Source: Haliotis asinina
Taxonomy: Eukaryota; Mollusca; Gastropoda; Lepetellida; Haliotidae
Assembly (NCBI RefSeq): GCF_037392515.1
Contig: NC_090295.1
Coordinates: 14,093,001 to 14,157,000, forward strand
Direction: 5' to 3'
DNA length: 64,000 nucleotides
Part shown: positions 1 to 64,000 of the stretch, one piece after another
Numbering within the stretch: the stretch's first letter is position 1
Layout: each line of letters begins with the position of its first letter
Position numbers and translations under genes: made by a program
The notes under the pieces: model-generated
The model's input: the letters and a program-made list of their open reading frames with translations, nothing else
What the model was told of the DNA's origin: nothing
Databases searched by the model: none

Positions 1-300
1 CAAATTTGGTGACAGCTTACATTAGGGAATTACGCAGACCTTGACATATCTTCAAGGTCACCACGACACTTTGACCACCTTTTAAGGTCCTATCTCACAG
101 ACTTCAAGTTTGGTTACAGCCTACAGTTTTGTATTATGAAGGCTATGTTGGCTTGATTTGGGTGGCCTCGTCGTTATCCTTTAGGTGACTACAACACATT
201 GACCACTTTTCAAACTTATGTAAAAGCAATATCTCACCCAGTGTCTTCAGTATTGTCACATCCTACATTGGGTGATTTCATCTTGTTTGTGACCATAAAA
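1..300. repeat. Degenerate tandem repeat, about three partial units of 110-125 bp
   Basis: Related blocks recur near 1-30, 105-135 and 245-280 (a 'TTTGG/TTGTCACAGCCTACA' core). A 'GACACTTTGACCACCTTTT' core at about 68-87 is echoed near 190-210. The units are strongly diverged. The repeat starts outside the window, so its full length is unknown. It shows no coding character. Confidence 0.4.
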
Positions 301-368
301 ATATTTTGCTTTTCTTTAGCGGCTGGGGACATTTCCATGTTAATGGCAAACTCGTGTTTTGTTGGGTT

Positions 369-478
369 TTTTTTTTGTTTTTGTTGGGTTTTTTTTTTTT
401 TTTTTTTTTTTGCTTTTTGTTTGCTTTTTTGTTTGTTTGTTTTTGTTTTTTGTTTGTTTGTTTGTTTGTTTTTGTTTT
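369..478. repeat. T-rich tract and (GTTT)n microsatellite
   Basis: A long run of T is followed by repeated GTTT units. Open frames across it translate only to F/C/L-rich low-complexity sequence and are not genes. Confidence 0.9.
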
Positions 479-582
479 GCAGTGGAACGAGTCAGGTTAT
501 TCACTTGATTCCATACACAACCAAACTTAGACTGCTCCTGTTCAAGATCTTATAATAATTCGGACAACCCGTTAACGTGCGG

Positions 583-815
583 GAGCCTGGTCACTGCGTA
601 TCCGCTATGTGCGCAGCACAGCTGTTGAAACCACTTTTCACTCCAGGTTGGGGGAAATTAGTGATCCGTTTTAACTCCGATTTCACGTGATTTTCATCGC
701 GTTAAGTTTTAACTTGATAAGTTGAACTTGCCTTTTTGATACTTTGCTACTGTAAGGTAAATCCGGAAGTATCCGAATCTACTAAGTTGTGTTTTGCGTG
801 GTATATGAGCTTTAA
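583..815 (-). mobile_element. Old, solo end fragment of the Kolobok-like THAP transposon
   Basis: This stretch is a diverged copy, in opposite orientation, of the left end of the element at 29058-30346. Shared blocks in order include 'CAGCACAGCTGTTGAAACCA', 'TTTAGTGAAACG'-like sequence, 'AACTCCGATTTC', 'TTCATCGCGTT' and 'AGTTGTGTTTTGCG'. It then reaches a TTAA at 812-815, where the intact copy has its target-site TTAA. Only one end is present, and the terminal bases have drifted. Confidence 0.65.
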
Positions 816-859
816 AAGCGCTAGTCGTCTCCAACCAGTTTTCTTTGAACTAACTGCCC

Positions 860-1160
860 TACATAGCCACGGACAGTTAAAATCAAACTACAAGTGAGAT
901 TTGAGATTCAGAACATGCGAAGCTCTAGACTTCTCCATTTTAGCTTTGAGATTCGCACTGCTGAATGGGACATAGAACCTTGAATATTGGTGGGCGAAGG
1001 ATAAATCAATGACAGTGTATGAAATAAATATCGAAAGAACTGCTTTTCACTCTTTCAAACGTATTTTCGATCTGCGTCTGGAATCTGTGCGCACATCTGA
1101 TACCTTAGGAAAGATGCTGCTGAGAGACGTATTAGCAAGTTAAATTAGATTTTAGATTCG
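860..1160. other. Intergenic stretch, nothing recognised
   Basis: I see no credible open frame with splice signals and no clear repeat. Confidence 0.4.
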
Positions 1161-1275
1161 TTGGTCGGTTTGTTGTTTAACGCCGCACACATATCCCATC
1201 TATAGGGCGATAATCCACTGATCAACAGCATGAGCATCAATCTGCGCAACTGGGGTACGATAACATGAGTCACCT
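1160..1275 (-). repeat. SINE family B fragment
   Basis: It contains the family-B blocks 'TTTAACGCCGCACACA' and 'GATCAACAGCATGAGCATC', followed by 'CTGCGCAACTGGGG'. In the SINE's own direction this is the 3' half including the shared GCGGCGTAAAAC-type tail. Confidence 0.6.
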
Positions 1276-2238
1276 ATATAACATTAAAAGCATAACGTCA
1301 TGTAAGAGAAAAGAAGACCCTAACATATAATTTACTATTACACACATGTATACTATCAAAAAAAAAGAAAGAAACGCATAGACGAAAAATCTGAAAATGT
1401 ATTTTCAAACATGTATACCTCGTCCACAAGTAGACTTTAGAGCATACAAGGAAGTGGATACTTTTAGATAACGACGACGTCACGACCCCGACGTCGGGTT
1501 TCCTGGCTCTCAGAACAATCTTTTCCAACCTGTTCCCTACTGTTTGACCGGATATCCTCTGAAGCCTAGGCACATAGGTTGCTGTGCCATCCCCCGTGGC
1601 AGTACGATCACGCACGTAGTGCCCGGATGTACCGTTCTTGGGCTACAGTGGTAACTCGAGGTCTGCCTCTACGGGGATGGTCATTTGTACCTGTTTGGTT
1701 GCAACCAGTTGCAAGCCGTGATATCTTATTCAGATTAACATTCAGTTGGTAATCTCCAACATGCATTCTTTCAATGTTGATGTTCCGTGCCGCAGAGTTA
1801 AGATGAGACGTAGTGATGTTTCACCTTGAAACTCCTCCAAAAGATATGCCTTTTTCTGAAAGAAATCTGGATTTTTAACGCCAGACAACGATTGCTCTTT
1901 GCTGCACTATTTCAAATGGTTGTAGTTTTCTTTTTGCGTTGTGTCGATGCCGTTCTAATCCCTGTAAGAAATCTCATCAAAATCAACATTTGCAGGTAAA
2001 ATCGAGTTTTCATTAGTGCAGTTGTGTAAAATCATAATCTCAACACTTCTGTTACCTATTTTGACGATTGTTTGAACGCAATAGGTAATTAATAGTGCAA
2101 ATGAAGAAAAACGCAAATCGCCTATGAGTTTCTTTTTTGGGATATTATATATACGAATTTGAAAAACTTGTGTATGAGTAAAAATTATACTTCTTATGTC
2201 TTTTTTTTTCTTGGAAGACGTTTTGACTAACAGCAGAC
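1276..2238. other. Intergenic stretch, no supported gene
   Basis: A minus-strand open frame of 105 codons (1298-1615) has no start context, splice sites or recognisable domain, and I treat it as chance. The region includes the palindromic run 'ACCCCGACGTCGGGTT' near 1485-1500. No further repeat was recognised. Confidence 0.4.
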
Positions 2239-2450
2239 CATGTTCAGAACCGTCCTCGATATCCCCAGGATATACGTTCCAATAAATCTCCACTATACCC
2301 TGCGGATGTATCTTCCGCTCAGCCAGATAATTTTATTACCTCCCTTGACTGGCTTCTTATCCAATCAGGTGTCAACGCTGGGAAGTTGAGCGTACCAATC
2401 ACAACTCATTGGGAACGTATACCCTGGAGATATCAAGGATGATTCAGATC
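2239..2450. repeat. Foldback inverted repeat, about 42-bp arms
   Basis: Arm 2239-2282 is the imperfect reverse complement of arm 2409-2450. The shared core is 'GGAACGTATA.CCTGG.GATATC'. About 125 bp separates the arms, so this may be a small decayed MITE. No target-site duplication was confirmed. Confidence 0.6.
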
Positions 2451-2679
2451 GCACGCGCTTCATTAAACTGACGGATATAACTAATGTTTGGTCCCGATCT
2501 GTCGCTGAGTATATAGTAGAAATGCGTATAAAAACCTAGTTACTACGAATTAGTTTTCTCATGTGTTCGTTATTACCTTTGTCTTCAATATCATTTACTT
2601 ATCTGAAGCAGATCTATTTGGTTCTATGTTTGTCTCAAACAGTGCAAATGTCATTGCTTTTATCTCATGTGATTCTTCC

Positions 2680-2832
2680 GGGGGCAGTGGGATAACCAAA
2701 GCGTTTGCTCGTCACACTCAAGCCCGAGTTCGATTCCCAACATGGGTACAATATGTGAAGTCCACTTCTGGTGTCCCGTGGTGTTGCTTGCATGGTATTA
2801 CAGGCGGCGAAAAACTGAACTCTCTCACCCAG
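2680..2832 (+). repeat. tRNA-derived SINE, family A
   Basis: The head 'GCAGTGGGATAACCAAAGCG' carries an A-box-like motif. 'GAGTTCGATTCCC' matches the RNA polymerase III B box. The body 'CATGGGTACAATATGTGAAG' and the 3' CTCTCTCACCC tail follow. It is essentially full length with moderate divergence. Confidence 0.75.
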
Positions 2833-3537
2833 ATCATACGACATGCACCCGTCAACTCCTGGTTTATCCGGAATCGTAATGGCGTTGATGGATATTGTAT
2901 AATTACTCATCTTTGGGTAATTATCATCACAGTAAGTATCGCACTTTCCTGTGGACGTGTTTCAATTGCCTGCTCTGTCATCCAGAAGCACCCACTCAAC
3001 TCCAACTTTGAAAACGATCCCACCGTATCAGATTGTACGCATGCCCTCGTATGTGACCTAACTGTCATTGTACTTCCGGCGTCATCACAGTATCTCAATA
3101 GAGTGGGTTAATCAAGTAGACCTGTGTCGCGTCTACAGGTAGTCCCTGTATGCGACAGATGGTTTGTCAAAATAGTTTCATTTTTTAAATTTTTGAGGGG
3201 CACAGTCTGGTTTTGTGGAGGTGTGAACGCCGGTATCCTACAATGCTTTCGAAATGTGACTGTGAAATGTGATCACCTGCCCCTTTTAACTGTTATGGTA
3301 AATATTTACGGCGTGTGTACCTTAGAGACGTCGTGTTATCTCGTAGCTCAGACTGTGCTAGTGTTAAGTTTATGTACGTGATTGAGTGCGCTATGTATAA
3401 AGGTGGGGCATTGTCTTTGCTCGTGGTGTCTGTATTTTGTTAATTTATTCTTGATGTAAGAAACTGAAATTTCGACCTGAGTGTAACAATAATTATCTGA
3501 AACAAATATTCAGTTTTGAAAGGGCGATTATGTGTGC

Positions 3538-4022
3538 ATTGTAAACCAAAAGTTACTGAGTTCTGTAATCTGATTGGTTGAAAAACATGATTAAATGGTA
3601 TTATATTCCCGGAAACTGAAAGACTATTCACCGCGTATTGACACGTAAACAAGTGTTTTGTTGTGTCATCAACAGTGGCGACGTCATTCAAATCATATTG
3701 TGACGTAAAGTTAGAATGACGTCACAAATGAGCAACTCCAGACGCTACCATGGGAACCAGCTGAAACGGCCAGCTGATGACACTTCACTGCTGTATCCGT
3801 ATTCGATGTAAACGAGTGCAGACAGTAAAACCCCTTTGGTTTACTTTTGTGTTTACAATGTCGATAAACATCATGTGTTGGCCAATTTCCGGGTGTTATT
3901 GAGTATTTGAAGCACGGGAATATTTCATTTGAAACCTCCGGGTGATGCCGTCGGTTCCAAATGCATTCCCGTGCTTCAAATACTCAATAACACCCGGAAA
4001 TTGGCCAACACATGATGTTTAT
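3538..4022. mobile_element. Composite MITE copy 1: CRE-rich 320-bp body plus 159-bp hairpin
   Basis: The body 3538-3859 starts ATTGTAAACCAAAAGTTA and ends in the near reverse complement (..TTTTGTGTTTACAAT), so it has short terminal inverted repeats. It carries two TGACGTCA-type CREs, one TGACGTAA site and an inverted CCAAT ('TGATTGGTTG'). A hairpin follows at 3864-4022, with about 58-bp arms ('ATAAACATCATGTGTTGGCC' to its complement) and a roughly 43-nt loop. Two more copies lie at 15446 and 25633. The shared minus-strand open frame of about 50 codons follows from repeat identity and is not evidence of a gene. Confidence 0.8.
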
Positions 4023-5090
4023 CTCCTAATTACATGTACTAGCAAATTTTGAGCCTTCTTTCAAATGATGTATTTGAAACAACTATTCATTCTTGAAAGG
4101 CAGGTTATGTAGGCATTACATTTATTAGCAAGGTTTGAGCCCTGTTTTAAGTGTTCTGATTTCACCTTAGACTAACACTTAGTCCCCAAAAATATATAAT
4201 TATGATAGTAACATACAAATCCATTAAAACTGAAAAATGATTAGATTCTTGACCTGGGAAAATCTAGACCTGCTTCATTGAGGACGTAAGCATTGGACAT
4301 GACATGAGGGGAAAATAATGTGGCTCAGGGTCTGTGAGACAGACTAATTTCAGCTCGGTATTCGGACTGTTATGCCATTCGACTAAACGGACTCTAAAGC
4401 ATGTGCTTCTTTAATCAAACACGAATTTACATTATTAGTTTAATGACCTGGATAATATAACAGTCAGGTAACTGATAAACAAGTTATGTCGGATGAACTC
4501 TCTGACGTTGAATGTGACGTTGGCAGGTTTATCTTATAGAGGACCTACTTGTGTAGTAAGAGGCATCGATTACAACGATTAAAAACACTTCAACATGACC
4601 ATCGTTGCCTGTGAATACACATACATAGTCATTGGCATATACAGTGAAACTCCGTTAGCCCAGACAATTGACATTACGAAAACCCTGTAAATCCGGAAAC
4701 CTGTAAATCCGGACTATTGCTGCTTTGAATGAGGTATAGTGAGGGAACATCACCATAAGTCATATAACGCTATTGTTTATACACGGATTTACAACATCTT
4801 ACATTAAACTTTGTTGAGATAGAGTACGCTTATGAAAACCTGGTAGATTAATCTAACCGTTCTGATTTTGTTTTGATTGGCATTCTTTTGCTTTGTTTGT
4901 TTGGGGTTTTTTTTTTCGTTTTTCCATTTCAGTTCTCAGATACAGTACATATGGCATATAAGGCAATATATATCACATCCTTCAGCTATATAGGTACATA
5001 GGATATCTCGACAGTTCCAGTATAGACGGTGTGTGATTACAGAGAGCTTAGCTAAAGTGAATGCATTGGGGAGAGATTGGAAATAGCCAC
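4023..5090. other. Intergenic stretch with possible solo pogo/Tc1-type terminal repeat
   Basis: Near 4645-4715, 'TACAGTGAAACTCCGTTAG' and two 'CCTGTAAATCCGGA' repeats resemble the termini of pogo-like DNA transposons. No partner end was found. Nothing else was recognised. Confidence 0.3.
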
Positions 5091-5094
5091 TGAT

Positions 5095-5575
5095 AGTATA
5101 AGAGCGCTTCAGCGCTCAGCGTAGAACATCAGATAAATATTTCCACTCCCTTATATAGAGATCTAAATTATAGCTTTTCCTGGCTATATACTTTTCGGTT
5201 GTACATCTTTTAGTAGTCTAAGAAAAGAGAGTGTATGTTCTTTAATATCTGAAACATAAATGAATCTTTTGGCTAGAAGTATAATATGATTTAGTATTTT
5301 ATTGTTTGAATATATTCCAAACATGATAGTAAAATTTTGTAAAAGAGACATTACACCGAAGGTGGGTATTTAAAAATTGTTCCACATTTTGACAAAAGTT
5401 TTTAACTAAATAACAGTAAGAGAATATACATGGCTTCTGGGGTAATTCTACAGAGATTAAACGTATCGGTATCTAGCTTCATGCTCAATAGCTCCTTCTT
5501 TGTATACATTACTCTAAATAAATCTGTATTGGAAATCTAACAGCTTACAGTCAATTGTATGTTTCCTGTAGTATC
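5095..5575 (-). mobile_element. LINE remnant, C-terminal reverse-transcriptase region
   Basis: The minus strand translates in pieces to the region that follows the reverse transcriptase core in many animal non-LTR retrotransposons. 'ILLAKRFIYVSDIKEH' followed by 'SFLRLLKDV' matches the usual 'aKr.Iy......p.f..fl..l' pattern. An upstream piece reads like the 'TKKELLSMKLD' segment. Several stops and frame changes interrupt it, so it is an inactive 3' fragment. The clade (L2- or CR1-like) is not certain. Confidence 0.65.
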
Positions 5576-5579
5576 TTAA

Positions 5580-8370
5580 GTTTGTTTGTTTTTCGGGGTT
5601 TTTTTATCGGGAAGAGTTGAGTTCCCCGTCGACTTGCCATTTGTATTAGTCGAAATGCGAATAACGAACGATATGTGTTCGTTTAAAAAAAGGGTTTAAT
5701 AATAACATGTACATTTGTAAGTCTGCACCATGGAGAAGCACCCTCAATGTTATACAATCTTGAAACTTTCAGAAGACAAGTTGCCAAACACGGTCATCCA
5801 AGTTGCAGTCCAAGGACCCAACGCTGCTTAACTTCCGGATACATATGATGAAACGGGCATTCCGTTTTCTCATAAATTTAGGATATATTTGAAAGTACTT
5901 GTAACTCGGATAACTCGGTGCATTGCTGATTCGACTAAACCACGATGTGTTTACGTTTTGAGTTTAAAAAAAACTTATATTCTGAAGAAAAGACCGTGAC
6001 GGGTAATTTCCTGTGAGTGGAGGGATGGTAATGTATTGATTCAAAGTGTAATTCAGACCCTTTAATTCCCTCACTGCCAGACATTTTCATTTTATGATCA
6101 GTATTAATCTTGACAGCTGGGTGCAACTGGCATTGTGAATCAATTTAAGTGTTTACCTGTATACGGACTTTATGATGGAGATTCATGTCAAATGTGGTGT
6201 GATTAAACCAGAACTGAAACACGCCTATTTTGGTGTGGAAACGTGTGGAGAAAGGCATAGAAACCAGTCCTTTGTCTGAGTAATTGTAACCAAAGGCTGG
6301 CTTCTGTATTTCCTCTGTTGACAAACAATGCGCGACATACGTTACTCATCTTGCGTTGGATCACGTCGTGGCGACAGATACCTCATTAACTGTAATCAGT
6401 CGTCAGGACATTCTTCTCATTTTACCACGGAGGGTCACGACGATCGTGCACCCGATGTATTGTTGTCAGATTAAACTCTACCCCGACCTTATTCCCCCAC
6501 ACAGTTGACTCTCTCCCCTCTTTGACACCCATTGCTCTCTCTATTCCCCTACTCCGTGCTCTCTTCTCATTACTCTCTCCTGTCTCTCTCTCCCTTGACC
6601 TCCCGACTATTTTTCCTCTGTCTTCCTTCTTTCTATCCCCTGTCTCCTTCCGCTGTCTCCTTTGTAGCTCTCTCTATACTTTCTCTCTCCTCCGGGCTTA
6701 TATTTTCTTAATTTGATGATACACCTTTCTTATACTTCAGGCAGCACTGGCAATAAACATAAATACTGTCCTAAAATTATTCGCCATGAATTCTGTAATT
6801 GAAAACTACGTACATATGTTTAAAGTGCGATATAACTGCATGCACTTTCAGAATGGATTAAACTTTGTACTTAAATCATGATGACCGTCTTCACAGATAG
6901 ACAGAAGGTATATTTACGCCATGGGCCCAAACCAGCGTTTACAAAATTCATGATTGCACAGTCGTGGGTGTTGTTGGATGTACATAGTTTCATATACAAT
7001 ATTTTGACACACCAATGAGGGATGGTAACCCAAGAGTTAACAATCACAACATGCCCATTAAGTATTTATACTAATCAGTAGCTGGACATTATAATTATTG
7101 GTTTGTAACACGTTCACAAACGTGATCATACATGGTCTGGCAGTGACATGATTTGGTAGATAATGATGCCATACACTTAAATATTTTGGACCAATGAGCA
7201 CGATATGGGATTCACCTTCAAGGTCGTTCACACAAAGGGACACAGACGTTCATGTAATGGTGTGTAGTCCATTTGCCCCTTTCAATCATCAGTGTATGTG
7301 ACGTCAGTCCGTTCGTGTAAGAGCAGACGTACATTTCCTTACATCAATATCTACTCGATACTTTTCAAAATGTAAACGATCTTTGACTTGCAAATATGAT
7401 CTAGAAGGGTGATAATGAAAAGATGAGGAGGTGTGCCTTGCGAGTAGAAAGGGGAGAACAGCGTCCCAGCTATACACTCGGAACGTCCATCCTAAAGAAA
7501 ACAGGTTACCATCAACACTTCTCCAATTTCATAGGCTTGGGTCTTATCACCGATAAACAAGGGAGGTCATATTGCTGCGATGTCAACCATATGTTGCGCT
7601 TTAAAACGTGAAATGCGCAATCGCATGGCATACGCTTGACAGCGTCAAACCGATTGCCCTTCTGTTCACATCCCACTGATTTAGAACAAATCACGCACCC
7701 GATGCAGATGTAAAAGAGCACACAGTTTGTTTACGATGCATGTGCAGACGGGTCTTTCTTTGATTTTTACACAATTATGGAATCGTGTCTTTGTAATAGT
7801 TTTGTCGTCCACTCCTTTCAAGGTCTGGTTGCAGTCTTATATTATTCAATGCCATGGCGCATGTGCATTGACTTGAGTCTATGGAAATATGGTGCGTATA
7901 AGTATTCTGTTTCAGGATAGAACAGACGACAACCAATAGCATGCCTGTTTACGTGATGAAAGACACAGTACCTGTTGAAGAAAAAACGAAGGCCAGACGT
8001 GATTTCACTGTAGTCTTGCGATATCGTTTGAACACAACTGTGGACCAGATACGATCTTCATACATAACATGTGGCTTAGCCGACATAACATAACGCTATC
8101 GCGGAACGACCTCTGCTCGGGTCGATTCCCAGGGTTTGAAGTATGATCCTTGAGTTTTGACAGGTCCGTGACTGGACAAACATACCTGGTTTATTGGACG
8201 GAGAGCGGAGGGTGTTACCTATGTAAATTGCCCTATCGAGGGAAGTCGGGTGCGTACTGGCTCTCGAGTTTGAACCTATGACGTCACATGAGTCATAATT
8301 CCGGAAAATAGAAATCACTGATATTGTCTTTCGTGATGCACTTCTGTAATCAGATACGATCTGGGCGTGG
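5580..8370. other. Intergenic stretch upstream of the LPMO gene
   Basis: Only short open frames without support are present (for example 5935-6126 -, 7423-7611 +). A pyrimidine-rich CTCT/TCCC tract lies at about 6505-6690. No transposon ends were recognised. Confidence 0.4.
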
Positions 8371-8380
8371 CGGTTCGGAG

Positions 8381-8389
8381 TATATATGG
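8381..8389 (+). promoter_or_regulatory. TATA box of the LPMO gene
   Basis: TATATATGG lies about 145 bp before the start codon at 8532. That leaves room for a 5' UTR of roughly 115 nt if transcription starts about 30 bp downstream. The match to the TATA consensus is good, but the start site itself is inferred. Confidence 0.6.
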
Positions 8390-8531
8390 ACCCCATTTCC
8401 AGTCCTGTCCACCATAACTCAACGGACTCCGAAGAGAACGATCCAGTTTATCAGGGTAACATCACCCGAATTTCAAAACACACTGCCGTTTGCCCCGACG
8501 ACATTTTCATTGCCTCAAACGACATCTCAAA

Positions 8532-10747
8532 ATGCTTCCCACCGTCATCGCTCTGATCTTCTGCATTTGTCTGATGGCTCTTCCCGGTGTTCAAGGACAC
8601 GGGCGTTTGGTAGAACCCCCTTCTCGCTCAAGTATGTGGCGGTTCGGCTTTGACAACCCCCGCAACTACAACGACAACGAACTCTACTGCGGAGGATTTC
8701 AGGTGAGCTGAATGCAACTGTTTTGTAGCGATTAAGTTTCCAGGGGTTTTAATTATGTAGTTCTTCTTGTCAAATTGCAGTGTTAAGTTGAATGCACTTA
8801 TCAGGATCCTTTGATAGCGAAGTCCAATATCAGACTCATCCTAAATCTATAATTATTAGTTTGTCAACAACAAAACAGTAAACCACCTCAGTCTTGATTG
8901 CCTGTAAGTGAGTGAGTGAGTACGATTTTACGCCGTTTCATCAATAATCCAGCAATATCATGGCAGGGGAACACCAGGGCGGGGCTTCGCATATTGTAGC
9001 CATGTGAGGATCGAACCCAGGTAATCGGCATGAAGCTTTTACCACTTGGCTACCGCACCGCCCACTGACAGGCTGCACTGTAACTGAACCTTGCAATTTT
9101 ACATTGGTTTTCATGAAAATATGTGTGTGTGTCGTGTTTTCTCCTGATCACATAAAATGTAAAAGTAATGTAAAAGTTCTTCGGGTTCCAGACACAGTGG
9201 CATGTACACGGCGGGAAGTGCGGTGTTTGTGGTGACCCCTGGAACGGAACCCGAGAAAACGAAGCTGGTGGAAAATATGCCAATGGTATTATTGTCCGGA
9301 AGTACATAAACGGGGAGACAATCACTATCAACGTTGATCTTACAGCCAATCACTTGGGTAGGTGTAATATGGACTTCAAGTCTGAAAACTCTTCAAGAAA
9401 AACTGTATTTGTAATAAGATAATAAAAAACCATAATAAATCCATAATAAAAAACAGAGTTAATAATAACCCCTCTGATTGTTCCTTAAAGTCAAGTTTGA
9501 CATTTACACGTGGCAAATCTTCACCAAGTCAAAGATTCTTAATCAAAACTGGCATATAGTTTTCTCGTATTTTTCATTTCATTCCAGTTATAAAAACATG
9601 GGTTTTTTTTCATTTTGTCAGGTTACTTCCAATTCCGCTTGTGCCCTCACAATAACCCACTGACTCCAGTTAAACAGGAATGTTTAGACAGATATCTTCT
9701 CAGGCAAGCAGACGGAAGTGACCGCTTCAATGTCACCACTTCACGTCGGGGAATATACACCATGGCGGTCGTACTTCCAGAGCATGTCACATGCTCCCAA
9801 TGTGTCCTTCAGTGGAAATACAATACAGGTACTAATATGCATCATCGTAAACACGTGAAGATCCGGGTTAGAACTGATTTTCCTTCACTCACTCTTGTTA
9901 TTGGCAACTAACATAATCCATGATCAGGCTCGCCGACTTGGTTCAAACGTTATAGTATCCCATTTGTGTTTAGATCGATGTCGTGCTGTTGATCGCAGGA
10001 TTCTCTGTCTTGATAGATTGCCGCCATACGGCGAGAATGTTGCTGAGTGCGGCGTAAAACTAAACTGAACTTATATTGAACATACATGTCTGCAGTATTT
10101 CTGTAAATAGGAACATGTATGTTTCGGCGAGTGTTTTAGCTAGTATTTGTCAATATTGTCCATCTTTTAGATGTATACTTTCATTTGTTCGACATTTTGT
10201 CACATGTGCCTTTTGCATATTTCGGGGTGGGGAAAGTGAAAATGCCGTGATGAAAGTCGGTTCATCGCCTTATTTGATTGCAGGTAACTCTTGGGGATGT
10301 GAGGGCTCAACTTGTTGCGTTGGTTGCGGACCCCAGGAACAGTTCTACGGCTGCGCAGATGTCGCAGTCTCAACAGACGACAACGACCAGACGACATCGC
10401 CATCCTCTACAAGCAAGACTTCTCCAATTCAGGAGACTACGAAACCAGTCGTCGAGCAGACGACATCTGAATCCCCAGATACCACAAAACCTTCAACCGA
10501 CACCTCAACGACTTCTACCTCAGCGACAACAGTCACATCTACCCCCGCATCAGCTGCGACGTCTGCCACTAGCGTTACCGACAGCACAACGGACAACAGC
10601 GATGGTACTAGGGACGACTGTAAAGCAGTGGGTGTTTGGGAAGGAAACCCAAGAATCGATGTCTGGTGTATAGGCAACTGTGCACGTGGCTACTGTCCAA
10701 ATGATTATTGCTCAGCAGCCTGTCGCCAGCTGAAGGAAGCCAGCTGA
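8532..10747 (+). CDS. Secreted AA15-type lytic polysaccharide monooxygenase with C-terminal Cys-rich module
   Basis: A copper enzyme that oxidatively cleaves chitin or cellulose, predicted to be secreted. The four exons are 8532-8702, 9192-9357, 9622-9828 and 10284-10747. All have GT/AG borders and the phases join, giving 335 codons plus stop. Residues 1-22 are a signal peptide, and cleavage exposes His23 as the N-terminal brace histidine (HGRLVEPPSRSSMW). His111 (TANHLGYFQF) is the second brace histidine. Tyr203 (EQFYGCADV) is the likely axial residue. Cysteines at 67, 70, 120, 133, 170, 173, 187, 192, 193, 196 and 205 fit the AA15 disulfide-rich fold. A Ser/Thr-rich linker (about 211-290) leads to a six-cysteine module (Cys294-Cys328), probably substrate binding. 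All key residues are present and no break is seen. An upstream in-frame TTG at 8490 is not needed. Substrate preference cannot be read from the sequence. Confidence 0.92.
8900..9066 (-). repeat. tRNA-derived SINE, family A, in LPMO intron 1
   Basis: The plus strand shows (GTGA)n and 'TTTTACGCCG' first and ends in 'GGCTACCGCACCGCCC', so the SINE reads on the minus strand. Its B box 'GGGTTCGATCCTC' is intact. It is near full length and lies wholly within intron 1, so it does not disturb the coding sequence. Confidence 0.85.
9920..10072 (+). repeat. SINE family B, 3' half, in LPMO intron 3
   Basis: It contains 'CAGGCTCGCCGACTTGGTT', 'TGTTGATCGCAGGATT' and the tail 'GAATGTTGCTGAGTGCGGCG' followed by TAAAAC. 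It is intronic. Confidence 0.75.
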
Positions 10748-10768
10748 AGAGAAAGTGTTATCATGAAC

Positions 10769-10900
10769 AATAAATCGGAAAGTTTGTTAGAACGGTATGC
10801 TCAGTCAGTTTTCGTTTTGCATGTAGTCTTTTTGTTCATGCACCTTTGAGATATTTTATTTTATATCTTTATACATATATTTATGTTTACACTCAATAAA
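10769..10900 (+). terminator. Poly(A) signals of the LPMO gene
   Basis: AATAAA occurs at 10769-10774, 22 bp after the stop, and again at 10895-10900. The second is followed by a GT-rich stretch (CACTGGTGAGTTTGTT) typical of a downstream element, so it is probably the main site. Confidence 0.6.
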
Positions 10901-13296
10901 GAGCAGTATTTGCTGTACACTGGTGAGTTTGTTATCTTCAATATGTGCTTATTTGGTCAATTCTTAGACTGTTTCTCTCGCCTTTCCTGTTGGTCAACAA
11001 GCACGTATCAAGCCAATTATTTCGTGTAAGAGGGCTTGCCCAACTTTTATTTTCAAAACCATGTGTAAGCTCGGGCTTTTTATATAATGGTAACTACGCC
11101 CATGGGCACGGGTCATCCAGGCGTAACAGTTGTGTTCTAAAAGGGTAGGTCGATGCTCGTGGTGTTGATCATTTGATTTTCTGTTTCAGACTCGATCATT
11201 TGCAAACTGTCGTCATAGAGATGGAACAATAAGACAGTTTAGTTAAACCAAAAACGATTGCATATAATAGTCACTGGTTTGTATGGTCCAAACCAGATGC
11301 AGTGACCGATTTCAGTGATAAAACAGATTATTTCTGCACTACACAACATTGCCGCAACCCCCTAAACATTTAAATTTTCAAGTGTTAGTTTTAGTATTGT
11401 CTGGTTATTTGAAACAGTCCAACATTTTTTAATGCATTGAAGGCTGAAATTTACGAGTTAAATACTGCAGAAAATTGAAAGGCACAGGGAATGGTCATTA
11501 ATTAACCCCCTGGATGCCGAGGGTTTTTTTCAGGCGCACATTTTCGTAAGGTTTGAAAAGTGAACGTTGTGCGAGATTTGCGCTAGCAAAGTCCTGGATT
11601 TGCGTACGGCTATAAAATAGCATAGAAATGTATCATATTTAATTTCCTATCCGTTGGTACACGTATAACTGCGTCTACCTCAGGGGTATATGTATATGAA
11701 ATGGATGTATGTGCTAATGCATAACGTCATACCCACAAAATCAAAAATGACATGCAATAAATGTCAAAAATCGATTTTCTTCTATGACGTCAAACGTCGA
11801 CAGAGAGGCCATGCACATATAAAGATAAGGGGGCATAACTCAGCTATGGTTTACATTAGGTCAATGTAACCAAGATTACATGGAGAGAATTTGCTGTGGA
11901 TACCGAGAGTATATTTCCGTTATGTTTTGTTCACAGTGAACCAAAATATTCCAATACAAAGTTCCCCAATGTGAGAGGATACCTTTTGCTAGTTTCACAA
12001 TTTGTAAGAAAAGATGCCAGTGTACTACATCAAAATGCAGGTAATAGCGATTTGGATGTCCCTATCCGATATATAATTTAGTTCTGAGATTCCAGTATTC
12101 TCCTGTTTGTGCAGATGTACTTTTGATTAATTTTGCATTATTATTAACGGAGTAACAGCCACGTTTTCAAATGTCATGAAATAACTAAAAATAATGCGAC
12201 ATTTAGTTGACGTCACGGCATATTTTGTGCATTTTGTGACGTCTGGATAAGACGACTCTGGTTGCCTATTGGTATATATCTAACCTAATTTCCACTCAAT
12301 GTGTAAAAGATCTCGGCTTCTGTGTCAGAATTCAACACTTTCTAGCCAAAATATAAAATGAATTGTTTTTCCACTGAAATAGTGTCCTGAATATGTCAAC
12401 AAGTACACGGTTTTACTACATATCTTATTGTGAGCAACACGCGCACCTGTCGAGCATCAATTTAGCGTAAATGAAAATTTCACAACACCTGAATATTCAT
12501 TGAATATTCATTTAGGAAATAGACTTTTCTTCTTATGATAATGAAATTATTTCACTTCATAAGTATGCAATGAAAGATACAAAGAGATCGCTTTTTCAGT
12601 ACAGAACTATTAGAATATGGACGTAAGGCTTGTCCAAATTAAGGCATGACCTGGTTTATATATTTTTAACAATTTTCGTATGAATATTGTTTGAGTTAGA
12701 TATTCTGCCATCAGATATATTTTCAGTATAAGTCAATTTTTAATTGACTTTATTATCGAAAGAAATGATAATGAATCATGAAACGTTTTTGACTCGCACC
12801 TGGTCAATCAATATTCATAATTGTTTTGTCTATAAAAACGACACAAACCAATACAATGAACAAGACAGTTCCTTTAAATAGTAGTATGTGTGCCCCTACA
12901 TTTCATAAAATGTACAAATCATTTTCATTAATATTATCAGTTTTACTTATAAGTTGGAATTAAATCGCTGTCTATTAACCTGTTCATATGAAACTGCAAT
13001 ATTCGTTCCAACGTATTGAATATTGTACATCACGGGAACTAAATCACATGTTGCAGTAATGGCTACGTGTGATCTTCCAACACTTGTGTAGACGCTTAAA
13101 ATGTGGTATAGTACACTTACTGAGTCAATTTCCCATGTAAATATTATTCAAACAATCAGAAGCTTTCAAAGAATAAAAACGCATACCTTATATCCACATA
13201 CGATATGGTGTTGAACATGGTTATATGTAGATACTGAAATCAGTTTCATGAAAAAATATCTGAACGATACGCAAAATATGTATGAGCGGGCCACTG
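10901..13296. other. Intergenic stretch, no supported gene
   Basis: It is AT-rich with only short open frames. A small SINE-B-like scrap ('AGGTCGATGCTCGTGGTGTTG') lies near 11145-11180. I recognise no other element. Confidence 0.4.
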
Positions 13297-13357
13297 TTAT
13301 AAGGGTTACGCTATTTTTCAGGGCATTATCATTTGCAGAAGCCTGAGGTCTTTCATT
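13297..13357 (-). repeat. Single-arm relic of the 13813-13917 hairpin element
   Basis: About 60 bp match the hairpin arm plus its loop ('GGTTACGCTATTTTTCAGGG', then 'CATTATCATTTGCAGAAGCC'), but the second arm is missing. Confidence 0.65.
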
Positions 13358-13812
13358 AACTGCCCGACGAAGGAGGGCAGTTGAAAAGACCGAGGTCACG
13401 GACACACATTTTACAAATATAGTCACGTCATAGAACAGCACAGATGACGTCACTATTGAAAGTGACGACATTCGACCTTGACCTTTGCTCATACTACCAG
13501 CCGCCATTGTTTTCAGTCATCAACAACGTTAGACTTCAAGTCGATATTTTCATTGCTGTATGTTGTCATTTATGGCACAATCGTTATGGATGGCACAGGC
13601 AGAAAAGTGCATAATGGCACAGGCACATGTGACGAATGTGAGCCAGATATATGGTCAATAATGAACCCAAGTTCATTCGAGCCGTAGGTGATTGAACTTC
13701 AACAGCTGAGCTACTTGTGACGTCACCGTCGTTTTGTTGTTGGCAGTAAATGCTTCTATACCGATGCGGCTGTTTTCATTCTTATTTTATTAGAAATGCT
13801 ATTCGTTTTAGC

Positions 13813-13917
13813 TATAATAACGGTAACGCTATTTTTCAGGGCATTATCATTTGCAATGAAAGACCTCGGGCTTCTGCAAATGATAATGCCCTGAAAAATA
13901 GCGTTACCCTTATAATA
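13813..13917. mobile_element. Foldback/MITE hairpin, about 43-bp arms
   Basis: Left arm 13813-13855 and right arm 13875-13917 are almost perfect reverse complements ('ACGCTATTTTTCAGGGCATT' in the left arm). The loop is 19 nt. The high arm identity suggests recent formation or constant re-matching of arms. A related single-arm copy lies 500 bp upstream. Confidence 0.8.
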
Positions 13918-14325
13918 AATGGGTGATCCCTTGACTCTTCGTTTTACATAAACGTGGTTTTGCAAATGTGACACATAAACAACTATCAAATATACTTAAT
14001 TATGCTTTGTTTTACACCCTGGTGGAATTCGAGGTAGATAAGGTTTTGGTTGTTGCCTGTCATGAGAACACCCTTCCTGTAACAGATTTAGAACGCTCTC
14101 GCAGTGTCGTGATTTAGGCACTATGTGTCCTGCCTGCCATCAGAGCACTAGTGTTGCATTTACAGAACGCTCTGCCTTAGATTTCAGAACACTCTTTGTG
14201 TGCTCTGCATGTGTTCAGTTCAGAACACCACGGACGCTTTGGGCGCTGTACAAATTTAGAAAGCCTTTGAGTGTTACACCAACTTAACATGAACGAAACA
14301 ACAACAATATGAAATGATTGAAAAC

Positions 14326-14331
14326 TTTATT
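14326..14331 (-). terminator. Poly(A) signal of the minus-strand candidate gene
   Basis: The minus strand reads AATAAA here, about 180 nt beyond the stop codon at 14507-14509. The spacing suits a short 3' UTR. Confidence 0.4.
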
Positions 14332-14506
14332 AATACTTGTACTGAATACGAACACGTGTTGTTGTAATTATTCTTTTGTTAAACCACGGACAGATAAATA
14401 GAGCGTAGGAGAAGAAGCTCACTGCAATAATTCATTCGTACACATCTTATAACACATGGAGTTAAAGTCGCACGTCACTGAAGAGAACGCTGAGTAAAGG
14501 TATATG

Positions 14507-15100
14507 TCAGGGTCGGGCAAGGATGCACTTCCCCCATTTCTCTGAACCACTGGCAAAGTGTAGCGCAAAATGGGTTGCGCAGCAGAACGAAACTGACCAG
14601 TCTTCGTATATGCGAGCGAAGCCTGTGTCTGAACCTACAAAACCATCGTGTGTGCTGTGAGATAGCTTCAGGCCATGATGCCCTGCCCGACATTCACCTT
14701 GTTTGACAGGTTGCGGCAGCGATATGAAGACTGGCCGGCGCATAAACTCCGATAAAAGCGAGGCCTCTGAGGCCTTTGTCTTCAGATCACCGTCAATATT
14801 ATCAACGGTCACACCCTACGATAGATAATACAATTTTACACGAAATAATTCATTTGAAAGATATGATGTGGCATACATGTGTTTCAAATTTCAACTAAAC
14901 GCTAATTTATGACACACAAAAACGCTGATCAAACAGTTTCATTTCGTAAGAATATGTAATTCACGTTTATACAAGAATCTTTGTAACTACCTACTTAATG
15001 ATTAGTGCCTTAACATAACAGATTATGTAATACATGAATTTGATATACCATGTGCTCACCCTGATGGAGTCTTGATCACATGCAGCATTTTCATTTGGAC
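14507..15100 (-). CDS. Unrecognised candidate gene, last two exons (partial)
   Basis: I do not recognise the protein. Exon 15100-15060 (41 nt, 'PNENAACDQDSIR') has an AG acceptor before it and a strong GTGAGC donor after it. It joins in phase to exon 14815-14507, which begins GVTVDNIDGDLK and ends KWGKCILARP-stop. An inner stretch 14697-14635 (63 nt) starts GT, ends AG and is a multiple of three, so it could be an in-frame mini-intron or a retained 21-codon segment. The region is more GC-rich than its surroundings and is followed by AATAAA on the same strand. The acidic, Cys-containing sequence has no identified domain. The upstream exon or exons are not located. The alternative is a chance frame. 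Confidence 0.35.
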
Positions 15101-15445
15101 CTGTGACGCCAAACGTCTCGAGTTGGGGAAGAACAAACGCGCATGCTTATCGTGACGTCACTTTGTTAGAACATAAGCTGTTCTAATCAAAACACACGCC
15201 GTCCGAACAGATATCAAACCTTAGAGAAGAGATACTGTCCCAACGTGTTCATTTTATTAAACTATGTAAACTATGCCTTCTGATAATCTACTCTAGAGGA
15301 TGCCTACTCATTTATTTATCAGTTGTAAACATATATAGCCCGATTTAACCCAGTTATTTAGAACATTTTGCGGAATCATATTCCTCTTGCAGACTACACG
15401 CATTGTCGATCTCCTTCTCGGAAGAAAATGTCCAAGTTAACAGAA

Positions 15446-15793
15446 ATTGTAAACCAAAAGTTACTGTGTTCTGAAATCTGATTGGTTGAAAAACATGATT
15501 AAATGGTATTAGATTCCCGGAAAGTGAAAGACTATTCACCGCGTATTGACACGTAAACATTTGTTTTGTTGTGTCTTCAACAGAGGTGACGTCATTCAAA
15601 TCATATTGTGACGTAAAGTTAGAATGACGTCACAAATGAGCAGCTCCAGATGCTACCATGGGAACCAGCTGAAACGGCCAGCTGATGACACTTCACTGCT
15701 GTGTCCGTATTCGATGTAAACGAGTGCAGACAGTAAAACCCCTTTGGTTTACTTTTGTGTTTACAATGTCGATAAACATCATGTGATGTTTAT
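15446..15793. mobile_element. Composite MITE copy 2, hairpin absent
   Basis: It carries the same CRE-rich body as copies 1 and 3 (15446-15767). At the hairpin position it has only the 22-bp palindrome ATAAACATCATG/TGATGTTTAT, exactly the outer ends of the hairpin arms. This is either a clean palindrome deletion or the pre-insertion state. Confidence 0.8.
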
Positions 15794-15799
15794 CTCCTA

Positions 15800-16195
15800 A
15801 TTAGCATCAATTTCTTTAAAATCAATTGCTTTACAAATGTCCGTTTGTATAATGTTCAACATTGTCTTAAAATATCATAACAGGTTAATTATTATGTTGA
15901 AAGGACATTATTCATATCTTCTACGAATAGCTAAGTGTGTTCTGAAATTAGAACATCTACCTCACAGACTTTGAACACGTGTACTAAAACAGAACATGCC
16001 TGTTCTAAATATAACCTACGTGATCCAATTCAGAAAATGCACGGAGACTTCCACTGTTCTGCTTCTCACTCACTCACGTAACGTAGCAGACCACCGCCCC
16101 TCACTGAGTATCCACAAAGACAATGCATTACGCTTGGAAGAAACGTTGTCACATATCACAATGAACGTATCCTGAGATAGCTAGGCTAATATAGC
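15800..16195. other. Intergenic, nothing recognised
   Basis: AT-rich, with no credible gene and no repeat identified. Confidence 0.35.
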
Positions 16196-16199
16196 GATC

Positions 16200-16480
16200 T
16201 TACATGAGAGAGTGAGTAAATATAGTTTTACGCTGCACACAGCAATATTTCAGCTACATGGTGGCGGTCTTGAATAATCGATTCTTGACCTTGATTCTAG
16301 TGATCAACAGCAAGAGTATCGATCTGCACAATGGGGAACCGATGACATATGTCAACCAAGTCAGCGAGCCTGACCACCCGATCCCGTTTGTCGCCTTCTA
16401 CGACAAGCTTACTCGCCATTTGTGGCAAGCTTGGATTACTGAAGGATTATTCTACCCCTGACCTTCACGGGTCTCTATCT
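16200..16480 (-). repeat. SINE family B, near full length
   Basis: The plus strand runs from GAGTGAGTAAATATAG and TTTTACGCTGCACACAGC through 'GATCAACAGCAAGAGTATC' and 'CCAAGTCAGCGAGCCTGACC' to 'CCCTGACCTTCACGGGTC'. It is the best family-B copy in the window. The 67-codon open frame inside it is not a gene. Confidence 0.8.
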
Positions 16481-16542
16481 TACTTGAGGCCAGCCTAGGT
16501 GTTGTCAGATGAAGCGTAAGATGTAGAACTTGGCCAGGCTAT

Positions 16543-16690
16543 GAGTGAGTGAGTGAGTTCGGTTTTACGCCGCTTTTAGCTATATTCCAGCGATATCACG
16601 GCGGGGGGCACCAGAAAATGGGCCTCACACATTGTAACCATGTGGGAAATCGAACCCGGGTCTTCGGCGTGACGAGCACCACCCCGGTCA
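16543..16690 (-). repeat. tRNA-derived SINE, family A
   Basis: (GTGA)n, 'GGTTTTACGCCGCTTTTAGC', 'ATCACGGCGGGGGGCACC' and an inverted B box 'GAACCCGGGT' are present. The tRNA-like head is truncated near 16687. Confidence 0.8.
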
Positions 16691-18281
16691 GGCTATGACA
16701 GACTGTATATGAGTCAGAGTGTATTTCCAGTAAAAGGCCACGTACGTGCAAAATACATTTACAAAACACAGTATGTTCTGAGGCACAATGATCTTTCAAG
16801 AGTGTTTTAATAACATAAACTGATAAAAAGCAACCGATTTTACAGTATCTTACTTAGTACTGGGGAAGAGACTAAAGAATTGAACGTGTCTATTTTAAAA
16901 CAAATTTTGTAATATACCTAACTCTTTGTTGTAAAAAGAAGGCACAAATGAACAAACCGTGGAATCCATCTGTAGGTTAAAACTTTATATTTACGTGATG
17001 TATAATATTTGATTATAGTCAGTGTTGGTATAACGCCCCGTCTCTACAACTCCGTAAATTACTACACCTAAATTGTGCTTGAGCGAGCAGAAAGGTTAAA
17101 CGATAATTTATAACATTCAGGCTATAATAGTGACAATAGTTGCATTTGGATTAATTGCTGAAGGAAAATTACCAGACTGTAGGCTATACACTTGTATAGC
17201 ATATAATGTTTGAACGCTCATGGAAACAATAATGCAGAAACTGATTTACGTTAGATAAAACTGTTATTTCTAAAGTGAAAAATACAAGCCATAACTGTGA
17301 TACTAATAACAATCGGTTCCATTTGATATATAAATATTTTTGTCACGTCCTGAGCTGAAGTTGAAATCCGTGTTCATTGCTTTTTCGTTCCAACTTTGAC
17401 TCACCCTGCACTTCCGTCTACATACTTCCTGTTCATACGAGATCAGTAAACAAACAAGGGAGGTTGGCGTTCCTCGTTTAGAAATGTTTTTGTGCAATTG
17501 TACTTTCTGATGCATTCAATCACTTGGTCCTTAGTATAAGGTAAGTTATCATCGGTTTGAATTCGGAACTTTTAAGTCATCAAACGGATTTGTGTGATCA
17601 ACGAATGTGAATCAAAGCACACTGCTGCAAACCGTGATTAGAATAAATATGGCCAGGCCTGTCATACAGACGTAGGTTAGAGTTCCCCTCGTACACTCCA
17701 ATACCAAAAATACAAACTGTAATTAGTGTAATGCATACATCACTCTAAATATACATTCAATAAACTAGAACAGGTATAAAAAACAACAACCAATGAACCT
17801 ATTTCAGTGATGGTATATTATACCGCGGAAGTATTCCCCGGAGCAAATTTACTTCGTAAAAGGAGGGAGGTACGGGCGAAACTCTTTCCCCAAAGGTGAA
17901 CAAAGCATTCAAACTGAACTCATATACAGCAAAACAAAACAAAAATCACCAAAATAGGAAAACAAAGATCCACATCTGTAACAATATCCGCTAAAGCCGA
18001 AACAAACACTCTAAATGGAAAGCTAGTCTTTTGAAATGGAAACAAAAATCATGTAAGTGCTGTAAATCACCAAAATATATAAACTTTGAATGTGGCGCTA
18101 TCAATACCATATTATATAAACCTAAAGTGTGCTTCTCACTATATCTTACTCTTAGGTCATCTCTTGTTTTCCCAGAATAACTGCGTTTCAGGTTTTTGTT
18201 TTGGAGGGATAGGTTTTACTTTTTGTTTGTAAGACCGCTTCCCAGGAAACAACCTTTAAATATTATTTGTTTACTTGCTTA
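16691..18281. other. Intergenic stretch before the integrase/HTH gene
   Basis: No convincing exon was found. A 70-codon minus frame (17303-17515) contains Cys residues but has no clear splice context. No transposon was recognised. Confidence 0.4.
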
Positions 18282-18300
18282 ATGGGCATTCTAGAAATTG
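18282..18300 (+). CDS. Tentative first coding micro-exon of the integrase/HTH gene
   Basis: ATG GGC ATT CTA GAA ATT G is followed by a strong donor (GTAAGTATG). It ends in phase 1, which joins exactly to the acceptor at 18990-18991, whose exon opens with GT ACT AGA AGC ATG GAC. This would add ten residues before Met at 19003. A phase match has a one-in-three chance of being accidental, so the exon is only a proposal. Confidence 0.3.
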
Positions 18301-18739
18301 GTAAGTATGAAACATACAGCTTTATGGATTACAACTTCTTGTTCATTAGGTTGAGCGATGTTTCGATCAACTCATTCACAGTTCTTGTAAATCACTCCTT
18401 TTTCGGGCTGCTTACTGGAGGTTGGGTTATGGCCATTGGCACTGAAAATGGTCCAATGCAGTGATTAACATCATGAGCATAAATGCAGTGAAATGTTTCA
18501 TTGAGTCTGATGACATGATCCATTTAGTCACCTCTTTCGACAGCCATCCAGGTTTGCATCAACATCTTAATTGCCTAAGAGCGAATACTAGTTGTAAACA
18601 ATTTAGAATTGTCTTATATAGACACACTAACGCAGACCATGTTAATTCAGAAACAACAGCAAGCATCCTTGAACAAAAATATCTCATATCTTTGGTGGCT
18701 GATTGGTTGTTTAATGTAATATTACAGATATATTATGTA

Positions 18740-18850
18740 GACAGTCCAGTGATCAATGGCATGAAAATCAACATACGAAACAGAGACTTGTGTCAGCAAA
18801 GTCAGCGAGTCTGACCACCCAATTCCATTAGTCAATAGCATGGTTTGCTA
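18740..18850 (-). repeat. SINE family B fragment
   Basis: The plus strand shows 'ACAGTCCAGTGATCAATGGC' and 'AAGTCAGCGAGTCTGACCAC'. It lies inside the putative first intron. The 117-codon open frame that overlaps it is not supported as coding. Confidence 0.65.
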
Positions 18851-18991
18851 GAAGCTAATTTTAACCGTACATCCTTTTTTTGGTATTGCCATGGTTTAAT
18901 GCTTCATGTCAAGGAGTAAATTCTAACTCACTCTCTGCTATTTGTAATCCTGTATGTAAACTATATGATTGTAATCTATAAATTATTTCAG

Positions 18992-20114
18992 GTACTAGAA
19001 GCATGGACGAACACAAAAAGCACCTGGACAGTATTTTGGCAAAATGTCAGAATGGAAGAAATATGCTTCTGTTATCAAAGAACAAATATGAAAAAATTGT
19101 CCAGTATTTGAAGTTAGGCACAGGAGCTTCCTATCGGTTCAAAAGTTGGATCCAGCGTCGACGCTTCCAGTTGTTGCAGCTGCCGGATGAAGACCAGACT
19201 GAAGTACTTGTGGTACCTAAACAAGATGGCATGTCCATGGGTTATGTCAGGGTCTTGCATGAGAATCAGATTTATGGGAAAGTACGAGATATTCATGTCT
19301 GTGTGCTAAACCATGGGAGTTACACTCAAACACTTCAGTCTGTTTCTGACCTTTACTATGACATTTCAAAAGATTATATTTCTGAATTTGTGAGAAGATG
19401 TGACTGCTGTCAAACCAATTCTACAAGTGATGGCATTTCAAACAGTGATTTTCAGTCTTCTTCCACAATGAAGGCATCACCCAGACCCTTGAAAATGATG
19501 AACAAAGTTGCTTCTTACTTCTTGCAGGATGTGTCTGTCAACATCATAGATATGAGACTGAAACCATCAAATGAATTTTACTTCATTGGTCATGCTGAGG
19601 ATCAGTTTTCAAACTTCAGTGTCTTGTTTCCTCTGAAGAATGACAGTTCAAGGGAAATAGCCAAAAATTTAAAGAAATATTTTTTAAGTTATTTTGGTCC
19701 CCCTAAGAATTTATCCAGTGGTGATACGCCAAATATTGCCAAGGCGCTTGATGAAGTTACTGATTCATGGAAAGGTAACAGTCTTTCATTTGCGCTTGAT
19801 GGCATCAAGATTCAAATTCAAGATGCAGAAACATCAGCAACTGATGAGGTAGCGACTTTTATACAGGACAGCATTTGCCTCATTGCAGCTGAGGGCTATA
19901 GTGAGACAGAGTGGTCAGATTGGCTCCCAGAAATCATGTTGAAATTGAACGTGGCAAGGAGGCCTTCAGCTTCTCAAGCTCCTTACACTGTAGTGTTTGG
20001 TCAGCCAGCATCAGTTCTGTCTGAATTTGATGAGTTTCTACCTGGTCGAGATGGCGGTGATCTTTCTGCACAGGAGAGCCCACACAATACCATGAAGGAC
20101 ACAGAAATGAATAG
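18992..20114 (+). CDS. Integrase-derived host gene, exon with zinc-binding and integrase-core-like region
   Basis: An intact host exon encoding residues 1-370 from Met at 19003. It begins after the acceptor ATTTCAG and ends at a donor GTAAGG. Residues 20-60 resemble the N-terminal segment of KRBA2/SCAND3-type proteins (LLLSKNKYEKIV, then KSWIQRRRF). An HHCC-type zinc-binding module spans about 98-136 (His98, His104, Cys133, Cys136). An integrase-core-like fold follows at about 175-335 (SVNIIDM, FGPPKNLSSGD, WSDWLPEIMLKLN, then APYTVVFGQPA). The catalytic core as a whole does not look conserved, so a structural or DNA/protein-binding role is more likely than strand transfer. The open frame, splice signals and fusion to the next exon argue for a domesticated gene rather than a transposon copy. 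The family assignment is from remembered protein patterns. Confidence 0.75.
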
Positions 20115-20697
20115 GTAAGGAAATACATCTTTACATACAAAACAGTAGTCACAATAAAACTTTTAAAAAAATTAAAAGAAAAAGGGGAAAGGATGACTAT
20201 GAAACGTCTGTTGACTGAAATGCTTTGGGTCATTGAATGAATGTCACGTGACGATGTTTGACTGAACTGATAAGAATTCTGGAGATACACAGGGATGAGA
20301 ATTTTCGGAGAATCTGTGTGATTCTGTGTATTTGATGGCACTGGTGCCGTTCATGATATATGTTATATTGTTTCAATTAACACGACTCCAAGGAGGCCCA
20401 GCCCATTTTCCTCTTTTTTAACTCATACCAATTCTCATCCTCGGATACACTTGCATCATGTAAGCAGATATTTTGTAGCAGACATATTTTGTATTGGGCA
20501 ATGCCCAGTACATTGATATAACAACTAGGTGTCTGGAATGCTAAATTCAATGTTGCAGTTTTGATGAAGTGGATACCTGTTTTATATGAGATATATTATT
20601 TTATTGCTCGTGATTGCTATCTCTAAATGAAATGAAATGTGGTGAATTGTTCTGAACAATGGCTACAGATTCTCACAGCTCTTTATTTTTCCTTCAG
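20115..20697. other. Phase-2 intron of the integrase/HTH gene
   Basis: The intron runs from donor AG|GTAAGG to acceptor TTTTTCCTTCAG. The split codon AG+A (Arg371) is restored on joining. No repeat was recognised. Confidence 0.7.
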
Positions 20698-23278
20698 ACA
20701 TGAAGAACAAAGCCATGATACATCAAATACATCATTGAGAGATGACCCTAATCCCTTGACACCCATGTTTGTTGATGTACATGTGAAGCAAGAACCAGCT
20801 TCTGACGAGGAGTCTGGAAGAGCAGTATTTGCAACAATCAAAAACAAAAGTATTGGAGAAACTCTATCTGTGTCTGGAAAAAAAAGAAACCTTCATCTGG
20901 GCCTAAAAGTTAAGGAAAATACAAGTGAATATTCAGTGGGTAAGACACAATTGCCTTGTGACAATTCAGAGATTAAGCAGGAAGATACAGAAGATGCAGA
21001 AGTTCCTTGTGAATCTTCTTGCAATGTTCCTGTGGACTCTAGAAGGGAAGATGATGGGTCAATAGAATCTCCACATCAGGATAATGGTACCTATAACATA
21101 AACAGTCACCACCATGGCCAGGAGGTTGGTGACACTGGTACCTCTGTCCAGACTCCACCAGTAACTGTACCTTGGCTTAAAGTCAGCAAAATGGAATGGC
21201 ATTCTCCAAGGCAAGCTTCAGATGTAGATGCTTCAAGAATAGATGCTTCTAAGACAGCTGCTTCTGTACCTGATGTTTCAAGGAGAGATGGTTCAAAAAC
21301 AACTGATGGTGATCCCAGCTTGATCGAGGATTGTGATGATCTGATGACAAGACCTACTGCTGGAAATGGGGATGAAACAAATTCTGAGGATTTGGGTCAC
21401 TGTGTAGAGATAGATATTGCAGAAGAAGACAGCTCATGGGACCCTTGTGCTGAACAATCCAGAGAAGGTCATCAAATGAGAAAGCCAATACATCTCCCTC
21501 CCCTAGAGACACAGGAGATGAGAAGGAAACTCACCAAGGAGGATGTCTGCTTTGTTGAAAGATTAAAGAGACAGAATCCGATACTGATTCTCTCTGAAAT
21601 AAGAGAACATCTCCGCATCGAAAGAGGTGTTGAGGTTCATGTCTCAACTATCTCCAGAGCAATGAAGAAGAAGAGTAATTCCTATCAAGAAGCAGCTTCT
21701 CTAAATTCTCAAGATGAATCCCAGGAGACAAAACTTTCACCATCTGAGCATGGATCTAATGGAAGACACACAGAAAACACAGAGAGGAAACAGTTAATGC
21801 ACAAGAACTTCCTACCCCAGGATGAAATGTTCTTGACCTATTTGTTGCATAAGAAACCATATTTAACCAATGAGGAGGTCAGGGAACAATTAGAAAGGCA
21901 AAGAAACTTGTCCATCTCCTTGCATTATCTAAATAAAAAAATATCAGGAATGGTTGCCCATCGTAAAAGCCATGAGAATCAACTAGCCCATAGACAGGGA
22001 AGGGTAGATTCATCAAGGAACAGGGATGCCAGCACAATGGTAGGTTCACCCTCTGGAACTGAGACTTCTGTCACCTTGCAGGGTCAGCACATGATGCTGC
22101 ACCAAAAACAGCCTTCAGTCATGAAGAAATGGACTTCAGTAGGCACCAATGGCAGTGAGACCATCATGGGTGAAAATTCTTTGAAGCAAACAGCAGTTCC
22201 TCAGTCAAAATCATCGCCTGTCCATGATGAACAGTTACGCTCTAGAAATTTGTCAAGGAAAATGATGATGCCTACCAAAAGAAAGATTCATGATAGTTTG
22301 TTTGCAGATTTGCCAGACAGTCCACGTCAAGTTCTGGAAAATGGTAGGAATAATAATTCTAAGAAAAAACCCCAGAATTTCCATGCAGGATGTGAATCTG
22401 TTAATCAGCATGTTACAAATATTTCAGTGGACAATTGTATGTCTCCAGAGTTGAATGATGAGGACACTGAACTGATGGTTCAGAGCAGTATTCCATCACC
22501 AGTGAAAAAGGAAGTGGAGACAGATCAGGAAAGCTTCTTTGGATATGAAACCAGGAACGACATGCCTCATAGAAATGGTAAACTTCAGCCTGCTGATTTG
22601 GACTTTCTAGAATGTTTGAAGAGACAAAACCCAAACATCACCTTGACTGAGATGAAGTATAGGCTTCTGGATGAGAGGAATCTTGATGTCCATGTGTCGT
22701 CTGTCTGCAGAGCTCTGAAGAAACTTGTTTACACTCAAGAAGAGATGGAACCTAACTACTTAGTCTATATTAACAGCCAAGAAGCAGGAGGTTCTGCTGA
22801 ATATCAAGTTGATAATGAGGATGATTCTTTGTTGAATGATTCTCAGTTTGATGAATGTTCAGAGCCCCAGGTGGCATATTCAGATGAATATGTTCAATCT
22901 AGCAACAGTGATAACTTCTCACACAGGATATCATCAGGCAATTTGTATTCAGGATCACCAGATTACACCCTCCAAGAAGAAGCTGAGGATGAGAGACATT
23001 CAGGAAACCTGCTGAAGTTAGTGGTGGATGCTAGGATGGAAAGTGAGTTGGATGGTCTGGATGTGACCAACAACAAGAAGCTGACGCTGAAGGACATGCA
23101 GCTCATAAGGCAACTGAAGACAGATGATCCATCCATAACTCTGAGGAACATGAAAGCCTGTCTTTTAAAGGAGAATGGTAAGGATGTGCACCTTTCAACC
23201 ATAAGTAGAGCTCTCAAGAAGATGAATGGGTCACTGAACCATGGTAAAACAGGGGATGTTATCGACCTTACATTGTGA
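20698..23278 (+). CDS. Integrase/HTH gene, exon with four HTH repeats and C-terminal SUMO-interacting motif
   Basis: It continues the previous exon in frame. Together they encode 1,230 residues from Met 19003 (1,240 with the tentative micro-exon). Most of the exon is acidic, Ser-rich and probably disordered. Four related modules are spaced through it: about 649-701 (21530-21690), 743-789 (21812-21952, most diverged), 1000-1048 (22583-22729) and 1166-1214 (23081-23229). Each follows the pattern L...D..F...LK..NP.ITL.EM...L..E...DVHVSTISRALKK. That is the helix-turn-helix layout of Tc1/mariner transposases and of the RED half of paired domains. SUMO-acceptor-like sites occur (VKQEPASDEE, EIKQED, VKKEVE), and the protein ends GDVIDLTL, a textbook SUMO-interacting motif. 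I infer a nuclear DNA-binding regulator. No exact counterpart is known to me. Confidence 0.8.
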
Positions 23279-23380
23279 GCCAGTGCTGACAGGAATATCG
23301 AGGCCTGGCTGTTGAATGAGAATGGTGAGGAAGCACGCCTTTCAACCATTAGTAGGCCTCTGAAGCAGCGTTCAAAATAA
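23279..23380 (+). pseudogene. In-frame fifth HTH repeat fragment beyond the stop codon
   Basis: Directly after TGA (23276-23278), and in the same frame, 33 further codons read to TAA at 23378. They contain NIEAWLLNENG and RLSTISRPLKQ, which match NMKACLLKENG and HLSTISRALKK of repeat 4. The first half of the module is missing. This is either a decaying duplicate now in the 3' UTR or a read-through extension. The stop context TGA-GCC is not the classic strong read-through context. Confidence 0.75.
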
Positions 23381-23696
23381 CTGCAGGTCCGGATGCCCAG
23401 CGCCGGTTGTTATTGTTTTGGGCTGGCAGTTTCAAATTTGTGCGGGACCTTATGGCCATCAGTAAATTATCTGTGAATTATTTTCCAACTGGAATGTTTC
23501 CCAATTTGTTCTTTATTAACATTCGGGAGTCATCCACAATCCATCATGGTAATGCTCACTGGAAATGAGTTACTTGTATCATTTGTAATGGTGAGGGGGT
23601 TTGTGAGCTGAATGGGTTTGTACACCATTACTGAAAGTTGAGATTTGAGGTTCATCAACATGAGTTTGTACATTTCCTTACAACCCTTCATATTAG

Positions 23697-23828
23697 GTGA
23701 GTGATTGAATTCAACACCGCTCTAAGAAATATATCCAGAAATAGGCTTCACACATTGTGCCCAGGTTTGGAATTGAACCAGGATCTTTGTCGTGATCACC
23801 TAAGCCTTGACCACCTGAGCCTGTATAT
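23697..23828 (-). repeat. SINE family A, degraded
   Basis: The plus strand shows GTGAGTGATT, 'GGCTTCACACATTGTGCCCA', 'GGAATTGAACCAGGATCTTT' and 'GTCGTGATCACC'. The order matches family A with drift, and it lies within the 3' flank of the integrase/HTH gene. Confidence 0.6.
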
Positions 23829-23867
23829 CATGAGTTTACAATACATGAAGATTATTTGGTTTATGTC

Positions 23868-24065
23868 AGCATTTAGCCATAATCCAGCTATATGGTGATG
23901 GTCTGTAAATAATCAAATCTGGACTAGACAGTCCAGTGATCAACTGCATGAGCATCGATGTGCACAATTGGGAACCAATTATGTGTGTCAAGTGAGCCTG
24001 ACAACCTGATCCCTTTTGTCGCCTCATACGACAAGTATGGGTTTCTGAAGATCAGTTCTAAGTAT
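23868..24065 (-). repeat. SINE family B
   Basis: The blocks 'ATAATCCAGCTATATGGTGA', 'CAGTCCAGTGATCAACTGCA' and 'TGATCCCTTTTGTCGCCTCA' appear in the usual order, adjacent to the family-A copy. Confidence 0.75.
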
Positions 24066-25632
24066 TTGTGTTTGACATTAGACTTTCTGTATGAAGAATG
24101 TAACTCATTCAGCTAGGATGCTTGGGATGTCATATAAACCAATACGACTGCGGTAAATGATGATGCAGAACTGAACGTCATTGTCATCCACATTCAATAT
24201 ACACAGTTGTCTTCAATATTGTGCGACAGCACTGAGACATACTTCAGTTGCTGTTCCACCAGCCGTTTACCCCTTGCTGTGAAGCATGAATATAGCACAA
24301 TATTACATGATGGTTTCATAAACAACCTTTTCCACGATCAGTCATGAAAATGTCATATTTCAGATCCTGTTGGGTGGAGAGGTTACAGGACCATGTGTCT
24401 TTTTTATGTTTTGTGCACTTATCCCTATTTCGAGTTATGTAATCATTCATCATTCTCATTTGAACCCAAGCGAGCTATAAATGCATGTGTGTGAGGCTTT
24501 AGTCATTCAAGTTCAAGTTATGTCTTTTTGTTTTTTTAGGGCGGGGATGTGCCCACTGTCTCAGTCATCCACTGTACATGGTTTTGTAGTTTTAGCATAA
24601 TAGAAGGTTAGGTCTTGGGTTCAGATCATTTGCTTGCTTGAACATGTTGAAGTGGTAAACATCTGGTGCCTGCATCTCAGCAGGGCTTCAGATAATTTGG
24701 AGTACTGGTATGTACTCATTATTTTTTCAGTGTAGGAGTACTGGGAAACTGTCATTGAACATTGCAAGTACTGGATGGAATTAAATGGAGTTCCAGTAAT
24801 TTTGTGTTTCATTTCACGTATCTACCCCAACACTGGTACTTATGTGTGAAACTGTCAATAAACAATAAAACAATGTTTTTTCAGATAAATACATTTGTAA
24901 ACAATTCTAAGACTGTACACCATTGGTGCATATCTGCTATGTTTTCACAAATGTTTTCTATTGTATCGTGCATATTTGTTATAGTGTTCCCCCAAGGGTT
25001 CAGAAAGAGCAGGGTAAATTCATGGAAAAGGGCACTTCGTAACCTCAAAGGGCATGTTGGTAAAGATTATTGAAAAAACAACAAAATGTATAAGAAGTCA
25101 AATTGTCTTATAATTTCAATTCTAAAGTTTGTTTTTACTCTTCTCAGTTTGTATTTTAAGATTAGAATTTGAAAAAAGCATTTCAAATCTGGAAAATACG
25201 CACTAGTCATAGTAAAGGACTGCAATTGAGGCGAAAAAGGGCAGGACGCTGCGCCCTCCTAAATGTGCCTAGGGGGAACACTATTTTATGTGTGTATATA
25301 GGCTGATACGACCCAAATGTGGAGTCCTGTCATGTTTTGATAAAACACTATCAATCCCAACTCACTCACTACTGAAAAAATGAGTGTTCAAGGTTTGTAG
25401 GAATACAGCATATGACTCCAAACAGATGTTTACAGTGTTGTTTCCTCAGGGTCAGATGAAGTTATTTGTCTTTAGTTTTAAATGCTTGTGATAATATATT
25501 TTGAATCTCACACTGCCTCCACGTGTATCGATACATACCTCAGTCATGGAGTCATGATAGGTATCCAGAGACTTGTTTTGTGTTTAAAACTAATAGTCTT
25601 TTGCTGGCAAAATGAAGACAGATATTTGGTTA
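24066..25632. other. 3' flank of the integrase/HTH gene, nothing definite
   Basis: It is AT-rich, with AATAAA-type hexamers near 24859-24870 that could serve as poly(A) sites. No other repeat or exon was recognised. Confidence 0.35.
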
Positions 25633-26115
25633 ATTGTAAACCAAAAGTTACTGTGTTCTGTAATCTGATTGGTTGAAAAACATGATTAAATGGTATTATA
25701 TTCCCGGAAACTGAAAGACTATTCACCGCGTATTGACACGTAAACAATTGTTTTGTTGTGTCATCAACAGTGGTGACGTCATTCAAATCATATTGTGACG
25801 TAAAGTTAGAATGACGTCACAAATGAGCAACTCCAGATGCTACCATGGGAACCAGCTGAAACGGCCAGCTGATGACACTTCACTGTTGTATCCGTATTCA
25901 ATGTAAACGAGTGCAGACAGTAAAACCATTTGGTTAACTTTTGTGTTTACAATGTCGATAAACATCATGTCTTGGCCAATTTCCGGGTGTTATTGAGTAT
26001 TTGAAGCACGGGAATGTTCCATTTGAAACCTCCAGGTGATGCCGTCGGTTCCAAATGCATTCCCGTGCTTCAAATACTCAATAACACCCGGAAATTGGCC
26101 AACACATGATGTTTG
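25633..26115. mobile_element. Composite MITE copy 3 with hairpin
   Basis: The body 25633-25953 has the best terminal inverted repeats: ATTGTAAACCAAAAGTTA against TAACTTTTGTGTTTACAAT. The hairpin 25958-26115 has the same arms and loop as copy 1. Body and hairpin have therefore moved or been copied together. TGACGTCA and TGACGTAA sites are kept. Confidence 0.85.
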
Positions 26116-27480
26116 TCTCCTAAATATGGTATATTTTCAATGGACTGTGTTATTCCATTCAGTGCAGTAATGAAGAGTTGAACATTAAAGCCTCTTTCCT
26201 TTTGGGGTTTCGAAATCTACAGTTTAAGTCACCTGTTAGGAGCCATCACAGGCATGTTAACGTAATTCTCATTCAGAGATTTTGTAGTGACACTTCCTGT
26301 ATATTAGGCCAGAAGTGTAAGTGTAAGAGAAAGTGTGGTTGATCTGACTAGAGGTTTTTCAGTTTGAATAACTGGATAATGAGAAGTATTTATATATTGT
26401 GTGCAATTTGTTTTTAACTTAAGTAATTATCAGGCTGGGTGCAACATTGTGTAAGTAGTCATTTTTGAAATCCAATCTTGAAATAAATTCAATGGAATGT
26501 GTTCATGAATTTTTTGTCTAATTTGAGGTCCAATTGGTTCAGATTAGGGTTATGTGAATCTAATAAGGGAACATGTGAATCTAATAGGATATGGAGAGCA
26601 GACATGAGTGTCTTGTGCATGTGTCATAGCTGATCATGTGATTCTGTGGTCAGAATTTGTAGCTTGGTAACAAAATTTTGAAAGTGCTGTTGATGTTCAT
26701 GTTGTTTAATTGTTGGTATTTTGCAAAATGAACTAGTAATGTGTGTTTCTGTGTGTGTGCATGCATCTGTGCATGCATCATTGTCTGTTAGCAAAATCAG
26801 TTACAACATTTACAGGTTTCTTCAGACCAGTCTGTGTATTAATGTATCATTTTATCATGCTTATTATCACATAAAGATGTAGGGACATTATTGATTTTCA
26901 TAATATTGTTTAATCATGATTCTGTTGATCATGTCTTTGTTAGTGAATGATTATTTTTAAAGAGCACTTTTCATACCTGTTATTTATTATAATAGCATGC
27001 ATTCTAAAATGTCTGTATGTATATCCAAATCACCTCATCTTGTGATAATTAATAATGATAAATAAAATATCTTAACCATTGTCTCGTGTAATATTAATAT
27101 TTATTTATACTGTTCGTATCAATTTCAAAAGCAATGTTTCTTGGGCACATTTTTTTCAAAAGTAACAAGGGCAGTAGGACTTTAAAAAAAAAATTGATAG
27201 AAAAAAGAGTGACAAGGGAGGAACATACATGTATTTTTATTTTTTTGTCTCAGTTTGGGAAGTTTAGTACATGCTAATGATTTCTGTATTCAGTCACACT
27301 CGTTCTTACAGACACTCATTCTTGTAGTGGACAAATGGATGATCAGGACGCATCCAAGTTAAATATTTTCTTAATGGCATTAAAAAATTGTTACATGCAC
27401 ACAAAAAAAGTTATACGCCAGCACCAGAGAAACATTTCACTTTTTTATTTAGTCTTATGATTCTAGCTTATGACTGATGA
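26116..27480. other. AT-rich stretch, nothing definite
   Basis: AATAAA occurs at 27061-27066 and could end a long transcript. No gene or clear mobile element was recognised. Confidence 0.35.
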
Positions 27481-27499
27481 GTTGATGGCTCTCAGCATA

Positions 27500-27590
27500 T
27501 GCAAATGGTGTGAATTGTTGCTGGTAAGATCAGTCACTGGATTATTTGGTCCAGACTGGAATATTTTTTAAGGCAAGGTAAAGCAGCAAG
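27500..27590 (+). repeat. SINE family B scrap
   Basis: 'GATCAGTCACTGGATTATTT' followed by 'GGTCCAGACTGGAATATTTT' matches the family-B interior. Confidence 0.45.
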
Positions 27591-27814
27591 CACATATTCA
27601 CAGTTTCAATATCAATGTTATGCCTGGTGCCTGCTGAATATGGTCTAAAACCAGAAGCAATCATAATCTTGCATACCCCAGTATGCTGTCTCTGATTTGA
27701 ACTAATTGGAGAAACCAAAGATCCTATTAAAATGGGGATCGGCTTGTCAGGTCCCCAGGTCCTTCACTTTGGGATTTCTAGGTTTTTTCCAGACCATGCC
27801 TTTAATATGCCTCA

Positions 27815-27945
27815 GTCAGTGAATGAAGGGGTGAGTATAATTTCACAGGGCTCTTAAGATTATTCCCCCAATATCACACCAGAAATTGGTGCTGATTGTA
27901 TCAGTGGTGGGAACAGGGTCTGCCTTGTGACTTTTGAACAGCAGA
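27815..27945 (-). repeat. SINE family A, strongly decayed
   Basis: The order GTGAATGAAG..GGGTGAGTATAATTT, CCCAATATCAC, ACCAGAAATTGG and GGGAACAGGGTC follows family A with many changes. Confidence 0.4.
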
Positions 27946-28569
27946 GCAACAGTCATTTGTAGTATACATGCCAGTCAGCCTGTTGTCCTAGCCAAGGATG
28001 AGATAAAACATTATCTTGCCAAATCTGGTAAATACAGAGGATGTTCAATGAGTTCCAAACCAGCCATGCATTGCAATCGTGGACACAACACACTGGAAAA
28101 TACTGTTTCATATAGTTGCGATAGTATTGGCCATTGATGGTACCTGAATGGTATTTAGTCATTCCTAGCTCTCTTTCTTCCTTTCTTCAGCCCAAGTGGC
28201 AAGGATGGTAGCATCAACCACCTGTTGTCACCATCTCCCCATATAAGGGGAAAATAATATAAGGCTGTTGGGGATTACTGTTTCAGTACTCGATGACACC
28301 TTTGATCAAATTTGTACTTTTTCACCAACACGGAATACATAGCAACTTTGATACAGTCATACTACTTATTTATTACTAGTATAAGCAAGGGCCATAATTT
28401 GTTAAAACTTTGCAGATACTGAATATTCTTCAAAGTTCCACTCGTGGAAATTAGATTCTATGTAAACCAATGCCTGCATGGTCTGGAAGTAAAACAAAAG
28501 TACAGTCAAACCCCGTTTATACAGACTCATAAATCGCCTGCATGAACCAAGACAAAATATGAAAAGAAA

Positions 28570-28682
28570 GAATGAGTGAGTCTAGTTTTATGTGGCTTTT
28601 AGCAGTATTCCAGCAGTATCACGGGGTCACCAGAAATAGTCTTCACCCATAGTATCCATGTGGAGAATCCCACAAAGGGGAA
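28570..28682 (-). repeat. SINE family A, truncated
   Basis: 'GAATGAGTGAGTCTAGTTTT', 'AGCAGTATTCCAGCAGTATC', 'ACGGGGTCACCAGAAATAG' and 'ATCCATGTGGAGAATCCCAC' are present. The tRNA-like head is absent. Confidence 0.65.
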
Positions 28683-29057
28683 CAGGCTGTAATAATACAC
28701 TAGACCAAAGTATATCAGTTTAAAGCAAATAAGACAAGAATATACCCAGTGCATGTTATGGCCTAGACCAATTTACACTGGTCAAATTCATATCTCACAG
28801 GATAAGCTCATCCAGCTAAGAGAAGCCTGTGTTATGTATCCCCAGTGTAGCCCAGCTAAGATATAGGTGGGTTAAAGCAGCCTAGGTTAGATTATACACA
28901 GGTATATAATGGCCAAGGCCAATTTATGCTCGAGGTTAAACTGTCTTAGCCCAAGTCATACCACATCCACCACCCATGTCAAAAGATTATGCCCCCATGA
29001 CATCAGAGGTGTTTATTAGACAGATTTTTATTACTTCAACCAGGAAACCACAATTAG

Positions 29058-30346
29058 TTAAAGGTCACATGCAACGTAAAACACAACTTTGCAGATTCTG
29101 GTACCTTTCGGTATGCACTTACCGAAACAAATCATCAAAAATGCCAATTCAACCTATAAAGTTGAAAAAAACGCGATGAAAAAAAAGCCCGCGAAATCGG
29201 AGTTCAAACGTTTCACTAAATTCCCCCCAGCGCTGGGGGGAAAACTGGTTTCAACAGCTGTGCTGCGCTGCGTCCATGACGCATGCGCAGTGAATAGGTT
29301 CGCGGAGCTTGAAACAGCATGCATGCCCAGCGTCTGAGGTCATGAGCAGGAGTCTAATCTTGGTTGTGTACACAAACAAGTAAATAATCTACTCGTTACG
29401 TAAAACAACTTGTTGATTGTGGTAAGCAGTCACTGTCACAGAGAAAGCTCAGTGTCTGGTTTATTTACATCTATATGTCTGTCTGCCTGTCTGCTAAAGA
29501 CAACATGCAATACACAGCTTCAATCATTGACCACGTGCAATTTGAACTTAACACCTATCAGACAATACGACATAAAGAAAATAAGTTGATTTATGACTCG
29601 TGCACCCGAGTCCCGTGTCTGCCACATTATGTAATTAGGCACGTGTGATACACATGACATGTTTTTATGTCTGTGGGTTGCAAACAAACTACATTCATTT
29701 TTTCGGATGACTGGATCTGAAGGAAACTGGTGCAAACTCTTGTCAGTTTTAAGTCCTGCTTTGTACTTGGACGAATGACAGATTCCAGCCACGCAGTAGT
29801 TTACCATCTCTACTGACATGATTTTTATTGGATCGAGCACAAATTCAGAGAACATGTATTTTCCAAACCCAACATCTCTATATACGTTCTTAATGGATAA
29901 CGACTTCTTTTCGTGTATATGATTTTGTTTGACAACAGTATATGAATCCATACTGAAACGACGCATCAAGCACACAAAAAGAAGTTGTTATCCATAAAGA
30001 ATCTTACTTTCTTGTGACTGGCTATACTTCTAAAATGCCAATCAAAAAGATCATCTTTCTGTACACACAATGAACCCTCAGCATATAAGCAAATGAAACA
30101 GCCAATCGGAAGCCGTTGTTACACTTGAGTGCATATCCACCAGCTGTGACTGGGTTCGGTCTCCCGAGGGCTTCGTTTCGGGGGAAGTAAGCCCAAGTAC
30201 AAAATATTGCACTTTTGAATCGCGATTTTACGCTTATAATTGCGTTTATTTGCTTTTTTAAAAGCAGAAATGTATATTATATGTCATGAATAAGTGATAA
30301 ATGTGTTTTAATTATGTTTGATTTTTTGGTTGCATGTGACCTTTAA
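29058..30346 (-). mobile_element. Kolobok-like DNA transposon with THAP-domain fragment
   Basis: TTAA at 29058-29061 and 30343-30346 flanks perfect 14-bp ends (AGGTCACATGCAAC / GTTGCATGTGACCT). The apparent terminal repeat is 18 bp when TTAA is counted. TTAA target sites combined with a THAP protein point to the Kolobok superfamily. The minus strand from 29807 encodes MVNYCVAGICHSSKYKAG, then LHQFPSDPVIRK, which is the start of a THAP zinc finger (C-x4-C and the FP.DP motif). The rest of the finger drifts out of register and no transposase core follows, so this 1.29-kb copy cannot move itself. The perfect ends suggest it is fairly young. Confidence 0.8.
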
Positions 30347-30674
30347 ACGAAAAATCAAAGATCACTTCTAACTTGTCAGTACAGGGCCCTCCTTAAGTTT
30401 CACTATCCACTTTTGAGGCCAGGAAGCCGAAGCTTTGGGTCTTGGGAAATCAGAGGCAATTTTTTAAAAATTAGAGGCTCTCAGATGTAATTTCCTGTTT
30501 TCTGGAGGAAAAACGACCCCATTTATGTAATTGACAATTTATGGATAAAATATTCTCTTTTTCTTCTGCTTTGACATTTTTCATGTTTTAAAAGAAGGTT
30601 TCTTAGTTCAAAATTTAGCGCCTGTACATAATATTCTGAACTAAACTTAATTAATATGTTTAGACATATCTGTG

Positions 30675-30920
30675 TGTAACCGGTGAATGTCCGGGGTTAG
30701 AAAACTGGACTTTAGGAACCCATGCTTGTTGTAAGAGGCGACTAACGGGATCGGCTAGTCAGGCTCGCTGACTTGGTTGACACGTCAGCGGTTCCCAGGT
30801 GCGAAGATCGATGCTCATGCTGTATGTTGTTATTCACTGGAATATCTGGTCCAGACTGGATTATTTCCACCGCTATATAGATGAAATATTGCAGAGTGCG
30901 GCCTACTCACACACTCACTA
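30675..30920 (+). repeat. SINE family B, near full length
   Basis: It reads in the SINE's own direction: 'CCGGTGAATGTCCGGGGTTA', 'AGGCGACTAACGGGATCGG', 'CAGGCTCGCTGACTTGGTTG', 'GATCGATGCTCATGCTGTAT', then GCAGAGTGCGGCCTACTCAC. Confidence 0.8.
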
Positions 30921-31239
30921 TTATCTTCAGTACAACATACACACATGTACTACTATCACAATCATATTCACACTTTCACGAAAAAATCCACCAGGGAAAA
31001 TAAATCCAATTATATACTTTTACTTGTAAATACTGAAAATTGTTCCCCTTACTATACCAGGAAAATAGCTAGGAAGCTTTAATTCTATGATTAAAGCCAG
31101 TTACAAAGTATGGTAGTGTTTGAAATGTAATCAGGCAAGGAGACACTGAATTAACCTATACTGTGTGTAATCGGACATTTTTTCCAGATCCCAGTGACAG
31201 TCGGGTCATAAGGAATCCACTGTACTATGATGTACAAAA

Positions 31240-31241
31240 AT

Positions 31242-31272
<31 letters not shown>
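31240..31272. repeat. Poly-G tract
   Basis: An uninterrupted run of about 30 G, able in principle to form G-quadruplex. The exact length may be affected by sequencing. Confidence 0.9.
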
Positions 31273-31274
<2 letters not shown>

Positions 31275-31997
31275 TACCCCCTAGGGCTACCTATTGCCCT
31301 TCAATATTGTTCACGCATTAAACTAAAATATATTCCCAAAACAACGAAACACGCCGCTGAATGCACCTTTCTGTTCGTAATGTGATAACATGCACAATGT
31401 CCTGAAAGTTCAGGTTCTAAATGCTCATAACAACATCAAAATGACCATGGTTGTTTCATATACTGTGTCGATACAGTCAAAGCCTTGTTACACAAGATGG
31501 TATGGGTAAGAACACAACCAAGTCTGTTTTATACACTGGGTATGGTTTTGCCTATGACAGTTTACCTCCTCTTTACCCCCAGCACACCCCTGCACCCCAC
31601 TATGGATCCACCTGTGCAATTGTTACCTGGGATTACATCCTGGGGAAGTGAGTTTTTACAGGGTAATGAGCGCTGAGACCCAAACTTGACCAGAAAGTCA
31701 ATCTCAGTTGTACAAGAACGAAGTCAGTGCAAGATAGAAAAAAGATGAACATCAGCTAAGTAAAGTTTCAAAAATCACTACATACACGTATACGAGCATC
31801 TACAGCGTTCAGTTCCACTCGTGTAATGCTGCTTGGCGTATGACGTCATAATGATTCACAGTTTTGACGTCACAATGCTAATGTCGCTGTCGCAATTTTA
31901 CTAGACCTTCTATTGCTTGACTCATGGAAAGCTGAGTCTTTACACTGTAGGCAATTTCGCCGCAATTTCTGTCAATTTATGTTGGCGAGTAATAAAC

Positions 31998-32140
31998 AGA
32001 ATACTAAACTCGCTTCCGTGAAATACCATTTTCATTAAACTCGTGAAAGATTTAGTATCAAAGTCGCTTTCGCTCGTTTGATACCAAATCATTAATCGTT
32101 TAATAAAAATGGTATTACACGGAAGGTCGTTTAGTATCCT
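31998..32140. mobile_element. Foldback element, about 65-70-bp arms
   Basis: The left arm from 31998 ('GAATACTAAACTCGCTTCCG') pairs with the right arm ending at 32140. It continues through 'ACCATTTT.ATTAAAC' and 'TTAGTATCAAA/TTTGATACCAAA' to a small GC-richer centre (GTCGCTTTCGCTCG). Arms are imperfect. No protein is encoded, so this is MITE-like. Confidence 0.75.
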
Positions 32141-32504
32141 CTGTGAATAAAATCACCCACACCAGATAACATACAACAGAAAATACACAGACGCTCTTTT
32201 GGGATTATTTTCTTCATAATAACGTGATTACTTTGATCTGCAACGTACACAGCGTCAGTGACGTTCATCATATGGCTGATTAATGCATGCTATTAAAATT
32301 TGAATAATGCTGTTTAGTTGTGTACGGAATTATATATTATTCCATTCACAACGTCCTATGAAGTACGTAATTTTGGAAAGGCATTTTTGTGCTTTTGTAT
32401 GATGTGCACGTGAACATGTATAAAATTCTAAACATGCCATGAAACTGGTCATTGTGTTATGCAATGATTTCAGCGATAAAACCCAGACCGACAGTTGTTT
32501 TGAT

Positions 32505-32556
32505 TTTTTTTTTTTTTTTTTTGGGGGGGGGGGGGGGGGAGGGGGGGGGGGGGGTG
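32505..32556. repeat. Poly-T followed by poly-G tract
   Basis: About 18 T are followed by about 30 G with one A interruption. Open frames through it encode only F and G runs. Confidence 0.9.
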
Positions 32557-32889
32557 TTGGGGTGTTTTGTTTTTTGCTTTTGTTTTTTTACAAGCAACAT
32601 TTGTCAGGAACGACCACTTGTAAGCGGGACATTAGGAGTGTGAGCAGGACAGACCATTGTGGTCCGAGGTTTCAAAGTTCACGAACGAGTGTCAAAGTCA
32701 GTTATTAGTAAATTACAATCCCTCTATATCGACAGACAGACAGCCCAGGGGCGATACCTAGCGCACAAGACCGTTTCTTCAGGGTCTTGTGGAAACTTGA
32801 CGCTAAGTTGTTCAGATTCCCTGATTAACTTTCGGTTTTTGCAGCTGAATTTTTGTCATATTGCAAGCCTTGACATGGGGAGAACATGA

Positions 32890-33120
32890 CCAATTATCTA
32901 TACAGATGACATGGCAGCAATTAAAGCTGTAGAAGTTGGGTCAGATGGATCCGGAGATGACATTGTTCATGAGACAGTACTGTTGGTAACATTTCTAAAC
33001 ACAAAGCACATTATAAGCGAGATATTGTTTAGGTAACAACACCTACTGGAATACATGAGAATGAAGTCGCAGATAATTTGGCCAAATCCAGATTAAGGAA
33101 GTCAAGTCTACGTAGGGTCT
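32890..33120 (+). mobile_element. LINE remnant, RNase H region
   Basis: One frame gives IYTDDMAAIKAVEVGSDGSG, the 'YTDs.aai.av' motif of LINE RNase H domains. A later frame gives TPTGIHENEVADNLAKSRLR, the 'GI.GNE.AD.LAK' motif. The two parts lie in different frames with stops between, so this is a dead fragment. Confidence 0.7.
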
Positions 33121-34630
33121 AACACCGTTATGAAGCCGAGACGTCGCACTCAGTGCAATAATGAACTTGATTATCCATGGAATTGGTTTTCTTCGTGTTT
33201 TCACCTTCGTGTTGTAACCTGAAGTTGATTTACTGAAATATTAACAAAACCCTAAAAATTTGACAATATTTTAATCGAAATCTGTAACAAGGCTTTGGCA
33301 GCAGTTGTGGGGTGCAGGTGCTACCGGTGGACACATGTGTACAAACTTGGACCATCTTAAAATCTGGAAATAATGGAATTCGACAAAGCGTCGGAAAAGG
33401 CTTAAAGAGATGGGAAAACATATAGCAGTTTTCCACCTTTGTTACTGTTATCGCTTTATCTTATCTTGTATATAAACTGATGTACTCCATCATTCCACCA
33501 TATGCTTGAAAACGGTATAAGAACAGGTACCGAAGCGTCGCCATTGTTAAAATGAAGAAGCTGATCATCTGCAAAGTTGTGTCATCTCTATTTCAGGACC
33601 TTCTAGAATGGCATTCAAACAAATGATTCATAATCGGTTGCAATAGTGGACCTTGCATGACGACGTCAGTTTACGAAATAAATTCCTAATTTTGCAAAAC
33701 AGTCGGGCTATCTATGTCTGAAGTTACTAGCCCCTAAAATAAATCGATCACTAGTCCGAAATTTGAATGTAGACACGGATTTCATCTGTAAGCACTGATC
33801 GATATGATGAACATTTTTCTCATGGTCATAATATTGCATGATTAATTTTAAAGAGCGTGTTTGAACTGAACAAGAGAATGACATATATCCGAAATGTCCC
33901 CATGAACATTTCACTCACTATACGACGGTTGACGGAACGCGCCACGTAACTGCAAGACGTTGGTGTCAAAACGTGCAGTGTTATGGTTTGAACCCAGGCG
34001 TCATGTCATATATTGAATTTCCTCTCTAAATAACCCTTCAACTTAAATGTATATTAATTCTGTTTAATGGTAGATCTATAGTTTGTGCTTTTTGGTTGTG
34101 AAGGATGAAATGTTATGGGCCATCAGCAAAGGATGGAGAAGAAAGGTGAGGCACCAAGTTACTTAAATTGTCCTTAAAAATGTGACTTTATTTGTGTGTA
34201 CGAATGATTTTATGTAGTGCTAAAGTAAAGGAACTAATGCATACGATATTTTTCAGTGGTTACGTGAAAGTATTGAAAAGATATATCCTTAATTCGATAT
34301 TTCTTTATGATCAAACTTTACAAAAAGAATTCATTGTTTTAAAAAATCTAGAGTCTTTTTTATACATCGTACATGCAAGTTTTGAGACGAATTTCTACAC
34401 AGCTCGAAGAGGGGCACTCTCTAAATGTTGAAGTAGTTAATAAATTTCAAATTGTTTTCATTCACGACATAAAGGAGTCATGTTCCCTATTTACGGAACT
34501 TTTATGGGTTGACAATGAACTGAATTGGGCTTGATAAAGTATCATGTAATACGCAAATATTGTTAAAATGAAGAACAATTTGTTTCTTTGCAAATAAGGT
34601 CTAGGTCAATGACACCGAAAAAATTGAAAG
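33121..34630. other. Intergenic stretch before the zinc-finger gene
   Basis: Only unsupported short frames are seen. No repeat was recognised. Confidence 0.4.
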
Positions 34631-34636
34631 TTTGTA

Positions 34637-34680
34637 GCGCCTGCGCAACCGGAAGTAACGAGGGTATTCAATATGGCGGC
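34637..34680 (+). promoter_or_regulatory. Core promoter cluster: NRF1, ETS and YY1-like sites
   Basis: GCGCCTGCGCA (34637-34647) matches the NRF1 palindrome. CCGGAAGT (34649-34656) matches ETS/GABP. AATATGGCGGC (34670-34680) is YY1-like and includes the start codon. This grouping is typical of TATA-less housekeeping promoters. The sites are read by eye and binding is inferred. Confidence 0.6.
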
Positions 34681-34848
34681 GGAAGGACAACTTTCGCCTG
34701 CCGAACCCGTACCAACAGACTCAAATGCACCGGTAAAGGAAGAAAATACTGTGATTGATATTGGTGCACAGTATAGCAGATGGATAGAGTTGAAAGAAGA
34801 CTTGCAGTGTGGAAATGACACCCTGGCAAAGTTGCTTCTTGACATTTG
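34673..34848 (+). CDS. C2H2 zinc-finger gene, exon 1
   Basis: It encodes residues 1-58 plus two bases of codon 59. 'SRWIELKEDL' followed by 'DTLAKLLLDIW' matches the conserved N-terminal motif of ZNF692-type proteins (W..LKE.L......LAK.LLD). The exon ends before GTACGC, a middling donor. Phase 2 joins the next exon to rebuild Trp59 (TG+G). The start ATG overlaps a YY1-like site. Family resemblance is from memory and is not a search result. Confidence 0.75.
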
Positions 34849-36739
34849 GTACGCTGGTTGAATTGGAACTTCTATAAATAAACTGGGATTGTTTGGGTTT
34901 CGCTTATTACCTTTATGCGCTCATCTACATTCGTGCATTTTGATAATATATGTCTGCAACAAAGCATTGCAATTATGTTGAAGACAGATTATACAATTTG
35001 CACTGGAAACAAAAGAAAATAAATAATTTAGAAAGTATATTGTGCAGGAGACCTAAAATATTTACCGTTGTCGTCTGATCACCTGCTATGTCTGGAAAAA
35101 AACCAAAGTAAGTTCCTGACAAAACCTGGTAGAAATAGCTTGACATTTTACCAATACTTACACATTAAAGTTCATTCAGCTCTTTCTGCGATAATCACAT
35201 AACCTGTCATCAGAAAGAATAATATATACAGGCGGAATCAAAGTAAGTACCCCTCATTTAGAGTTTTTAGGATTCAAGTTTGGTTCTCATTTGAAGAAAT
35301 GTGCACTTTCCAAAAATTGGAAAATTCACTTGAACACATCTATTGTATGTTTACTGTTACTGACAAATGACAGGTCATATATATCAGAACACTTAATGCC
35401 AACAAGACAAAGAGCTGTTCATTGAATAGTCTGAGGTACTCTAATTGCTAACACAATTCTAGATTGCACAGTTTTACCGATATATTGCAATGCACTTTTC
35501 AAACGATAAGGTATTTCGGTATATTTTTTGAGAACTTATATTGTTATATTGGGTAAAAATGTTTTTGTGATTTTTTTACATTTTAAATTAAAGTCTGAAC
35601 AGAATTTCCTTCACAACAGATGCCTTTCATCATTATTCAATGACAAACAGCATTCTGTAAAAACTAAAAATTTATAAGCAAATTATGTGTGAGATGACCA
35701 TTATGAGAACCTTAACATTTATTTTTGAGGGAATTAATGTGTTGAAAACTGGAATGACATGTATGACTAGTGTCACCAACTATCAATACATAAGTTCCCA
35801 ATATATCGCAATACCTATTCCAATAAGGGCACCTGAATTGCAATATATTGCAGAAGAATTTATTTGCCAGTAGACAGGCCCATTTGTCTGGCCGCATTGT
35901 CAGTCATAGATACAAAGCAGCTATAAAGTGGATTCAGGTTTGTCTTCATCAGATAGAGGTCAGTGCTTACCCAATTGCATCAAGAATCACTGACGTGTCA
36001 GAAGTGTTAACGGTTATGTCCATATGGTTTGGCTCACTCATTCTGGTAAGTGATTAGAAAATTAAGATATTAAAATACTTGCTGAAAAAAAAAATGTGAC
36101 ATCTACGGAAATGTGTTTTGTTAGTAAGGATTTTGTGATATATGGTTTTCCAAACATGTGGATACTCATAAGCTTATGTTGAATGGTGCCATGCACAGAG
36201 TTGTATCCCTTCCATCTACCAAGTATGAGTCCACTTGAAGCATAATTTCTGGGTAATAAGTGCCATACTTTAAGGTGATTTACTAATACATTGAATGATC
36301 ATACTCACAAACCTACGTAGTCGGAAATAATGTTGAAGCTGAGTTTGTTAGATAAGGCTAATTGTTTTAACTGAGGTTTTAGACTAACGCTAGTCACAGC
36401 CGGGGAAATATGACCGGAGTAGCTTTGGAGACTGGACAGCTTTTGAGTTTGTTGAAAAAAAACATTTATGGTGTTTGTATTAATGACAGTTTTGCTATGG
36501 TGTACATCTGTTGGTCTGGGCTTTACTAGTCAGAATATATTTCCAGCATTCTATTAAACTGAGGCCAAACTGTTCTGAGATGGGGATTTACAGTTTTTAA
36601 ACCCAACAAATCTGATTCATGTCTGAAGAATACAAATTTCTAATTTCAAATGTGGTTCAGTATCTTTCCCCCAAATTATATAGATACGAAAAGATTGTTG
36701 TTTTTTTCCAATATGGAATTGTTGTTTGTTAGTTTGTTT

Positions 36740-36922
36740 TTATCTCAACACTCAGCAATATTCCAGTGATCAACAGTATGAACATCAATCTAGGCAATTG
36801 GGATACAATGTCATGTGTCAACCAAGCCAGTGAGCTTGGCCACCTTATCCTGCTAGTCACCTCATACAATGAGCACGGGCTATTGAAGGTCATTTATGAC
36901 CCAGATCTTTATGGGTGCAAGA
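36740..36922 (-). repeat. SINE family B
   Basis: 'CAACACTCAGCAATATTCCA', 'GTGATCAACAGTATGAACAT', 'CAACCAAGCCAGTGAGCTTG' and 'AGTCACCTCATACAATGAGC' appear in the family order. Confidence 0.75.
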
Positions 36923-36944
36923 TAGAATTGAATGTTCTGTTTTG

Positions 36945-37065
36945 AGTGGCGGGTAGTCTAGTGGTTAAAACGTTCACTCATCACAATGAAGACCCGGGTT
37001 GGATTGTTGCCTGATATGATGTTGTTGGAATATTGCTAAAAGAAGCGTAAAGCTCATCTCACCCT
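36945..37065 (+). repeat. SINE family A
   Basis: The head 'GTGGCGGGTAGTCTAGTGG', B box 'CCCGGGTTGGATTG' and tail 'GGAATATTGCTAAAAGAAGC' are present, with a deletion in the middle. It lies head-to-head beside the family-B copy. Confidence 0.75.
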
Positions 37066-37850
37066 TGTTGATAGCATCAGTACTTTGCTAACATGATTCT
37101 GAAGTCTGCTTTCCATTTTTTGGATATATCAATATTTTAGTCATTGACAGGTTCATGGACAAAATTTAAGAAATCAAAATAGTCTGGCATGGATTATTTT
37201 GACATTGCAGAGTCATCATCCAATGTTCTCGAGTCCTGTCATTAATCACTGTTTTGTTTTTTTCAGTCTTCTTGGTCACAGCTGGAAGTGCTGGGCTACT
37301 AGATTTTCGAGGCCCTCTTTGCAAGTGAAGATAGTCATATGTACCATACATTAACAGAATTATGACTGTCTTTGCGCTAAGAGCTTTGATAGTCTTGGCC
37401 CTGACGTATATAATCTTGAATAATGCAATATTTATTATGTCATTTACTAATACATGTTTCATGGCTAAATATGACCTCCTAAATATTTTCAGTGCAAAGA
37501 AGTTCAGAAACAAGAAAAACCTGTAAGTGTATTATTTTTTGTCATGGCTTTTGTTTTATGTTTATTTTTGGGTGATATGGTAGAAAGAGTTTGTCATGTA
37601 GTCTTTAAATCCTCTAAAAGAGTTCCAGAGTGCAAAATCTTTGCCATTACAATACAAAAAAGCAGAGAAGTCTTCATAATGATATGCACCACTTTATGCT
37701 CTGGAGGAAACCTGGATATGATATGATAGCCTATTTCTTGAGTCCATGCTGCAGTATTGCAGGAATATTTATAGAAGCAGCATGACATGCATGCTTTGCT
37801 CACTCATGCATGCATTCACTCCTTTAGCAGTTAACCTTGCTAGCACACAT

Positions 37851-38339
37851 TACAAGGGAATATAAAAAAGTTCAAAGTATCGCCAAGACATTTTCAGGGT
37901 AGAAACTTTGATTTCTTGTCCTTAAGACTTCTCTACATAGTCAACATCCAGAGTGACACATTTCTCCCATCATTTTTGACCTTGTGCAGACCGCTTAAAT
38001 AGACCCCCAGAATTCATGGAAAACCAACACTCTGCCTCTTCAGTGACCTCACTGGCATCGTCCACATCTTGGCTCAATAAACAGATTTCATCTCCTCTTG
38101 ATTCTGTCAGGCACTGCAACCATTCAATTGAAAAAACTAAATGACAATGCATTACTCAATCTTCTGCAAGCATGGGATTACTTGTGTTTAGGATCAACTA
38201 CCAGACGACTGAATAAAGTGAAGAAAGTGGTTTGTTGTCCATTAACTAGACAAGGATCACTGATGTTAACTTAAAATTTTCAACAAAATTTCTAAATATA
38301 TTCATGGCGATAATTAAAATTTTTTAACATCCCCTTGTA
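37851..38339 (-). mobile_element. Mariner-like element, internally deleted, copy 1
   Basis: The inverted ends 'TACAAGGGAATATAAAAAAG' and its partner at 38305-38339 are flanked by TA. The minus strand keeps the C-terminal end of a transposase (GGLFKRSAQGQK and WEKCVTLDVDYVEK, a pattern usual near the end of mariner proteins). Most of the transposase is missing. Confidence 0.65.
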
Positions 38340-39523
38340 TTTACCAATACTCACTTGCAAAACAAATGAACATAAAATGTCCCTCAGTCAATGTAAATTC
38401 TGCAGTGTTGATAATAGATGCATACTACTATTAGATAAAGTAGAAATGATTACTGTAATTACTTTGAAATCAGTTTTATTAGAATCTATTCTAAGCATTC
38501 TGAAATAAACAAGATAGGCCACATATATTGATTTACCTGTTAAATGGACACATTGGATGGGCCTGCTCCAAATGGTGCAATAGCTGATGAGTGTACTTGG
38601 AATGAAAATGTGCAATTCAGAATTCGATGCAGTTATCATTTGCTACTTTAGTAGTTTCCAGTAATTGGGATTTGAAAACCGAAGGAGAAAATTAATCTAG
38701 TTGGCTATTTACTGACAAGTTTCAAGAAAATGACATGTCACTTGAACAATATTTAGTTTCATGATACTGTCTCAAACATTTTTAGACAGGCAAATGAGTA
38801 TTAATAAATAATCAAAACTGACTTTGTTTATTGTCCAAGCAGCACAGTCCCTTCAGTTGTATCTGTTTGACTATTCTATTTCCATATCTGACACTAAGCA
38901 CATAAAATGAAATCAGTTGTTTGTTGGTTGTCACTTTTTGAAAGCATGATGTGTAATTTGGAAACAATGAAAAATAAGGGAAGGCCAGTGTATTCGTGTT
39001 CAAGGTTCAAATTTAACTTGGATGAACTATGTGTGGAGACCAGAAACCATGGTAGCAATGTTTGACTCATTTGCTTCAGGTATGAGATCACAGATGAAGA
39101 GCTCGTATCTAAGTCTTCTATGGGTAAAGTCAGTACTCGGATCACTGAGCATCGGTAAGTGTACTAACGAGTGATCAAAGTGTATTCCAAAGTGTAAGTC
39201 CAAACTTTCTACCCATATACCCCACCCCAATCCTGACATCAAATTTGTTAGCAATGGCAATATATTCTTCACTTCTGAGGCTGCCATTTTAAGTTTTTCC
39301 ATCAAAACAAGTGACTGCATAATTATATCAGAATCTTCAAAGACAATACAACCTTTAATCATGAAAGAAAAACTATTACATTGTTTAATACGTTAGTCAC
39401 ATGATCATAACACTTCCGGTACTGAGACTGGTGATGGTGGTCCCCCATCATTAGTCCCTGTCCCAGCCCTATATTCTGGTAAGCAGCACAGCTGCAACAA
39501 ATCCACTGGCAGACTGGCTAGCT

Positions 39524-39621
39524 GTTCCTGAAACATTCGTAGCCCTACGTACATCTTAAGCCCATTAACATTAACTATATTCAAACTAAAGAATTCTTAG
39601 GGCTACGAACGTTTCGAGAAT
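39524..39621. mobile_element. Small MITE or foldback, about 25-bp inverted ends
   Basis: 'GAAACATTCGTAGCCCTACG' at the left pairs with 'CTTAGGGCTACGAACGTTTC' at the right, and 40-50 bp of unrelated sequence lies between. Confidence 0.6.
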
Positions 39622-39714
39622 AAGGGCACTGATAATTATGAGAAATATAATGTTTGAGAAACGTAATCTCTATGCACTATAGATATTGGCTAATAACAAT
39701 GTATGTATTGTATA

Positions 39715-41990
39715 GTGGTGGGGCAGGCTTCGTTTCCGGAGCAGAACTCAAAAACCGTTCAATATTGTTTTGCAAAACTTGGTAGATAGGTGTGGCAGAC
39801 CCCAAAGTGGTGCCTTTTGCTGTGTACAGGTTTTTGTGATTTATTATTTTATCGGTTTCTATGGAAATGTTTTAGACTTAGTCTCAAAATGGAGGAATGG
39901 GCTTCGTTTCGAGCAGAACTCAAAAACTGTCCGATATTTTTCTGCAAAACTTGGTAGATATACCAATCAGAAGCTGCAATGGTGCCTTTTGTTAGTTACA
40001 GGTTTTTGTCATTTCTTAGTTTCTCGGTTAAATGGAAACGATCCAGACTTTGTATCAAAAGTGATAGGTGTGTTTCGTTTCCGGAGCAGAACTCAAAAAC
40101 TTCTAAATATCTTTCAGCAAAACTTGGTAGATATGTGTTGCAGACCCTAAAGAGGTGCCTTTTGGTATTTACAGGTTTTTGTGATTTATTATTTTCTCAG
40201 TTTCCATGGAAATGTTTCGGACTTAGTCTCAAAATGGAGGGATGTGCTTCGTTTCCGGAGCAGAACTCAAAATCTGTTCAATATTTTTCTGCAAAACTTG
40301 GTAGATATATCAGTCAGAAGGTGAAGTGGTGCCTTTTACTATGTACAGGTTTTTGTGATTTATTATTTTCTCGGTTTCCATGGAAACGTTTCGGATATAG
40401 TCTCAAACTGGAGGGATGGGCTTCGTTTCCGGAGCAGAACACAAAAACCGTTCAATATTTTTCTGCAAAACTTGGTAGATATATCAGTCAGAACCTGAAG
40501 TGGTGCCTTTTGCTATTTAAAGTTTTTGTAATTTATTATTTTCTCGGTTTCCTTGGTTTCAGACATATTCTCAAAAGTGAGAGGCGTGTTTTGTTTCCAG
40601 AGCAAAACTCAAAAACTTCAGCAAAACTTGGTAGATGTATGTATGTATGTATGTATGTATGTATGTATGTATGTATGTATGTATGTATGTATGTATGTAT
40701 GTATGTATGTATGTATGTATGTATGTATGTATGTATGTATGTATGTATGTATGTATGTATGTATGTATGTATGTATGTATGTATGTATGTATGTATGTAT
40801 GTATGTATGTATGTATGTATGTATGTATGTATGTATGTATGTATGTATGTATGTATGTATGTATGTATGTATGTATGTATGTATGTATGTATGTATGTAT
40901 GTATGGTTTCCTGAGCAGAACTGAAAAACTTCTTAATATCTCTCAGTAAAACTTGGTAGATATGTGTGGCAGACCCCAAAGTGGTGCCTTTTGCTATTTC
41001 CTTTTTTTTTTTTGATGAACTATTTTCTCGGTTCCATAAACATGTTGCTGACTTCGTTTCCAGAGCACAGCTCGAAAACCATTTCATATCTATCAAAAGA
41101 TCTTGGCAGATATACGAGACAGATCTTGAAATGGTGACTTTTTCTGATTATAGATATATGGCATTTATACTTTCCATGAATTCCATGGAAACGATTCAGA
41201 CTTGGTCTAAGAACACAATAAGTAACTGTCCGATGATTTGTCCTTTGAAATATGTGGGGGCCGGGGGGATATGTCATCTTCTGATGACTCTTGTTATTTT
41301 ATTTTTTTGTTTTTCCATGGAACATTTTGGTGTTTCTTATTCTGCAAAACCTTTCAATATTTTTCTGCAAAACTTGGTAGATATATCAATCAGAACCTAA
41401 AGTGGTGCTTTTTGCTGTTTACAGGTTTTTGTGGTTTCTTATTTTCTCGGTTTCCATGGAAATGTTTTGGACTTAGTCTCAAAATGGAGAGATGGGCTTT
41501 ATTTCCGGAGCAGAACTCAAAAACTTTTCAGTATTTTTCTGCAAAATTTCATAGACACATCAGCCACAACCTAAAGTGGTGCCTTTTCATGCTTATAGGT
41601 TCTTGTGTTGTATTATTTTCTCTTCTTCAATGGAAACGCTTCGGACATAGTCTCAAAATGGAGGGATGTGCTTCGTTTCCGGAGCAGAACTCAAAAACCG
41701 TTCAATATTTTTCTGCAAAACTTGGTAGATATATCAGTTAGGACCTGAAGTGGTGCCTTTTGCTATGTACAGGTTTTTGGGATTTGGCATTTTCTGGGTT
41801 TCCATGGAAACGTTTTGGGCTTTGTCTCAAAATGTATAGGTGTTTTGTTTGCAGAGCACATCTCAAAAACTTTGTAATATCTGTCAGCAAAGCTTGATAA
41901 TATATGTGGCAGATCCCAAAGTGGTGCCTTTTGCTATGTACAGGATTTTGTGATTTATCTGCTGAGTGCCTTGATACAGATCCAGTCCTG
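39715..41990 (+). repeat. 174-bp satellite array, about a dozen units, intronic
   Basis: Units repeat 'GGGCTTCGTTTCCGGAGCAG', 'CTGCAAAACTTGGTAGATAT', 'AAGTGGTGCCTTTTGCTATG' and 'TTCTCGGTTTCCATGGAAAC' at 172-174-bp spacing (for example ACTTGGTAGATA near 39777, 39949, 40123, 40297 and 40471). Since 174 is 58 codons, one plus-strand frame stays open over several units. The array is broken by the ATGT tract and by less regular units at about 41000-41330. I treat the open frame as a consequence of unit length, not a gene. Confidence 0.85.
40635..40905. repeat. (ATGT)n microsatellite, about 67 units
   Basis: An uninterrupted 271-bp tetranucleotide run starts within a satellite unit right after CTTGGTAGATG. 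Apparent proteins of alternating M-Y-V-C or I-H-T-Y are its translation. Confidence 0.95.
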
Positions 41991-42447
41991 CAAGGAAAAC
42001 ATCTGCAGATTAAAGTTGATCTCTGACGATATTTTTCAGTTGATTTCAAACACTTACTTATCATCTGAATTTAAATGTTGATGTTAATATAGAGTTAGAG
42101 ATAGCAAAACCTGGAAAGAGGTCTTATGTAAAACGTTGAAATAGGTCTTACTTACAAATTTAAAACCGGGAAATAGGTCTTACTTTCAGAAAGTAAACCC
42201 TGGAAACAAACAAACCTTTATTGCAGTTATTCCGGGAAAAGAAGCCATGCCTAATATATAGTGAGAAACAACCTTTAGGTTTATGTTTAAGTGGTAAAGA
42301 TAGTAAATGTCGAAAACCTGCACCACTCCAGATTTTCCATCGACATCAAACTGACAAGACTGAAAAGACTGTTTAAAGAGACATTAAACCCTATTCACAT
42401 ACAGGTTCTGATACATGTAAATTCCATTTTTATTTGCTCTGTTGCAG

Positions 42448-45151
42448 GAAACGGCCTGCCTCCATACCAGGGACTAGTGCTCACAGCAGTCTGACATCCC
42501 ATTCTGGCAACACTTCTCTCATGGATTCACAGGACACCAGAGACTCAAGCACCTGTTCTGTGTATGGGGATGTCAGCGAAAACTTTGGTGAGAGTGCATC
42601 AGAGAAAAAATCAGAATCCAACAAAAATGGCTTCTCTGAAGGGTATAACAGCAAGAAGTCATCGAGAAGGAAACAGCCTAAATCTCGAGTTTCGAGATAT
42701 CTTGAGGATGAGAATGAAGCTATTGCTGCACACGAGAGAGGTGACATGGAACCTGGACTTGAAGGGTTTGATGCTGAACGACTCAAGTGGGACCAAGATG
42801 ATATGGAGAATGAGGAATTGGGTTCTAGAGACTCTATAGAAGCAAAGGAAGATAGAACTCAGTTGTCAGACGATGAAACTGAAGAAGATGACCCAGACAG
42901 AGAAGAGGCAAATGAATTTTTGTCCGAGGAAGAGCTTGAGAAGCTCCTGAAAGGCAGTGAGTCAGAGACAGATGCTAAAAGGTCGAAGAGGAAGAGAGAC
43001 TCTGATAGTGATTGGATGCCTGCAGTGGAAGAAGAAAAGCCTCGGAGAAGACGATCTCGAAGGGTGTCTAGACAGAACTCAAAATCTGCTGTTGTGAAAA
43101 GCCGAAGGTCGCTGAGAAGGAGGGTGAGTACATCAGCTGACGAGTCGTCTGAGATGGAAGAGGAAGTGGAGGTGAAGCGGGAGAAAAATCCAAGAGGAAG
43201 ACCAAGAAAGACCAGGAAGGATAGTGTTGGTGAGGAAGAACCGAAACAAATTCCACGTTCACAGAAGCCAAAACTTATGAAGAAGTCAGGTGTTTTCACC
43301 TGCACTGTTTGTGAGAACAGTTTTACAAACAAGGAGGAAGGTAAAGAACACTTGGAATCACATTATGTCATTGACTGCAATCTGTGTACTCACAAATTCT
43401 ATTCGTTGCAAGCACTTGCTCATCACCAAAGTAAAAAGCATCCTGCAAATCACAAATGCAATCATTGTTTCTTTACTGGTAGGACGCGCATGGAGCTGAA
43501 GCGACATATGAGGAAAGAACATCAGGATGAACAGACCATCCCTGGAACCACCTTGTGTCACATCTGTGGACAACAGTTCCGATTTGTGGTCAATGTCCAG
43601 AAACATTTGATGGATGCTCATGGCATAATGGAATCGAATATGAAAACCTACATGTGTGATCAGTGTGGGAATGAGTACTTCTTGAAGCACTCCCTCCGGA
43701 AACATATGCTTACTCACAAGGAGAAGAACATTGTGTGTGATTTTGAAGGCTGTGCAAGCAAGTTTTCCAGTGATGCTCAGTACAAGCGCCATTATAACAC
43801 TGTGCATCTGAAAATCAAAAGACATGCCTGTCCGTATGAAGGCTGTGAAATGAAATTTGCATTTAGGAAAACAATGGCTACCCATGTGAACATGGTTCAT
43901 CTGAAGCTGCGTCTATTTCCGTGTCCGTGGCAAGGATGTGAGCGAAGCTTCTATGCTAAGAAACACCTCACCGTTCATATGAGGATTCACAATGATGAGA
44001 AGCCATTTAAATGCCCTGAGTGTGACTATAAGTGTAGGCAGAGAGCAGCCCTCAATTGGCACTTGAAAAAACATGGGATTGTCCCAGATCATCCAGAAAG
44101 CCTGGAGAATGAAAAGAAGAACAAGAAAGAAGGATTTCCGGTCAACTTTAAAAGAGGTCGGAAGAGGACACGCTTCAGGAAATCCAAAGGATTGGATTAT
44201 ACCGATGACCAAATTGCAAGCATTAACCAAAGATACAGTGAAATGGTGACAGAATCATCACAACAGTACCCAGCTAAAGAGGACTCATCTGATGGAGATG
44301 TTGATGATCCTGATGATGTACCTAAAGATACTGCTGGAACAGCAGACCAGGCCAGTTTCAGTGAAAAATTTTCTGGTGGTCAGTCTGTGAGTAACACAAA
44401 CAGTGTGGATGACTTCAGTTTCATTGAGCGGAGGGAAAGTCAGATTGTCACACGGCCTGCTGAGGTACCCCCTGGATATGTTGGAAGGGATTTCAATTCT
44501 AATTCTCCTGCTCAAGAAACCTTCACATCCGAATTGCCAAAACGCGAAGTTGATTATGCACGGCTCGATTACGATGCTTCACAGGCTACCCACAATGATT
44601 TTACATCTAAGCAAGTCGTTAGAGATCCAGAATACCAGTCAGTTCAGGAGGGGGACTTTCAACAAAGTCGAGATAGTTTCTCGTCAGTTCGAGAGACAAA
44701 CTTTCAACCAGTTAGAGATACATCTTTTCCAGCCAGTCGTGAAGGTAGTTATCCTCCAATCAGAGACACCGATTTTCAAGTTCGGGACACTCAGTCAGAT
44801 TTTCGAGGATACCCAATGAAAGAAAATCTTGACACAGATCGTGCTGGTGTTTTCCCACGATTCATCAGCAAGGATGTTTTTGGAACCAGTATGCACAGAG
44901 ATGGACATTTTTCTCCCCGCCCTCCAATTAAAGAAGCATACATTGCAGGTCAGGCCTTGTCTGAAGTTGATTATTCACGCTTTGCTGCCAAGAATGAGCT
45001 TTCAGCTCTACGCACACTTCCTCCTGGGTTTCAGGGGCAAATGGAAGTCCCATCAGAGTTTGATCCTCGATCTCCAGTTCATGCAGTCATGGGAGGCAAC
45101 TCTGGAAGTTACGGACATGACCTTCACATGTACAGTCGTGAATATAAATAA
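42448..45151 (+). CDS. C2H2 zinc-finger gene, exon 2: AT-hook, nine zinc fingers, disordered tail
   Basis: It joins exon 1 in phase to give 959 residues in all. An acidic, Ser/Arg-rich N-terminal half holds basic clusters and an AT-hook (RGRPRK, 308-313). Nine C2H2 fingers run about 342-601. Fingers 6-8 have the C-x4-C spacing (CDFEGC, CPYEGC, CPWQGC), and finger 9 is CPECDYKCRQRAALNWHLKK, closely like the matching finger of ZNF653/ZNF692. With the exon-1 motif this places the protein near that family, probably as a nuclear sequence-specific regulator. The C-terminal tail (about 750-830) has degenerate short repeats of the form R-[DE]-[TS]-x-F-x-P. No break is seen. Orthology to either vertebrate gene is not proven: this protein has more fingers. 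Confidence 0.88.
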
Positions 45152-46205
45152 GGCATATAAACATGGCTGATGTTATGCATGTTCTGAATATTATTATTTT
45201 TGTGGCAAAAATTATGGACATGGTCAGACTTTTTTTTGCTGTTTTGTTGTCAGCTCAGTCAGGAATGGTACAGAACAATTTGAGTGTTCATTGTCAAGTT
45301 TGTTAGTGAAATTATTTGGTCATGATAAAGGTGTTTTTATTTTCATTTTAACTTTGTTGATGGCTGATTCGACTCCTCAAATTGGGGAATAATTTACTCA
45401 TTGAATGAAACTTATAGGAATAGGGGTTCCTGTTTAATGAATAAGAAATTCCCTTTTAGTTTTAGAGATTAGATGAAATGAAGCAAAATATCAAACATGT
45501 GACAAAGTATGTGCAGTATGAAACGTTTCATACTGTTTCATTCTTTCTCACCAATTCTACCACTGAAAATATGCTGTTTAGAAATGGTACAATCATCTCA
45601 GATAAGTTTGAATTATACTGATGATATTTTTCATGTTTATTGAAACTGAAAACTGAAGTAAAACTATCCATGCTTATGTCATGATTTGACATTAATATCA
45701 TCACTGGTTGAAGTTCTTGAATGGCATATAGAAGAGGGATGAACATTGATACATGACACATTTTATGGATATCTACTTCTTTTTTATTTTTATTTTTTTA
45801 TTTTTTTTTTGAATATATATAGGTAGATCTTGTTTACACAAGCAAGATGGAAGAATGTACAAAGCCAATCACATAGGATTACTGTACAACATCAGATGAA
45901 GGAGCAAGCATTAGCTCTGAAAACATTTTGTAGACAATAACCAAGAAGTTGTCAATAACAGTGTTCACATTAACACAGAAACCTGCGTTCTTCATGCAAA
46001 AAAATAATAAAAACACACAATGTTTATTTTGTGCATCTGTTTTGGATGCACAGAATCTAATCTACATAAGCTTAAAAAGTGCCTTGAAACATCAACATAT
46101 CAGAAAAAAATAAGAATTTTTTAAACGATTCAGGATTGTCATGAAAATTTTATTAATTTATTTCCGCACACACTTTTACAAAACCTACCGCGAACACTGA
46201 ATAAA
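45152..46205 (+). terminator. 3' UTR and candidate poly(A) signals of the zinc-finger gene
   Basis: After the TAA at 45149-45151 the flank is AT-rich. AATAAA at 46006-46011 and 46200-46205 are the first good hexamers. The true end is unknown. Confidence 0.4.
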
Positions 46206-47323
46206 ATGTGTCATCTATTCCTCACTGGTTGTTCATTACTCTTTTATTTATTGATCATAGATTTTTTTGTTGCCACAGAAGATAACTTCAGTGTAGAACT
46301 TTGAAGTGTGCAGAATGTCTTCTTTTCAATTGCTAGGGACAAAACTTTCTCCCTTATTTATGGAGACTTAATTAACTTGAAGTAAGCATATAAGGAATTG
46401 CTGTTTGAAATACTTGAAATAAACTTACTAGTTCTCCTAATGGGATGGCTTTGAGTACCTATATTTGGACAGGTATTTTGCATTGCAGACCCATGATGTA
46501 CTGAAAAATTATGTGTTGAATCATCATGTATTTTGTCATGAGAAATCACCACATCAGCAAATCTATCCCTCAAGATTTCATGATACCAGACTTAATTTTG
46601 TTCAATTTACAATGAAAATGTCTTTGGTGACTTTCTGTGGTAAAAAAAATGGCAATAATATTAGACTTATTAGGCCAAATTATGCTCATTCTTTTCTAAG
46701 TATTTATGTTTTGTGTCATCTAGATATATAGGGCAATACAAATAATTAAAGGCCAAAGATTCTATTTCTCTACAATTTCTATAATTCTCTGGGTTGCAGC
46801 AATAATCCTGTAAAAAAAGAAATTGCTTGTTATTTTCTTTCTGGTAAAGTGCAACACAAGCAAGCACCTGCTTTGTCCATTTGAAGGAAAGGTGTTGAAA
46901 GAATTCCTGTGCATATTTTCTTTGCTCTGAGCCTGTGAAACATACAGTAGACTTGTGATTTGTATAAGATATATTTCCTATCTAATGTACCCAGATGCAC
47001 TTTTTAACCTTGTGTTATACCCATATTTCTTTGTCGCAAATTTGTTATACAAGCTTTTAGTTATTAACTGCCAATCTTTTTGCATAATTCAGTGGTGATT
47101 TTCACTCGATTGTTCATATGCTTTGATTACTGCTGATCTTAGTCAGTCAGGGTACCATGCATGTCTTTTATGAAAAAATGAGACTTTGTTTGAATAACTG
47201 TTTTCAAAGATTAATATACTGCATAATTTCTTTGTCACTCATTTGATGCCAGCCAAAAGCGATAGTTATGTGGTGATCTTGAGGAAGCAAACAGGAATAA
47301 TATGGCACTCTCTCTTGCTGGGA
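46206..47323. other. Intergenic, nothing recognised
   Basis: Very AT-rich, with short unsupported frames on both strands. Confidence 0.4.
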
Positions 47324-47324
47324 A

Positions 47325-47478
47325 GTGCAGTGGGGTAGCCTAGTGATTAAAGCGTTCGCTCCTCACGTTAAAGACCCAGGTTTGATTCCCCATATGGGTA
47401 CAGTATTTGAAGAACATTCCTGGTGTCCTCTACTGATCTGTTGCTGGAATATTGCTAAAGGCAGCATAAACACCCCTC
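47325..47478 (+). repeat. SINE family A, near full length
   Basis: 'GTGGGGTAGCCTAGTGATTA', 'AAGCGTTCGCTCCTCACG', B box 'CAGGTTTGATTCCCC' and 'CTGTTGCTGGAATATTGCTA' are present. The CACTC tail is decayed. Confidence 0.8.
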
Positions 47479-47479
47479 T

Positions 47480-48244
47480 TTTGCTGGTAGCTGGCTGGTC
47501 CTGTGCTGACTTGTGCCATCAAACCAGTTTGCAGTTTGTTGTGTAATAATCTTCCTTGGAACATGTGACAAGTTGTAGATGCCCGAAAATGATTAGTGCT
47601 ATTTTCCCTTCATGTATTCTATTTTATGAGGTAAACTTTTGAAGTAAAATTTTATGGCAGTTGTATTTTCAAAACCACAACTGTACAAAACAATTGATAT
47701 ATGTGACTTCTGGATCAGAATATATAATACTTGGCCAGAAGTGAATCATCAGTTGTGAAATTCCCATAGACTTACATTTTAATCAACTGTTGTAAAAATA
47801 ATTTTCATAAATTTTATTTTGATATTTTGCATTCCTGATGGAAATCGCTACATGTGCATTTGTACATAGTTTCTTCCATCTTCCCGTTGATTAGTTTCCG
47901 AGTGAAACTCGATAACATTCTGTGAGTACAACTTCATTTTACAGTATCCTATAGAAAGCCATGTTAAGTGTGATTGGCATGCCTAATATGTTTCTTAAAT
48001 AATTGCGATATTTGCAATAATCAACAAAACATTGAATGGAAATTGTGTGTTTGTATCTGAGATGATTTCCCACCTGGCAGATAAGTGTTAAAAGCTATTC
48101 ACCAACTTTTTAAAAAACATTTTAAAGACAACTTACTTAGGGACAATTTGTGTACATCCCCAGCCAAATATTTTCATAGCAGGACACTAAATGAGGTTGT
48201 CTGACTCACTGATATTGTTTAATGCAGTACACAACATTAGTCAT
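47480..48244. other. Intergenic, nothing recognised
   Basis: AT-rich. A short imperfect inverted repeat occurs near 47700-47760 (TGACTTCTGGATCAG / CTTGGCCAGAAGTGAATCA). No gene is seen. Confidence 0.35.
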
Positions 48245-48350
48245 TTTGTGAGTCGATGCTCATGGCATCAGCCCTGGATTGGCTGGTCCAGATTTTTATG
48301 TCTACAGACATAATTACTGGAATAATGCAGTGTGTTGCATAGAACAACAA
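48245..48350 (+). repeat. SINE family B fragment
   Basis: 'GAGTCGATGCTCATGGCATC' and 'TGGATTGGCTGGTCCAGA' match the family interior, and 'GGAATAATGCAGTGTGTTGC' matches the tail. Confidence 0.6.
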
Positions 48351-48599
48351 ACTATATGACTAACACTGAATTCATTTTGACAAGGTCAGTTATTTCACAA
48401 ATAAATAGGTGACAGTAAGATTTTAGACATTTTTGTCAAAGAAGTATTCAGTTCATGACATGATGCTGTCTATAATCAATGAATAAACTCCCCCAAAATA
48501 ATTCTGTGCTAATCCCAAGATAGAGGCAGACAAAGTAATTAATTTTGACGTAATATGTGCCGTTTGACAGACATTGTGTTTGTTTTACTCTCTTCATAT

Positions 48600-48668
48600 T
48601 TCTGGCGTCCCCCACCATGATATTGTTGGAATATTGCTAAAAGTGGTGTAAAACCATACTCACTCTGT
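48600..48668 (+). repeat. SINE family A, 3' end only
   Basis: 'CTGGCGTCCCCCACCATGAT' is followed by 'GGAATATTGCTAAAAGTGG' and CATACTCACTC. The tRNA-like part is missing, as expected for 5'-truncated insertion. Confidence 0.7.
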
Positions 48669-48744
48669 TCATGTTTTTAAAGTCCAAAGAAGTAATTGTT
48701 TGTGACCTGTATCACTGGAGCTTTCTTCCTATAGTGAACTGGAC

Positions 48745-48885
48745 CAGTGGATAAGCCCGGTGGTTAAAGCGTTTGCTTGTCACTCCAAAGACGCAGGTTT
48801 GATTCCCCATGTTGGTACAATGTGTGAAGCACATTTCTTGATTTCCCTGCCAAGATATTGCTGTAGGATTGTTGAAAAGGTCATG
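48745..48885 (+). repeat. SINE family A
   Basis: 'GGATAAGCCCGGTGGTTAAA', 'GCGTTTGCTTGTCACTCC', B box 'CAGGTTTGATTCCCC' and 'TACAATGTGTGAAGCACAT' are present, with a decayed tail. Confidence 0.75.
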
Positions 48886-49225
48886 AGATTATCACAACTG
48901 GAATATTGTCCAAAGTCAAGGGCGTATCTACCATTATGAAAAAAACCTGGTCTTACATGTGGTTGTTGCTAGAAAGATTGGGCCAGCCCTCAACACTATT
49001 TAACTACAAAGCTTTGACACGAAAAAAATGGCTGAAAGTGGCATCAAAACTATATATACATTATATACCACGTTTTATAATTTTCTGTTAATATGACATT
49101 ATTAAGATCTTTTCCACAATTGTAAAATTAGTGATAAATTGTCTGTTTAGTGATGAGATCTTTGTCATTTTATGTTCAATACAAAAAGTATCATAATACA
49201 ACTTTACCCAGTCTCTGATGTCACA
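48886..49225. other. Intergenic, nothing recognised
   Basis: A short open frame at 48906-49091 has no support. Confidence 0.35.
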
Positions 49226-49229
49226 ATAT

Positions 49230-49740
49230 CAGGTCCAAGGCATGATATGTAGCACAAAATCATGTCATTGCTATGATGTGCTTCATGATATATGATTCAT
49301 GATATGATTCATGATATGTATTTCATGATATCTGACTCATGTGCTTCATATCTGACTCTGATATCATGTGCCACATATCCGACTCATGATATCGTGTGCC
49401 TCATATCTGACTCTGATATCATGTGCCTCATATCTGACTCATGATATGTGCTTTGTATCTGACTCTGATATCATGTGCCTCATATCTGACTCATGATATG
49501 TGCCTCACATCTGACTCATGATATCATGTGCTTCATATCTGGCTGATATCATGTGCTCACATCTGACTCATGATATCACATGCTTCATATCTGACTGATA
49601 TCATGTGCCTCATATCTGACTCATGATATCATGTGCCTCATGATATCCGATGCATGATGTTATGTGCTTCATGATATCTGATTCACAATATCTGATGCAT
49701 GATATGATGTGCATGATGATACCTTATTCAGCAAACAGTA
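49230..49740. repeat. Minisatellite of 'CATATCTGACTCATGATATC' type, period about 25-29 bp
   Basis: About 18-20 variants of CATATCTGACTCATGATATC plus ATGTGCCT occur in tandem. Each unit holds the palindromes TGATATCA and ATCATGAT. Some units lack the ATG step, which gives mixed periods. Confidence 0.85.
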
Positions 49741-50403
49741 TCATTTCTTTACCGGGGTCTGTCACAATATCCAATCTATGATACTGTATATCTCTAATAT
49801 ATTTCCAATATACATATGACTAATATACATGTACTGTTTATGCAGATCAACATATAATTTCGATAAAATGTAATAGCAGATATTTAACTATTCAGTGCCA
49901 TTAATTATTTTCTTGTCATTAAATCTCTTAAGATTTATGCTTTTTAAGTTCAGTTGTCTGTTGTTGATATGTAACTTGTATATAAGAACTGTTGTCCCTT
50001 GTGCTTTAATTTGCATTTGATGCTTTGTATTGTTGTTGACTGTTTACATACAATTGTTTTGTTTGTTTACATTTGTTTACCTTATATGGGAACACTGACT
50101 TTGGCAGTGTCTTGATGTGTGTTGAACAACACTGGATATAGTGGCCAGATTGTTTAAAACAATCCATTTGAACATGTTCTTGCCCTATATTTGTTTGCAG
50201 CTCCTAAGCAGTTTACTTATAGTGAAGGAAAGCATCTTACAGAAGTGAACCTTATACAGCTAAAAGAAATTCAGTTGTTCATCAAAATTCAATCAGTTTG
50301 TAGTGAAGAGATCATTATCAGAAATGTTCCTGAAAGTGAACATATGTGCCGTAACAGATGAAATGTAATGTTTGCAAATGAGATTGCTGCCAGGTACCTG
50401 GAA
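49741..50403. other. Intergenic, nothing recognised
   Basis: No gene, and no repeat I can name. Confidence 0.35.
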
Positions 50404-50960
50404 TATGAGGGGGTATCAAAAGGTTCTAACTATCACCAAGGTGTTTTCAGGGTAAAAACCTTATTTTGATTTCTTTTCCTTTAGACTTTTCTACATTTTC
50501 ATCATCCGGAGCGACACAATTTCTCACAACATTTCTTCACCTTTTGCAGACCACTTACATAGACCCCTAGATGTTGTGGAAAACCAACACTCTGTCTCTT
50601 CAATTACCTCACTGGTATCGTCAAATGGAGTCCACATCTTGGCTCATCTGTTAGGGACTTATGATCAGTTTGAAAATTCCTTTTCTATCTCAAAACAGAT
50701 GGGCTATCTTCCCAATAAACAGATTTCATCTCCTCTTGATTCTGTCGGGCAGAGTAACCCTTCAATTGCAAAACCTTGACAACAGTGCATGACTCAGTCT
50801 TCTCGTGTATTGGATCAGCTACCAGACTATTGAATAAAGTGAAGTAAGTAGTTTCTGGTCTATTAACTAGATAAGGATCACTGATGTTACCTTATAATTT
50901 TTAACAAAATTTCTCAATAAATTCATGGTGATAATTAGAATTTTTTTATATTCCCTCATT
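50404..50960 (-). mobile_element. Mariner-like element, internally deleted, copy 2
   Basis: The inverted ends 'ATGAGGGGGTATCAAAAGG' (left) and AATTTTTTTATATTCCCTCAT (right, 50939-50959) continue into matching 'TCTAACTATCACCA' sequence. It shares about 350 bp with copy 1 at 37851, including the part encoding the transposase C-terminus. It keeps about 70 bp more of the interior than copy 1. Inactive. Confidence 0.65.
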
Positions 50961-52896
50961 TTGCTGAGTTTGGCGTAAACCAACCAACCTACCAATCAAC
51001 AAACAAACATGAACATAGTATAGCACTACTCCCATAGGTGTTAGTTCTTCAGCCAATTCCCTGCATGCAGGAAGATGATCCTACATTACTGTATGCTCCA
51101 TTTACAAAGACAAATGAAAGTCATGCCCTTTTGTGAAAAATATATGTGATAATCAGACTGATGCTTTGATATGCAGTATTATTATTCTTAGAGTGGATTA
51201 TTGTAAGTCAGTTCACATGTGTAAATTTGTATGTTTGTGAGCTAAATTAGTTTCTGATACTTTTTATATGCTTGTTTGCCTTCGTCAGCTTTCATAAACC
51301 AAAGTATGTGATTTTGCATTTTTAATGGTGGTAATGTCAAAATTCGCCATTTTGTTATGCTTATGTACATATGTGTGATTGTGTATGTGATTAAAGATAA
51401 ACCCCAATATATTAGTCATATATAACCATGTGTGCTTTATTTAGATATATTGAGTATTACATCACACATGGCTTGGGACAACGATGTCATGGTTTGAAAA
51501 ATCATGAACTGGTGACTCATCTCACGGAAACTGTTTTTGTATGTTTTATGATTTACTATTTACATAATGTCATTTTTTTTCAAAACATCTATTTACAACT
51601 TTTGAAACAGAACAATTCACGTCACAATAGGTCTTGACTTTTATGGCAAACATCTGTTTGCAACAATATTGACATTGTTATTTACTTTATTGTAAATGTG
51701 ACTGAAAATGAACATCAATAATATTAAAACAGTAGAACACATACTGGTTTGTGCATTTTTTTATGTCATTTAAGAATTCTAATCAAACTGAGATTGGGTA
51801 TTAGTCTGACTGCTGTACTAAGGTTAGTCGTCAGGAAGATTTCTTAGACTGGGTACTTTCCAGTGCATCGTGCAAACTTGCCCAAAACTTTGTGTTCTTG
51901 AACAAGCATCCATTTTCTGTTTGTACAGAGATTGGTTTTGAAAGTGTCAAAGAAGTCAAATATGTTTTATGATCAATCCAATATTTTGAGTTCATCAAGA
52001 ACATGCACTAAATAGACTGCATTTCAGTATTAGCTACAATTTGTATGTGATATAGTTGGAAAGACGCACATGACAAGGTATTATGTGTGTCAAATAATGT
52101 GTTGGTATCATGATGGACTCTTGTACCAAGAAAAGCAAGACTGTACAGTTAAAAACCATGCCTTGTTGTTTGAAACAGAGTTGTGTCCCTTTACTTGAAG
52201 GTGTTCTGTGATTGGCTCATTCCCACTGAAAGTGATTATCACTGCCCATTTATTTCATCAACGGAAACAATAGGAGTTGGGTAAGTGTGAAGACCCTGCT
52301 TGATTCAGTACTATAACTGTGAGTGGAGTTACTTCAGTCAGTTCTCTTTCATAGCTGACATGCTGTGATGAAGCTTAGTATAAATAACTGTTCAAATGAG
52401 GACTGACGGTTTGAAATTATCCTTAACCAAAACTGTATTGAATGCAGCATATTATGCACAATCCTGTTTCTTCGACAATGGTTTTTGTTATCTTTCCTGC
52501 TTTGAAAACAAATTTATTATTTCTAGTTTCCATCTTTGAAAAAATAGGCATCACAATTGATTTGAATGGACTAGCTGAGTTATATTGTGAGTTCAGGATC
52601 AAGTCGACTTCCAAATATATATCCAAGTCTCACTTGTCACTTTGTACGGTGTGAGTGTTTGCAGTCTGTGTGATGCTATATTTTCTGTCAGCATATATTG
52701 CATGATTATGGGTTGAGTGGTTACCATGGCAACATTGTCATGGTAACCAAACTAGTTGATTTTGTGAACATTTGTCTCATAAATATGTTACTGTCTTTTT
52801 TAATGATATGTTTATATGAGTGTTTACATGAAAATTATCCGCATAAATATGAGAGTTTAGTGTTCTTGTACCGAATTGTATAGCTTTTTTTATGTT

Positions 52897-52945
<49 letters not shown>

Positions 52946-53284
52946 CTGACAGTCCCTTTGTTAGAAATGTTTTTTAAACAGTTGGTGATACTGAGAGTGA
53001 AAAGGGTGATAAATGCATGTGGCAGTTGTTATATGTTCTCTGTCAATCAGATTGAGATGGGATATTGACGAGTAGGATGTTGACAAGAGTTATGTCCCTA
53101 GCCCTTGGATGTGAAAGACTCAATACCTTGACAAGTGTGGATGAGATCACTTTTCATGTTCTGTCTCGATTAACATTTACACACTGTGCCGTTGTACAAA
53201 GCAGTTTTTGTGGTAAGGTGATCATTTCTCCCATACCAAGCATGGACTTATGACAGACCAAGCAAACTTGTTTCCATTGTTCAT
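50961..53284. other. Intergenic; a (CAT)n run at 52897-52945 is the only clear feature
   Basis: About 15 uninterrupted CAT/ATC triplets lie at 52897-52945. Otherwise it is AT-rich with short unsupported frames on both strands. Confidence 0.5.
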
Positions 53285-53290
53285 CTCATG

Positions 53291-53550
53291 ATTTATTAAC
53301 TGAAAGAGGCGAGTTTATAAATATCAAAAGAAAGGATAGAATCTGTAGATGTTGTAATAATAATGTTATAGAAGACAATTTTCTACTACTATGCCCAGCA
53401 TATAATACTATGCGTAAAAATTTTGTCCATCCATCAATTGGTAAATTTATGTCTGTTGAATACTTCAAATGAAAGTATGATTAAAAATGTTGTGGTTTTC
53501 ATTTATTTAAGCCATGTCTATAAGAGAATTGTATGTATGAAATGCACTAT
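53291..53550 (+). mobile_element. LINE 3' remnant (post-RT cysteine region)
   Basis: The frame ERGEFINIKRKDRICRCCNN, then VIEDNFLLLCPAYNTMRKNF, matches the Cys-rich region behind the reverse transcriptase in many molluscan LINEs (R.C..C....iEDE.Hfl..C..Y...R). After a frame change, VVVFIYLSHVYKRIV fits the usual C-terminal end. It is a 5'-truncated dead copy. Confidence 0.75.
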
Positions 53551-53819
53551 AGGCCTGTGGTCTCCTCAGTACTGAAGAGAAGATTTGATTTGCCTGACTT
53601 AGCATAAGGTGACCAGTACTCTCATACCTTAGCATAGGCTTACGACTGACTTAGAAATGAGTTTGTCTTGTACGGTGGCACCATAGAAACCTGAATGTGT
53701 TCATTTTTTTCCAACCTCATCACTGCCTTAGTAAATCATGCACACTGCTTATGGTCTCTCCATGTAAATATTTTTTGTATGAGTTAAATTGTTTAGTCTC
53801 TTATGTAATGGCAAAAACA

Positions 53820-54120
53820 AATGAAACACCTGTGAGTGCTCATTAAATATAATAATAGTAAACAGTCTGCTTATATGGCACTCATATCCAGGCATATTGC
53901 CTGCTCACAGTGCTATCTCCAGTCATAGGACATTGTTGCCTGTTAGGTGCAATGAACTAAACACACGGCCTGCACATCCTCATAGATACCCATTTTACAG
54001 CTGGGTGAATGCACATGTGCCCACCTTGGGACCGGAACCTAGGTGCCTCCACTGGGGATTGAACCTTGACCTTCAGCGTGATAGGCAGACTCATTACCAG
54101 TGCACTGTTCTGCTCTTGTA
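53820..54120 (-). repeat. Possible ancient SINE-like repeat
   Basis: 'TACAGCTGGGTGAATGCACA' followed by 'GGGATTGAACCTTGACCTTC' and AGCGTGATAGGC resembles a widespread animal SINE with a tRNA-like B box on the minus strand. It is strongly decayed and weakly supported. Confidence 0.35.
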
Positions 54121-54126
54121 AATCAG

Positions 54127-54278
54127 GTGGTGGGGTTGTGACATGGTTAAAGCAATCGCTCTTCACCTGAAGACCTGGGATTGATTCATGGTGAAGCACA
54201 TTTATGGTGTCCCCTGTTGTGGTATTGCTGCAATATTGCTGGAAGTGGAATTAAACTATGCTCACTCACTCACTCATC
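54127..54278 (+). repeat. SINE family A with intact (CACT)n tail
   Basis: 'GTGGTGGGGTTGTGACATGG', 'TTAAAGCAATCGCTCTTCAC', 'GTGTCCCCTGTTGTGGTATT' and CTCACTCACTCACTCATC are present. The kept tail suggests it is one of the younger copies, although the B box has drifted. Confidence 0.75.
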
Positions 54279-54926
54279 AAAAATGGTATGGGAGAACTGA
54301 TGTATTAAGCACCAAATTTGTTCCAGGCATTTCATGTAAGGTGACTATCAGAATCATATGTGCTTACTTCATGGTCATCTACCCTAGAAATCATTTCCAG
54401 TTTATTGTTGATGAGAATATTGATGTAAGTTTTGCATTTATTTGTGTACTGCCATGTATAAAAAATGTGTTCTTGTTTATGTTGGTATTCATTTATATCG
54501 TATGGGCTTTCATCAAACATACCATTTTTATATGGCACGGTTTCCCCAAAATTCTCTCCCTATAAAGCAGCACTTAGGCTGTGCTTCTTATGTTTTCTGC
54601 ATGCTCAACATATGTGGTCATGGGGACAGAGATGGCGCAGTGGTCAAGTACCTTGCACTTTCTGCACAGAGTGACATCCCTTGGTTGTCCAGTGAATTCT
54701 TGATTTGGCCTGGTTATGTCCCTTTGTTGGGTAGTACCATATGTACTTGTGAATTACACCAGTCTATAATTTGCATCACTATGTAAGACTAGAACATTTC
54801 TTTATCCAAACCTTGAAGTGTTATTGACAATGAAAAAAGGGAAAAGTTGTTTCAATATGTCAACCAAATTTGAAAATAATCCATCTAAACTTTTGTCACT
54901 ATGAGTATAAACAAATATATTCAAAG

Positions 54927-55073
54927 TATACCCATGGAAACAAATAAGGGAACACATGAAAATCTAATTGTTCCGTTGTTGTGTTCCAATTTTACACTGT
55001 AGGTGAAATTCTTGGAATAAATATGAGAACACTTGTACCTTTGTGTGTTCCCTAATTTATTTTCATGAGTATA
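54927..55073. mobile_element. Short MITE, about 30-bp terminal inverted repeats
   Basis: 'TATACCCATGGAAACAAATA' then AGGGAACACA at the left pairs with the right end 'TGTGTTCCCTAATTTATTTT' then CATGAGTATA. A flanking TA fits a Tc1/mariner-type derivative of 147 bp with no coding part. Confidence 0.7.
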
Positions 55074-55490
55074 CCTGTAGTGTAATCCTGAAATGATATC
55101 TCACACCTGTGTCCACCTTTTTTCTATTTTCTCTAAATCTGCTAATCATTTTCATTGTCACTCTTTTGTAGAGATACTACCAATATGATGTTTAATTATA
55201 ACACTCATTTGCTCAACATTTTGATATATTTAAATATATTTTAAACTGGATTTTTTTAAAAATGAAAATTCTGATATAGTGACGTGAATTTGGGAGCCAA
55301 ACATCAGGAAACCAAAGGAAAATGGGCTGCCAAACTGAAATGTTGTTCAAACTTATAAGTATTATCAGCTCAGCTGACTCTCTACATCATTTGTCATCGA
55401 ATGACCTGCGATTTGCACTGAATTCTTCATCATCTTGATGCACTGTTTTCAGTGAAGTTACTTATCAGGTTCCTTGGTCAACAAGTGTAT
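55074..55490. other. Intergenic, nothing recognised
   Basis: AT-rich, no gene. Confidence 0.35.
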
Positions 55491-55491
55491 A

Positions 55492-55610
55492 CAGGGGCGG
55501 TGGGTTAGAGTAGTGGTTAAAGCATTCACTCGTCATGCTGAAGACCTGGCTTCAAATCAATGATATTGCTGGAATATTGCTGAAATACCAGCACAATACC
55601 ATACTTCCTT
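55492..55610 (+). repeat. SINE family A, internal deletion
   Basis: The head 'GGGGCGGTGGGTTAGAGTAG' and tail 'GATATTGCTGGAATATTGCT' are joined with the middle missing. Confidence 0.75.
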
Positions 55611-56030
55611 GTTCCATAATGTAGGTACAAATTAATGCTGCTGAGCTTATGTGTTCTGAAATGTGGACAAAAATCTGACTTTATTCCAGCAGGCACTATT
55701 TACATGGATGTGGCATGTACAAGCAGTAACATTGCTTTTTCTATGGAAGAACCTGAAAATACAATCCATAATGTAGAAAAATTAAAAACAGAATCTTAAT
55801 GACAGGAAATTGATTGTGGCTGTTAACAGACCTACAGTTCCGTTTGTACAAATAAAAACTAAACAGTTTTCATCAGAAGTCTGTGGCATGATGTAAATAA
55901 TTTTAAGTTGCTTGTGGAGTATGTTTCCTTACATGCCATTGGTACTGTTCTTTGATTGCTTTATTGGATATTATTGGTAAAATCTCCAGTTGGTAATCTC
56001 CAAAACAGTAAATGTCTATGTACCACATCA
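55611..56030. other. Intergenic, nothing recognised
   Basis: AT-rich, no gene. Confidence 0.35.
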
Positions 56031-56032
56031 GG

Positions 56033-56187
56033 ATCTGAGATGCAGCCTCATGGTTAAAGCGGCCACTTGTCACGCTGACGACCAGGGCTCAATCACCACA
56101 TGGGTACAATGTGAAACCCATTCCTGGTGTTTCCTCGCTGTGATTTTGCTGGAAAAGCAGCATAAAACCATACTTGCTCACTCATGA
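56033..56187 (+). repeat. SINE family A
   Basis: 'GATGCAGCCTCATGGTTAAA', 'CACATGGGTACAATGTGAAA' and 'CATAAAACCATACTTGCTCA' are present. Near full length. Confidence 0.75.
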
Positions 56188-56189
56188 AC

Positions 56190-56858
56190 TGCATCAATTA
56201 ATCAATCAATCAATCTTTTACAACATGACCTATTGAGAGGTCATTGGTTATCCAATCAAAACATTAGAATCTCAGTTCAAGTCGTTACAAGATAGTGAAC
56301 GCGGTACAACATTTGTGCGATGTACAAGATAAGTATGCAACTACTCGCATGTTGACCACATGGGTAATAAAACAGTATATGCCTTTCAGTTAACAATCAA
56401 CAAGTGGATAAAAAAAAGAGGGATGTCAGTCTTCAGTGTCAGGTTCAATCACCTGTTCCTTCAGATGTCAGGCTTACATAGCTGGAATAGTGCTGACTTT
56501 TGTGTTAAACAAAAAGATCTAATGGTAGGACCCTTTAATAATAAGATGGAAATGTTCAGTTTTTCAGGTCTTCTATGAGTTTTCTTATTTTTTTCCTGAA
56601 AAACAGTACATATGTCAGTAGGTTTGGTCTTGGACTGTTTTGGAACGTTTAGGGTTTTGCATTTGATGTTAGTGGATTCAGAAATTGCTACTGGTGAAAG
56701 ATATTTGTCTAAATTTTGGGTTGATTTTCTTATAGTGTTACACATTTACTTTATTCATAAGTGAGGAATATGACTGAGGTGTTTCGTAAGTTTGACATTA
56801 CTCTTTCATTATTTGACAGCTTCATCCTGTTTGTTTTAGTATCATGCCTTCTGGAGAT
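56190..56858. other. Intergenic, nothing recognised
   Basis: Overlapping open frames at 56360-56578 (+) and 56461-56745 (-) lack support. Confidence 0.35.
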
Positions 56859-56859
56859 T

Positions 56860-57015
56860 GCAGTGGTTGGATAGCCTAATGGTTATAGCGTGTGCTTGTC
56901 ACGCAGAAAGACCTAGGTTCGATTTCCTGGTGAAGCCCATGTGTAAAGCCAATGTGAGGTGTCCCTCACATTGCAAGAATATTGCTAACAGCTGTGTAAA
57001 ACCAAACTATCTCCA
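56860..57015 (+). repeat. SINE family A
   Basis: 'CAGTGGTTGGATAGCCTAAT', B box 'TAGGTTCGATTTCC' and 'AGAATATTGCTAACAGCTGT' are present. Confidence 0.75.
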
Positions 57016-57129
57016 GTGGTAAAATGTTTCCCAATACCCTTGCTGACCTGCTTGGATGTTATGAGAAATACAGTCTGTAGTATTGCATGCGAAGTCTTAA
57101 GTACCACATGCTTGTAAGGCAGCATCATT

Positions 57130-57270
57130 GTTATCGGCCATGGTAGATTGATGCTCATGCTAATGACTACTGGTTTTCCAGCCCCAGACTTTATGATACT
57201 GGTGTTACATGCTTTAAATATATTGCTGATGTGTGAAGCAACATTCAGTCACTCACTCACTCACTGTTAG
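57130..57270 (+). repeat. SINE family B, 3' half
   Basis: 'GGTAGATTGATGCTCATGCT' leads to a decayed body and a clear CAGTCACTCACTCACTCACTG tail. Confidence 0.7.
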
Positions 57271-59193
57271 TATCATGGAGGAAACTATGAGGATATAATG
57301 TTTCTGATTACTTGTCAAGATGAAGATAAAGCATTAGCCAGCTTTACTTGTGCATTGGTGTTTGTCTATATTTCTTGCCTTGATCCAGAAGCATATTATT
57401 TGTTGACTGTTATAAGCAAAGCAAATGCTTCAAATTCTAATCATACTGTAATTCTTATAAATAAATAAACCATTAAACAGACATGCTATTTGTGTGTTTT
57501 CTTGCTTTTGGGTAAAATGGGCTTCCAGCCTGCTGATAATTTTAAAGATTGGATGGCAAGTTGGAGTATTAAATCAACTGGTGATATCAAGAAATAGTTC
57601 ACCCATGTCATAAAACTTTGACAGTTTATGTCTTTGAAAATACTACCATTCATTGTTTTTTCTTTCATGCCCATTTAACAAATGTTGAATTATGATATTT
57701 GAACACGGTCATATGTTAAATATTTTGCAATGATTTTATTTGAAACTACTACAGTCAGTTTTCAGGACATGAGTTCTTTCAACCATGCAACAACAGTGAA
57801 AATGGACTTAATATTTCTTATTAGCCTTGTATCATTCATACTGGACTCAAAATGAAGGACTGGTAAGCATTGATAGCAGATATATATGTACAGTCACTGT
57901 TTCTGCAGACACAGGCACTATGAAAGCACTAATTATGCCATTTCACCTACACTTGTTTCTCCATTTTATTGGGGAAGGAATCAAAGAAACGAAAGATCAA
58001 ATCAAGTATTAGGAAACATTTTCGCCACACGTCCTGAAAACAAAACAGTATAAATACGGTATTACGGTGAGCCACACAAATTACTCCCCTTTGATGTGGA
58101 CACAGTACTTACCTCCCTTACCGACACAGCTTCAACTAACGATTATAGTAGTTTATTTAATATGTTCAAATACGTAACACATATATGCAGTTATTTCTTT
58201 TATTTTTTTATTTTGTGCGTTCTATTTTTAAAGCTGTCACTGTGAAATACATGTCTGACTTGCAAAAGAAATTAGAAGTAGACATAACACAGTCCGACAC
58301 GTCGCCATGTCCATGAAACTGGATACTATACCCTTGAAAACTAACGTGATAATGGTACAGTCTTCAGCTGATTAAAAGAACGATGTTCCAAACGTAAATT
58401 TTGGAGTTGTTGCTCTATATATCACAAGATAAACAATTAAAAAATGCAATAGTAGCAAATGTTTTGTTGAAAACGATCACTACGGTAAATTGAACGAATA
58501 TGTAATTTTGAAAAATAAAATGAATGCGAAAGTAAAAATTTATAGGATCACATTCATTGAAATGAATTTGAAAAAATCCAGAAACTAACACCTCTCGGGT
58601 GTATCAGAGTGGTAATTTCGTTTTCAGTTTTGAAATATGTCTTCATCTGGTTCTTTTTCTACGACCATTCAGAAGATCAAACCTTTCTCGTTTTCTGTGG
58701 ATACCCTATTCGATAATATGAATGCGGCATCTTTAATAAATCATCCATATAAACACATATATAAATATGATATTGTGATCAAAGGAAAATACTGTTCATA
58801 GACGATTTCTCTTTTTTTCAGTACATGGTCTATGCTCCTAATGAGAAAGATATTAACTGGTCATAATGAAATGTAACAACAAACCCAGGAGAGAAATCAT
58901 TTATCGCATAAGCTCATGCTCCGTGATTTAAATGAATAAGGAAAGAAAACGTGAAAAAAGTCCCATCAAAGAAACCAATAACACATTCCACTTGCTTATT
59001 AGGTGTTTCAGTCATTTTGCAGGTGACTCTTCGCACAATAATTACGTTTACGGTCGAACACGCACCTGTCTCCTATCACACGTCGCGAGGAAAATAGATT
59101 ATAACTATCCATGTCAATTTGGAGGAGAACTCAAAACGTGTGAGGTGGCAACCCAAGTCGACAAAATCCAGCGAAGTTTAAATTGCAAAGACA
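57271..59193. other. Upstream region of the GOLIM4-like gene
   Basis: No exon or transposon was recognised. A 96-codon open frame (58932-59222) overlaps the 5' UTR and start of the next gene in another frame and is not supported. No TATA box is evident near the gene start. Confidence 0.4.
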
Positions 59194-59365
59194 ATGAACA
59201 AACGAGGAGGACCACCAGTTAAGCTAATTGTAATTGTCGCATCTTTACTAGGTTGTGTTTATTTGTTATATTTATACAATTCTACCCAAGGCCGATTACG
59301 GGAAGCAGAAGCCTCTGCTGAAAGATACCGACGTTCTGATGAATCTAAGGTTGCTCAGTTGCAAG
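59194..59365 (+). CDS. GOLIM4: GOLIM4/GPP130-like Golgi membrane protein, exon 1 (gene continues)
   Basis: The exon encodes the N-terminal 57 residues of a type II cis-Golgi protein. After a short basic tail (MNKRGGPPVK) comes one membrane segment (about 10-28, LIVIVASLLGCVYLLYLY). The start of a coiled coil follows (GRLREAEASAERYRRSDESK, then VAQLQ). Human GOLIM4 has the same layout and a very similar stretch (QLRKAEAVALKYQQHQES..AQLQ, from memory), and it sorts cargo between the Golgi and endosomes. The exon ends CAAG|GTAAGC in phase 1. The related GOLM1/GOLM2 proteins are a second possibility but fit less well. The rest of the gene lies beyond the window or in later exons. Confidence 0.7.
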
Positions 59366-59977
59366 GTAAGCATGTTAGTCAGTCGTTAATGAGTTACAAT
59401 TGTCCACCACCTGCATATACACACAGGACAACAGCATAATTGTGATTGGCATGGCTCGCTCGAACTGTACACCACAGTCTTCCGAACTGTTTACTTGGTA
59501 AATGTTAATGTTATGGAAAAACAGTTGGTAAGTTCCTTGTCCAAAGGAATGTATGTGTTCATGTACTTGGTGTAGCTGTGATTCTAATTTTATTATGTCC
59601 CACATCGTTGTCATTATTGTATTAGTTTGCACACGAGTATTAGCATTCTGTAGAATGTGATCCTGCTTGATATACTGGTTGTATTTCTTTTTCTGTGTTG
59701 CTAAAAGTTTGAATTTGATCCAGAAGTGAAAATAGTAGAACAAGAGTTCGGAAGATTTGTTAAATATGATACACTAAAGACAGGGCGGTTGAGTAGCCAA
59801 GTGGTAAAAGTATTTACTCATAATACTGAATGTGATATTTGAAAGTCAGGATGTTCATGGGGTTCGAACCTTCTGAACCCCCTTTGGTTCTGTCAGTGCA
59901 GAAAATATCATCTTCAGTGTGTCAAGTTATTTTCAAGGGGGTGGGGTTGGGGTGGTGGTTTCATCCCCTTCAGCGTT

Positions 59978-60610
59978 ACTTGTCTGCAGTCAAAGTTAAC
60001 TTAGTCTCAGTGTATTTCGTTACACTCCACCACTGAGTCTAACAAAACCTAGTAGAAGGTTGCGTCAGGTAACCTTTGAGTGACCAATAACCATCCAATT
60101 AAGCGCGAGACACTTAAATAGATTCAACCAATCAGACAACGCCTACTATTTAGGGATCGGAGGGACTTACAAAATATTCAGGTCACTGACACAGATCTCT
60201 CCACAAACAAAAATCAGCACATAACACGGTTATTTGACCTGCAGTATATACGCTTTGGGGTTTCTGTTGACATGGTTACAATTAGCTAATATTTCCGCAA
60301 GATAACATCCTTGAATATTGCTGAAAACACTATTTTCAGCGACTGTTTACTCACCGTTGTCATGGTTGTACAGATGCCATGTGCATCACCCAAAAGCAAG
60401 TGTATGCTAAAAATCATACGGAATCGTTCAGGTACAAACCTTTTCGAGATAAAAAGTTCAAAAGGTATGTGCGAAGCTGTGGTAAGCTGTGTTCTGATTG
60501 GTCACCCTCAAGGGTTACGTGGCGCGACCTCCCATAAGGTTTTGTTAGATTCAGTAGTTGAGTGTAACGAAAAGTACTGAGGATAAGTTTACTTAGACTG
60601 GACTTGTCTG
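59978..60610. mobile_element. Mutator-like MITE, about 95-bp inverted ends, in GOLIM4-like intron 1
   Basis: The left end 59987 (CAGTCAAAGTTAACTTAGTC, then ATTTCGTTACACTCCACCAC) pairs over about 95 bp with the right end finishing at 60600. A 9-bp direct repeat ACTTGTCTG flanks it (59978-59986 and 60602-60610). Long inverted ends with 9-bp duplications fit Mutator-like elements. About 420 bp of non-coding interior remains. Confidence 0.75.
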
Positions 60611-62690
60611 TTGAATATATCAGTGATAGTATGACAGGTACTGTGAGGTAGACACGATGACTAAAGTTCATTTGGCTCAAAAGTGAACCGATGAATGGCA
60701 ATTCAACTTGAAAACTAACAAGCATAACATACTCAATGAAACGCTGATCATAATATAAACATCATGCCAATTCTATGACTGTGAAGATTGTGCAGAATCT
60801 TTGTCCTAATAATAAAAAAATGTATTGACAGAGTTTATTACAAGGGAGGAGTGCAGAGAAAGGCACAGCCATTTGTTAGCACGTGCACAAGTGCTGAGAA
60901 CGGTATTTAGTCACTAACCTGTGCTGTGCTGTCTCCATTTTATTTCAATGAGAAATATTCCGCGAAAACTTCACAGAGTTGGTATGATGTTCTGATTACA
61001 ATCATCATTTCATTTGATTGAGTATGTTATGTGTATTAGTTTTCAAGCTAGAATGCCATTCATCGGTCTCCTTTGAGTCGAAAGGACCATAAATACAAGG
61101 AAGTCAGATCAGGGACAATGTGTGAAATAGAGCATCTGAATGTCTTGAATATTCGCAAGTCATTTATCCAGTCTCAATAATAGCAACTTATTTGCCATGT
61201 CAAACCTTGTTTGTGTTTGATATGTGGTGTTATAAACAAAGCGTGCAAAGTTTAAGCTACCAGTGTTGTTACTTTTGTCCTAAGTGACAGAACGAGTGAA
61301 TAAGGTGTCACAATTCATGAAAACACTCCATATTCTCGCTTTAATTTCATTCTAGACAAGTCATATCACTATCCTCAACTGATACAGATGAGTTGCAACT
61401 TGTTTTGAAATTGTATATACTAAACGACAAATGAAAGAAAGCTTTCCTCATCGTCAAAATTTAGGGTGGATATGGGCGGAAGTCTGATTGTACAGACACG
61501 TTATACCTTTTATTGTTGATTCGATTCACAGTTTCTATGTTTGTCAACTCCATACCCATGTTATACCACATTGTAATTGCTGTAATATCAATCTTCACTC
61601 CTCCTACAATGTTCACCTTCTGAAATGAAATGAATCAAAGGAGTTAAGAAAAACACAAACTCCATACTCATGCTTATGGATTTCAACAAACTGATTAATA
61701 TCTCATTCCAAGCTTTCATCATGAATCGACTTGAGGTGTCAGTTACTAATCAAACTATTGGTTTCCGTCCACTGGTATATATTATGTTATGAGCTAGTTT
61801 CATGAGGTTCTGAGTCCCTAGAATCATGAGCAGAGTAATATACAGATAACACATACAAATTCTAGTGGCATAGTGTTAAGTATTTCAAGAAGCTACATAT
61901 AGACCATAGTTATATTTTTAGTATTTTTGCAAGATTAACTGATTAAAAAAAAGGAACAGAAAGTATAATATAAAATGAAGTAACCGTGACAATTTTGTTT
62001 TGGTCAAATTCTGTGTGACTGTTAACTTCATGAAAAACATCAAGAAAAGATTGTAAATCTGTCTTTTCAAAAGTTGTTGAGCATAATGGTGAGCTGAATG
62101 AATATAAATCTTCAATTTCGAAATAGAGGGATAAATTTTGGTTTCTTGTCATGTTGACACTTGTTTTTAAATTCTTAGTAGAAGAATTACCTTGAAATTT
62201 ATTAGCATAATTTCTTTACCACTTACATTAAATGAAAGGTGCAATTTTTGTTGATATGAACTGTTTGGCATTGAGGATCATTGGAGGGTAATATGTTTAA
62301 ACAATTTTGTGTTCTTGAAAACAGTTTTGCCTCAGATTCAAAGCAATAATTTGTTTGTCAGAACTGAAACTTAAGTGTTAAATGCATCCTTATGATTGCT
62401 CATCTACACATGCTGCTGCAGTCCCAATTACCTTATTCTTGTTTGTACTGTTGAGGATCAGTTGGTTACACGTGACATGTTCTTATTGTAACCGTATCCT
62501 TGACAGGGATGATCATGAATCATGTTGTTAACTATAGTCCATTTTGGTTCAAATGAGAAGGATCAATGATTAAAAGTTAATAACTCAAAATGGGATAAGT
62601 GCACAAAACATAAATTTAATGAGACACATGGTCCTGAAACCTCTGTACCCAACAGGATCTAAAATCTGATGCTTTATGATCGATCACTGA
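60611..62690. other. GOLIM4-like intron 1, nothing recognised
   Basis: AT-rich, with no exon-like frame with matching phase and no clear repeat. Confidence 0.4.
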
Positions 62691-62729
62691 AATAGTTGCA
62701 TGTCATCAAACCTCAATGGTTTGTTGCTT

Positions 62730-62800
62730 TCCATGCTCACATTTTTGATCACTGGATTATGTGGTCTAGTTCACAGCTGAAATATATCTTCATTAACATG
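62730..62800 (+). repeat. SINE family B scrap
   Basis: 'TTTGATCACTGGATTATGTG' followed by 'GTCTAGTTCACAGCTGAAAT' matches the family interior weakly. Confidence 0.35.
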
Positions 62801-62935
62801 CAGTCTGACATGAACAAGTGGTCAGTTGTGATATATTGTCTAATGACAGTGAACATTGAAGCTACATGGTTACCCACAAATGTCTAATACTTGCAATTCA
62901 TTCTGACCTTGCATACACTTCTTCACATTTATAGA

Positions 62936-63460
62936 TGCAATGGGGTAGCCAAGTGGTTGAAGTGTCCTCATCATGCCAAAGAGACAGGTTCATTTCCCCA
63001 CATGGGCACAATGTGTGAAGCCAATATCCAGTGTAGGAAAGATAGTCGATCCCAACGTCCAAGATGGGTGAATTTTGTGGAGGATGGGTTTTGAAAAAAC
63101 CATCTAGTCCGTCCTCATGTTGGGTCAGTTTGGGCAAACCAATGACATATATGTAATAATTATAACCTTTTTGAATATTGCCAAAGGATACTAGAATAAT
63201 CAAACACATGAAATTATCGCAAACAAAATCCATCAGATGTATTTGCTATAAGCACAGATTTCGAAAACGAGATTAGTAAGGAAGTGGAGGACAAGCTAGA
63301 TTTTGGCAGGACTGGTAGTAAATTTGATCATACAGCTCTGTGGACAGATTTTCTTCATCTTCTTTACACAGTCATATCTGGTGTTCCCCACAGTGATATT
63401 GCTGGAATAATGCTCAGAGTGGCATATACTAAAAATACTAGACCACCAACTCACCCATAC
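62936..63460 (+). repeat. SINE family A split by a 340-bp insertion
   Basis: The head 62936-63034 ('TGGGGTAGCCAAGTGGTTGA', 'CACATGGGCACAATGTGTGA') stops at ATATCCAGTGT. The SINE resumes at 63374 with ATATCTGGTGT and continues to 'GATATTGCTGGAATAATGCT' and ACTCACCC. The near-repeated 11-mer may be a target-site duplication. No inverted ends are seen on the insert. Confidence 0.6.
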
Positions 63461-63558
63461 CTCACACTTACACATCTTTGAATAAGAATAAAGTTTTGGT
63501 CAGCCTTAGTGCATGCAAAATCAGGTCATTTTGAATGTGTGTCGTTATTTTTTGCCAG

Positions 63559-63620
63559 AGCTACAGCAAAACAGATTCCAATCAGACTTTTTGTCCCTTA
63601 ACTCTTCAGGCGTACACCAG
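63559..63620 (+). CDS. Tentative exon 2 of the GOLIM4-like gene
   Basis: After acceptor TTTTTTGCCAG the frame required by exon 1 (phase 1) reads ELQQNRFQSDFLSLNS and so on to a CACCAG|GTGCCA donor, 62 nt in all. The sequence could extend the coiled coil, but it is short and not clearly heptad-patterned. It is offered as a candidate only. Confidence 0.25.
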
Positions 63621-64000
63621 GTGCCATGATAGGATCAGGGAAATTTAGGAAATTCTTCTAAATTCAGATATACATGTATAGGCAAAAACATATTTTTGTT
63701 GATTATAAGATCACAAGAGGAAATGTAATTGTGCTAATTTGGAAATCTGGTAATGGAGGTAAGTGAAATTAAGGCTTACTCTTCATTAGTATCATATTGT
63801 CTTTCTCAGAATCCATCATGATTTTAAGTGTTTAGTTGACAGCTAATTTTATGGTTAAACTGCTAAATTGGATCCTTGAATACTGTTTTGCAGCACTTTC
63901 GGGTTGGCATCTCTGGGATATCATTAATAATACTCTCATGAAAGATGATCTTGAAATATCTATTGCTTTTATAAAGTAAGACAAGTTTGAAGTTGTTAGC

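Follow-up and report, generated by a model that had tools for sequence, protein, structure and literature searches.

Our analysis concerned a 64,000-nucleotide stretch of Haliotis asinina DNA (the window; C16:14093001–14157000 of the searched assembly, which holds 1,143,192,487 bases in 159 contigs). On its forward strand, we identified two coding exons, 18992–20114 and 20698–23278, the second including the stop codon at 23276–23278, separated by a phase-2 GT–AG intron (20115–20697). The spliced product runs for 1,230 residues from the ATG at 19003 to that stop, with no internal stops. An in-phase join that rebuilds one Arg codon had been predicted here from the letters of the sequence, and its coordinates, donor, acceptor, and stop were all reproduced. 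When splice sites on the plus strand of the window were ranked with approximate weights, the donor AG/GTAAGG at 20114/20115 came 12th among 4,116 GT dinucleotides and the acceptor TTCAG/A at 20697/20698 came 2nd among 3,554 AG dinucleotides. The inferred acceptor in front of exon 1 (18990–18991) ranked only 643rd of 3,554 in the same scan, which makes the 5′ end of the gene less certain; where the feature had been said to start at 18992, the ATG at 19003 holds up, while 18992 itself depends on this weak acceptor.

A codon score trained on a zinc-finger frame within the same window placed the correct frame at or nearly at the top in both exons. Its values hovered near zero in exon 1, were mostly positive in exon 2, and fell below zero in all three plus-strand frames of the intron. 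At 0.05 substitutions per site, neutral simulations left the whole frame open in 1 of 400 trials and exon 1 alone in 9.5% of them; at 0.1, the whole frame survived in no trial and exon 1 alone in 2%. As neutral drift closes the frame quickly, the gene is most likely maintained by selection.

An Altered Integrase in the First Exon

The N terminus had been proposed to derive from an integrase, with an HHCC zinc module followed by an integrase-like core, and our results support this. The zinc module (19294–19410, plus strand) shows the integrase-type spacing H98-X5-H104-X28-C133-X2-C136 and matches Pfam Integrase_H2C2 with an E value of 0.0016 and 19 bits, below the cut-off of 25.5; its structure was predicted without confidence. 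The core (19501–20046, plus strand; residues 167–348) is RNase H-like and homologous to integrases according to structure predictions and alignment. A sequence search of the PDB with exon 1 returned PFV integrase at an E value of only 0.2, level with unrelated secretion proteins.

For alignment and tree building, we chose 14 rows: exon 1, a frame on contig C7 that holds another altered integrase, four relics carrying the LIDM signature, and eight LTR-type integrases. An intact D-D-E triad is absent from exon 1, which has N180 and G240 in the aspartate columns and D281 in the glutamate column. At column 180, 11 of the 13 other rows have D, the C7 frame has S, and one relic has P; at column 240, D is found in 9 of the 11 rows covering it, and at column 281 all nine covering rows have E. 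As D241 and E282 sit one residue past their catalytic columns, a shift of register could restore these two as catalytic residues, though not N180. In established integrase chemistry the first aspartate is needed, and strand transfer is very unlikely once it is lost. With N180 in its place, strand transfer by the exon 1 product is accordingly very unlikely, and the integrase part has, judging from these residues, probably lost its cutting ability.

In the tree, exon 1 clustered with the C7 frame and the four relics (support 93/94), apart from the eight LTR-type rows. It stayed among the relics when the C7 frame was removed (91/90), as did the C7 frame when exon 1 was removed (96/94). Exon 1 and the C7 frame each form a long branch, however, and the tree tool cautions that groupings of this kind can be spurious. 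Among the relics, L041 has both aspartates and L017 has neither, and L022 and L031 have the first, the second column being uncovered. The LIDM signature probably occurs also in vertebrate KRBA2, and exon 1 may have a special kinship to KRBA2 and SCAND3.

The frame on C7 (L040:3984–5408; G000:C7, minus strand) belongs to the same integrase group and is a 474-codon stop-to-stop frame with an acidic tail. It has S in both aspartate columns and retains the E, and its first part recurs nearby in a partial copy (98%). A genome search with it gave 97 matches among the best 150 of 322 candidates scored; internal stops interrupt several of them, and exon 1 was recovered with an E value of 3.6e-5. The C7 frame is possibly an independent domestication. 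The same integrase group also includes eight alike matches on one strand within about 45 kb of another contig (G000:C12:42980040–43024536), each with two internal stops, and this cluster is a local array of broken copies.

A Repeated HTH Unit in the Second Exon

Exon 2 encodes an acidic chain, as predicted (141 D/E against 105 K/R). Four copies of one HTH module had been reported within it, of which three are clear: R1 (21530–21673, residues 649–696), R3 (22583–22726, residues 1000–1047), and R4 (23081–23224, residues 1166–1213), all on the plus strand and 42–49% identical to one another. In a held-out test, each scored 41–50 bits against a profile built from the other two, and the best of 1,000 shuffles reached 4.2 bits with the three-copy profile. 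The fourth copy, R2 (21812–21952, plus strand, residues 743–789), is marginal: it scored 3.8 bits with the three-copy profile, a value reached by 1 of 1,000 shuffles, and 7.1 bits, −1.4 bits, and no match with the three two-copy profiles. It gave no Pfam match, and is 35% identical to R3 across 34 residues. The linkers between successive repeats, put at 50–250 residues in the original prediction, measure 46, 210, and 118 residues.

R1 was predicted to fold as a three-helix HTH (helices 12–24, 30–41, and 47–64), which agrees with the three helices of a RED subdomain, and Pax6, Pax5, and Tc3 are among the five best structural matches of the model. These results bear out the paired/Tc1-like character ascribed to the units and, for the one repeat modeled, their folding as an HTH. 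The repeats matched Pfam HTH_32 from profile position 25 onward. No paired-box family appeared in the Pfam list at E ≤ 10, and the bipartite PAI plus RED arrangement was not found. The PDB sequence search with exon 2 gave nothing useful; the repeat profile matched Pax5 (E 0.0042) and SNF8 (E 0.00037), the latter via two weak stretches. Among NCBIfam models, IS630 transposase matched exon 2 with 42 bits, below its cut-off of 100.

A half repeat, R5 (23291–23368, plus strand, 78 bp), lies past the stop in the same frame, a feature that had been missed earlier. It starts 147 bp 3′ of its match in the second half of R4 (23144–23221), to which it is 77% identical in DNA, with dN 0.18 and dS 0.77 over 26 codons. 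Pairs among R1, R3, and R4 have dN of 0.47–0.61 and dS of 2.7 or saturated, as expected if the protein sequence was restrained while diverging, in a comparison that is within the gene and not between species. Judged by their sequences, the HTH units form an array that has multiplied within the gene.

The protein ends near a VIDLT motif (23258–23272, plus strand), which we take to resemble a SUMO-interacting motif; it was chosen after inspection, and shuffled sequences rarely give such a terminus (P = 0.009 for this post hoc pick). SUMO-site enrichment was rejected, the three psi-K-x-E sites being not above shuffles (P = 0.11).

Copy Number and Genomic Context

The exon 1 genome search gave 71 matches at E ≤ 1 among the best 110 of 187 candidates scored. 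The self-match had 842.6 bits and the next listed 38.3 bits with 25% identity over residues 95–339; shorter fragments among the matches listed reached 37% identity. Exon 2 matched only itself (4 of 4 candidates scored), R1 gave three matches, all at this locus (12 of 12), and R4 gave five at E ≤ 10 (5 of 5), four at this locus and one elsewhere with an E value of 8.3. No second copy of either exon was thus found among the best 110 of 187 candidates for exon 1 and the 4 of 4 for exon 2, and the multiple copies typical of Ginger1 elements were not seen among the candidates scored. Searches of IMG/VR confirmed no relatives of exon 1 (1 pattern stretch failed) or exon 2 (9 failed). HTH_32 has at least 150 matches in the genome (150 of 6,977 candidates scored); among 20 such loci compared, the sole match to a repeat was that of L046 to R3 (22.8% identity, E 0.029), and no donor of the HTH was found among them.

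Two directly repeated copies of a 340-bp sequence, at 15445 and 25632 (96% identical), bracket the gene and were considered as a pair of LTR-like flanks. As a third copy (96%) starts at 3538, the pair was rejected as such and belongs to a dispersed element. Its three copies (3538–3880, 15445–15784, and 25632–25970) lie on the same strand and by eye have short inverted ends, and it looks like a young nonautonomous DNA element. When the flanks of the gene were compared for terminal inverted repeats like those of Ginger1 elements, four inverted matches at E ≤ 1 were found between them, the best 74% over 188 bp, and they overlap partly with the dispersed repeats of the window. The single copy among the candidates scored and the third copy of the flanking pair agree with the description of the locus as a host gene, not a mobile element.

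Elsewhere in the window, an open frame of 924 aa (42377–45151) encodes C2H2 zinc fingers and is a probable neighboring transcription factor. A 227-aa Thr/Ser-rich open frame with cysteines (10064–10747) has no useful Pfam match; one cysteine-rich segment presumably resembles the end of AA15-type LPMO proteins. At 39958–41741, internally repeated open frames and an extended 4-base microsatellite whose translation gives MYVC/THIH repeats make up a repeat array and are not likely a gene. L008 (G000:C16:14086348–14087028), an integrase within a 996-aa open frame that lies some 6 kb upstream of the window, is likely a young LTR-type element, and its score equals those of three other loci in the exon 1 search (best 110 of 187 candidates).

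Discussion

We favor, with about even confidence, a host gene in which a near-complete but very likely noncatalytic integrase is joined to an acidic chain of RED-type HTH units to make a multivalent DNA-binding regulator. Exon 1 would supply a nearly complete integrase module whose source group survives as decayed copies in the same genome, and exon 2 the extended acidic chain that carries the RED-type HTH units, three or perhaps four in number and apparently amplified in the gene. The zinc module and core may self-associate or recruit partners, self-association being suggested by the behavior of zinc modules in integrases (PMC5384227, PMC12863088). HTH units on long acidic linkers could then bind several DNA sites together, with high-avidity binding to clustered sites as the outcome. 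A repressor or chromatin organizer, presumably with a nuclear role, seems likelier than an enzyme, and a repressor is favored by an imperfect analogy with ZBTB11. If true, fusion to an HTH that multiplied internally would have turned a domesticated integrase into a multi-headed DNA binder. The C7 frame suggests that the same integrase group may have been domesticated more than once in this genome, and with this second altered integrase, repeated co-option becomes testable. A long shot is that the HTH heads, of Tc1/paired origin, continue to recognize the ends of Tc1/mariner-like elements and that a dead integrase multimer ties such copies together, silencing them or organizing chromatin; this would be a repeat-guarding protein made entirely from mobile-element parts.

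The regulator has to be weighed against other readings of the same features. A domesticated protein acting outside the nucleus, as a cytosolic scaffold or RNA-binding protein without sequence-specific DNA binding, is unlikely: Imagin, which retains an H2C2 module and integrase fold without the triad, does reside in the oocyte cytosol (PMC12863088), but the repeated RED-type HTH units of our gene point to DNA, and the available text mentions no HTH for Imagin. We consider it decidedly unlikely that the gene is decaying, with frames still open under little or no constraint. The half repeat past the stop, the degenerate R2, and the altered catalytic columns would fit such decay, yet 1,230 codons are open despite an old divergence from all relatives found, and frames are lost fast in the neutral simulation.

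The exons could also belong to two adjacent genes that we misjoined, the first derived from an integrase and ending at 20118, the second encoding the multiple HTH units, since exon 1 read-through meets its own stop at 20116–20118. That stop falls within the donor site, however, both splice sites of the intron rank near the top in the window and preserve the frame, and the exon 2 coding signal begins near the acceptor, all of which make this very unlikely. Integrases and Tc1-like HTHs are both parts of mobile elements, but with no second exon copies among the candidates scored, a third copy of the bracketing pair elsewhere in the window, and a catalytic aspartate replaced by N180, the coding gene of an unrecognized mobile element is a highly improbable alternative.

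Compared with known proteins, the multivalent regulator resembles ZBTB11, a vertebrate transcriptional repressor with an integrase-like HHCC module and a zinc-finger array (PMC5384227, PMC12062965), in its N-terminal HHCC module, its C-terminal DNA-binding array, and the zinc spacing HX3-7H-X23-32-CX2C. It differs in retaining the integrase core and in having an HTH array, whereas ZBTB11 combines a BTB domain with C2H2 fingers, neither of which gave a Pfam match in exon 1 or exon 2. Point mutations of the HHCC module abolish ZBTB11 function and TP53 repression needs Cys116, but rescue persists after deletion of the N terminus or the zinc fingers (PMC5384227), which is where the analogy is imperfect. 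Imagin, a domesticated Ginger1 derivative of malacostracan crustaceans that lacks the triad, shares the H2C2 module and the core fold and also has a disordered region; its host group and its locus, an MMUT intron, differ (PMC12863088). The YPYY motif that precedes the zinc module in Ginger1 and Imagin was not apparent by eye in our protein. We know of no HTH array in GIN1, KRBA2, SCAND3, or NYNRIN. Like our gene, these mammalian genes are integrase-derived host genes, with introns in the 5′ UTR or coding region (PMC3257199), and Gin-1 and Gin-2 derive from Ginger1 (PMC2836005).

Unlike in the Pax paired domain, the PAI half was not found, and unlike in Tc3 transposase, the Tc1 DDE domain is absent; in contrast to both, the HTH unit recurs at several points of the chain. 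Pipsqueak regulators carry several transposase-type HTH-Psq units per DNA-binding protein, a repetition that our gene shares, but their partner is a BTB domain and their HTH is Pogo-type, whereas the partner here is an integrase. The Pipsqueak family is treated in PMC10027918, PMC6262030, and PMC5127561. Fusions of BTB/POZ with the integrase zinc-binding domain number 828 proteins, 808 of them in chordates, and F-box genes captured the Mos1 HTH (PMC12062965). Mobile elements have given rise to transcription factors across animals, and an rve signature occurs in CENPB and HTH-Psq genes; a 2023 survey described such domestication in Lophotrochozoa, which includes molluscs, as previously almost undocumented (PMC10027918). 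The fusion had been presented as unprecedented. Its exact combination, an integrase with an array of RED-type HTH units, is indeed unreported in the literature searched, mostly outside subscription papers, but the breadth of the claim is reduced by the precedents of ZBTB11, the F-box genes with Mos1 HTH, and the rve-bearing CENPB and HTH-Psq genes. Both halves and the principle of such fusions were already known, and what appears to be new is the joining of a near-complete, altered integrase to a RED-type HTH array.
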